DNA from: Owenia fusiformis
Taxonomy: Eukaryota > Annelida > Polychaeta > Sabellida > Oweniidae
DNA length: 64,000 nucleotides
NCBI GenBank assembly: GCA_903813345.2
Contig: CAIIXF020000001.1
Location: 21,719,915-21,783,914, forward strand
Reading direction: 5' to 3'
In this document: one piece after another, positions 1 to 64,000 of the stretch
Position numbering within the stretch: the stretch's first letter is position 1
Layout: each line of letters begins with the position of its first letter
Notes under the pieces: generated by a model
The model's input: the letters and a program-made list of their open reading frames with translations, nothing else
What the model was told of the DNA's origin: nothing
The model's database searches: none
Program-made: the position numbers and the translations under genes

Positions 1-147
1 TGTTACCATGGACATAGTGACGTCACAGTAAGAGAACAATGGACTTTACGAATTCTTAACTTTACGAAGTTTATGTTAATGGCCCCCTGGCTATTACACA
101 ATGTACATTTGTTGTGTTGGATGAACTAAGAAAATAATTGTTAATAT

Positions 148-288
148 ATAGTTAAACCCATTAATTCAAACACCACTGGGACTGGCCAAAAGTGTCTTTT
201 AATGTGGAAGATGGGACCAAAAAATTTCTCACATTAAGAGATGTTCAGAATAAAGTGGTGTTCAGTGTACAGGTTTTACTCTCAAGAA
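148..288. mobile_element. Worn MITE of the CAGTAAAACCTGT family
   Basis: The stretch begins with a TAGTTAAACCCAT-like end and closes with ACAGGTTTTACT, imperfect inverted complements of each other. Inside it carries the CAAACACC and GTGTTC words that recur in the other copies of this family. It is diverged and its ends are approximate. Confidence 0.4.
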
Positions 289-1794
289 GTTAACTTAAAA
301 TGGTATCATGACACTGACAATTGATGGGATTTATATGGGAATTACAATTATATGTACAATTATGTAAATTAATATGTGTACTAAATGGAATATGGATTGT
401 GTTACATGAAACATAGATATACAATAACTTACACCATGGACAATGGCACAAAGAATATAAATCCATTAGATCTGTGTTTTATGAAATATGGATTGGTGGA
501 TGTATGTTACAATAAAAGATGAATGTGTGTGAGACAGTAAATCTGGAATTTAATATAAAATGTAATTATGGATGTTAACTCTGGTCAGATGGCGTTGTTA
601 TTGTTTGCTAAATTCCTGACTATTTGGTGGTACATTCACGCATTCTGACATAACATTGCCCCACCTGTTGGACTAGGACTTTTCCTATATAACCATATTA
701 ACAATGGTCATAGGCCTATCTTATTCTCATACTTATATGTGTGTGATCACCAGTAGATTGTCATTAGACAGTTAGATTAACAATTCTATCTCTGTGTACA
801 GATTGCAATCATGACTCTGGATCCAGAGCATGTTATAGTGGCAATAAACAACAAACATTTTCATAAATTGTCTTCGTTATGTATGTTGTGTATGTTAATA
901 GGAGAATAGTTGTAAGTTAGGGTGAAAATATGTTGAGAATATTTTTGTAATTTTCGTTGATTATAGTTACCATTATGGTGGGTAATGTTTAAATAGGTGA
1001 TATTTAAAAAAAAATTTATCTTGATATTAACACATCATTATAGAATGTATAGTTCAAAATGTTTCCTTAGAATTATGCTGAAATTATATTTTCTTACGCA
1101 AACTTTTTTAAGACAAGAAACTAATCCACAACCATATAAAAACTTGCCATGCTTCAGAATGACCAAGACTTCAAATAAGAAAAGTTCATAAACAATGAAA
1201 ATGTACAAAATATAAAGCATGTTTTCATGAGTACGGTAAAACTTGTAAACTGAAACACCCATTTTGAAGTGGAACACAACACCTACTTTAAGTGGAACAC
1301 TTTCCCATGCCTCATTATCTATTTAACGGAAACTGAAGCTTTTTGGAATAAATCTCCCTTTAGATATACAGTATGCCATAGGTTTCCCAGACAATCAGTG
1401 ATGTCCCATTATAATTGGTTATGTAATATCCTACATACCTTAGATATTTCACAATAAATCCCCAATTCATTTCTTTACATTTACTTTGCCATTGAGCACT
1501 CATTCCCTTTTCACTTAATTCTATTAAACATTTTTCATTTCTATTCAAGAGTATTCCTTTTATACAACTTTAAACATTGTCAGAATGTGCTTTTGTGCTT
1601 TTGTATTTAAATGATGTAAAAATGTTTTATTTATAACTTGTAGTCTTGAACCATCATCTTTTATAAAAATTAAAAGACATGTAATGATATGTACATCCAT
1701 CGGGTATTATGCATTATGGAGTTTTAAACTTTCATTTGTTAGTGCACCAAAAAACTTTAATCCATTAATGATTTTAAACAATTAAAGGTACATT

Positions 1795-2135
1795 ACGCCT
1801 TAGGTTTCTCCCCGGACAATCAGTGATATCCCATTATAATCCCAGAACAACCAACTGTCAGAATTGAACAATTGAGTTTGATTGCAGCAATCAAGGGAAA
1901 CCCCTGTCATTTGACACAAGCGTCACCAAACTGGGCACATGCCTTGGGCCAGGCAGCCAATCAGATTCAAAGCCGGTTTTTATTTCAATGAAAAATAATT
2001 CGAGAGGTCAGCACAATCGCAAAGCATATAAAGAGGCGGATGGGGCTTCTTCATTGGTAAGCAAATAGGTGAATATGTGGTATGGCTCAACGTGCAATGA
2101 AGTCCAGGGGACCTTCATTGTGCTTTCCTATTGCA
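1795..2135. repeat. Dispersed repeat, copy 1 (partner at 39215-39700)
   Basis: This block shares a series of words in the same order with 39215-39700: CATAGGTTTCTCCCC-like, GACAATCA-TGATRTCC, CCAGGCAGCCAA, CAGCACAATCGCAAA, and TTGGTAAG followed by GGTGAATATGTGGT. A shorter piece of the same repeat lies at 1365-1460. It contains a TATAAAG word near 2028. The class is not identified; it could be an old non-autonomous DNA element or a SINE-like sequence. Confidence 0.6.
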
Positions 2136-2952
2136 ACATTCTCATTAGGTCAATATTTTTTGGTGTCAAATATGTTTCACTTCAGTAGTTTTACTGTACA
2201 TTCATGCATTTTCTTTAGCATTGCTGTAATATTGACCGCTTTGAAACTATAGTAAATGCCATGGTATAACTTTACCTCGAATGCCATTTTTTCATTAAAT
2301 TTTCATGGTCACGAAGAAATAAAATCTCTTCTGACCTTATTAATATCAATGATTAGTCATTTCACTGTACATAGAGAAGATAACCTATATTTCATATATA
2401 TTTCAATACAGTGTATGGTTGGAATAATGTGGTTAGCCATGCAGAAGGACAGCGTCCAAAACTAAAGCATATCTGGGGGCGACATATGTAACTGACATAA
2501 ACTAATATGTGGCTTTAACTGAAAATAATTTGATTTATTGGAACAAAGTTGTTCAATGATCCATTTAACGATCAAAAATTGATATTTATGTCAAATGGTT
2601 CATTTTTCAATAAAGGATGTAACAAAATTGAGTGCGGAATTTATTTTAACATTTAAGAGTGGAGTGTTCAACACATATGGTATATAACTGTGAGATAAGC
2701 ATCTATATGTGCATTCATATATTGATGGCAAACTGACACAAGGAGAATTAACAATACTAGCAAGGCTACTCCACAGTGTATGCAAGTACAGAACACCAAG
2801 TACAAATTGTTTAAATTTAAAGTATGATTTCATCTTTTGTAATTAAAATAACAGACACAATCGAAATCAGGATGTAGAACAGTAACAATGGGGTATCATT
2901 TGGTATAAATCTCAATATCACTAAAATAGAGGATTGTTGTAGAAAGAATTAT

Positions 2953-4722
2953 ATGACATCGAATACTGCAGACTCATCTTCAGTTATGAAGCCTGACGCA
3001 TCAAGAAAAAGGCATTCATCATTCAGTGGACACATTATTCATGGTAAGCTTATAGAATAATCAAAGCAAGCCACATAAGTTCAAGTTAAACATTATTCAT
3101 GCATTGTTTTAATATATGTATGTTATTAAATGCTATCTGGCATCTTTCATCAGTTGAACAAAGCATCAATGATTTTACATTGAATGGTACCAATGATGTA
3201 AATGTATATATAATAAACATGCTGGAATTTAGATGTACTTCAGCTCTATTTTGTCATTCTACTTAATTTGAAATGTCCATCTTTTACTTGAAAAAAAAAC
3301 AAATCAAAAAATCAATCCATGATCAATAAAATCAGGAAATCCAACAACCATTACTATCATGCACTTTTAAATGTTTGATACAATGTATTTTTCTAAATGA
3401 AATTTAATGTTTCTAAACAATTAGAATATCAAAATCTTAATTAATAAAATACTATACAATAGAATTATTGGGTTATATTTATCTCACCAGATTATTTAGT
3501 ATATGTACTTTCATCATTTGGACAAATGAGTTAACACTTTTAAATATACAGGGTGGCTCAAAAATCATATTTCACTTTGACATGTACTTGTATATTGAAA
3601 AACTTTGAACCACCCTGTCTGTAACTCCACTATTTGTCCACTGTGCATTATAGTAATTCATGATCATGCATTTCAGGTCATCACCATCACCGTAGCAACC
3701 TAAAGGTTGTTGGAGGCTGGTTGCTAACCATTTGTATTATCCTAAGCGTTGCTATGATCTACTTTGAACAGCTCCATCAGACAAATCTCAATGTCTATGC
3801 CAATTTAAATAATTGTGAAGAATGCAATGTAACATTGTCTTCCTCAAACTGTACATATGCTGCTCAATCCCGTCACTTTGTTGTGCTAGCAGCTCCGAGG
3901 ACTGGCTCAACTCTATTGGTTCAGTTGATAAACCAGCACCCAGATCTGAAAAGTTACCAAGAGCTGCTTCATATGGATATGCATTTAAGCCCCCGAGGGT
4001 TGGATAACAGTCCAAAATACAAAGTGTTCCATTATGTAAGAGATGTCATACACAAGTGGGGTTGCTATAAATTAACTGGTTTTAAACTGTATACTCAACA
4101 CTTAGAAGATGCAAAAATTGATCTAAGGACAGTGTTGGAGCTTTTAGAGTGGCCAAAAGTAATTGTCTTACATCGGGAAAATATGTTCGAGGCCTATGCT
4201 TCCTTGAGGAAAGCTTTTCAGACTCATATTTGGAACACTGAGATCCCAGAAGTGGCCAAAAGGCTCCAGGCTGTCCGGGTAAACGTGACATGGACAGAAT
4301 ATAAAGAGTATTTTCAAAGGCAGCGTAGATTATGGTATGCAAGTCTCAAAGATTTAGAGGGATATCCTTTCTTAATAAACTTCACATACAACGATGTTGC
4401 ACATTTCCATAAGGAAGTCATGAAAAAGATTGAGAAATTTTTAGGAGTTCCTCCTTCACCCGTTCCCTATGAGCCATTACTTATCAAAATCGGCACTGGT
4501 ACATTGCATCAAAAGGTGCAAAACTTTCAGGAAATAGAAGAATGGTATTTGGAGGAATTTGAAGATGATGTAAAAATTAACTTAAATGATATGAAAGAAA
4601 AGTTGCAGAATCCTGAGGAAAGAGACAAAATAGCAGCATTTTTCTTTAGATTAGCAAGACCACAAGGTGCCCTAGAAGCCCCTGCACACGAGGTTGAACA
4701 AATATATCCAGAGCTGGAGTAG
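2953..4722 (+). CDS. Golgi-type PAPS-dependent sulfotransferase, two exons
   Basis: Coding exons are 2953-3043 (ATG start, ending CAT-G before GTAAGC) and 3677-4722 (after a TTTCAG acceptor, ending in TAG), giving 378 codons in phase. The product is a type II membrane protein: a basic cytosolic tail with a His run at residues 32-35, one membrane segment at about 41-60, then a lumenal catalytic domain. Residues 104-109 (PRTGST) are the 5'-phosphosulfate-binding loop. Around Arg197 and Ser206 (VIVLHREN...AYASL) lies the 3'-phosphate-binding motif. This pattern resembles the NodH/Stf0-like sulfotransferases, which move sulfate from PAPS to a carbohydrate. N-glycosylation sequons occur near 81, 88, 233 and 265. 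The acceptor substrate cannot be told from sequence. An in-frame TTG-initiated reading at 3721 would lose the cytosolic tail; the two-exon model restores a normal signal anchor and is preferred. Confidence 0.85.
3547..3623. mobile_element. Tiny TACAGGGTG-ended MITE in the sulfotransferase intron
   Basis: The stretch starts TACAGGGTGG and ends with CCACCCTGTCTGTA, imperfect inverted copies with TA at each edge, as in Tc1/mariner-type non-autonomous elements. It lies about 50 bp before the exon 2 acceptor. The same ends occur at 20033-20878 and 54891-55053. Confidence 0.55.
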
Positions 4723-5883
4723 TTTGTCATAATTATGAACCTAATATATATATCTATGACACAATGGCTTTGATGTTAATAATAATAATGTACATATACA
4801 CTCAATCGTCAACATCAAATCTAATTTTTTATGCATCTAATTTTTTCCCTTTTTTTCCTGCATTCATAGTCAGTCTCTTTTGGTCAATATTATAATCTGC
4901 TCCTAAAGCTTGGGTATGTTCCGCATGCTTCATATTATGAAGAAAATAATGGTTCAATTAGTGAAAAAATATAAACAGTGTTAAGGAAAAATCTTAGTTA
5001 CTAACTATTATAATAATAATGATTCTTGGGAGCCAAAGAAGATTGTCAAAGGCAAGACTTATTGGATGACCTATACAACCCAATGAGCTATAAATATAAA
5101 AATTGAATGATTTGTAATCAGTGATAAGAGAGATTTAGTGCCCACTAGAACAATTCGCATGATCTACTGTAAATTTGTTTAAGTTGTTGGTATTTTATTC
5201 AGCAAATGTGCCATAAACTGAACATTTTCTTTAACATATTTTTTTAAATTGTATCAGCATACCATGATTTGACATACTATGTTAAACTGGTTTTCAGCAA
5301 ATTTGAATTGATGATTTTATACAAAATTGGCTATTTACCAAATCAAAGTTGGTGCCAAATTAAAGCTGTTTACTGTATTGCCAGTTCCAAGGTAAACCAA
5401 TACATGTGGCCCAATCAATTATCTGAACAATAACAGTTCTAGGCCATTCAGAACATGAATTCTCAATAACTATATTGTATGATAATTTTCTAATAAACAA
5501 GCTAATAATTAAAAACTGGAATTGATTTTTTGTTTAAAGAATAGTCCTTGAGAGATGTTATTGATGAGTTTGCAGATATTGCATTCAAAAGTAAAATGAA
5601 AATCATATATCTTTTATACCACAAAAAAATCGTACATCATCTTAAATTTTGTTGTTAGAAAAAATCATCTTTTATCTCATAATTCCAAAAGTTTTTTAGC
5701 TTTAAAATTTTCTTTTCAAATCAACAGATTATTCATTGCAACAAACAATAAAGAACAATGGAAAGAAACGTTTTCAAAGATTTTTTTCAGTTTCTATACT
5801 TATTTCAACAAAACAATTTCAAATAAAATGGACTGGGCTTGTCCCATTTTTAACCATTATGTAGTTGTTGTTTTTTATGTTAA

Positions 5884-6014
5884 AATAACAAATTGATTTA
5901 GTTTTGCAGTATTTCGATTTACTCTTGAGTTTACAATGAGTTGCTTGAAAGATTAAAAGAATAAAGATTTAAAGAATAAATCGAAATATTGCAAAACTAA
6001 ATCAATTTGTTATT
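5884..6014. repeat. Near-perfect inverted repeat, 37-bp arms
   Basis: The left arm 5884-5920 and right arm 5978-6014 are reverse complements with one mismatch in 37, separated by 57 bp. It would form a long hairpin. It may be a small foldback element or one end of a MITE. Confidence 0.85.
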
Positions 6015-6713
6015 CAATCATAATGCTGATTGAAATAGAATTATGGGAAACATGTCATGTAACGAAGATCAAATATTAGATGAAAAAGTTCATTCACTCT
6101 TAGATTGACGAACAGATATAATCGACGAATACCAATGACTTGACAACTGTAATGTAACGACAACATATGTTGTAACAATGGCGTTAATGTCTAGTACTGG
6201 CACTGAATAAAAATCGGACAGATCAGACAATAATTCCCTTCCCTGCCAGCCCTAGTCAATGGAAAGCCAGTGAATGTGATACTACAGTGATGCCAGGTAC
6301 TGATAACAAAATCATTGTTTCAGCCTCCAAGCTGCTGTATAGACAAAATAGATATCTACATGTATGTCAATTCAATGTTATCTTTTGCAATGCAATTCAG
6401 AATTACCCTTGAAACAACTCAACCTTATTGCACTCTACATCAAAACATGTTTCTTTGATCTTGCCCATATATATCCAGACACTAAAATAAAAATGGGTGA
6501 TAAATATAAATGTCCAGGTTTAACGAACAGGGTGACCCCAAAAATGAACACTCCCAAAACAAACGCCAAACTCTGAACACCATCCAAGGTGGAGATGAAG
6601 ACTATAACAATATGACACCAAAGATATTTCAGACTAAATGAGCAATGCAGAAAGAAATTTCCAAACAACCCATTTATAGAAGCGTATAATTCAAAGTATT
6701 CTGTTTTACAAAA

Positions 6714-6785
6714 GTAGGTTCACTTTTGGATTGTCCATTGCAAGATGAAGTAGGTTCACTTTTGGATTGTCCATTGCAAGATGAA
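6714..6785. repeat. 36-bp perfect tandem duplication
   Basis: The unit beginning GTAGGTTCACTTTTGG occurs at 6714-6749 and again at 6750-6785 with no difference, which implies a recent duplication. Confidence 0.95.
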
Positions 6786-9394
6786 TAATAATGATCATAA
6801 TGGAAAACCTTTCAAAAACCTTTCAAATTATATTGTCATTCATAGAGTATAGTTTTTCTACCTTGAAAATAAAGTTGATTGCATAGATATTCAACGAATG
6901 CTATAGATAATCAAGAATTTAAGCCCTGGACTCCTTGCATTGTGTACTGAATGATGCTTCTTAAGGTGCTGTTTTCAAATCTTTGCATGATTATGCAGCG
7001 GAAATTCAAAGTTTAGGAAACAATGCCTGAGTGGAATGAATCAGCCACAATGCATCGAATCTTGGGCTTAAATCCTTTTTCACACAATGTAAAATATTTT
7101 ATACTATATCACTTAAAAGATATGAAATGATATATTTTCAAGGAAACTTTTTGCAAGGGCCAAGTTGTCATTTCTATATGTGAGTCATCATCATTGATTG
7201 TCTCCTTGACAACCATACACTTACCATTTTACCTGCAGAAGTGCATAGCTTGTTATTCCCTATGATGCTATTTATATATTTTTACTCTACTATGAAATTG
7301 ATCAGTTCATCGGTTTCATTAGTTTCACTAGAATCTAAAAAAAGATAATTCACACATAGCTAGGCAAGGTGTCTCCGATTCCAGCCAATTCAAACACAGT
7401 ATTTCATATAACTGCAGTGCAGTATATCACCAATCACCGCATCCAAGGTCACTCCTTATGTGGTTGTCAAGGTGCCAACTTGACCCTTGAAAACAATTCT
7501 AGGCATTGTTTCTAAAAACAAAACTCGGTGCTGCATATGTTGTGTAAATTTGGGAAAGCAACACCTTCAAGGAATGGTCATTCCTTATTGCAAGTCAGAG
7601 CTTAAATCCTTAAGTGACCTTGGATGGATTGTTGGTTATATAATGCAATTATGCAGTTATATAAAATACTGTGTTCTGGTTGGCTAGAATTGGACACACC
7701 TTACCAAGCTATGTGTAAATAAACCTTTAATTGGTTCTGTTTTTTGGGTCACCCTACAATGAACTTTTTCCCAAAGCTATTAACACCACTGACCTCAAAA
7801 TGATTCAAATACAAAACTTCGAATAAAGCATGAAATATGTATCTTGGTATAAATTACATTTTGTTTTAAATGCTTTTAAAAGGTTGCAGTCATAAAATCT
7901 ATTGTGCTTTTTAACTAAAAGGTCAAATCAAACATTATTGATTTGTGTCTGATCCTCATTAAATCTTCCACAAAAACTCAAACCTGAACATAAAATGATA
8001 TCTACTATTTAGTATTTTCTTGTATTTTCAGTTTATTGCTTCTGCACACTTTAGACCCATAACACAGGTGAGGCTTAAGATGGGTCCATGTGCATGGCCA
8101 GACTTGTGGAAGGCGAGGCAATTACCCCGGAAACCTTTTTACAGAAAAATATTAATGCAGATGTTTTTTTTGATTTAAACCAGGAAAATGAAATCTAATG
8201 ATTGTGTTGAAGTTGAATTCCCCTTGATTATTTAAAGCCATGTTTTTTAAATCCTGGCTACACCCCTGTGGATCAGACTGTTATTGTCCAAAACAATAAC
8301 CACTACATTTGTGTGTAAGATATAGGAAAAAGAATGAGGTCTACTTCTGCCCAGCTTATGATCTACTTTCTGAACTAAACGCAAAGTTCATCCATGATTC
8401 ACTCTGACATTTGATATTTACGGCATATTGTTTGTTTACTTTTTGTTAATTATCTAATGAAACCATGTGATGCAAAAAGGGCTTGATATAAACAAGGAGA
8501 TAGACATCGTTGATATAAACATGCCCACATAAAACTTTTTATGAGTATTCTTTGAAAAAATAAGTCAGATGTTTGAGCAGTTATCTTTTTTTAGAAACAT
8601 TTGTCATATGTACAAAATAATATATTAAAGGTCAACCGATCAGTTTTTGATAACAATGGTCTAGCTTAATTTATGATTTGCCCTGAGCTGATATTCCAAA
8701 TCTCATACCCTGAGTTCAATGAATTGTGGGTGATTTAATGCATGGATGCTGTCTTTTATACAGACTTTGAATGAGTGTAATACCCCAAATTCAAAGGCAA
8801 TGATACAACACACATTGAATCAACCACAATTCATCGAGTCATGTGCTAAATTTATTTTATTTTCACACATCGCAAAAGATATTGTCCAGTTTTACTAAAA
8901 AGAATGAGATTCAACTACATAGGTAATCAAGTATTCAAGCAATGAAGCTATGAGGGAGATAGAGAATGTCTCACTCTGTCATTCCATCAGGCCAATAACT
9001 CAAATTCTGATGGGCTGATTTGTTTATATTTACTATGCATATATGCCTTATGGGATAAACAGCATATTAGCCAATGTTCATTTATTGAATAAGTTCTGTA
9101 CAAAAGTCCAAAGTTTCAAAAGGGCCACAATTGTCCTATCAATTTTGTCCCATAATGTTGTTGATACTCGCACACACCTTTAAAAAACATTGAAATAATT
9201 TATTTTAGGCTGTTAAGTACAGCGACATCTAATAATGTAAAGAAACATTTTTTACCAATACCATATTTCCTACTACTGTTAATTTTACCAGTTTAAGAAA
9301 ATACAGGTATATAAAGTCATAATAATAATTAACAAGGCATTAACATGACAAAATGTCACCACCTAGTTGCTCACAATATTATGAGTTCAAACTT

Positions 9395-10320
9395 AAGTCA
9401 GATTTGAATTTCTGAGAACTTGTAAAGTCAAATTTGAACTTCTGAAAAGATGTAGATGATTTTGAAAAAAGAATTTGGTCAATTTGAAGCAAGTTGAAAA
9501 CAGACCTTTTTGACCTTTTTTTACCTTGAGAAGGTCATTAAAGGTCAAAAGTCAAATCTAAAGTCAGATTTGAATTTCTGGGAACATGTAGATGATTTTG
9601 AAAAAAAAAATTAGTCAATTTGAAGCAAGTTGAAAAAAGACCTTTTTTGACCTTGAGAAGGTCATTGAAGGTCAAATGTCAAATCTAAAGTCATATTTGA
9701 ATTTCTGAGAACATGTAGATGATTTTGAAAAAAAATTTAGTCAATTTGAAGCAAGATGAAAAAATACCTTTTTGACCTTTTTTGACATTGAGAAGGTCAT
9801 TGAAGGTCAAAAGTCAAATCTAAAGTCATATTTGAATTTCTGAGAACATGTAGATGATTTTGAAAAAAAAATTTAGTCAATTTGAAGCAAGTTGAAAAAA
9901 GACCTTTTTGACCTTTTTTGACCTTGAGAAGGTCATTGAAGGTCAAATGTCAAATCTTAAGTCAGATTTGAATTTCTGAGAACACGTAGATGATTTTGAA
10001 ATTTTTTTTTAGCCAATTTGAAGCAAGTTGAAAACAGACCTTTTTGACCTTTTTTGACCTTGAGAAGGTCATTGAAGGTCAAATGTCAAATCTAAAGTCA
10101 GATTTGAAGGTCAAATGTCAAATCTAAAGTCAGATTTGAATTTCTGAGAACATGTAGATGATTTTGAAAAAAAATTTAGTCAATGTGAAGCAAGTTGAAA
10201 AAAGACCTTTTTGACCTTGAGAAGGTCATTGAAGGTCAAATGTCAAATCTAAAGTCAGATTTGAATTTCTGAGAACATGTAGATGATTTAGAAAAAAATT
10301 AAAGTCAGTCTAAACAGTAT
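9395..10320 (+). repeat. Tandem array of about 127-168 bp units rich in AGGTCA half-sites
   Basis: The marker GTAGATGATTT recurs at about 9451, 9587, 9714, 9849, 9986, 10154 and 10280, so there are seven units of uneven length. Each unit carries TGACCTT words, usually an everted TGACCT-TGAGA-AGGTCA pair, and a direct pair AGGTCA-TTGA-AGGTCA (first unit: AGGTCA-TTAA-AGGTCA). Length variation comes mainly from gain or loss of TTTTTGACC and of a GTCAAATCTAAAGTCAGATT sub-block. Confidence 0.9.
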
Positions 10321-10530
10321 TTGTTAAGTTATAGGAAGTTGTAAGAAATTGTTACAGACGCCGGACGCCAACCGCCGGACGCCAACCACCAACCGCCGGA
10401 CGCCGTCGCAAAAAACGGAGACCATAACAATATGTCACCACTTTTGGTGGTGACATAAAAAAACGGAGACCATAACAATATGTCACCACTTTTGGTGGTG
10501 ACATAAAAACGGAGACCATAACAATATGTC

Positions 10531-12387
10531 GGCAGGGCTGCCCCGTTTCTGCAATTTCATTCATATTATGCTGTGAAGTTATGTCTTTGAAAATAGTTCA
10601 AAATAAAAAAATAAAGGGTATAGAAATTGATAACATAGAATATAAAATTTCACAATCAGCAGATGACACATCATTATTTATCAAAGATAAAGCATCCATA
10701 AGTGAAGCATTAAAAACTATAAAACAATTCTCGAAATATTCGGGACTTCAACTAAATTTAAGTAAAACAGAAGGAATATGGCTTGGAACCAATCGTACTT
10801 TTGAAAAAAAATTTGAAAATATTAATTTTACAGATGAACCTGTAAGATATTTAGGCATATATATAGGTCACAATGAAGATAAATGTTATGATTTAAATTG
10901 GAATGAGAAAATAAATGACCTTGAAAAAATTCTTGATTCTTGGAAAAAAAGACACCTTACCTTATTTGGAAAAATCACTGTTATAAAATCTTTAGCTATA
11001 TCAAAACTTATCTACTCAGCATCAATTTTATCTTATAAAGAAGAAATTATAAAGCGAATAAACAACTTGATATTCAACTTTTTATGGAATGGCAAGAAAG
11101 ACAAGATTAGGCGAACTATTATGATAAACAATATAGACAATGGGGGTCTAAATATGCTGGATTTAGAATCACAGCTAAATGCTCTTAAAGCTGTATGGAT
11201 TACCCGTATATACGACAAAAACAATATGTTTAACAAAATTCCATACTTTTATTTTGACAAACTTGCTCCAAGTTTGGATATTTTGTTAAAAATGAATGTA
11301 TTTTCTAAAGACAAGCTTGAGGGATTACCTATTTTCTACAAACAAGTTTTGAAAGCATTCAATAGCTGTAAAGATCTTGATGAAATAAAAAATCTGAAAC
11401 ACCATGAAATAGTCCAGCAAACCATATGGAATAACAGATTATTTCAATTAAAAGGCAAACCACTTTTCTTTAAATCTTGGATAGATAGTGGTATTATTTA
11501 TGTCAAAGATCTTATCATTCGAAATGATTTTTTAAATGTAAACTATATTCTAGAAAAATTGAGGAATAAAATAAATTGGATTTCAGAATATTTTCAAGTC
11601 TCAATTGCAATGAAATCAATAAAAAAAATCATTAACATAGAACAAGCAAACTTCACAAATATATCAAGAAAACTCAATTTCAAAGTAAAAAATGTTCAAT
11701 TAGATTTTAGAGGCCAAAAATCCAATTTCTTTTATAACATATTGAAGAATAAAAAATCTGAAAAATGGTTTGTCTCAAAAAAATGGGAAAAAGATTTCTG
11801 TATAACAAATCAATGTAAAATAGATGAAATAAATTGGCAGAATTTTTTTGTTAGCAAGATCATCAAGATTAAAGACAAAAAAGTTGCCAATTTTAATTTC
11901 AAACTAATTAATAACATACTTCCTGGGTTAACTGACTTATTTATCTATGGTATAACAAATTATTATCATTGTAGTATTTGCAATCACTTATGTGATTTGA
12001 AACATATTCTTTTTGAATGTTGTTTGTCAAAGAATATATGGAAATTTATATACAACACATGTGGTCTCAATATTTCGTATAGAAAAATAATAATTGGTTA
12101 TAATGGCCAAGACTCTCAAACTAATTTTCTGAATTATTTTACAAGTATAGTTGCTTACAGCATTTACAAATCCTACATTTTAGAACTGAATAGTAAAGAA
12201 CAAAGAACATTTGAAAAGATACTTTTTATGTTAAAATATGAAATTAATTGTAGAAAAAATTTGTATTATTGTTCCAAATGGAATTTATTATCCAAACTAC
12301 TGCAATGAGATTATGTAAACCTGTTTTTATAAATCATGTACTGTCTATATATTTAGTAAATGAATGAAATAAAGACTATTTTAAAAG

Positions 12388-12415
<28 letters not shown>
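10531..12415 (+). mobile_element. 5'-truncated Tx1/L1-type LINE inserted in the composite repeat
   Basis: The insert starts inside a reverse-transcriptase domain and ends in a 3' UTR of about 80 bp with an AAATAAAG signal near 12369 and a poly(A) run to 12415. The 16-bp word ACCATAACAATATGTC stands just before it (10515-10530) and again just after it (12416-12431), which looks like a target-site duplication, although the host repeat also contains this word in tandem. Truncation at the 5' end is the usual result of target-primed reverse transcription. Confidence 0.88.
10533..12308 (+). CDS. LINE ORF2 fragment: C-terminal half of reverse transcriptase plus zinc knuckle
   Basis: The reading frame is open from 10533, giving QGCPVSAISFILC (the RT QGCP motif), then QSADDTSLF, then FSKYSGLQLNLSKTE, then the thumb-like W-K-K-R-H-L-T-L-F-G-K-I-T-V region. 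Near the C terminus CSIC...H...C (C-x2-C-x7-H-x4-C) is the knuckle typical of L1/Tx1 elements. The first ATG is at 10581 and gives 575 residues, but this is an internal methionine. The catalytic box reads SADD where the family has YADD, so this copy would not be expected to work even apart from its lost endonuclease and 5' half. The rest of the frame has no stop, which suggests a fairly young insertion. Confidence 0.9.
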   Translation, partial: QGCPVSAISFILCCEVMSLKIVQNKKIKGIEIDNIEYKISQSADDTSLFIKDKASISEALKTIKQFSKYSGLQLNLSKTEGIWLGTNRTFEKKFENINFTDEPVRYLGIYIGHNEDKCYDLNWNEKINDLEKILDSWKKRHLTLFGKITVIKSLAISKLIYSASILSYKEEIIKRINNLIFNFLWNGKKDKIRRTIMINNIDNGGLNMLDLESQLNALKAVWITRIYDKNNMFNKIPYFYFDKLAPSLDILLKMNVFSKDKLEGLPIFYKQVLKAFNSCKDLDEIKNLKHHEIVQQTIWNNRLFQLKGKPLFFKSWIDSGIIYVKDLIIRNDFLNVNYILEKLRNKINWISEYFQVSIAMKSIKKIINIEQANFTNISRKLNFKVKNVQLDFRGQKSNFFYNILKNKKSEKWFVSKKWEKDFCITNQCKIDEINWQNFFVSKIIKIKDKKVANFNFKLINNILPGLTDLFIYGITNYYHCSICNHLCDLKHILFECCLSKNIWKFIYNTCGLNISYRKIIIGYNGQDSQTNFLNYFTSIVAYSIYKSYILELNSKEQRTFEKILFMLKYEINCRKNLYYCSKWNLLSKLLQ

Positions 12416-12418
<3 letters not shown>

Positions 12419-12500
12419 ATAACAATATGTCACCACTTTTGGTGGTGACATAAAAAACGGAGACCATAACAATATGTCACCACTTTTGGTGGTGACATAA

Positions 12501-14949
12501 AAATGATATAATCTTTCTTTTTTTTTATTTGACATTTAAAATTAATTACAAATTATTACAGGTAACACCAGTCCATGCATGTGAAACCTCATAAGAATGT
12601 AAATGATATGATCAATATCATATCCTCCACATATTGGATTTCTGGAGTATATTGTAGTATTATCCTTCACTTAGTGTACTAAATGTGTAATAACATTAAA
12701 AAAAAAATATCGTAACGATATACTCCGGGTGGAGGATATCGTGACGATATACTCCGCTTGTTGATTTCCTGCCAAATTGACTCTATTTGGCATGGAATTC
12801 ATTTTGCAATGATATTATTATACATTTAGTACACTCCTTGTAAGTGTAGGATAATAAGAACATCCTATGATTTTTTTCAGAATATCATTTTAATCTACTC
12901 GGTGATATTGATATATGCACTCGTTCGCTTCGCTCTCTCGTGCAGATATCAATATCACCTCGTAGATAAAAATGATATTCCTCAAAATCATAGGATATCC
13001 TATAAATATCCTCCAGTAATTCATTTTTCCAATAGATATCAAATTTATTTTTAATGTTATCATATGTTTAGTACACTAAGTGTAGGATAATGGTACATGT
13101 CTAGTAAACATAATTACACAATGCATGCATAATATGCTTATCATATATTTGTAAACTTGATCACATGACAGCTCTTGATCAATCAACTGAGTAATATTGC
13201 ATTGAAACAAACTACAAATAATAATATATAACTGGTATATAATGTATATACATGCCCACCATAATTAAATACATTGTAAAGTGTTACATTTTTGGTTTGC
13301 TATATACTTTGAGCTCATCAGTGCTGGCCTAATACTACCATTTTCTCCAATTGTGAGAATAAAAACTGAAACAAGGTCTTCATGCGGGAAACATTGACCA
13401 CATTTACCAATACAAATTAGTATGAAATATGATAATTACTTTGTACATTTCTATAATATCATGTTATACCCAGAATATTTTTTAAACTGGATGCAAAATT
13501 CTCATTTTCTGTTAACTGTATTCTGATCAAATTCTGCTCAAATTCTCATCATCATAGGAAAATATAAGGACTATGTACAGGGGTGTAACCAGGCCTCAGG
13601 ATCTCAAATTGGTGAGGCAAATTTAATTAGGTGAGGCAAAAATTGATTTAAAGCCAATACAATAGTGTCCTGACACTGCATGTACATTGTGTTAATTGGA
13701 AAATACATTCATTATATTTTTTCGAAAAATTTTGCCTTGCCTGACTCATCCCTGGTTTACTATACCTAGTGGTACTACCTATTGTAACAGACACAAATTA
13801 CATAAAGTACATGGTAAATTTGGCACATCATTTGAACAATTGTAGTTTAATATCATTACTTTGGTTCAACAGATCTTCAGTTCTATTTTGATTATACTCA
13901 ATGTATAATGTCAAGAAATAATACTGTTGGTATAATTGTAAAAATAATAATAAAAAGCATACCTGCACATCTTTCACAAAAAATATTGCTCCTGATGTCT
14001 GGAGTAACACAGGTTTTCCCCAAATATTTTTTACATTCACTGTTATTTTTCTCATTCTGCAGAATCATATAATGTACAACATGCCATCATATGATTTGGT
14101 CAGGTACACAATAATCAAGGGCCTCATTGCTGAGGAGACTTGAATATTTTAAAAACATGGAGAGTATGACATATTCATTCTTACTAATTACCAGAAAACA
14201 TCAGCGGGAATTATCACACAAGGTTTTATATCATGTGACATGTGTTAACCAATCACAGGATGAGAAACACAAAAGTGGGAAATAAAATGTTATATTTCAC
14301 ACAGTGTAAAATAGTTACACTATATTTCTTCAAGAGAATTTATGAATTAAATGCTGAATATCATGATACTAATCCATACAATACATCCCAAGTTTTCAGG
14401 TAATACCATATTGACCTTAGAATAAACCCCATATTTAATCCCTGATCACACATAAAAGAACACAGGAACACAGGTTCCTGGGTCTGCCTTCCATGTTTAC
14501 ATTCATTGGTGATAAACAAGATACAATACAATACATATTGGGTTGATTGTTCATCTATAGGTTGGTTCAGAAACATACATACCCTGGAAAAAAACTTTCA
14601 AATGTGTGATCCAGCCTCTCTATATTGGCTTGATTGTTCATTGATAGGGTGATCTAGAAGCATGCAGCCCCTAAAACTCATTATCTATATGTCCTAGATG
14701 TTGGTCTCATTTTCTGAATCGATTTTCTTCAATGATCGAAGTAAATCTTGATAATATATTCAATAAATAATCAAATTCAAATTGATTGATTCTTCTGATC
14801 CAGGATCAAACCATGCAAAAGATCTGATCTTACATAATGTTATTTATGCTCTGTATAACTCATCAATGATTGATTCCTTTGTTTGTACATGAGCTAGGGT
14901 TTAACTTTGCATTGTAAACAAGACCCTTTAATGTCTCAATCTGTCATGG
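12501..14949. other. Intergenic stretch between the composite repeat and the MS4A-like gene
   Basis: It holds a foldback element at 12659-13091. Beyond that I see AT-rich non-coding sequence. It includes the 3' flank of the minus-strand MS4A-like gene, whose stop is at 14950-14952; its polyadenylation site was not located with confidence. Confidence 0.5.
12659..13091. mobile_element. Foldback MITE with nested inner hairpin
   Basis: The outer arms, about 12659-12698 and 13050-13091, are inverted copies sharing ATTATCC, ACTTAGTGTACTAAA and TAACATTAA. A third copy of the arm word lies at 12827-12853. Inside, 12864-12994 is a second hairpin whose arms share CCTATGATTTT, AGAATATCATTTT and GGTGATATTGATAT around a CGCTTCGCTCTC loop. 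No coding capacity is seen. The transposon superfamily is unknown. Confidence 0.75.
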
Positions 14950-17900
14950 TCACACAGGCATTTGTGGACTCCTGTCATTATCCAAATCCCGCACCTGGAA
15001 AATAGTGAAGAAATAAATATCAAATGAAAATCATGCAAACACTTTTGAAGAGAAAAGTGGATTTAAACGATCTTGATCTTCACCCTGGAATAGCCTGACA
15101 ACGGTAAAGTCAGATACCGTTGTCACAAATGGCAGACATAACCATCGCTTCAATTAGATTTTCATAAACTGTATGTTTAATAGAGCACCTAGACTAAATT
15201 CCTTTGGAACAACAATCAATCAAAGTGTTTAAAAACTCATTTTTCAGTTAATAATGTACCATCGAAATAAAGTCTTTAATTTAACCGATCAAAATGAGAT
15301 ACGGGACAGCGGACACTGTAATTACCATATGCCGTTGTCTTTCTAAATTACTCAAATTCAGACTCTGTGTCATTGACAATATCAAAGACGCTATATTGTG
15401 GCGATTCACGACTCAATTTGATCGAAAATGGGATATGAAACATTATCACAAGAGCTTAATGCAGGCACAGAATTAGCGACGATAAAATCCCATGAAATGA
15501 GTACCAAGTGATTAAACAGTTGAAGCGACTGTTATGTCTGCCATTTGTGACAACAGTATCTGACTTTACTGTAGTCAGGCTATTCCGGTGTGATCTTGAG
15601 CTGACTGTAAAATAACTCACATCAAGTATCCAGATTGCCCGCTTGTGCCTCCAGTCTACATAACTTTTATATAATAATACTTGATTATTCTTACATATTG
15701 CATGTCCTTATCTTATACAAAGTCCCTTAAAATGTTGATATTTTAACAGTTCTTGTACTAGTTTTATTTACTTATTAACTTATAACCAGCAATATCTCTT
15801 ACCTTAGGACATACACATGGTAGACAACAGCTGAGGAACTTCCGTAATAGTTGGAGTTCCCCGAAGAAAACGGTCTCGTAATATTCCATGAATGCGAGGA
15901 ATATGATAAAGAGGCCAAATGAGATGAGGACAGTGAGCGTGACATGGACTGGAAACATTGCACTTCCCGGCTGAAAGTAAACAGAATATCAAAATTGAAC
16001 ACCAACCACCACCACAAAAAAATTGGAGACCATAACAATGTGTCGCCACTTCTGGTGGTGACATAAACATCATAACATTTGACCATTAGTAATTTAAAAA
16101 AAAATGTATTTTTTGAGGAATGACTTTTGGTGCGCAGTAATGCTGAGACTGCACTAAACTAAATAGCTGTACATTTATATGTTACATACACATACATTGA
16201 ATGTGTGATTGGTACTGGGTATGACCCTGCCCCCTAGCCCCCACCCTCCCATATTCACCAGTACATACATTGTACAAAGCATACATTGAATATGCGTGGT
16301 ACTTACTGGGTATGACTCTGCCCCCCTTCCCTCCCCCATATCCACCAGTACATACACTGTACAAAGCATACATTGAATATGTGTGGTACTTACTGGGTAT
16401 GACCCTGCCCCCTACCCCCCATATCCACCAGTTCACACACTGTACAAAACATACATTGAATATGTGTGGTACTTACTGGGTATGACCCTGCCCCCTACCC
16501 CCCATATCCACCAGTTCACACACTGTACAAAACATACATTGAATATGTGTGGTACTTACTGGGTATGACCCTGCCCCCTACCCCCCATATCCACCAGTTC
16601 ACACACTGTACACAACATACATTGAATATGTGTGGTACTTACTGGGTATGACCCTGCCCCCTACCCCCCATATCCACCAGTTCACACACTGTACAAAACA
16701 TACATTGAATATGTGTGGTACTTACTGGGTATGACCCTGCCCCCTACCCCCCATATCCACCAGTTCACACACTGTACAAAACATACATTGAATATGTGTG
16801 GTACTTACTGGGTATGACCCTGCCCCCTACCCCCCATATCCACCAGTTCACACACTGTACAAAACATACATTGAATATGTGTGGTACTTACTGGGTATGA
16901 CCCTGCCCCCTACCCCCCATATCCACCAGTTCACACACTGTACAAAGCATACATTGAATATGTGTGTACATACTGGGTATGACCCTGCCCCCTACCCCCC
17001 ATATCCACCAGTTCACACACTGTACAAAACATACATTGAATATGTGTGGTACTTACTGGGTATGACCCTGCCCCCTACCCCCCATATCCACCAGTTCACA
17101 CACTGTACAAAGCATACATTGAATATGTGTGTACATACTGGGTATGACCCTGCCCCCTACCCCCCATATCCACCAGTTCACACACTGTACAAACCATACA
17201 TTTAATATGTGTGTACATACTGGGTATGACCCTTCCCCCTACCCCCCATATCCACCAGTTCACACACTGTACAAAGCATACATATATATGTGTGGTACTT
17301 ACTGGGTATGCCCCCCCTGCCCTCCCCCATAAGCACCAGTACATACACCGTACAAAACATACATTGAATATGTATGGTACTTACTGGGTATGACTCTGGT
17401 AGGTTCCACTTCATGGCGTAGCCTTTGATAAAAAGAATAACTGCAGCTATGAACACAATCATGCTCAGTATCGTGAGTAGGAAAAATCTGTATACCTGAA
17501 GACAAATGATTATTTTAGATTTAATACAATCAGTTTTACTAAAACAGTTCATATGTGTGTCTTAAGGTATTTATCATAGAATTATGCACCTCATTGAAAT
17601 CCTGTATTCTGAAAGCTTAAATGCATGTTACTGTACAATGACTTTTAAATTTTCAGATATTTGAGGAATTTTTTGTCTTCTATTCTAAGCATACCCCTAG
17701 GTGTCAGAGAAAAGGATGTCTAAAATCTAGAAAAGCACCTGATAAAATATCATATGTGATGCATATGGCAGAATACTTGAAATATCATGTGCGATTACCA
17801 AACACAAAAACATCATGAACGTGAGATGCAGTGCATGATGAAGAAGTGGGTTCATTTACTGTCCCATAAGTACTGTCATTTTCTATATATCTACTGTACA

Positions 17901-19437
17901 TAATGTGCCACTGCATTAAGAAGACCAACAGAAGTGCCACCAGATCTTAATGATCTCATTTCAAACATGATTTATGTAGCATCCACCTGACCACTCATCC
18001 ACTTACACAAACCATCGGTACAACACAATGACAAAATACACTTTTCAAAGTGTGATAAAAAATGGGTCTAGAAAAAGGTAGAGAAGAACTTACTGTAGAC
18101 TGTCTTTTACTGATGGAAGACCTCACTGCTGTGCTTCCTGTGATGATTAACTTGAATAAACAAACACCAGAGTAAAATACATGTATAAAAATTGGAGCAA
18201 AATTGGAACATTTTACAGTATTTTGAATAAACTTTTTTTATCAAGAAACATGTACAAGGATTATGGGAATGTAAAGTCATAGATTGGATGTGGAAGGGAC
18301 ACATTAATAATTATGAATAACACTGTACATGTAGCCACTTAAACATTGCATTTGACTTGATTCATTTAACACTTTAAACCAAATAATGTTCATCCTCCTT
18401 GCATACATTATGAAACATGGCACTGGTATATGGAAACTTTTAATGCAATCTATTATACACTCACGATTGCACCTGTCCATAGACCAACTCCAAACAAATT
18501 AGCATGCCCTAAGTTCCAGGTATATAGACTTCCACTTGTATCATCAAATAGTGGAATGACAAACACCTCGGCAACACCTGGAATATAGAAAAAATTATGG
18601 CAATCAACTCCCTCTCTCCCTTCTGCAAATTCCCCCTTGAATATAGGATAAATCTCCCCCTTGAATATTGGATAAATCTTACTGAATTCCCTAGGAAGAG
18701 TAAGACAAATCAAATGTCAATAGGAATAGAATAAACATTTCTTACTGTAAGAGGCTGAGAATTTAGATTATCTATCCTGAAATCTGTTTTATGAAATCTT
18801 GAATCGGTTCAATGACATGGTACACTGAAACCCAGAGGATAGTTTAACTCTCCCTTACCCTTTTCAGATAAAACCTTCCCTCATAGATACATAGTCAAAC
18901 TTTTGCAAAGGGATGTCAAAGGAAAGTTCATAGATACATAGTCAAACTTTTGCAAAGGGATGTCAAAGGAAAGTTCATAGATACATAGTCAAACTTTTGC
19001 AAAGGGATGTCAAAGGAAAGTTCATAGATACATAGTCAAACTTTTGCAAAGGGATGTCAAAGGAAAGTTTGATGCATTTAGTCATCTTACTGGTGATTAT
19101 TTTGTTTCTTGGATTGTCAGACTTGTGGTTGGACCTCATTGTTACATATAATATGTGACCCTACAATTAATCATCATTTCTAAATAGAAAACTGTTAATC
19201 AAACTAACCTGCTAAAACAAGTAAGAATCCAGTTACAATTTGAACTATTCCTATATTGAGTGGCCATTTCTCCAGATCAGAAGCCCTTGGCCTGATGTAC
19301 TGTGGTGGATTATGGAATGATGCCCCAGCATTGGGGAATGTGGTTAGTGTCCCTCTGACATTAGACGGGGTATCATCAATGCTAATTTCAACTTCATCGA
19401 CCTCCTCCAGGATAGGGTTGGTGTCGACAGTTGCCAT
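14950..19437 (-). CDS. MS4A/CD20-like four-transmembrane protein, six exons
   Basis: Exons in transcript order: 19209-19437, 18465-18577, 18094-18150, 17385-17495, 15803-15970 and 14950-14994. All have GT donors and AG acceptors, phases agree, and the product is 240 residues, normal for the MS4A family. An acidic N-terminal tail is followed by TM1 (about 60-86), an outer loop, TM2 with GVGLWTGAI...IITGST (about 103-121), TM3 (137-157), TM4 (176-199) and a short Cys-rich tail (SCCLPCVCPK, 217-226) that could be palmitoylated. The layout and the glycine-rich TM2 followed by a Val-Arg-Ser-Ser loop recall MS4A proteins, which modulate membrane signalling complexes. Assignment rests on layout and a few motifs, so another tetraspan family is possible. 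A 5' UTR splice acceptor probably lies at 19453-19454. Skipping the last splice would read on to a stop in intron 5 and change only the last 13 residues. Confidence 0.72.
15073..15600. mobile_element. MITE with about 85-bp terminal inverted repeats in MS4A-like intron 5
   Basis: The left arm (about 15073-15155) and right arm (about 15515-15600) share GGAATAGCCTGAC, GTAAAGTCAGATAC, GTTGTCACAAATGGCAGAC and ATAAC with CGCTTCAA as inverted copies. The middle has a short open frame (15294-15476) with no recognisable domain, which I do not regard as a gene. The target-site duplication is unclear. Confidence 0.82.
16001..16065 (+). repeat. Solo hairpin unit of the composite repeat
   Basis: ACCAACCACC...GGAGACCATAACAAT, then a diverged GTCGCCAC and GTGGTGACATA pair, matches the GC-rich plus hairpin end of the composite repeat at 10357-10500. 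It sits about 30 bp upstream of the exon 5 acceptor of the minus-strand MS4A-like gene. Confidence 0.8.
16194..17395 (-). repeat. 83-bp minisatellite carrying copies of a splice donor
   Basis: About 14 units of 81-91 bp fill intron 4 up to the true exon 4 end at 17385. On the coding strand each unit has a G-rich run (six, five and three Gs), then GTCATACCCA followed by GTAAGTACC. The last ten bases of exon 4 plus its donor are thus repeated in every unit. About ten units keep GTAAGT, three have GTATGT and the most distal is degraded. Several units in the middle are nearly identical, which indicates recent turnover. The period is not a multiple of three, so the long overlapping open frames on both strands are by-products. 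Confidence 0.95.
18881..19069. repeat. 47-bp tandem repeat, four copies
   Basis: Units begin TCATAGATACATAGTC at 18881, 18928, 18975 and 19022 and are almost identical. The array lies in intron 1 of the MS4A-like gene. Confidence 0.95.
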
Positions 19438-20032
19438 CTTGAATCAGTACACCTGGATCAATTTAGAAAAACATTCATCAATATCATCATGTAATATGGT
19501 CTGAATAAGGTTATACTTAAAGTTGTACTAAAACCAATTGAAGAAATTCTTATTATGTTGTTTTGAGCACAAATAGCATCCCTTTTGTTATTTTGGTGAC
19601 AAAGCTTGAATATTTCCCCACACAACATGATTTATCAAGATAAGACTGTCAACCTCTGAAATGTTGTTATTTTTGCGCACTTTTTGAGGTTACCTGACCA
19701 TGTCGTAGCGTGTGCCAAGTTATTCTGGCGCTAAATCGAAAAGTTGTTGTTGCAAACTACTATGAAGGCTGAACCTAAGTAGAAATATACATTAGTTCCA
19801 CATTCACATGCATTCCAATAAAATATTTTAAATTGATTGAACTTCACAAAAAGAAATTCTTGAGGAAAGAGGACTGCAATATTATTCATTACATACACAA
19901 AGAATTGATTGAAATGATTTTCCGAAACCGTGTACCGATAACTGAAAATGTTAATCCAATAATTTTATTTTGGCCTCACAGCATTACATTCAGGTTCAAA
20001 AGTTTTAATCCCCAAACACTGGCAATGTTGCT

Positions 20033-20878
20033 GTTATACAGGGTGTCAAATAAGTCCTGTCCCCCCTGCTACAGCTAAGACCGTAATATTTGGTACCTAG
20101 TGTGATATACCATTGGAAAGATCGTCCAAAGTTATGTTAACTCACCAACTCTCAAGTATTTTGGATAAAATTCACCTATATTTTGATGATGTTCTTTATA
20201 GATAGTGTAGCCTGCTTAAACAGCTTTTATTACGTCAAAATGAGAAGGATATGACCTCAGAAATATGTCAAAAAGTTAACCTTTTTCGCATTCCACTTTC
20301 ACCCTTGGTATACGCAGCTAACGAAAATTGACCGGTACGGGTCAAAAGCTGGACCGGTACGGGTTAACGGTTTTATTTGAATTTAAAACAGCCATAACTT
20401 GCTCAATATTGACTTCCTCGTGTCTAATTTGAAATATATGATGCCTTCCGATGCCTCTAAGTACCCCAATTTTTTACAGATTTTTAAACGGACCAAAACT
20501 CTCTAAATGCGCATTTATGCTCTTGTCTCATTTTCACGATAACTTTTATTTAGTACTTCTAACATATAAGATCTATTTTTCCCCATCAAGGTATGATGTA
20601 AATGACATGCTATTTACATCTTCTCGCAGCAAGCAGGATGAAATTCTTTGTCACAAAGTTTGGCATTTTTTATAAAATCAAACCCGCATCATTGAAACTC
20701 ACAAGATGTACCTCAATTGATACAATGTAAAAATTTGTGAGATTGATTGACATGTGTCAGATATATGCCAATCAACGTAACTTTGGAAGAGCTTTCCAAT
20801 GATATATCACACTTGGTACCACATATCTTGGGTTGGGCTGTTGAGGGGGGAGGGGACTTATTTGACACCCTGTATAAC
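20033..20878. mobile_element. TACAGGGTG-ended inverted-repeat element, about 840 bp
   Basis: The ends read GTTATACAGGGTGTCAAAT and its complement. Similarity continues inward for roughly 110 bp, through AAATAAGTCC, GTGTGATATA, CATTGGAAAG and CCAAAGTTA. TA stands at both edges, fitting a Tc1/mariner-type non-autonomous element. The interior has no transposase frame. Confidence 0.88.
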
Positions 20879-23467
20879 GTACATTCTTTCAATAGCGTTT
20901 CAGCTCGATTGATTCCGCACTCAATTGCAAGTGATATTATACCCTTTGCAAAATTGATGAGTTTAGCCTCTATCATGCAATAATTGGCTCAACATAAGAG
21001 CAAATAACTCGTTTTCGAAAGCCAGGGTTTCATTTTTATCTACAAAATCATATTTCGCAGCAAATTGTTTCAACCATACACGTCATGTCATATGACATAA
21101 AATTTCTGCTCTGAAAATGAAATCAGTTTTGCTGTGAAAACAGACACGAGCTGACTTTTTATCCCCGCTATCATGCTATAAAGAACTTTTGAAATTGTTG
21201 ATGGTTCACCATCGTAAAGTATGGCAACAATACGGTAAGATAGCATGAATATATCTCAAGTAAAATGATAAATCGAGTAAAACGGTTTGAGTACAACTTT
21301 AAGAATGAGAATGGAGACTGTCTACCACTGTTCTAACTCTGTCTATGATAATTACTGTAAAACACTTTAAATTATCGGGAGCAATTTTCGCAGATTTATA
21401 GATTTGATTCTTTTCGCGTATTCATGTTTTCGCGATTTGCCACCATGATACGCGAATAATAAAGCCATTCTGTGTTGTAAAATGAATGTTAACGAAGGTT
21501 ATTGTTAAATTACATTGAATTGTGATAAGAAATAAAACCTGCTTCGGAAAATATTGAGTGCAAGATATGATTGTTTGGGATTATTATTCTAGTTGGTCGT
21601 ATCTCAGGGTATTATCCTGTTAATTAACTTGTCACGATTGCCACCTGTTGTTTTTCGATTGAAATAAGTTCATTTTTGAATTATCTATGTCAATTTACAC
21701 GCAGGCATAGGCTTTCAACTCGAGTCTCTAGCCAATTCCATCTGGAACACCGTGAACACTCAGTGGCCATAGAATATGGTAAACGCAGGTGATCAATGTC
21801 CCATGAAATAGGAATACTATTTGTGGTGAACAGTGATTGGAACCTACCTTTCAACCAGCCATCTATATTTCTTTGAAAATGCAATCCAAACACAAATTAG
21901 GCCAGACAGGACTTATTTAGCTACCAAAATTTTCAAGAGGGGAGGGGGAATAGGAAGAATTCAAAATTTTCTCAAGGGATTTGGATTCTACAAAATAAGA
22001 CGTATATGTGGCCCTTCAATGAACATATTTACCTGTATACAGAATTCAACTTCAATGTGTAAGTTCGTTCTCAACGGTGCATTGCGTTAACTTTCATAAT
22101 ATCTGCAATTTTTAAAAAATTGACATTTTTTTCTGGTTTTTCACCCGTCCACCATTTTGAGGGATGCCCCAGTGACGTCATTTTTGTATGTTTCGGAATT
22201 CCCCGCTTTGGTCAGCGTGCGAATCGTTGAATTTGATTTTTCGGGAATTTACAATGAAAGTTAGTCCCGATACAACTTTAAAAGTAACGCATTAGTGTTA
22301 GTTTTGTGTATTAAAGATTGGGAAACTTTTGAAATTGCCGCCAAGAAAGGTATTGTATATTTGTCACCATGCAACTCATTGACTTTATTTACCTGGCTGT
22401 TTATTTTAGAATTGTTACTCCCTATCATTACATTTTTAATTAAATTTGATTGATAAATATTTAAATATTGTCTTTGCAAATTTAAGGCATATCAATTTCT
22501 ATCATTCAAAGATAAAAGGGCATATTATAAATTATACGTCGACAAAGTTTTGTTTATTGTGCATTACAATTTGAATTCAGTAAGGAGGGCCACGTTTGAG
22601 TAATGGAAGAGCAAATCTGAACTTCCTCCAAATGAAAAATTGTTAAAAATGTGATGTTTTAGATCTCTAATTTCTAACATGATTTGTGACGTTCATGTAC
22701 GATGAAATTACTAGAGATTATGGCAGGGGAGATGTGATATATTTAGGATCTCAAAGTAATAATTGTCGTGTTTGAGCAGGTAAGAATTCTTCAACTGAAG
22801 TTCTATTCACTTTACAAAAATTTTTACTGTACATTTCCAATTTTCTAGCTGTCTCTTCTGGATGTATTAAAGTGATAAGTTATGGTCTCAGGCAAGGATC
22901 AAAATGTCATGATAATAATTAAGAAATTATTGGAAAAATAATACACATTAATATCATGATTTATAATCAATACCTCGATCTTGCTATTCTGGCTAGATGA
23001 CATTGCAAAAAGAGCCAAAAGAGCATTGCGTGCAAATTTCCTAGAATCGGATGCGTTACGTAGTATTTTTGCTAATGGACTAATCAAATTGCGAGGCACA
23101 TGCATAATAGCCAAAGAAGAAATGGAAATGAATTTTACCTTCAGAACCCACTGTTAATCAGCAGCATACAAAGATGATTATAAATGTTTATTGAATTTCA
23201 TCCTTGCAGACTGGTCAGTGATTTACAATAGTTTGGGAAAAAGTTATTTGCGATTTGCGAGCTAGAAGATCAGTATAAGTTAACCTGACGAGCTTCAAAA
23301 AAGCTCTTCAGTAGCTGAAATGTTAACACCAAGTGAATACTTTAAGTTGGTTAGATCCAAAACAAACACAACTCATCGAGATACATTTCAATTCACATGC
23401 ATATGGCAATATTGCGTTTGTCAGATTCATTATTGAAGTATTATTGAGTATGTTTGTGTATCTCCAG
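20879..23467. other. Intergenic region and probable promoter side of CCDC60
   Basis: No coding exon is supported. The first coding exon of CCDC60 is preceded by a CTCCAG acceptor ending at 23467, so at least one non-coding 5' exon probably lies in this stretch, but I cannot place it. The word CTCGAGTCTCTAGCCAA near 21719 recurs near 49769. Confidence 0.45.
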
Positions 23468-23478
23468 GTTGCAGAAAG
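23468..23478 (+). other. CCDC60: 5' UTR end of the first CCDC60 coding exon
   Basis: A TATCTCCAG acceptor ends at 23467, eleven bases before the ATG. The start was chosen because it is the first in-frame ATG after this acceptor and the frame then runs open to a GTAAGT donor. Confidence 0.55.
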
Positions 23479-26400
23479 ATGCCTGGTCACCAAGCTGATA
23501 ATCCTCGAGGTTACATTCGCTCCCAGACTCTTCCAATACCATCTGACAAAGGAATAAAAATCCAAGCAAGGACTTCTCATTTTTACAACCCAACTCTTCC
23601 AAAGAGGGAGGAGATACGTAAGAAAAATTATGACAGGCGTTATGCCCAAAGGACAGAGCAAGGGTTCAATTCTGCAAACTACAAGCCCTACCAGGGTATA
23701 GGGGATCCGTTCTTTCTTAGTGAACGCAAGCTCATCTTAAGTGCCTTAGGACAATGGTCTGATGAGGTAAGTTATTAATCATATGACCCATTCTGATTGT
23801 CTCCTGAAGGAGATACTTCCAATGCTTGTAAAACTACCCTTTTAAAATGGTTATTTAGAAGTTCTATGGATTCTGAATGAATCTTGTTTGGGAGGGGTTT
23901 AAAAGGCCATTTTAGAACTTTGAGTGCAATTAGTGAAACTGTTCAGTGAATTTACCTGGATTTTCAAGACTCAAGGCTAAATAAATGTAATGATGACTAG
24001 CAACAAGTTTAGAATAGGAATACATACATGTATGTTCACATCTTGTACAAGTTGATTATAATATGGTTTATGTAATCATGGACACTGAGGCCTAAAATAT
24101 ACACTGTACTTTCATATCTTGTTTTGTGTTTTATTAATGTTGACCTTCGTGCTTTCCCATTGTATTTTATTTTGTGAGACTTTTTAATTAGTGGCGGAAA
24201 TTACAATTCTACTTGTTGGTTGCCAAGTAGCTATTTGTCTGAATGTCATATTTTATGTCTCTCGCTTGAAAACTGAAGTTCACATTTGTTTGATGTAAAA
24301 GCTCTGTATTGATTTGCTGTTAATGCCAGATTTATCCATTTCTAACACGCCAACAAATATTGAAAACCATATGTGGAGTAAACAGGGTAATTTAGTAAGA
24401 TTAAATGCACTTCGGTCTATTAATCAATATATTTTTCTTTGAAAGGTTTAAATAGTGCAAGATATTTTTAGATATTTTGATTTAATAAACGTGAAGAATG
24501 GCACGTAACTTACTTCTATTGTTGAAAAAGAACTATATTTTTTTTATGATTTTTTGTTCATATCAAAAGAAAATATCTTTATATAAATATCCTCTTGGCT
24601 TATTTATAGAGAATTTTTAAGAGCCTTTGTTGATCTCAAAGGAACATATTTTTATTTTTATTTATTGCCTGTATCCCTGATGTCATTTTGTATTTGATTA
24701 TCCCCCACGTTGGCTAACAATTCGATATACAAAAAGAAAATTTTCTTATGTTCTTATATGAAGGTTAAGGTTTGTCTTTTTTCTGAAAAAACACCCTGAT
24801 AGCTCTTGGTGTTTAATGATTATCTCATTTTATTAGATCTTAAATCTTAAAGGTCAATGAGAGTTTTTAGTTCTGAAGTAAGCTATTGATCAATTCATTG
24901 TATGTTAAGTATGCTACCAGCTTAAAGGGAGTAAAAGGGATAAAGATGAGTTGAGAGTTTCAATTATCACATTTTATCACAATAATGTTTGCTTCATCGA
25001 TCCAGGTCAAGTCTATTTTATAAAAAATCTAACAATTCTGACTTTTACTTTGAATAATCCTTTAATTGTCAATTAGAATTATGAGGGAAACATCGGGATG
25101 AATTTTTTTTTTAAATATCGCTTTCAACATTTTAGACTCCGTCTCTATCTCTTATAATTCCTTTAACAAGTACAATTGCTGCATGGCAGTATTAAGCTTG
25201 TTATCATTAACTGCTCTGAATGGCTCTTAGAGAAAATAATTATAAATTATTAATGAAAGGACTATAAATCAAATACTGAATTATTGATATTATATGTGTA
25301 TATGGGTATAATCCAGCCAACCAGCGGTGATGGATATATACAATCTAAGAATTTATGTGAACTCGATTATTTATGTAGATGGATTCTTGGTGAATTTGTA
25401 AAATTTTTGGATTGCAAGTTACATTGTAAATCAAACAATTTATCTATCTCTTTTCTTGTTGGGTTTCCTTAAAGTTTTTAGTCACCCTTCCCTTTTGGCA
25501 TTTGTGCTTATATATTCTTGAAAGGGACTCGTTATTGAATAAAATGTATCCTAGGATTGTATACTACTACTAGTATATTCATCATTAAAGAAACCATTCG
25601 CTTCAAGTGTCCTCATAGTTTCAGATGTAAGTTTGTTACTACCTTGAAACTCCTCCATGCTTTTTTTTACTATTATTTTTATATTTTTCTCTGTTATACT
25701 TTTTCTTAATTAATATAGAGAGCATTAGCTAAAAATAGTACATGTTTAGTGCTTGGCTGCAGTAGCTGAAGTGATTAGATGATCTAGACATAATTAAAAG
25801 TTCATGACCTTTGCATGAACTGCAGAACCAGATGGCAACCTCTATAATTTAAATCTATTTCAAATGAAATTAAATATAAAGATTAATCCCACAATGCACC
25901 ATTAATGAATCCTTTTGGGATATTTATCTGTGCTCATTTTTGTTTTGGATCATAGAGATTCATAGCCACAGGTAATTCTTTGTATATTATATAGATTGGA
26001 TCACTGTCATTTCCTCTAAAATTCTCATAAAAGATAGTAAAAGCTAAAACACAAGTACTCGATATATTCTCAATAAGGCAAGCCAAACATTTCATCAAGT
26101 GAAACAGATATACATTATACATTTGTTTATAACAGATTAAATATATGTTTATAGGAAGATGAGGAGTATAGTACTAGTTCAGAAGATGACAATACAAATG
26201 AGGAAGACCCACTTGCCAGTGACAATAATCCAAATCTGGTAAGTAAGATACAGTAAAACTTATATTTCAGAACACCTCTCTAATAGAAACATCTCTCAAT
26301 ATGAACACATTTTCTTGATCCCAAGTTTGTTATCTCCAATTTACTCAACATTTAAAAAACCTTAAAATGTGAACACCTGCTAATCCAAACTCTTTTGGGC

Positions 26401-29400
26401 AGTCCCAGTTGCGTTCTGGTAGGTTTATAAACCTACTCAGTGCTAAGAGAAAAGAAACAGGACCCAGTTGGTACCTCTTTAACTGGACAATGATGATGTG
26501 TTGCAGATTTTATCTCTAGAAACCTCGTTTTCATCTGACTGTATTTCCAAATTGCAACCCAGTGTTGGAGATGCAACAATATATTTTTAAATGATTGTCA
26601 AGATCAAGAAAAGTCAGAGAAAACCGTAATCGGGAAATTTCAGAATTTCCTCAAAATGGTTAAAATAGTCGGGAAATTTTAGAAATTCCAAAAACTACTA
26701 TAAGGTTATTACAATATTATTGACCTTCATTGCCAATACTTTAATAGAAATACAGCTCTTTAATATGAATACAACCATGAAACACAATAGCTCTGATCTA
26801 CTGGTCAAATATCAATATTTTCTATTTGCAGACCTGGAGAACACATTGGATGTGAATTCATTATTATTCATCTGCATTTACCTCTTAATCTATAACGAGT
26901 TCTTTAGTTTGAAAAGACGGAACAAGTTTGTCAATAAGAAACCTCTGTTGCTAGCTTTTAGCTCATAATGGTGCCTTAGTTTCTAATGAATGATATAAAT
27001 ATATCTATTAATAATGTTGAAATGTCTATAATTGATTTTGGTTCGTAGCACTCATATTTTACTTGAAAATATTAACGAAATTAGAGACTTGTGAAATGAT
27101 GATGTTTTCCTTAAATAAGAGATATTAATGTATAAATTTTTGTGAAGATCAAGCAATGTCCATATTCCATCAACATTTAGTATGTGAAACCTGTTAAGTG
27201 AAACACTTCTAGAAGCGGAACACCTCTGTTACTAGAACAACACTGAACCTGTATAAATGGAACATTTTTTAGAAGTACCAAATATGTTCCACTTAGACAG
27301 GTTTTACTGTATATACTGTCTTTGAAAAGTTAATGTTCTATTCCAAAATGACATAAGCATCATGAGCGTCATTTAGGCCTGATGGGCCCAGTTTAGATCC
27401 AGATCCTTCTTAATACTGGTAAAGGTTGAGGATTCTGCAGAAAAGTAAATTATCTGTACATGTATCTGGTTTTGTGCAGACATTTTGCGGTTTCTTACTT
27501 ATGTGGTCATATAGCCAGTTGTACACATTGGTATTTTGGATTCTAGCAAATCCCCTAATGGTATCATCTTGAAATCCAATTTTTCAAACAATTCATGTTT
27601 AAACCAGTGGTTCATGAACCCAAATAAATAGTTTACTCAAATCTTATTTAGGACTGCGGGTGGGCTTAGGTAAGACTGGGACAAGTATAGGAACTCTTTG
27701 TACTGCCCACCAGTGTGTAAGACTGTGTTTAAAATTATTTGAACCAGACCTACCTTTAAACATGGAATTAGACTTTATTGATTAGATAAAATGTTCCGAT
27801 CTCACAAGCAGTTCAATAGAACCATATGGGGTATTCATTGAGTGATTTCAATAGAGTTTTACCCTTATATTGTGAGACTGCTCAGCTATGATATGCTCTG
27901 ATATAAAGTCTTGAATTATTTTATTTTAGGCTTGTTCAAGATTGAATCATTGTGTTTAATAAACCAATCTATTTCAAAAATAGCCATTGGGTTGTTCAAA
28001 AAGTTTTGAATGAAAGCCTCTCAAAAGATATTTTTAGTTGTTTTCTTTTTCAAAAGTGATATTGATCACTGTGTCATCCTCTTTGTCACCATATCAACCA
28101 TTAAGTGTTAATTAAGAAAAGAGTATACATGTACATGAAACCAATAGCAGTAGAAGTGAATTAGGTGGGGGCAACTACCCGACAACAAGAACAAGATTGG
28201 TTCATTATTTTAATAGCTAGAAATATTTCTGTCAAACATTTTGAATGACCCTGATATTAAATGTCCTTTGGGAAAAATAAGAAAGCAAATGCAAAAGCAT
28301 TTGAAATATTATATGGATGGACGTTTTGAGTAAAACAAAGATAATCTGAAAATTGAAAAAACGACATATTTGATGTTCACAAAAACAAATGTATAGATGT
28401 ATATAGCCATTATACATATAATATATATACAGTAAAACCTGTCTTTGTGAACACCTATGTCTAGTGAATACACAATAATTGAAAGTGAAAGAAGGAAAAG
28501 AAGAATAAGAAAAATAGAGAAAAAATATTTTATACTTCATTGTTTTCAGTACATCTACCTCTGCATTAAATACATGACAAAAACATTTAGAAACATATCT
28601 CCACACCATTGATTTATTTTAATGAACTCAATACCTCTAACATGTTACCTCATAGACTTTTATTCAGCTGTCATCAGATTATTTCTTATCAGATTATCTA
28701 CTGAACATTTTCTTTAAAATATAATGTTCTAAATAAATATTGTTTGTAAGGAATGAAAACAAAATTCAAATTAATGAAAATCTAAGAGTAGGTCAACAAG
28801 ATGGTGTTTGAAGGTTACACAATATCCTATTAATTTAATATTTTAATTCAATATTTTGCTTCAAATTAGGTACAACTTTAAATGGGTCTTATTGAAATGT
28901 CAAGAATTGTTAATATAAACCAGGGTTGAAATTGTTGTATGGATCAAGTTTGAGTATTGCTTTAAGGATTTATGCTTATGTTATGCTAAAGCTAAGATAT
29001 CAATCAATTGATAGAATTGTTATAAATTGAACTTCAAGTTATTATGTTTTAAACATATTTGGTTTCATGTGATTCCCAAAATATTTATAACATGAAATCT
29101 GTCATATTTCTCCAAAATCCAGTTCTTATAAAAAATATATTTTTATTATCTCACGGTGCAGGTAGATGACACAAATTATATACCTCCAATTGACAGTCAT
29201 ATTGTAGTATTTTAAATGAGGCGCTACAAAAAAATTATTTATAATTGTAATAAATTATTATGTCACCACCAAAAGTGGTGACATATTGTTATGGTCTCCG
29301 TTTTTTTTATGTCACCACCAAAAGTGGTGACATATTGTTATGGTCTCCGTTTTTTTTTATGTCACCACCAAAAGTGGTGACATATTGTTATGGTCTCCGT

Positions 29401-32400
29401 TTTTTTGCGACGGCGGTTGGTGGTTGGTGGTTGGAGGTTGGCGTCCGGCGTCTGTAACAATTTCTTACAACTTCCTATAACTTAACAAATACTGTTTAGA
29501 CTGACTTCAATTTTTTTCTAAATCATCTACATGTTCTCAGAAGTTCAAATCTGACTTTAGATTTGACATTTGACCTTCAATGACCTTCTCAAGGTCAAAA
29601 AGGTCTTTTTTCAACTTGCTTCACATTGACTAAATTTTTTTTCAAAATCATCTACATGTTCTCAGAAATTCAAATCTGACTTTAGATTTGACTTTAGATT
29701 TGACATTTGACCTTCAAATCTGACTTTAGATTTGACATTTGACCTTCAATGACCTTCTCAAGGTCAAAAAAGGTCTGTTTTCAACTTGCTTCAAATTGAC
29801 TAAATTTTTTTTTTAAAATCATCTACGTGTTCTCAGAAATTCAAATCTGACTTAAGATTTGACATTTGACCTCCAATGACCTTCTCAAGGTCAAAAAGGT
29901 ATTTTTTCAACTTGCTTCACATTGACTAAATTTTTTTTCAAAATCATCTACATGTTCTCAGAAATTCAAATTTGACTTTAGATTTGACTTTAGATTTGAC
30001 ATTTGACCTTCAAATCTGACTTTAGATTTGACATTTGACCTTCAATGACCTTCTCAAGGTCAAAAAAGGTCAAAAAGGTCTGTTTTCAACTTGCTTCAAA
30101 TTGACTAAATTTTTTTTTCAAAATCATCTACGTGTTCTCAGAAATTCAAATCTGACTTAAGATTTGACATTTGACCTTCAATGACCTTCTCAAGGTCAAA
30201 AAAAAGGTCTGTTTTCAACTTGCTTCAGATTGACTACATTTTTTTTCAAAATCATCTATGTGTTCTCAGAAATTCAAATCTGACTTTAGATTTGACTTAA
30301 GATTTGACATTTGACCTTCAATGACCTTCTCAAAGTCAAAAAAGGTCAAAAAGGTCTTTTTTCAACTTGCTTCAAATTGACTAAATTTTTTTCAAAATCA
30401 TCTACATGTTCTCAGAAATTCAAATCTGACTTTAGATTTGACATTTGACCTTCAATGACCTTCTCAATGTCAAAAAAGGTCAAAAAGGTATTTTTTCATC
30501 TTGCTTCAAATTGACTCAATTTTTTTTTCAAAATCATCTACATGTTCTCAGAAATTCAAATATGACTTTAGATTTGACATTTGACCTTCAATGACCTTCT
30601 CAAGGTCAAAAGGTCAAAAAGGTCTTTTTTCAACTTGCTTCAAATTGACTAATTTTTTTTTTCAAAATCATCTACATGTTCTCAGAAATTCAAATCTGAC
30701 TTTAGATTTGACATTTGACCTTTAATGACCTTCTCAAGGTCAAAAAAGGTCAAAAAGGTCTGTTTTCAACTTGCTTCAAATTGACCAAATTTTTTTTTCA
30801 AAATCATCTACATCTTTTCAGAAGTTCAAATTTGACTTTACAAGTTCTCAGAAGTTCAAATTTGACTTTACAAGTTCTCAGAAGTTCAAATCTGACTTAA
30901 GATTTTTTTAACTTGCTTCAGATTGAACAATTTCTTTTTTCAAAATCATCTACAAGATCCCAGAAGCTCAAATCTTCAAAAACCTTCTTAAGGTCAAAAG
31001 GTATTTCCCAACTTGCTTTAAATTGACCAAATTGTTTTAGGTGGTGACATTTTGTCATGTTAATGCCTTGTTATTAATTTGTAGGCTACAGCTAAGTTTC
31101 TTCTGCGTCGCACCAAGAAGAAGCTCAATACACTTCCAAAGGAAATGGCTCATGGCAGGTAATACATGCATATTTCGTAAAAATAGGTCTGAAATTGAAA
31201 GAGACCATTCTTTGTAAAAGTCACAGTAATAGATCCATATAGCTTCAGAAAGTCTTGCAATTCAAATGATCCCAGCTTTATTTTAATTTCTATTTTTGTT
31301 CTACATTTTGTCCCTAATTGCATTTGTCTTGTATGTACTAATTACATTTGTATTAATTATTCATGAAATATAAATCGATTTGAAAAAAAATGTTTTGTTA
31401 TAGCTGGAGCAAGGAATACAGAAAAGATATTGTTATTGATATATTAAAACTGATTTTTTTGCAGGAGCATGATGAAAAATGTGCGACTGGGACATGGTCT
31501 GTTCTACATGATCAACAAAGAGAGACATGACAAGGTAGAATATCATTATTTAGGAGCCCTTTGTTATTTTTTATGACCCATTGGGTAGCATTATTTATAA
31601 GCTTTATTTTACTAAAAAAGATTATCTATTTGTGATCACTGATTAGTATCATTATTTGTGAGTCCTTTGGTAGCATTCGTGACCCAGGGGTTCAGATCTT
31701 AATAAAAAGAACTCTGAATATAAGAGATAAGGCTCAGTATATTAATTATATTAATTATTATTTTTCTACAAGATATAATGAAGATCATTGAGAGTGAATT
31801 ACATTTATACCAATGCAGCTAAAACTTGTTGAATGAAATGGAGTCATAATTGAAGATTCTTCTTGGCATTACTTCAAACTTACCTTGTCACATTCTTTTG
31901 ATGATTAAACTCTAACTTTCATAAACATGAATTTAAAGATATATAATAGTCATATTCAAAAAAACTCTACATTCAAATTATTTGAACTCTATGGCATATC
32001 AGGTTAAATTAATGCCAAATATGGAGGTCAATGTTCTCTTGGTCTTTAAGGTCATAGCTGACTTATATGATAATGAAAATGTGAGTTTTTGTTTTGAAAA
32101 TGTGAGTTTTTGTTTTGTTTTATTACTAAAATTTATAATCAATAGATTAGGCACTAAGTTCAGAACATACCATGAAAACAGGAGAGGGGGACTTTGAGTT
32201 TTCAATCTCAAAACAATTGAACAGATTATTTTGTCTTACAATATTCAAAACATGTGCTAATTTAATCCTATAAGCACAGAGTGTTGTCTATACACAAATG
32301 TACATATATTGTGTGTATTCTAGGAGCAGGTAAACATTACAGATTAGAATCCTCCTTATCTGAATGCAACCTTTTATCAAATTATTGGCTTGAGTTGGCC

Positions 32401-35400
32401 ATTCAGACCTTAGAACTTAACTGACACTGAATTGCATCCTAAAATTTCAAAATTGCAATGTTTTGCAGACAGAGATTAACTAATATTAAGAATCTTTTCA
32501 CAGGAATTTCTTTATTAAATGGAGTTTGAGTGTCATGGTTTCCCTTGCAATCTTGATTATATTTGTTAAAAAACAATTTTGATATCTGATCAAGTATTGA
32601 TAAATGAAGGTCAACAGAATGTCAAATCTAACATTGAGGTCAGATATGAAATCCCTGCTTCCTTCTGTTGATTGTTTTTAAAACATTTGCTCAGTATGAA
32701 GCAAGTTGAAAACTGATTTTTCAATTTCTTATATGTCAAAATCTGGACATCTTAGAACAGAATTAACTTTAATTGCTATAGGCCTACAACTAAAACAGCA
32801 TAGGGAATTGTAAGTGACCTATACATTATGCTGGAAATATTTCAAATGTTCTCAGTGATAATTAGGAACTTTCTCTAGTTTTATCGTAATACTTTTATAG
32901 ATTATTGCAATAGAGAAAGAACGTAGGCGCTTAGATGATATCGCCAGAGCATCGTGGCAGGCTCCACGTTACGACTCATCTAGTGATGAAACAGATGAAG
33001 ACTTGGCTGAGAGTGTGGATTTACGCAGGTAGATATAAAATGCTATGTGATACAAATGTTCATCGAATTAACTTATTGTTATTTTATACAAGATGAAGAT
33101 ATAGTAAAATTGTAAGTTTATTTTGAATTATTTTCACATATTTTGTTTGAGATTTTATTCAAATCAAAAAAAAGATATATCTGATTGAAAATGTTAGTAA
33201 CAGCTTGATGTAGTCTGATAAAAAAATTATAACGAATAACTGAAATAAAATTGAATTGAAATGAAAAACATTTATTTGTTTTGCAATCATCATTGGCTGA
33301 TTGATGTTGTTAGACCAATGTCTTTACAATGAATAGAAATAACAGTTGTATATTGTATATTATTGTGTGAATTGTAAGAACGACAAGAGATTTTTTCTGT
33401 TGAGGTAAACATTTTTCATTTCATTTTTAGTTTCTTCAAAACAGAAGTCAGGTGCAGAAAAGATATTCCTACATGTCTTCATAATTATGTTCTTTTACTG
33501 TTTAGATGATTCTTATAGATAGAAACCCCATATATAAGAGTTTAGACATTGTATGAACCAAATTCAAATTTTGAACTCTATTGACAAAATGTATTTATTA
33601 AATTATGAGATTTAATCAAATATTCACAAATATCACATATAAGGTATTTCACAATTTATGTACCATTTGTGATGCTTGTGAAAATACATAACATGTTTTA
33701 GAGTGATAACAAAGGCCCCTCATTATCTACTGTGTAAATCAACCAATAGAATGCTATGTTATACTATCTATTCAATCTCTAGTATATAGGTCAACTTCCC
33801 ACTTGATTTGATTTTACAGGAATTTTTTTCATATATGAATTTACTTTAGTCTTATTTGTTTATGGTTTCCCTAATTCTGCAGCAGATTCTCTCCTTCATA
33901 AAATAGTTGAGTAGGCTAGCTATTATTTAACATTGCTATTTATGACTTAGTTTATAAAAGGTTTCTCAAATGATTTGATGCCATGTAGTTTTGCCCTTTC
34001 ACTTCATTTCCTCATCTCATTTTACATTAGATTGATTTCTCTAAAAATAAAAATTCTTGGGCAAAGCTGAATGTTGCATGATAACACCATCTTGATTTAT
34101 AGGGTCATGGTCGATTTTGATTTTGGGCTTTAAAAAATGAGATCAGGATTCTTTGTCACTTCCATGACCCTATAAATGGCAGTCTTGCATAAAATCCCAG
34201 ATACATCCCCTGAGTAATCTCCCCACAATAATATGTTGGAGAATTAAGACTACAAAGGGAAAAACCTGAGACTTGATGCAAGACTACCATTTGTACTTAT
34301 AATCATGATTTGTCTTAATCTGCATGGTGAATGGTGTCTTCCTGATCTATTTCTAGTTATATGGTGACTCCGTTCGATGATCGAACACTAGACTCTCCCT
34401 CTCCTCCCCCTTATAGTAACCACAGCCCTGATAAACACAGTAGGGTTAATTTCTCTGGGTACGTAAGATCTAAGGCTTTATAGATGTGAATCTGGTATTT
34501 AATTATTAAAGAGCCACCTACTGATCCCTGAATTAGATCCAATATTGAAGGTTAATTAAAATCAGCATGTGGCTCTTTTATAGTAGTTACACTTATACTG
34601 AACAGTAAAACTTGTTGCACAAATGAACAAGCACACAAGTATCATCACATTCTTGTGATGACAATATATGTGTCCACTGAGACAGGTTTTACTGTACATG
34701 TATTTGTATATATAGTGCAAGTCTGTCTTATTCGTGTAGTCTAGATGATTTAGTGTTAAATTGATCTTTAAGTTGATGAGGGACTAGAAGAAGTCCATAA
34801 TGAGACTCAATTGTACCGATGATGTCATAATCCAGCATCTCATCAAACACAGTATATGTGCATAAATTACCTATTTGGGATTAGTTCTAAACACAGACTT
34901 GCACAACATTATATTATATGCATGCCAAACATTTCATAAGAAAAATAAATGTCATAAAATGTCATGTATCTAATTTGTAACAAAACAATTATTTTAACTA
35001 TGTCAGAATTAAAACTATTGTAACTCACTATAATACTAGATTAGCAGTGAAAGTAATACCTTAACCTTAACAAAATTTTTTATTTGGAATGTGGGGTTTA
35101 ATACAATGCCTTATAAGAAATTTAGTGTTTAACACTATGCCTTATTAGGAAAATGTGGGGGCTAAAACAATTCCTTATTAGGAATGTTAGGTTAACACAA
35201 TACCTTTGTGCACTAAAAATTATAAAAATCAATATATAATCTTTTTCCTCAATGCATCATTTAGACTTGATGGTCCGTCGCGTGGTGTGAGTGCTGCAGT
35301 TAGTGGAAGATCAGGACATAGTAGTAAGAAGAAGAAGCAATTGAACCCATCAAGGCCATATACCCCACAACACAACCTTATAGGCACTGAAACTGAGGAA

Positions 35401-38400
35401 TCACCTGCTAAGTGAGTAATGAGAATTTATTGCAAATATGCTATGTTTTCTGCTTGAGTTGAAAAAATGTATATAATCAATTGAAAAATCTTTAAATCAT
35501 TATTGTATGGATTTCTAGTTTGAGCCAGAGTTTGTGATGTCATGCCATTTGCACGCACTTCAGCATGTAAATATACAATGAAAACACAAGCCACATGGTT
35601 GAATATACTGTCTTGTATTGTACATTACATAAATCAGTCTTAAGTTAATTAATGAACGATAAAAACTAATTGTAAATTAAACTTTTCTTTGTTTATCAAG
35701 ACATTTTACAATATTATTAATACATTTTACCTAGTGTGCCAAAATACAGTATGGGCCAAAAGCATTGTACATTATATTGTTCAAGTAATAATCTGTGTGC
35801 CATTTGTATGCTTTAGGGAACCTCTGTTCAGACAGTTGTGTATACTGAATTGGCTACTGGAGGCTATGCAGACAGAGCCACCTATTGCCATGGGGCCAAT
35901 CTCCAGGAGCTGGAATCTAAAGTAAAGCATATATTCCTTTAATCAAATGAAAAAGCTTCATAGCATTAATTCTTATATTCATACACTCAAAAGCGTACTG
36001 TAGATGAATATACAGAAGACTGAATCTACATACTAACTAAATTTCCCGATCATAGACAGTTTTACCAAAAACAAAACAAAATAATTTTATTTTTCAAACA
36101 AGTCAGAGACCACTTTGAAATTATGCACTTTTATTGTTTTAATGACATAATTTTATTCAACAACAATAATTGATTCTAGGGAGATTGGTGGCACTAAAAC
36201 TACAGTAAAAAGGCTTCAAAAAGAAAAGTCCAATGAAACCAAATGGGAGGCATGGGTCAATAATCAAAGCATTGGAAAGGTATGTCTTTGTATTTTTTTC
36301 TCATTGTTTAGAAAACTGTAATGCAAAGGACAGTAATGGTTTAGATAATAGTAGTTATTTAGGTTAAGTTTTACAGATTGGTAGGCCTATACTAAACAGC
36401 TAATGCATTTTGCACTTATTTATGCACTTTTTTATGCATTGCATTTGTTTTGTTCACAATGCTTGTGACACTAGGATGTATGTTTGCTTTTTGTTGCATT
36501 TTTGAAAGAAAGGTGTCGTTTTTTGAGTGCAAATATTTTGGAAATGTTTTTATTTTAGGATGAAGCACCAGCACGTTTGTCCAAAGCAAAGAAAAAGGTT
36601 TTCTGCATGTTTTTTGTTATAGCATGTTTTTACATTTGTTTCATAAACCATTTTTATTTCATCTAACATGTTTAAAATAAGTATATGTGTTCCCATAATA
36701 TACCAATTTATGTAAAATAACAGCCGTCTTACCCATATTTCATTTTTTCGTCCATCATATACATGTATGTTTTCCCTTTTCTGTTACACTCATTGATTTC
36801 AAAGTAAAGTAGAAATAAGTCAATTTTGGATTTTAATGTGGCGTTTTAGATTTTCGACTTTGCTAATGATACAACTACATTTTAGTGTGAAAAGATCGTC
36901 ATCCTCATTGCTTCTATTAGAAATGTAAAGTTTAATATTTTATCCAGAGCATGCAAAACCTCCCAATTAAATTGTGTCAGCTATTGCAATTCCATACAAA
37001 CACACATTAAGGCTGATGATATGCATATCAATATCATTGAATCCATTAATTCCTTAAGATATAAAAGAATTAAAATTACTATTTGAATACTGGATAGGAT
37101 ATTTGATATAAACATAACGTGAAATGTTAATATGTGACTGTATTTTTGCAAAAGTTGACACTTTTTGAAGCTTTTTCCCCCAAATAGGTGTTATTTCTTT
37201 TTGGATGATAATTTCTATGTTACTTGAATTGTGTATTTCCTGTATCAACCCCCACTTTTGCATGAGTGTGCACAAGTAAGCTTGTTTCATTGTGTTAACA
37301 TATTTACTTATACAACCACGAGTACATGTACTCACTGTTTTAATATACCAGCGCACATATTAATGTTTGATTTTGATTAAGTCACATCTTAAAACCATAA
37401 ATAACAGAAAATCAAAGAAATAAGTCATTTTTAAGATAGCTTTCTATATATACTGCTCCTTTGACCACTTGATGCTCTTCATAACACTGTCTAGATACAA
37501 TATACAGGCTACTCCATTCTGAGGTAGATCAATATGTCTATATATGTAAAACAGTGTTCAGTTTTTATTCAATTGTAGTGAGGATATTGCCCGTAGTTAA
37601 TACATATTATATATTTTCAATTCAATTCAATTTATTTATTTCATAATATTTATTTCATAATATTTCTATACAAAAACCCAATCAGAAGTTTCAATTTTGA
37701 GTGACAGTGAATACTAATTCTCAAACCTCAGAACATATTTTCATAATATATAAGTTAATGACTAAATACCTTGCTTGTTGTATGGTAGAAAGCAGAGGCT
37801 GCCAGGATGATGTTAAATAGTCTCGTGGCAGGGGTGAGGTCTTCCACTACTGCAGCTCTTGTAAGTCATCCACTTGGGGTTCATCACTGCAGTGTGCCAA
37901 TCCTGCACCAGTGTCACCATGTAACGGTTGTCTTGGGTTGAATATGCCTCTCACATGTTTTGAATGTGTTTATATGTCACATATACCTATAACACTGGTG
38001 TCGCAATTGTTTGGTTTTGAATATGTCTGGCACAGTTGTATTGAGTGGGTGTATACATCACACATACCTTAATCACAGGTGTCACATTTTGATGTGTTAC
38101 AGTTGTCATGAATTTGTCTATCTGTCTCTCTACATCCTCCTAAGCAGGTGTCCAGAAGCCGTACCTCCTTCTTCCCCCTGCTATAACCAATTTGGAACCG
38201 CCCGATTTAACTGAATCACGTGATCTAATTATGCGCAATGACTTACACATGATTTCTGTCGCAGTGTTGCGACAGCCAATCAGATTACGAGTTCTTAATC
38301 GGGGAAATGGTAACTGCTTATCGCAGGGGGTAAAAAGAAAGACTATATTCTGGATTTAGAAGCCCTGTGATCGGAGGATGGTCTCTCTAATTCCACAGTT

Positions 38401-41400
38401 GTTTTGAATGTGCTTCAATAGGACATTTATGTGATGATGCAATATTTCACGTTTTAACTTTTGCACTACTTATTGCATTGACCAGTCAGAATTGGCTGGC
38501 TCAATTTCTGTTGCAGTTTCTTGTCTCGTTTCGTGTGTATATGTATATGTCACATATACCTATGACATTAGTGTTGCTGATTTTAAAATGTCTGGCTCGT
38601 TTTGAATGTGTCTTTCTGTGTTTGTCACAATTGTTTTGAATGTTTATTTAACTCACATATCTTCTGGTTTCACAGTTGTCAAAATAAGTATCTTATACTG
38701 GTTCCACAATTATCTTAATGTTTGAATTGTCTTTGAAGTGTATGTCAATTGTGCCACACTTGTTTTGTTATACTGGTTCCACAATTATCTTAATGTTTGA
38801 ATTGTCTTTGATTTGTATGTCAATTGTGTCACACTTGTTTTGTTATACTGGTTCCACAATTATCTTAATGTTTGAATTGTCTTTGAAGTGTATGTCAATT
38901 GTGCCACACTTGTTTTGTTATACTGGTTCCACAATTATCTTAATGTTTGAATTGTCTTTGATGTGTATGTCAATTGTGTCACACTTGTTTTGTTATACTG
39001 GTTCCACAATTATCTTAATGTTTGAATTGTCTTTGATGTGTATGTCAATTGTGTCACACTTGTTTTGTTGACTGTACTGATACACAAATGTTCTAGAATA
39101 TTTGATGACTGATACCAGAGATGATGAAGTATACGTTTCCATAATCTAAATATCATCTGGTAACATAATTGTCAATATGTGGGTGAATTGAATACCAAAA
39201 TACACACTTTTTTTCTTTAAAGATGCATTATACCATAGGTTTCTCCCCAAGACAATCAATGATGTCCTATTGTTATTGGTCATATAATATCTCACATACC
39301 ATGGATATATCTTGAGAATAACTTTTGGGTATATTATTGTCAAAATATTGAAATAATCAACAGAACAACCAAACTCCAGAATTAAACAAAATCGATTCCT
39401 CGGCTAGTGAGTCACACAAGCACCCACAAGCGCCTTGAACCAGGCAGCCAAGCAGGTTCATGATAAACAAATTCAACGACTAATCAGATAACAGGAGGAC
39501 TTTCCCGGTATATTCAAACTTCAGATTGAATTAATTTCTTAGAAAATAATTAGTTCGGCCAGCACAATCGCAAAATTAACACTGAAAGAGGGGGATTTAG
39601 AACTGCATCTTTGGTAAGTAGATGGGTGAATATGTGGTGAAACTCAATATGCAAAAAAGTCCAGAGCGGTCTTGATTGTGCTATCCTATATGGCATAGGG
39701 CCTCTTTAAGTATCACTTGAAAATGTGTGTGATATGACTCCTAAATATGTGTTTAAGCTGGAAAATTGGTTATGGAGTATAAGTAAAATGTTTAACACAA
39801 ATGAATCTACTCTCTTGTGCATAATTGTAAATTATTCCATCTGGCTGATTTTTCATTTATCATATACAACCTTTATGCATGCATGTTTTATATTATCTTA
39901 TTGTTATATTATATATTGAATTTTTGCACGCTTTCTGTAGCGCACTGTTCGTCGCACATTGCTTGGCTTGAGGGTAGGGGACCTTGACTGTTAATGTTTG
40001 TTTTTGTTTGACTAGGCCTTGTTTGGACAAAGGCCTGGTCAAGACCTGTTAGTCAAGACCTGTTTTGACAAGGCATGTTGTCTGATGGTATTCCTGATAT
40101 CACTTTACTATGCATGTTATTTAGATTTAACCAACAAATTCTTGTTATACTTGTATGTATCATCTTCGTTCACTCGGCTCCCGTCGGTTGGATGAACGCA
40201 GTGAAGACCGAGCGTGCGAAGATGTGTAGATATGACTATATTTATGTATGCATGTTTACGATCTGTCAGTAATTGTGCATTGTTTTCTTGTGTTTTTTAT
40301 CACCATCTGTTGTCTAGCAATTTGTCGCACAATGTGTACAACAAAAGGTTGTATCAGTTTGCGCAGTCTAAAAACTGCACAATCTTGCGTCCCAATCAAA
40401 TTTTTGCACCACAAGATAGAACAAACTGTCAATACAAGTACAAACATATGAAGTTTGAAGTTTTGGTTTTAGGGGCCCAAAATTTTTTTTCACGCAAACA
40501 CTGAGATTTTTTTCCTGACTCGAAATCTGAGCCCCGCCCTTGTTAGCTTCTGGATCCACCAGTGAGTTTTAGTGTAAAACTTTAAATTAAAACTTGTGGT
40601 GCATTCATTGATTGTGTTCATCTTTCACTGTGGTTCTTTAAATGGAGCTCTGAGCTCTTGTTGTATTTATATTTACTCTCTTACTATTATAGCCTCTTGT
40701 ATCAGAAGGCATTCTATGGAATTATATTATATGAACTTTTATTTAGTCTTTGTTATAGATTAATATATTCTACTAAAACAAACATAAGCAATATGCCTCC
40801 AGTGAAGTCTGGTCTAAATTCACTTTGAAGTTCAAAAACAATTTTAGGCCTCAATATGTTGATTTATTTGATGTTTACATCCTTTTGATATTTCAGATTA
40901 GTAAGAGATTTTCTAAGACGTCACCACACAAATTAAAAAAGGCGCCATCTAATCTCCACGCACGTCAGGGCTCAGTAACGACCTCTACCTCTAACAGTCC
41001 TCATGGCAGTATGAGTCAACTCAGTATGAGTAGGGCTGCATCAAACCAGGTTGGAATTCAGAAATATTTTAATCTTTTTTATTTAACAAGAAGAGGCAGG
41101 GGGTGCTATTATGCAGTAGTAGGAGAAATGCTACTGGATCTTTATATGCCTTTAGCTATACATGCTTTCACGATTCACATGAAGTGACTTAAAATTAGAT
41201 TATTATTCATTGTTAGTACATCCATTCTATAACAGTTTGGCCACCTTGTATTAACCTCTTGAATACCAGCCTCTAAAAAGGATTTGAAACCAGACCATTT
41301 TTAATTTTTCGCCAGTTTTCGGGATATTTACATCTAAACACAATATTTTGTGTTTGATTTCATAAGAATAGTAAACATAGACCCATGACATACATTTTAA

Positions 41401-44400
41401 AACACAATTTGTGAAGATTGGATAAAAATTGCCAAAGTTTTAGTGAAAGCAGTTTTAGCGAAAAATTCTGTGACAGTCGCTCTGGGTTCCCAATGGATTT
41501 TATTTGTGACAGATATATCCGTCATTCTGAGTATCCAAGAGGTTTAAATAAACAGTTCAAGCTCTATTATTGTCTATATTTTCAGAGTCTGATGCAAGCC
41601 CCTTCATCACCTGGTATTAATAATAAACAACATGAGATTACAGACATTCCTGAACATGGTGAGGTGTCCAGAGATGTTACTATTGAGAAACAGCCAGTAG
41701 AGGAGGAGGAAGTTGGAGGGGGTGGCTATGCTAAAGGTAAGAGTTAATTCTAGTTAATGAACAAAATTGATATATGGTTATCTGGTTAAAATGACATTAT
41801 TTTGAAGCTATTAAGCTAGGTGTCCTACGATTCATCAAAATCATGTTCTACATTTCCAAAAAATCATCTTATCAACTTAACTACATATACATGTACTTGT
41901 AAATTTGAATGTCTTAACTCAGAATTAAATAGGGACTTACACTAGTAGTTAAGTGCAGCTATGAAATCTCTTCTATTTTCAACTATCTCAATTTTTCAGG
42001 ATTTTGTCTTGATCAAGAAACAAAGAATTTAGTGAATTTTTTGCACACCCAATGTATTATTTGGATTTGAAAATTTTGAAATAATTCTTTGCCTTTTTAA
42101 TTTCTTTTAGGTTTATTTAAATTTCTGGATGACTACTATGCAACAATGAGATTAGAAGAGTCTAAAGCTAAAGGTGGCGCCGATATAACCGAGGACAGCC
42201 AATCACTGACAATACATGACAATACAACAATTTCTCACGATGGTGCCAATTCTCCAAAGAAAAAGAAACATAGGATACGAGCCAAATCAGAAAATAAAAA
42301 GACTGCAGACAATACATTCCATGTGAGTCTCATTATGTTAATTGGACTTTCTTTTGATTAATACAAAAATTGAAACAAAGCAATCAAATGATTTTAGTAC
42401 AGAAATTTTACATTTATATCAATATTTATGGTACGTTGAATTAGGGGAAAGTGAGATATTGTTTTTGTATCTATTTTTCTTTTGATAAGAGTTATCAACT
42501 TCATGAATAATTGCATGTGATATTGTGGCTTGCTTTATTCACCAATCCTGTTCCATCTTTAGCTTGAAGATGCTGCAGAAGAAAGGATGCGGAGGATAAT
42601 GGAACGGTCCATCAAAGAGGACACAATGTCAGTGAACAATCTAAGAGCTTCCAGGTTTATAAGACCGAAGAGGTGTGTAAATACTAAATATTATGGTTTG
42701 TTTTGGGATATTTTAGCAATCTTTTGTATATTTTTTTGATGTTTTTGCATGGTGTTGGTTTTGATTTTTGTTTTTTTTATAAGATTTATAGTGATTTGGG
42801 TGTGATTGAGTTATTTAAAGATTCTGTTAGATGCAACTTATGCCAATGGGCATCCAGCGGCATGATTTCATAGTGTATGTTATGCAAGAAATTATGAAAT
42901 AAATTGAATTGAAAAAATGCCTTGGCATATCTTACTCTTGTCTTTAAAAAGAATTACAATATTTGCTCCACATAGATATAGTTCTGAATCTGGAAATATT
43001 AATATCAAGAATATCAAACAACCAGACAAGATAAGCAGAGTGAAATACAATTCAGCTAATGATAAACACTGTTTTAATTTCAGTTCTCCAGCTTTAGTTG
43101 AGTTCCAGAATAATGCCCTTAGTAACAAGTATGGTTCAATGGCTCTGAACATGAGACAACAGTTCTCTGAGGTTCATGAAGAGAAAGCCGTTGTGCTGCA
43201 TGATGAATTGGAACACAGGGAGAGGTAGGTTTGATGTACTGATGGCTGTCTGTATTCTTGCTAATGACAGAGTGTTCCTAGAACTAGGCCCATTTCATAA
43301 TGATATACATACAATGGAAAAGATTTTACCATACAAATCAGACTCCAAATTTTTGAGAGTAATTCCAGGTTTTATTCTTTGACACAAAAGAAGGAGTAAA
43401 ATACTAGTTGTCCCACATCAGCATTCAATCAGGTCCAACATGTTAATAATGTTAATAGAATCAGGTCCAATATGTTAATGATGTTAACAGAATCAGGGCC
43501 AACATGTTATTGATGTTAACAGAATCAGGTCCAACGTGTACATGATGTTAATAGAATCAGGTCCAACATGTTAATGATGTTAACATAATTCAGGTCCAAC
43601 ATGTTAAAATGCTGGTAACATGTTAACAATAGTTATCACGTCAATTTCTTGAATGGAAAACAACCCTTTATTCATTTTTGTGTGAGTAATATACATGTGC
43701 ATGTGAATTTCAGACAAAGACTGAAGGTGTGTCAGAACAAATATGTGTCACTGAGCAGTAAAGGTTTAGGTCTCCACCGTATGTTGGAAGATATGAGGGC
43801 CAGGAGTGCAACACTCATGGAAAGACCTGATGAGAAGAAAAATAAGAAACGCAGCGATCACCAAGCCTGGTATGTATATGTTATACACTGCATACCCCAT
43901 ACGTTTCACAATGAATTCTACACATCGTCCATTCTTTTAAACACTCAGCAATTTTGTGAAAGATAATTTTGTACTTATATCACTTTTTATCGGCAAAATA
44001 TGATCTGATTATCAATTGTTGCTATATGTTCATAATAATCCAAATTACTCACATGTACTGTCCATAATAATCCAAATTACTTACAGGTACTGTCCATAAT
44101 TATCCAAATTACTCACATGTACTGTCCATAATTATCCAAATTACTTACATAAATCACCCATTTTTAGGATGTTGCTTCCTCTTCATAATAATCAAAATTA
44201 CTTTAAACATAAACCATCTATTTTCAGGTATGTTGACCTCCAACTACATATGCCAGAAGATGCCAATCAGTATTGGTATTTCCACAAAATAATGGAAAAA
44301 CTTGCTAAATTTGCAGCAGTAAGTGACTATTATATGTCCCATATTATGTTGGAACCAAATTGCATCAAAATAATTCCGTCTTATGATTTATTGATTGATT

Positions 44401-47161
44401 GACCAAATAAATAATATTTATGTCCTGAATCTACATGTGATTTTGTAATTTGTGCCACAATCATAAAAATCAAGCACATTTCCTTTTGAGATTTCCTTAA
44501 TGTTGCACCATATCAATTCTGTGAATAGTTTTTGCAAACCCGAAGTGTAACAATCTACTTGAAACAATTTGGGTTTGCAGGTTGAGAGTTTGTGATGTTT
44601 TGCATTGAGTGATCCATTTGTATTGAAAAAATATGTATTCATTTCTAATCTAACAGAAAATGGCGGAGAAAGGCTCAGAAGAGGTATTCATAACCCCTTA
44701 ATCATTAATGTTTTGAAAATGTTTTAATCATTTATTTTAATAAATTATTTTCTTCTATATTTCGATTATTGCACTTTTTACATGTTTTAATTTTGCCCAT
44801 TTTCCTTGGTTTTGGGAATTTACGAATTTATTATTCTGCATAATCTTTTATAGGTCTTTACTATTTCTGATAAATATTTTTATTATAAGCAATTACATTC
44901 CTGGTATACTCTATACATTTTATTTCTCAGTTTTGAAATGCATGTACATTTTGTCAGGCACAATTTCAAGTCAAGAGCTATGCACATTTCTGCTTCGTGT
45001 AGGTTGTCGTCGGTGAAACTTTTATTTAATTGATTTGTATTACATAGTTTTAAGTGACTGTATCCTTGTATGCAATCTAAAGTCAGAAACTGGAACTATC
45101 TGAGAGATTGACAACAAATTCAAATATTCAAAATTACATATCTGATTTATACTTGATGATAAACATAACATAGCAAACATCATATTTAATTTAAATTCAT
45201 TTTCTCTCTTATGCTGTTATACTCCTATACTGTACTGTGTGTGCACAATGCACATAACTTTGTCAGTTTTGCATCAAGTTCTCGCTCATATATCCTTTTT
45301 CACAATGATTATGATTAAAACACCATTGACTGATTTCAAACAGGGTACAAAAGTAGGAAATCATGTAGGGGTATACAAGAGGATGGGAAATCATGTAGGG
45401 GTATACAAGAGGTTGGGAAATCATGTAGGGGTATACAAAAAGGGTAGGAGATTGTGTAGGTGTATATAAAAGAACATGTGTGGTTACTCTGCAATGAAAA
45501 AGGGGTAGCTCTAGAGCAAAGACTTGATGCAATACTGCTATACCTGTGTGTGTACATGCACTGTGATTGATTATCTTAACATGTTGTTCTGTTGTTAACA
45601 CCTAACAGTTGCCCTCTGAGGAAGAGCAGGAGTTAAGAGAGGCTGAGGCTCAGGTAAGACTATTGTCTTCTTTGCCTTGATTTGATTTGATTTGATTTGA
45701 TTTGAAAACTATATTTATTCTGGGTAGCTCTATCAGTGCAAAAAACTGGTCTTCCTAGAGGCCCAGTAATAATTTACAATTATTTACAATGTGTACACCT
45801 TCAGGTAATATATGACATAAATATGTGAACCCTTTTTTAATATGTGAATATGGGCTCCCCCTTTACTTTTGGTCATGCCTTCTTGTGAAAAAGTACACTA
45901 AAACCTTTCAGATTGAACAGTACGCTAGAATGAATGTTTCTGTAATGAACACTTTTTCATGTTTTTTTCTCCAGATTTCCATGTAAAAGTGACCTTTCTA
46001 AATCCTGTCTGACCCCCAAACCAAAAATGTTCTTTGTCTTAGAGTGTTCACTTTAAAGGGGTTTTACTGTACATTTTCATTTGTTTTAACCCTTTTACAA
46101 TGATTGTAACCTGTAAGTGACCATAATACCTGATTACTAGATGTTATCTACTTGAAGAATGATTCCCAGGATATTGTGTTGAGTATAGTGCATATTCTGT
46201 AACAAGCACTGTATATGTTTTTTAGAGAATTTGAAATTAAATGTTATTCTATGATTGCATGAACTATGCACAAGTATTCTTAAAGCACATACACATTACA
46301 CAAATATGAATTAAGCTATCTTTATGGCAATTCATATAAGGGGTCCCATATTCACTGGTGATCCACTCAATTACGCTGGTTACCAAAACGGTTCGTTTTG
46401 GTAACAAAATGTTGGAACGTCGAATGTACGATTTTTCTTTTTTCCTTATTTCACGCGTTGTAGGCAGAATCCCCACGAAGTTTTTGGTAAACGGTTAGGG
46501 TTAAAAGTGCAGATCTTAACTGTTTTTCGAAAAACCTTTAATGTAGCTTAAGTGAGGAATTAAATCGACGATTCTGTTGTCTTCTGAACTATTTGTAGGC
46601 AAATATGTACATTTTCTTAAACATGTGATACTGATACACGTTTGTGTTAAAAATGTCACTTGAAATAAGGAAAAAAGAAAAATCGTACCTTCCATGTTCC
46701 GACATTTTGTTACCAAAATGAACCGTTTCGGTAACCAGTGTAATCGAATTGATCACCAGTGATATTGTTTCCACATCAAACTTCTGTAATATCTTTAAAA
46801 CTTTCAAGTACTCAATTTTTAATGTTCAGTCTTTGGATACTATTTATGACACTAACATGGCACAAACATTGCCTTGACATTTTTTTTACTTTTTCAGCTG
46901 GAATCTGGAAGCCAACAAGGCACCTACAAGTTCCTCAAGGTATTAGCCGCCTTAAGACATTGGGAAATATTAAATCCAGATATTTCGGCAGCAATTGAAT
47001 TTTGCAGAGAAAAAATCATCCAAATGCCAATTGAGGAATACGAGGAATGGTTTAGGTCACAATTTCCCACAATTGAACGACCCCAAACAGCACCACCTAG
47101 TATAAAAGGAGACACTAAACAGCGTGAACATTCCCATCAACGGGAAAAGTCAGCTCGGTGA
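23479..47161 (+). CDS. CCDC60: CCDC60 orthologue (DUF4698 coiled-coil protein), 21 coding exons
   Basis: Exons: 23479-23766, 26155-26238, 31085-31158, 31465-31534, 32901-33028, 34357-34458, 35265-35411, 35817-35921, 36181-36279, 36559-36597, 37789-37860, 40897-41049, 41586-41736, 42111-42322, 42563-42672, 43084-43224, 43714-43869, 44228-44318, 44657-44683, 45609-45653 and 46898-47161 (TGA), about 850 codons. Recognition rests on remembered vertebrate CCDC60: RPYTP, then EPLFRQLCILNWLLEAM (exons 7-8), the WNL..GGTKTTVK region (8-9), the helical WYVDLQLHMPE part (18), and LRHWEILNPDISAAIEF with QMPIEEYEEW (21). The protein is soluble, with basic and Ser-rich low-complexity stretches in exons 10-14 and heptad-like helices in exons 15-18. 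Its molecular function is unknown. It is longer than the human protein of about 550 residues as I recall it. Phases agree at every junction except exon 8 to exon 9, where one base is lacking; exon 10 has a weak donor (GTTTTC). Confidence 0.85.
23767..26154 (+). other. CCDC60: CCDC60 intron 1
   Basis: AT-rich intron between a GTAAGT donor and a TTATAG acceptor. I see no further genes or clear repeats in it. Confidence 0.6.
27181..27312. mobile_element. MITE of the CAGTAAAACCTGT family
   Basis: It begins TATGTGAAACCTGTTAAGTG and ends ACAGGTTTTACTGTATA. Internal words such as GTGAAACAC, GGAACACC and GTTCCACTT recur in the other copies. A TA dinucleotide at the edges fits a Tc1/mariner-type target. 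Confidence 0.65.
29259..31072 (-). repeat. Composite dispersed repeat, copy 2, inverted relative to copy 1
   Basis: It starts with three tandem hairpin units (TATGTCACCAC and GTGGTGACATA around CAAAA, then a TTGTTATGGTCTCCG spacer), followed by the GC-rich GGCGTCCGGCGTC segment, an array of about eleven units (29470-30975) and the terminal AGGTGGTGACATTTTGTCAT end. Order and sequence mirror 9331-12500 without a LINE insertion. It sits in CCDC60 intron 2. Confidence 0.9.
29470..30975 (-). repeat. Tandem AGGTCA-rich array, second copy
   Basis: The marker AAATCATCTA recurs at about 29518, 29645, 29816, 29939, 30119, 30246, 30393, 30528, 30665, 30800 and 30936. Most units carry TGACCTTCAATGACCT, the reverse complement of the DR4-type pair AGGTCA-TTGA-AGGTCA. 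A 30-bp sub-repeat with TTCTCAGAAGTTCAAAT is tripled near 30810-30900. Confidence 0.9.
32605..32725 (+). repeat. Decayed unit of the AGGTCA array
   Basis: AAGGTCAACAGAATGTCAAATCTAAC-like text, then AGGTCAGATATGAA and GAAGCAAGTTGAAAAC, follows the order of the array unit at 9480-9600 but with many changes. It lies in CCDC60 intron 4 and shows that the family is old as well as recently active. Confidence 0.6.
34603..34696. mobile_element. MITE of the CAGTAAAACCTGT family in CCDC60 intron 6
   Basis: It starts CAGTAAAACTTGTTGCACAA and ends GACAGGTTTTACTGTA, with an internal palindrome near 34640-34665 (ATCACA and TGTGAT type). It is about 95 bp long. Confidence 0.75.
38147..38390. mobile_element. 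Small MITE nested in a dispersed repeat
   Basis: The outer repeat (CCAGAAGCCGTACCTCCTTCTT ... TATTCTGGATTT ... CGGAGGATG) also occurs at 62205-62280, where CCTCCTTCTTAC runs almost straight into GAATAGATTCTGG. At 38170-38332 that junction is opened by about 160 bp with inverted ends (CCCCCTGCTATAACC and its imperfect complement). The 62-kb copy therefore acts as an empty site. Confidence 0.7.
38696..39070. repeat. 75-bp tandem repeat, five copies
   Basis: Units begin TACTGGTTCCACAATTATC at 38696, 38771, 38846, 38921 and 38996. The period is divisible by three, so a long open frame of 117 codons runs through it. This is a by-product of the repeat and not a supported gene. Confidence 0.95.
39215..39700. 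repeat. Dispersed repeat, copy 2 (partner at 1795-2135)
   Basis: It shares ordered words with the first copy: CATAGGTTTCTCCCC, GACAATCA, CCAGGCAGCCAA, CAGCACAATCGCAAA, TTGGTAAG and GGTGAATATGTGGT. It has about 150 bp more in the middle. It lies in CCDC60 intron 11. Confidence 0.6.
43427..43612. repeat. Tandem repeat of about 33 bp, five copies
   Basis: Units with AATCAGGTCCAACATGTTAA and TGATGTTAACAG repeat with small changes in CCDC60 intron 16. Confidence 0.9.
44033..44155. repeat. 32-bp tandem repeat, about four copies
   Basis: Units with CCAAATTACTCACATGTACT and GTCCATAATAAT alternate TACTCACA and TACTTACA. The array lies in CCDC60 intron 17, upstream of exon 18. Confidence 0.85.
45350..45475. 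repeat. About 31-bp tandem repeat, four copies
   Basis: Units with GGAAATCATGTAGGGGTATA and CAAGAG repeat, the last diverged (AGATTGTGTAGGTGTATATA). It lies in CCDC60 intron 19. A short TTTGA microsatellite follows exon 20 at 45676-45706. Confidence 0.85.
45894..46071. mobile_element. MITE of the CAGTAAAACCTGT family in CCDC60 intron 20
   Basis: It starts TACACTAAAACCTTTCAG and ends GGGGTTTTACTGTA, with internal GAACAC and GTGTTC words like the other copies. Confidence 0.6.
46352..46762. mobile_element. MITE with about 105-bp terminal inverted repeats in CCDC60 intron 20
   Basis: The left arm TCACTGGTGATC...CTGGTTACC...TTTTGGTAACAAAATGT and the right arm are inverted copies through GTACGATTTTTCTTTTTTCC and CTTATTTCA. 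The middle is about 200 bp with no coding sign. It ends about 135 bp before exon 21. Confidence 0.88.
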
Positions 47162-48350
47162 TATTTATAAACATGGAGGTAGTTCATATTAGGGGTCATC
47201 TCAAAAGTCTTGCATTAAATTCCACTAGATTAGTTTATCAGGTCTGTTTAAGTGTTAGATCAAGATCACCCCCACCCTAATTTTTATGAAACACAATTTT
47301 GAATTGTGAAAAAAGTACTTTCACATTTTTCAATTTATCAAAACCACATTTTAATACCTACTATAAAAAGCGACATGTAGAATTTAGCGTAAAACATATG
47401 TGATGGTGCCCTAATCTGATAATTGTGCACTCAAATGAAATGCAGTAAAACTATTATTAAATAGTATTTAATAACATTTTAAACAAATAATGTTAGCAGT
47501 GATACAGACTGTGATTAAAGCCAAATGAGATTATAATTTTTATTATTGACTGTAAAACGTGTGAACATTTTAGTCAATTTTACATAATAGAACCTGATTG
47601 GAAATGTTGATGTCAATCATCTAAGATGCAAAAATTGTGTAAAGATTGATTGAATGTATATTCAACTTCGAGCCAATCAGTTTGTCGGACTATGAAATAT
47701 TGATTTTTTTCATCTAAAAAACTGTGTTCACTCTTAAATTGTCTGTAGCAAATCGTGAGTAAGATTGTATTTTGTAACGATTTTATTAAAATAAAGTACA
47801 TGTAGAACCTGTTTAAGTGGAACACCATTGGGACCAAAAAGTGTTCCACTTGCAAGTTGTTCCACTCACAGAAAAGTTTCACTTATCAGTTTCTAGGTGT
47901 ATATGGGATTCATGAAAATGGCTTAATCTCTGAAACAGGGTGTTTATTCAAATGAATTTTTTCTTAGATTTATCTCGTACAGTATTCATTATCAACTTCA
48001 CAAATGAATGCAATACATAGGGCTTTTATAGGTTATTGTTATATACCCCTAAACTTGTGGTACCATATCTAAAAAAGTATTGAAAACTTTTACTGATAAC
48101 ATGCATTGTTTCAGTTTACCACTAGTCACTATAGTCCACCTTTTGAGTGTGTGTGTAACTATGGTGATGTAATCAAACTTTGTTCATTCTTTACATTCAG
48201 TTTTTCAGCACTTGATCTAATAATCTGATAATAAGTAGGGGTTTAGCGAAGAAATAGTCCAATTCATAATGCTGGGATGTTTTGATATGTCAAAATAAAT
48301 TAGTTTGTCATAATAATTAATTGAGAACATTTTTGGTAACATTTTACATG

Positions 48351-48456
48351 TACAGTGAAGCCTGTATAAACAAACACCTGGCTAATCCGAACACCTTCCA
48401 ATCAGAATGATTTTAGCCAATCAAAATTGTGTTCGGATTAGATAGGTCTTACTGTA
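48351..48456. mobile_element. MITE of the CAGTAAAACCTGT family
   Basis: It starts TACAGTGAAGCCTGTATAAA and ends AGGTCTTACTGTA. Inside, CTAATCCGAACACC and GTGTTCGGATTAG are inverted copies, so the whole 106 bp can fold back on itself. Confidence 0.85.
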
Positions 48457-49630
48457 CATAAAATCCCATTCAAACGGAACTGTAGAATATGACTACTGAT
48501 TCTATTTAATAGACTTGCTATTCTGGTGAGAACCACTCCATATGAAGGAAATATAATATATTTTCTCAATATTCATACTTTGACTGTTATACACTGTATT
48601 ATGACTTCAATATACATTCCATGTTATACACTCAATATACCAAAAAATATGTCACCACTTTGGCAAGTCATGAATATAACCAACCATGACTTTGTTAAAA
48701 GATGAAACAATAAGAATAAAATGTATTTATTAAATAATAAAACATGATTTATTTTGTCGATACATATTATATACTAGTATATGTTTGCACATATTACAAA
48801 ACATTAAAACAGTATCTTTTATAGAATTCTTTAAAACAATGTTTAGATATAAATGATTTATTATACCTTTTAAATACAAAACTTCCTGTCACTGGTTGAA
48901 ATTTGGCAGCCATTTTGAAAAATGGCTACCTATTAGCCAAATTGTATCATGCTATGAGAATCCACATATCAAATATAAAAAAAATCCACTACTCCCTGTT
49001 ACACCAAAAATCAGTAGGAATTTAGAAATTTGGCTTTCAAGCATAACTTGTATTCACATAGGCCATATACATATCAAATATAAACAATATTGGACCAACA
49101 GTATTTGAGTTATTACTACACACAAAATTACAGGTAAATCTAAAGCCTGGATTTTCTAGATTCAGCTTTTCAGCACTGAGCAATATCATGTATATGTAGT
49201 ACAATAATAATATCATCGGTATATTCTGGCATGGACAATTGTAAATTATATTTTAAATGTGATTTACTATTTACCACTTTGGCACAGTACAGGAGTCAGA
49301 AGTATTATTTTTTCCCAAAATGCAAAAACCTTCAGTTAACAGAAGAAGTAAAACAAAGTTTAATAAGAAGTTCATACATATTCTATCAACTGTTTTTATT
49401 AAGAAGTAATTTATTATATCATGATGTTAAATTATAAATACTATTTAACTTAAACTCTTTATACCAAGCACATAAAAGAAAGATCAATATTTTAAGGAGG
49501 GCAGAGTAGGATGACATAACCTTGAACATGCTCACCCTGAGCCAAATAGCCCATACACATAAATATTTCCCTAGTGCTCCTAATTCATGCACATGTTAAA
49601 TTCTATCACAAAAAAGCCTTTAAAAATAAT

Positions 49631-49744
49631 AGGCATTAACATGCAAAATGTCACCACCTGCCATTTGTTACAGATGCAGAATGCCAACCGCCGTACGGTA
49701 TCACAAAAAAAGTTAAGAGACCATTACACTTGTAGTGGTGATAT
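49631..49744 (+). repeat. Internally deleted copy of the composite repeat
   Basis: AGGCATTAACATGCAAAATG then TCACCACCT marks one end, TGCCAACCGCCGTACGG the GC-rich part, and GAGACCATTACAC with GTGGTGATAT the other end. The tandem array is absent, so both ends sit within 114 bp. Confidence 0.8.
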
Positions 49745-51526
49745 ACAAATTGCATTTATTCACATTTACTCGAGTCTCTAGCCAAATCACTTAGCTAGAA
49801 GACATGGCATGTGGACCACGGTGCACTAGTGAAAACATTGATTCTGGAGTAGGATTTTTTTAGATGTTATTCTAAAAATTGTAATGAGAATATTTCATTA
49901 AATAGAATGTAAACGAATACTACCCTTTCTGAGATATTGCATGCTTTCGTCTAAACTTAAAATCATTTGGTCTGCCATTTATAAAAACATCTGTTGAGGT
50001 TGATCTTTATCTCGCTTTAGCGAAAAACAAAATGGCCACTTTTACCGAAGGATTTTTTTCAAAAGATTGCTCTTAGAAAAGACTAAATAAAAGCCAATGT
50101 AGATGGTCATATGAACAAAGACTACATACTATGTTCAGTGAAGGTATGTTTATTACATTTGAGTTAATTTATAGCAACAGACCACACGGGATAGCGAAAA
50201 AGCGATAAAACAAACAGGGTTTAATGATAGCGTAAGGCCACACTGTGGCCAAAGAATAAGGTAAATTCACATCATCTAAACAATTTCAACAATTCTGTTG
50301 CAAACTGTAATACATTGCACTGAATATAAAAGGGGACAGTTTAGTGTAAACATTTATTTGCCAGAAAACTCATCATACTCTGCCTACCTTAAGTTAATAT
50401 ACTTGAGTTAGAGGCTTTTAAGCAGAGAAAGTAGTCTAGCTACAAGCTCTTGTGACCTCGCCCGCCACTACAAGTAAGAAGGTGTGTAGTCTGGGGGTCA
50501 CAGAGGCTTGTTGCAAGACTACATAGAGAGCATATTTTGTTTAAGTAAGCCCAGAAAGATATCATGCAGCACTCAAGTGTCAGTTAGTTTGCATTCAAAC
50601 ACCCTTATGTGTACCTTATAGAAGATGCAAAGCATAATTAGACATTTCCAATAAATCCTGACACCTTTTGGTGAACCCAAGAAACTATGATATATTGTCT
50701 CGATTAATGATGTCATACTTTTACAGGTAGCAATATTTGCAAAATTGTATGACATTTTGGTAAGCAAAAGGTTAATCCTTCTTCTGTGCTGAAACTGCAT
50801 GAATGACCTTAAAACTAACTAAAAGGTGCCACGATTTATTGAATTGGTCTATTGCCATTATATGGAGTATTGTTACCATGTACCATGTTAATATTTCATA
50901 GAAAGCAGCAGACTATAGACTTATGTTATTGATAGTTCATATAAGAATAGAAGTGCAGGTCAGCTGTGGTTAGACTCAGGCAGCATGTCTTGCATTTGCT
51001 GCAAAACAAATAGGAGAAATACATGAAAATTCAGCAATCATAGGGTGCTTTAAATGCTGCTTTCAGAGACTTTTGTATGAATAGCTTTGCAAGATCATCC
51101 ATTCTTGATGAGCTTTGATAATTTTTTTCTTTATTGAGTTGAAGATAGGATCAAAGCGCATTGAAAATAGACAAATGAATGCAAGAAAATTATTTCACAA
51201 ATGCCTAGATTATGTCCGATTTTCAACTTTTAGCACAAATCTGAGTAAGAATTTTCCTTTTTTCACTTATTAAAGGTCTATTATGTTTTTTGATTAAAGT
51301 AAAGAATATATATTAAAATCCCTGAATCTGAGATATGAGAAAACATGTTACATGTACTGCACTTTCCGCCACTAACATCTGTAACCCACCAAATCTGTGA
51401 CACTTCAATCAAAGATATTCTGTAACACCCTTCTGATCAATCCTTCAGTGTCAGCAATCATTTACATTAACAGAGCACGTGCAGACACGTGAAGTGCCTA
51501 ATCTTTTACTATGATGCACTATAATT

Positions 51527-54500
51527 TTATATTTTGTCATTATAATACATTTGATTTTGTTGAGGAATCTTACAAGGATATTCCTCCTTTTCCTCCCCGA
51601 CAACATATCCATGGTTTACCTCCATCTTAACGTGATTCTCGTCTTCAGCATATTTCTCAATAGCCCATGGTTGGACCACACCACGTGCCAGTATTAGAAA
51701 GGCAATCATCCCAAACACTCCAATGGCAACTGCTATAAGATATGTGACCTGCCACTCTTCACGAGTTCCCTGGAACACAGAGACAATCACATTGCAATTC
51801 ATGAAAAATCCAGCAGGCACAGTTATTCAAATTGCAATTTTACATAGAAACATGCCATTCTCTTGAAATTAGGAATGTGAAAATTGCATTTCAATAAAAA
51901 ACACAAGACATAAAAGGGTACCCATAAAAGACATAATTAGTTTCTAGCTTGACAAACTGTATGCAGTGAAACAATGTGAGTTCTTACATCAGGCATTAGC
52001 ATTTGAATGTATGAGTACTTACATCAACTGTGAGCATTTGAATGTACTGTACAAGTATTTACATCAGGCTTAGGCATTTAATGAACAAGTATTCATATTA
52101 GGTGTGAGCATTTGAATGTACAAGTACTAACATTAGGTGTGAGCATTTGAAAGTACAAGTACTTACATTAGGTGTGAGCATTTAAAGACCAAGTACTCAT
52201 ATTAGGTGTGAGCATTTGAATGTACAAGTACTTACATTAGGTGTGAGCATTTAAAGAACAAGTTCTCATATTAGGTGTGAGCATTTGAATGTACAAGTAC
52301 TAACATTAGGTGTTAGCATTTGAATGTACAAGTACTTTCATTAGGTGTTAGCATTTGAATGTACTAGTACTTACATTAGTTGTGAGCATTTAAAGAACAA
52401 GTACTCATATTAGGTGTGAGCATTTGAATGTACAAGTACTTACATTAGGTGTTAGCATTTGAATGTACAAGTACTTACATTAGGTGTGAGCATTTAAAGA
52501 ACAAGTACTCACATTAGGTGTGAGCATTTGAATGTACAAGTACTTACATTAGGTGTGAGCATTTAAAGAACAAGTTCTCATATTAGGTGTGAGCATTTAA
52601 AGAACAAGTACTCACATTAGGTGTGAGCATTTGAATGTACAAGTACTTACATTAGGTGTGAGCATTTAAAGAACAAGTACTCATATTAGGTGTGAGCATT
52701 TGAATGTACAAGTACTTACATTAGGTGTTAGCATTTGAATGTACAAGTACTTACATTAGGTGTGAGCATTTAAAGAACAAGTACTCACATTAGGTGTGAG
52801 CATTTGAATGTACAAGTACTTACATTAGGTGTGAGCATTTAAAGAACAAGTTCTCATATTAGGTGTGAGCATTTAAAGAACAAGTACTCACATTAGGTGT
52901 GAGCATTTGAATGTACAAGTACTTACATTAGGTGTGAGCATTTAAAGAACAAGTACTCATATTAGGTGTGAGCATTTGAATGTACAAGTACTTACATTAG
53001 TTGTGAGCATTTAAAGAACAAGTACTCACATTAGGTGTGAGCATTTGAATGTACAAGTACTTACATTAAGTGTGAGAATTTAAAGAACAAGTACTCACAT
53101 TAGGTGTGAGCATTTAAAGAACAAGTACTCACATTAGGTGTGAGCATTTGAATGTACAAGTACTTACATTAAGTGTGAGAATTTAAAGAACAAGTTCTCA
53201 TATTAGGTGTGAGCATTTGAATGTACAAGTACTTACATTAGGTGTGAGCATTTGAATGTACAAGTACTTACATTAAGTGTGAGCATTTAAAGAACAAGTT
53301 CTCATATTAGGTGTGAGCATTTGAATGTACAAGTACTTACATTAGGTGTGAGCATTTGAATATAAAAGTACTTACATTAGGTGTGAGCATTGTAATGACT
53401 ACAGGAGCCACCATACCAGGGATTGTACCTATAGTATTTGTAATCCCAAATAACAGCCCTGCATATCTGTAATATAGTAAATAAATAAATGAGAGTACAT
53501 CAGATTTCAAGTTTTACATTGGCCTATCTGCCTATACAGTATTATTTTCATCAATCTTGGATAAAATTTAGTAAAAGAAGCCTATGTTCTTCGTTTCCTT
53601 ATCAAATAATATTTCTAAAACAAAATTAGCATTACATTAGGACACCCTGTTAGACTGTAAAAAAATATTTTTGATTTTCCACAGCACATTTTTTTTTACC
53701 TTGGTGCAATGTCGACATGGTTGACCTGATAGCCAGATTTCTGTGGTCCTGTACATATTCCAATTAGTGCAAGTAGTACTAAGGCTTGTATCCTTAGATC
53801 ACAATCAAGGAAACTCACCCAGACAGTCAGTATAGCAGGCAATACTATACCTGAAAAAGATGATATATTAGATCTTGTATTTATAGAACATTATATTTAT
53901 TTAATTTCTTGTACCAACAGAGTTTTTTATAACATACTGTCCTGGGTTACTGCACACACCTTGCTAAAGACTTCAGGAAGATAAGTCAGGTCCTGAGCCA
54001 GATATAAGACGTTTTGTAGCATTGTACCGAAACACATAAAGCCTTTATTATGTACACTAGGCTTTACATTGTGCTTGCAGTATTTAATTTTTATGAATGC
54101 GTACAAGAGAAGTTCCTGGAAACATTTTTTCAATTTTAAAGTCCAATGATGGCACTTCATGAATTTACAGCCAATAGAATAATGGTTTTCAGTCAATAAT
54201 TCATATAATTTTTCAATCTTCTTTACAATAATTTCCCAAGGTTGTATTTGTCTAGTCTGGAAGGGGTTGCCTCAAATAACATAACATGCAGCTTCTAGAG
54301 TGGCAATAATGACAGTACCTACAAACTGGAATAACTTCCTGACTGCGACTGTGGACAACCATTTCTTCGAACGAATGACATCTGCAAGTTTGGCAAATGC
54401 GACCACAGACACTATACCAATCACCATGACAATAGCTGACAAGACACCATTCTAAACAAAACACAAATACATTTGTTTCATACATTTTGATTTCATATGA

Positions 54501-57500
54501 TTTATATGGGCGCTTGTTTGTCTGACAAGTCTTTTCTCTAAATTTATACATAGATGGCTTTTGAAAACAAAAACAATATGGGTACATGAAATGCCAGAAG
54601 GCGATTTGCCCTAACCCTGTTTATTCACTGTATGCTTGTATTTGTTAAATACACCTATTGATTAAAAAAAGTATAGTAAAAAAGAGCAATACATACCTCT
54701 GCTGGATCGAAGTTTAGCACTTCTTTCATGTACATAGGACCAGTGGAGACAGTAGCATGTACTGCCCAGTTAGCACATAGATGAGCTATTATGATTGCCC
54801 ACACTGCAGGTGACCTGAGAATTGATGGCCAGGGTACACTCAGATTCTAAAATACATGTGGCATAGTAGGCAAAAATTCAGTTTCTGTTATACAGGGTGA
54901 GCCAAAAAAGATTACCCAAACTGATCTTAATAACTAGCTCATCATAGTCATCTGGTATAGGTTTTAAATCATATTTGGCACAATTGAACCTTGTTCAATC
55001 TTCTTTCATTCCACCAAATTTAATTCTAAGCTACCTTTTTGGATCACCCTGTAGATCAAAATACAGTTGAACTATGATCGTTTTAATAAAAGTGTGCCTA
55101 ATTAAAAATTGTATTCTTGTAAATGCAGGCTACATTAAGATCTTAAGTATAAATTGTAACATAATAACGTCATGGAAATATCATACAATGTATAAACATA
55201 CATAGTTCTAACATACCCTTTTTACTTGGGGTATCCCATCCTCTATGTGTTTCATTTCTTCAGGAGAGATCCTTGGATGTTGTTGGGGGCTGTCATATAT
55301 GAAGAATACCCAGCATAATAGCCATAGAAATGATAATCCACCTAGTATATAACATATATGACTTGGGTATCGCTATCAGATATCAGATGTAGGTTATATT
55401 CTGAGGGAATATATCATATTAGTATTCACTGTCATATTCCTCATTCTCTGATTGGTCTATGTCCTGTCTATGTCCTATATTTTATATAGGAATATTAACA
55501 GGGAATAATAAAACAAAAATGTCATTCTATTTCCGAACGAATACCTAGGCCTCCGGGGTTTGGGGATTATTGCTTATAATATGCACAGGTTTTCACCTCA
55601 ATAGATTGAAATATTTGTATAATATTGACTGTAGGGACAACTTGTTTAATTTCCTATGTGGGATGGATACTGGAAATATCTTGGATTGACATCTCATTTA
55701 ATACTACATTTTCTTAACAAGTATGTCTAAAGATTCATCAAAGGATAGCGTAAGAAATTAGAATATCTTACATTGTAAGTTCTGTTAGTACAGTGTAGTA
55801 ATGAATACATAAATATAGCAGTTTCTATTCTTCATCATTTCTAAATATTTCTGATGACTGTTTTGTGCTTTTGTAATGTTGCCCCTTGTGATGTGTCATA
55901 TACAGTAATTAAGCATTCACAATTTAAAGGCCCACTAGCCTATACTTAATTAAAAATCATCATTGAAACATACATGTATTACTCACACACTTGCTCAAAT
56001 ATGAAACAAAGTTTAATTTGCTTAATATTGAACTAAGAAAAAAATAACTCACTTAGAATGACATTGATAAAAACTTGATATATAAAGCTTGACAGATCAA
56101 AAATATTTTTTGATTGATTATTGTAAACTTTGATGTGGTTCGTTTGAGCTGTTGTTGGTGTCAAATGAAAGATAGGGTTCTTATCAATACATTGGAAATT
56201 CTATAGAATTCAAATAAAAGTCTTTATTTTGCCCAGAAACATTGAAAATACGCAAAGTGAGCCTTTAAAAGTGAACATTTTTACATGTGAATACCCTTTT
56301 CTCCATTAATTTTCCTATAATTTCAAAACCAATTTATGTAAACATCGATAGTGAACACCAATCTAAGAAGCATTCATTTAAATGATGTTTACAGTATAAA
56401 CATATAGTAATAAAAATATACCATAAATGTAAAATATAGATGGCCATCCACCATCAAATCCATACTGGCAAAGGAGGCCTGATGTTCCCATGACAATCAG
56501 GCTCCCCAATCCTGCACCTGAGGTAGAGAAGAGGATGAGGAAGGACCTTTCATAGAGAGGAGCCCAGCGACTCCAGAATGCATGGAACACTGGGAAGGCA
56601 ACTCCCTTGATATGAAATAAAATAATATTGCTTTACAAACATGAAAAGTAAACTCTGCATGGAAGTACAATAATATACATTTCAAAAGAGTTCTAATTAT
56701 ACCATGGTATATTATGGTATCATGGTAAATATGATCTTTAAATTAGATGGAACCTATATCTGATCAGAATGATATGATCTGTAGATGTATTCAGCTTTAC
56801 ATCCAATCTGCAAAATTATCAGCAATATTCAGAGGGTAGTTGGTGAGCCGATGAAAAGGGTATAATATTTCGCCAACACTGCCATTAAAATCATACATTG
56901 TGCTTTCACAGTTGATATGTGTACATATGGACTGAACAACATGAGTAAAAGGCTCCTCTCTACCATATGCAGGCCTGTCAACTGTCCCGCAATTTGCGTA
57001 TTTGTCACGCATTTGCTGAAGAATTTGAAGTCACGCCAGTTATTTTTGCGTGACAGAAAATGTCACGCAAATACACATTTTACCTGGTAATTGTCAAGCA
57101 AAAATATTTCTGTAGAAAAATTTCTAAAAAAGATCGTCTACACAGCAAAAATTTGAACGCCGGAAAAAATTGTACGCATTTCGATCGGACTTTTCACGCG
57201 AATTACGTATATGTCATGCATTCCGTTCGAAATTTTTGGTACCTACCCCCAAGGTGTTCAGGTTTGGACCAAGGTGTCCACATTTTGAGGGGAGGTGTTC
57301 AACATTTCCAAGTCACTCATGTTAGGTGTTCCCAAGTTGACAGGCCTGCATATGTTTACTTTTTTTCTTCACAAATATTCAACTTACCTGCGCCATACCA
57401 AGTATGACTCGCAGGATGATAACAGCGATTACACCACCCTTTCTCGCTCCAATAGGTGTCAGTAGTGTGGAAAGCATATTGACGAACATTGCAACACCGA

Positions 57501-59194
57501 AAACCTTCTTAGGCCCAAGGGAATCTGATAGCCAACCCCCTAAGATCTGAGTCGATATGTAGCCATAGTAGAATGAACTCAGGACCCAGCCTTGCAGTTC
57601 CTTTGGCCACTCAAATTCACCAGCCTATAAAATTTCAGTTTCTATCTGAAATATTTTATCCTTGGAATTTCTACACATTTATTACATATGAATAGAACTT
57701 ATGTCATATACCAAACTAACCAGACTCCATAAAAATATTCCAAATATATGAGCAAAAGTGTAGTATTATTTGAAATAAATTAGGGGCCACCTTCTTGGTC
57801 ACCCAGTACATCCGGTTTTTGAATTATAAAATGAAAACATATACACTTCAACTTTTATTAATTGTGGATAAGGATGTTTATACACAGGTCCTTGTTTATT
57901 TAGTAAACCTCTCAATCTCTATCTCAAAGTAAATAATGGGAATAACACATTTTGTTTACATTAAAACCCTTAATCCTCATCTACCCAAATCAGAAAACAT
58001 CTGAAACTGATAACTTCCCAGAATGCCCCTGGTCACTTTAGAACCGTCATTTAGCCTACAGTATCACGTTGCTTCATAGCTCATAATAAAATCAGCTCCC
58101 CAATGTGATCCTGGCTGATCTGCTTTTGGGTAGAGTCCTTTTGATAAATCAAATCTGCTTACATAACCTGCTTTCTTTCCTCCTAGTCCTCTGACACAAG
58201 GATCGTCATCATCATGTGTTTGGTTGATTTCCGATGTTAAGTTGGCCAGGGTCTGGTTGCTTGTCTCCCTAGTTTGCTTCACCATACATACAATGCTCAT
58301 GCTCATGTTAACACGCAGCCCATACACGAAGAAGAAGCCAAAGAATGCGATATATGCCTGAACCATGCGACATGATGTCCAAAATGACCCTAAAAGAAAT
58401 CATGCAAACATATCATACACAATTCATTTATTAAGGACAGATATTTAAACTTATTAATAATTGACTCTTACTATGTTGCCATTGTAGGAATATAAAAAAA
58501 ACCTTTACTCCAAGTGTTATTGGACTTCAACTAGAATAAAATGTAATCTGCAAATCCTTGTACTTTACCCATTTGCACAGAGCAGGTTATTTTTTCTGTA
58601 TTACAAAACATATGTGTAAGTTGTGAGTTGTTTGTAGAATGAATCATCAAGAGAGTTTTTTCATGCATTTCGCTTGTGTTTTTCATCTAAAAACATCAGT
58701 TCACTTTAAAACATTTTTTTTACTATAAGATTGCAACATATATAATCCCAAAAAATATTTCTCGTTTTCAAGGGTTATCTATGGATTAACACCCAGGTAT
58801 TTTTATTTTTCATACTTCAGAGGGCTGGGAATAAAAAATACCTCGTTGTTAATCCATAGATAATCCTTGAAAATAAGAAATATTTTTTTGGGATTATATG
58901 GTGCAATCTTATAGTCAATAAAATGTTTTAAAGTGTATTGATGACTTTTAGATGAAAAACACAATCGAAATGCATGAAGAAACTCCCCCAATTAATTCTA
59001 CAAAAAACTCGCGGTCCTTTGAATAAATTGTAAAATTTTATTATTATATATCATGAAAAATAGCAAGATCTACATGTCAGACAAATCTTCTTATCCCACT
59101 CCATGAATATATCAAATGGAAATCAACAATACTACATTTTGTTTTGATTTAAAAATATATACTCACAGAAACTTGTTTTTTGACTCTTTTCCAT
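51527..59194 (-). CDS. SLC17 family (sialin-like) anion transporter, complete, ten exons
   Basis: Exons in transcript order: 59167-59194 (ATG), 58163-58389, 57388-57624, 56422-56605, 55217-55341, 54697-54846, 54319-54451, 53700-53850, 53376-53466 and 51527-51769 (TAA). All phases agree, giving 522 residues and about twelve membrane segments, normal for SLC17. TM1 (GFFFVYGLRVNMSMS) is followed by a large lumenal loop with three N-glycosylation sequons (NQT, NLT, NQT). The MFS loop GGWLSDSLGPKKVFG follows TM2. The signature SGYQVNHVDIAPRYAGLLFG, then TNTIGTIPGM, spans exons 8-9 and is typical of sialin, vesicular glutamate and phosphate-type SLC17 members. The likely role is proton- or sodium-linked organic anion transport in an endolysosomal, vesicular or plasma membrane; the substrate cannot be fixed by eye. 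The first exon (nine codons) is the least certain. Confidence 0.87.
51985..53390 (-). repeat. 34/35-bp minisatellite repeating an exon end and splice donor
   Basis: Nearly 40 units fill intron 9 of the SLC17 gene up to the exon 9 end at 53376. On the coding strand each unit carries AATGCTCACACCTAAT, identical to the last 16 bases of exon 9, followed by GTAAGTACTTG (35-bp type) or GTGAGTACTTG (34-bp type). The two unit types often alternate, so higher-order repeats are visible, for example 52390-52560 against 52690-52830. Some units carry GAGAAC in place of the donor. Confidence 0.95.
54891..55053. mobile_element. TACAGGGTG-ended MITE in SLC17 intron 5
   Basis: It begins TACAGGGTGAGCCAAAAAAG and ends CTTTTTGGATCACCCTGTA, inverted copies with TA edges. 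It is 163 bp long and non-coding. Confidence 0.88.
55342..56421 (-). other. SLC17 intron 4
   Basis: Non-coding AT-rich intron. The stretch 55390-55530 has short inverted matches (ATATTC and GAATAT words), but I could not define an element. Confidence 0.5.
56969..57349. mobile_element. MITE with GCAGGCCTGTCAACT ends in SLC17 intron 3
   Basis: It begins GCAGGCCTGTCAACT and ends AGTTGACAGGCCTGC. The interior is unusually CpG-rich for this window (CGCAA, GTCACGC, TACGCATTTCGATCGG). The ends resemble hAT-type termini, but the target duplication is not clear. It lies about 40 bp downstream of the exon 3 donor. Confidence 0.78.
58625..59010. mobile_element. Large foldback element, about 180-bp arms, SLC17 intron 1
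   Basis: The left arm (about 58625-58800) and right arm (about 58830-59010) are inverted copies across TTCATGCATTTCG, GTGTTTTTCATCTAAAA, ACTTTAAAACATTTT, ACTATAAGATTGCA and TTATCTATGGATTAACA. The loop is only about 25 bp, so nearly the whole element can form one hairpin. No coding capacity. Confidence 0.9.
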
Positions 59195-61614
59195 GTCTGG
59201 GAGATGAATAGTGCTATCTATACATTGATATACATTCAAAAACGTTATTTATGTCACCTAATGTAAATAGGTCACCTGTTGTGAACAGTTAACAAGGTTT
59301 AGGTGATACTGGTAGGTGATAAAGGGACACTTAATATATCAACAACATAAGACATTATCATACAATAGCCTTGTTGAATTAAGATACACACGCTTTTTGA
59401 ATGTCATCTAATATAAGGCTGGTTACAAGTTCAAATATTGTCTCTCTGGTATTTTTTATAATGTTTAATCAAGATTCTTTTTTAAAAAATGTTGAATAAA
59501 ATAACATCTAGTATCTACTGCAAACATAAAAATGCATAAAAAACTAGGAAAGATAAAAGTTGGTAGAGGCATTCAACTTATTGCCAAAATGTCAGCCAAT
59601 TTAAATTCGTGTGATAGTTTTGAATAAAGTGCTCACTGATTTAGAAAAAGTGTCAGATTGACTTTCAACATGTATAAACACCCTATGCAGACAGAGCCTG
59701 TGGGAAATATTGGGTGCGGAGCAAATGAGTGGAGGGTGCGGAGCTAACGGTCATTTTTGAATTTAAATTTGGGATATTTCTGAAATTAAGCCGTTTTGGG
59801 ACTTCAAATATACCAAGATATGTGTATTTGACACCCACCAAATATCAATACAATTGTGAAAATAGTAGCACAATTCATTCTATAGCGACGCAGTGTGCCT
59901 TAAACCTTTCCCAGACCTATATATTTTGAAATTATCCTTTTAATACTGAGTCCCCAGCATTCATAAAAAATGGTGTTCAAGGTACACTATCTATACAAAT
60001 TATTTTTGCATCGAAGCCAGGCAGTATCTGTGTGATTTTATAAAAATTCGGAAATGTTTTTCAGATAGAGCCCCCTCTAAATATTGGGTGCGGAGGAGCT
60101 CCATGAACGTACCTCCGCACTACTATTTTCACAATTTTATTGATCATTGGTGTCAAATACACATATCTTGGTATATTTGAAGTCCCAAAACGGCTTAGTT
60201 TCAGAAATATCCCAATTTTAAATTCAAAAATGACCGTTAGCTCCGCACCCTCCGCTCATTTGCGCCCCACCCAATATTTCCCACAGGCTCTGTCTGCATA
60301 GGGTGATAAGCATAATATTTTAAAATATGTATACTGTACATCCATTGAACAAGTTAAAGCAAAACATCATATTATGACATAAAGGTAGTCATTTCCAATG
60401 TTGAAACCATTTTTACAAAACATGGTGGCCATTTTAAATTGGGAAACTATGGTACTGAAAATCTCTTTGTGAAAAGGTCTTTATGCCCATAGGCCTACAG
60501 TATTACCGTATAAATAACCAAGAACCAGTATTTGAATTATCAAAAAATTAATCTTGAAAATTTCTTTTTGAGCAATAATCCTATGTCTCTAGGCAGTACC
60601 ATATAAAAAACCAAACCGTTGACTGGTATTTGAGCTATCAAAGATTGAATTCTTTACAAAAATGGTGGCCATTTTGAATTGAGCAGCCATATTGAAAATT
60701 CCTCGTTGAGCAGATGTCCTACACCCATAAGGCATAAGTCTATTATAAAATTTGAACCAAATCCTATTACCGGTATTTGGTTTATTGCCTGAACAAATGA
60801 ACGAACTAACGAACAACAAACAGTTGTCTTCTCTATATCCCTACAAACTTTGTTCGGTGGGATAATAAACAAATCTACAAAGTGAACAGACAAACGAATG
60901 GACAACTTCTCTATATCTCTCCTGAACTTTGTTAGATGGGATAAATAGGTACATGCTATCAAAAGTACAAAAGTAAACAGATTACAAATTATATTGTAAA
61001 TTATAGACAAGTCACTCTGTGATGTTAGTGCACTTGAAGGGCAAAATGATAACTGGTCATAAAATAAGATTATGCCATTAATGTATGATTATCACACCCA
61101 TAAAATAGATAAAATGAATGGAGTGGGAAGCTTGACCTTTTTATATAGATCTCATACATTCAAAAAACATCAGAGGAGATTTTACCATACCATGTGCATG
61201 ATTAATTAGTAAACTTTCTCATGAAAACTTTTTTACATATTTTTGGGGATTTTCTCATAAAAATCCTACTGTCCCCTAAATTCATTTTGTCCATTTAACA
61301 GGTGTGATTATACAGCTGAAATTGATGGATCTGAATTCGATTAGACAGAGAAAAACCAGGTAAAATTGTGGGTAACTGAAATGCATCTACATCATCCTCA
61401 GTAAAATACCAACAAAACAATTTCAAAAACAAATCAAATTGTATTTTAAAAATTACCTTCATATAGTTTATGATAATTGTTATATTGTGTTAACAAACTC
61501 ATGATTTAAAAATACCTCCTACTGTAAAATATATCCCTTATAAATAAACCAAAAGGAGACACCGGACCTCTATCTTATAACAATGTCACTTGATTACTTT
61601 GAAACACTATGCAC
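59195..61614. other. Region between the two SLC17 genes
   Basis: Contains the upstream flank of the complete SLC17 gene, an inverted-repeat element at 59679-60305 and a diverged tandem repeat at about 60410-60720 (ATGGTGGCCATTTT occurs twice, roughly 240 bp apart). No other coding sequence is seen. Confidence 0.55.
59679..60305. mobile_element. MITE with about 190-bp terminal inverted repeats
   Basis: It begins CACCCTATGCAGACAGAGCC and ends with its complement. The arms stay similar inward through GGGAAATATTGGGTG, GGGTGCGGAGCTAACGG, TTTTGGGACTTCAAATATA and GTGTATTTGACACC. The middle of about 240 bp has no recognisable gene. Arm identity is high, suggesting a recent insertion. Confidence 0.92.
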
Positions 61615-63930
61615 TCATGTTACAAATAACTTGTAAATTCTCACTGGTATAAAAATTATGCATTCAAGAATTTTTGTAATAATGTATACAAAAAATCTAA
61701 GAACTGAATAAAGAAAACCAGTTTTATTAGTCAGTCCTGTGTATTTAAATTGAGCCTGAGCCCAATGTTGAATTTCTCCTTTCCCCATTGTGATGAAGAA
61801 TATGGTCCCTAGTAGATTAATAGCAGTGTTCATGAAGGCTACCGACTGCCACTCATCTCTAGTGCCCTGCAATCACATCCATTAGATTGTTTAGACTATG
61901 TCAGTGGCGTAGCAAGGAAGGAAAAGGTGACGAGGCCACATGACTACAAACGTATATTATATGCAAAGTTATACGGAATAAACACCATTAAATGTGAACA
62001 AAGTTCGAGGATGGCAAAAGAAGAACACAATGATAACCTTAATTGATGAGATTGTGCACAATTAAATGAAAAATCAAAAAATGATGACTTAAGATTAAAA
62101 ATTAATAAAATATATATACAATTAATTTATCTATATCAAAAATATCAAAAGGTGATGAAGCAAGCTCTTTGTCTTGCCTCATCTGCCACATCCTCCTTAG
62201 CAGGCTTCCAGAATCGTACCTCCTTCTTACAAAAATGAAGAATAGATTCTGGATTTTGAAACCCTGCGTACGGAGGATGCATCTGCCAATGCTTCAGTAT
62301 GTGTATGTGTTTATTATATTCTCCATGGCATGTTCTTAGGAAGGAAAAGGCAATGATGTAAAAATGCCATGTTCTTAGGAAGGAAAAGGCAATGATGTAA
62401 AAATGCCATATCACTTGAAATCATGATCTTATTGAACCCAGGTGGAACTCTACTATACCTAGCCCCTAGAAATGCAGAAGATACTCTGTTTGTCTAAATG
62501 TATTGTTTAGTATATTTTTGAAAGTACCTTAGGAAAATGCTATGTTCTTAGGAAGGAAAGGGTAATGATGTAAAAATGCCATTCATAGGTTTATATCACT
62601 TGAAATCATGACCTTCCAGGTGCAAGTTGCACTAATTGCTCCCCATATTGTAAGTATTACATTCAAATGTTGTATTATTGATTTCATTTATTAAAGATGG
62701 CACCATCATCAAGTCTCATATATGTATCTCATATCAGTTGTACACCCCTCAAAGTTAACAATGCAAATTCAAATTGTAGTTCTAAAATATTCTTGCCTTA
62801 GTCACACAATATGTACTTATATTTTAGCATCTAATAATTAAATGGGTCCTTTATTTTAGTATTACCAAAATTGATTCTCTGTTGATGATAAATTTTTGTC
62901 AAGGATTTATTTCACCACAGGATTCCACAGAATAGTGAGACACCCTGTATAAGTGACCGTCTTATTTTATTTCCTAATCTCTCATATGAATTGATATAAT
63001 GTTCTTACATTTTTTGTCATTCTGCCTATTAAGATTGGAGCGACCATGCCTGGGATTGTTGCTATGGTGTTTGTTATTCCAAACAATGTTCCGGCAAACC
63101 TGAAAAATATTTCTTGTATTAAAAGAATGTATTGACATTGTTCTACCTATATGGTGGAATTTGAAATGATTTGATAAGGGTTCATACTTTGAAGAGGCAT
63201 TCATGATCCAAAAGAGCTTTAAAATAGAATATTAATAATATACAGTGAAGCTTGTCTTATTGTAGCTAAGTAAGTGTTTACATTGAAAGGTGTTCAGATT
63301 AGAGAATTGTTCGGATATACAGGTTTTATTGTTTTGACCTTAGATTTCTTATGATCTTTAAATATGACCTTGACCTTCTCTGCCCAAATATGGTCATATA
63401 TAGGTCAAATGTCAATATAGTTCAGTCATGAAGAAGTACATACAAAACCATAGAAATGGTGATATACTGTAGTAAGGACATAAAAATGCAGTTACCACCA
63501 TTTTAAATAGCTTAATTTTCCCTCTTTAAAAAAGAGAGGATACACAATACACATGTATGGATACACATATACACGTACTGTACTAGGTTCTGACCCTAAA
63601 GGTAAGTAAACACTGACCTTGGAGCAATGTCAACATGGTTCACTTGGTATCCTGATCGCACTGGTCCAGTGAACAGTGTAGCAAACATCATCAGAAACAT
63701 GGCCAGGTAAAAGTTGTTGTAATCTAGGAAACTTAACCAGATTGTGAAAACTGATGGTAACAATGTCCCTATAAATAAAAGATGTACATGTACATACTGT
63801 CATGACTAGGCTTCTCAAAATAGTAATAAATAAGAAGCATTGGAAAATCACAAGATTATTATTTGAATTGGTTCTATAAATTTGATAACTTACCCATGAC
63901 CTTATAGTATTTACTGATAATTTTGCATTT
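61615..63930 (-). CDS. Second SLC17 gene, 3' part only (5' end beyond the window)
   Basis: Exons in transcript order: 63894-63930 (less certain), 63618-63768, 63009-63099 and 61615-61866 (TGA). The matching exons of the neighbouring gene have the same lengths (151 and 91 nt) and phases, and the signature SGYQVNHVDIAPRFAGTLFG, then TNTIATIPGM, is shared. The genes are therefore a head-to-tail tandem duplicate. The last exon starts GTRDEWQ like its partner (GTREEWQ), but after QHWAQAQFKYTG it ends in a different tail with a long hydrophobic stretch (GFLYSVLRFFVYIITKIL and more). The 37-nt exon reading KCKIISKYYKVMG fits phase and position, although the neighbour has this part fused to a larger exon. 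The window's last bases, read on this strand, begin GTAAAC and could be the next donor. Confidence 0.8.
61867..63008 (-). other. Last intron of the second SLC17 gene, with repeats
   Basis: Contains the dispersed repeat piece 62205-62280 (empty-site partner of 38147-38390) and a 40-bp unit (ATGTTCTTAGGAAGGAAAAG) present twice in tandem at about 62327-62407 and once more near 62542. A CACCCTGTATA end near 62943 may be half of a TACAGGGTG-type element. Confidence 0.6.
63241..63330. mobile_element. MITE of the CAGTAAAACCTGT family in second SLC17 gene
   Basis: It starts TACAGTGAAGCTTGTCTTAT and ends ATACAGGTTTTATTG, with internal GGTGTTCAGATTAG and TTCGGAT words like the copy at 48351-48456. It is about 90 bp long. 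Confidence 0.6.
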
Positions 63931-64000
63931 CTAAAGAAATAATATTTATATGTCAAAGCATATACTAGTAACTAGTATAATAAATAGTCTGATAGTTTAC

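Follow-up and report, generated by a model that had tools for sequence, protein, structure and literature searches.

A probable mirage-type minisatellite grown across the last splice donor of an Owenia fusiformis SLC17 gene

An array of 41 copies, the first of which is the exon's own end, begins 16 nt inside exon 9 of an SLC17 gene of Owenia fusiformis and runs across the splice donor into the last intron. The array is probably a minisatellite of the 'mirage' type, in which copying across the donor was tolerated under first-donor use and was followed by internal growth, homogenization and loss of donors from many copies. Tolerance under first-donor use is favored over a process in which the donor itself seeds duplications. 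All coordinates refer to the window, the 64,000-nucleotide stretch of contig CAIIXF020000001.1 that was analyzed (G+C content 33%).

Results

The SLC17 gene and its exon 9/10 junction

The host gene lies on the minus strand and is sialin/VGLUT-like. Its exon-joined partial protein matches PDB sialin chains (E 7.8e-106) and VGLUT2 (E 3.9e-85), the best five matches listed being four sialin chains and one VGLUT2, and also matches Pfam MFS_1 (E 3.1e-52). Exon numbers follow the count of the original prediction, and the model covers the exons that follow the first. The features in and around the last intron are as follows.

53376..53466, minus strand: exon 9, 91 nt, YAGLLFGITNTIGTIPGMVAPVVITMLTPN, ending at a codon boundary
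53376-53391, minus strand: last 16 nt of exon 9, contributing the exonic portion of the first copy
53370..53375, minus strand: putative authentic donor GTAAGT, the sole GTRAGT of the array in frame with exon 10
51770..53375, minus strand: intron 9, 1606 nt, mostly repeat, with terminal acceptor TTCCAG
51530..51769, minus strand: exon 10, encoding GTREEWQVTYL... through the C-terminus
51979..53391, minus strand: donor-spanning minisatellite of exon end plus donor (TRF period 35, 40.7 copies)
52381..53000, minus strand: 276-bp block of eight units repeated exactly in tandem, with a 344-nt exact run at shift 276
51979..52080, minus strand: three diverged distal copies; position -3 is G (GAT) in all three and A (AAT) in the other 38, the exon's own included

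The first donor is taken as the one in use because the protein alignment crosses the exon 9/10 junction without a gap (window ...MLTPN/GTREEWQ..., the slash marking the junction; sialin ...SLTPDNTVGEWQ...; VGLUT2 ...AMTKNKSREEWQ...). Only one of the 26 GTRAGT donors, the first, allows an in-frame read into exon 10. None of the 25 downstream donors does so, each giving a product that is frame-shifted or stopped. Protein homology and reading frame together thus suggest that splicing uses the first, exon-proximal donor.

Make-up of the intron 9 array

The original prediction of nearly 40 units of 34/35 bp in the last SLC17 intron was borne out by TRF (51979-53391) and by the 41 parsed copies, of which 23 are 35 bp, 17 are 34 bp and one is 40 bp long. 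The exon end and the unit have 16 exact bases in common. These 16 bases are present without change in 29 of the 41 copies, or 28 of the 40 intronic ones, although copies were located by fuzzy match to the exon-derived letters, which may slightly inflate the apparent conservation of the exon part. A GTRAGT motif occurs in 26/41 copies (19 GTAAGT and seven GTGAGT). GT is found at +1/+2 in 30/41 and is missing from the remaining 11, and +1 is A in 10/41. The prediction had each unit carrying the 16 exon bases plus GTAAGT or GTGAGT, which proved too general: the two occur together in 18/41 copies, or in 17/40 once the exon copy is set aside. Upstream of the 16 bases, similarity between exon and unit is not significant (shuffle P 0.057; 537/4124 control windows equally good). 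A CATT direct repeat at both unit edges was considered as a sign of slippage, but it was spotted on visual inspection alone and is too short to carry weight. Rfam returned no match at gathering score for 51500-53600.

Variation and growth within the array

Alternative alleles number six over the six donor sites, 11 over the 16 exon-derived sites and six over the six sites from +7 to +12. The donor hexamer is therefore more variable than the exon-derived part and equal in this respect to the six sites that follow it, and donors inside the array are without protection. The 276-bp block repeated in mid-array indicates that growth occurred inside the array, although so exact a duplication might in principle reflect misassembly. 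As in mirages, the interior is homogenized and the diverged edge copies lie distally; the exon-side edge copy is undiverged across the 24 positions compared. Similarity to the exon copy shows no gradient with distance (Spearman rho 0.04, P 0.80, 37 copies), and the same comparison over all 40 intronic copies gave rho 0.24 (P 0.14). Growth polarized from the junction, which was considered as an alternative, is unsupported given this lack of a gradient.

Exon 9 reads AAT (Asn) where the three distal copies read GAT, and sialin has Asp at this position. The distal copies may therefore preserve an older exon end, a reading drawn from three copies; the exon 9 end and the array may also have changed together at this site.

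Other donor-spanning arrays in the window

Two further tandem duplications in the window span a donor.

16232..17398, minus strand: first donor-spanning array, 83 bp x 14; the exon ends ...CAGAGTCATACCCA at 17385
32074..32117, plus strand: third donor-spanning duplication, 2.1 identical 21-bp copies, TGAAAAT/GTGAGTTTTTGTTT, at the end of predicted exon 32003-32080

The 83-bp unit matches 13 of the last 14 exon bases. Among 15 copies, 11 carry GTAAGTAC, three carry GTATGTAC and one is degenerate; the gene carrying this array has no Pfam match at E<=0.1. An origin at an exon/donor junction, as originally proposed, is thus supported for both the 83-bp and the 35-bp arrays, with the two-copy case at 32074-32117 as an addition. 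Evidence for the predicted exon in that case comes from its open frame, splice signals and phase; its gene gave nothing in Pfam at E<=1 and a single match in the PDB (E 0.41). Use of the second donor at 32074-32117 would add seven in-frame codons. The two-copy duplication (32003-32117, plus strand) has the appearance of an early stage of a donor-spanning array.

The 83-bp and 35-bp arrays had been said to share an identical geometry. Such a geometry is expected of any donor-crossing tandem duplication whose first copy is used. The accompanying statement that two out of two large minisatellites arose in this way holds only if arrays of period >100 (9423-10298 and 29511-30840) and shorter ones (18881, 38693, 43427, 44027 and 45346) are left out.

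Donors as a position for tandem arrays

With the dispersed, transposon-like regions 9423-10530 and 29258-30898 set aside, TRF gave 15 arrays of period >=20, of which three span a donor: those at 16232 (83 bp), 51979 (35 bp) and 32074 (21 bp). Under uniform placement, the post hoc probability of at least three in 15 falls between 0.0007 and 0.033 for 20-82 donors, a number that is an assumed range and not a count. When arrays on either donors or acceptors are counted, the range becomes 0.005 to 0.17, again post hoc. When the host introns of seven arrays are taken as given, the post hoc probabilities are 0.019 for at least three and 0.13 for at least two; these intron-based tests place 32074 and omit array 38693 and seven of the eight small arrays, and the intron ends used for arrays 16232, 18881, 43427 and 44027 are off by 1-3 bases. 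A ranking restricted to large arrays (2 of 2; P 0.0003-0.005 for 20-82 donors) was set aside, as its threshold was chosen post hoc. With a post hoc test and an assumed donor count, the finding that 3/15 arrays span a donor is suggestive.

Outside the large arrays, a near tandem copy accompanies 3/52 GTRAGT sites compared with 101/6000 random positions, the three sites representing two loci only, one of them 32074-32117. Among SLC17 donors besides that of exon 9, none of the five tested has a near tandem copy (E4 was not located and was left out). Seven arrays have at least three copies (16232, 18881, 38693, 43427, 44027, 45346 and 51979), and five of these lie away from any modeled junction, 38693 being outside the gene models.

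Several neighboring features were recorded in the course of this survey. The array at 44027-44150 (32 bp x 3.9) carries GTAAGT/GTGAGT antisense in a plus-strand intron, off the junction. That at 45346-45472 (30 bp x 4.3) lies in a modeled intron; its unit is a multiple of three, and plus-strand translation gives a 10-residue repeat free of stops. The regions 9423-10530 and 29258-30898 hold a dispersed repeat, in opposite orientation as judged by eye, with 125-300-bp tandem units and a 48/49-bp foldback-like unit. The copy at 9423-10530 overlaps the start of a reverse-transcriptase frame (10476-12305, Pfam RVT_1). Elsewhere, a 352-codon open frame at 3664-4719 (plus strand) matches Pfam Sulfotransfer_3, and the joined frames of a multi-exon gene at 40-47 kb (plus strand) match Pfam DUF4698.

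Discussion

The sequence shows that a segment spanning the boundary between exon 9 and its intron was copied in tandem, each copy originally consisting of exon end plus donor. If the first, exon-proximal donor is the one spliced, all later copies would be intronic and the mRNA unaltered, and the duplication would therefore have been tolerated. The array then expanded internally, at least once by the exact duplication of eight units, presumably through unequal exchange or slippage. It was probably homogenized, the donor was lost to mutation in many copies, and the copies at the distal edge diverged. The presence of several arrays on donors in the window would be due mainly to the silence of donor-spanning duplications under a first-donor rule; duplicated coding sequence, or duplicated acceptors where splicing takes the first one, would not be silent. 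The intron 9 array probably does no harm, because splicing would use the first signal only. Against a simple rule of this kind, classic two-donor competition experiments can favor the intron-proximal donor.

The original prediction had offered either a process seeding tandem growth at 5' splice sites or selection that tolerates only duplications leaving a first donor intact. The tolerance option fits best, because no downstream GTRAGT donor reads in frame into exon 10. Seeding by the donor, in which some feature of the 5' splice site (an R-loop, U1 or transcription-replication conflict) actively sets off tandem duplication, appears unlikely. It would account for the presence in 64 kb of three donor-spanning cases whose units (83, 35 and 21 bp) are unrelated, for a proportion of arrays on donors above the uniform-seeding prediction at most assumed donor counts, for the excess of near tandem copies at GTRAGT sites, and for the occurrence of mirages at several lancelet genes in the parts of PMC3087553 and PMC3902484 consulted. 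The same excess is, however, predicted by tolerance, the tests are post hoc with a partial exon map, and the tandem-copy screen covered donors, not acceptors. Given the host introns of the seven arrays, the probability is 0.13 for at least two and 0.019 for at least three, and near copies are absent from all five of the other SLC17 donors tested. A more credible competitor, though still less probable than tolerance, is that the position is a matter of chance, with an ordinary intronic minisatellite arising from a seed that fell by accident across the donor of a short intron. With an ancestral intron of ~250 nt, the probability of donor overlap is 0.12 for the intron 9 array, and for the 83-bp array, whose modeled intron ends are off by 1-3 bases in this estimate too, it is 0.20; most arrays of at least three copies, moreover, lie off modeled junctions. 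Three cases per 64 kb are nevertheless a little many for chance. This explanation concerns seed placement only and is compatible with tolerance as the reason for persistence.

The persistence of GTRAGT in 26/41 copies could also be read as selection for the array itself, with repeated donors recruiting U1 or serving as decoys through which splicing is tuned or premature polyadenylation blocked. We consider this very improbable. A decoy or U1-recruiting function would predict stronger conservation of the donor motif than of other positions in the unit. The hexamer is instead more variable than the exon-derived part, and its variation equals that of the next six sites. Some of the 11 copies without GT at +1/+2 lie within the exactly duplicated block, so that loss alleles were themselves copied. 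The predicted energy of pairing to the 5' end of U1 ranges from -6.9 to +1.2 kcal/mol across copies.

A broader reading, which we regard as doubtful, is that this genome is rich in donor-spanning duplications that arise or survive far more often than acceptor-spanning ones, forming a ladder whose steps are the in-frame pair of 21-bp units, the 14 copies of 83 bp and the ~40 copies of 35 bp. If true, the asymmetry between donors and acceptors would be a genomic footprint, outside lancelets and mammals, of a 5'-to-3' rule by which the first donor wins or of duplication linked to donors. Each array of the intron 9 type is a natural experiment in which dozens of near-identical donors compete; in the SLC17 gene, the reading frame leaves one productive answer. 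Counts of donor- and acceptor-spanning arrays bear on whether splice-site choice governs the survival of duplications and on how introns grow.

Arrays of this kind are already in print, as amphioxus mirages and as the repeats of human F7 intron 7. The portions consulted of two further papers (PMC3778950 and PMC7373156) contain nothing on the repeats. In human segmentally duplicated genes, variable internal tandem repeats at exon-intron boundaries alter the intron; as far as the consulted text goes, these concern recent primate paralogues, have a mean unit of 30 bp repeated four times and often give alternative transcripts (PMC2812944). The Rogers model of intron gain by tandem duplication, as cited in the part of PMC3087553 consulted, shares with the intron 9 array a duplication that carries splice signals. 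It differs in that the SLC17 array shows no new intron, because the modeled junction joins homologous protein without a gap. In human F7 intron 7, according to the sections consulted, only the most upstream of the donors repeated in 37-bp units is used (PMC6627357); gene and sequence are different, and in the intron 9 array 15/41 copies lack GTRAGT.

The closest counterparts are the amphioxus 'mirages', minisatellite-like tandem duplications of exon-intron boundaries described in globin genes, with Adh3 and other amphioxus loci cited as further cases (PMC3087553, consulted in part). The same text describes them as variable in length and apparently without disturbance to splicing. PGBD5 and troponin C have since been added, and the PGBD5 mirage is likewise said not to disturb splicing (PMC3902484, consulted in part). 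The intron 9 array has ~40 copies on the donor side, whereas in the accounts consulted the acceptor-side repeats of BflGb6 comprise six and three units of 150-160 bp and the donor-side duplicate of BflGb9 measures 157 bp; its 34/35-bp units compare with 10-72 bp in Adh3. As described in the consulted parts of PMC3087553 and PMC3902484, amphioxus mirages share with the intron 9 array a boundary-spanning unit, splice signals in many but not all copies, and an interior that is homogenized to the exclusion of the boundary copies.
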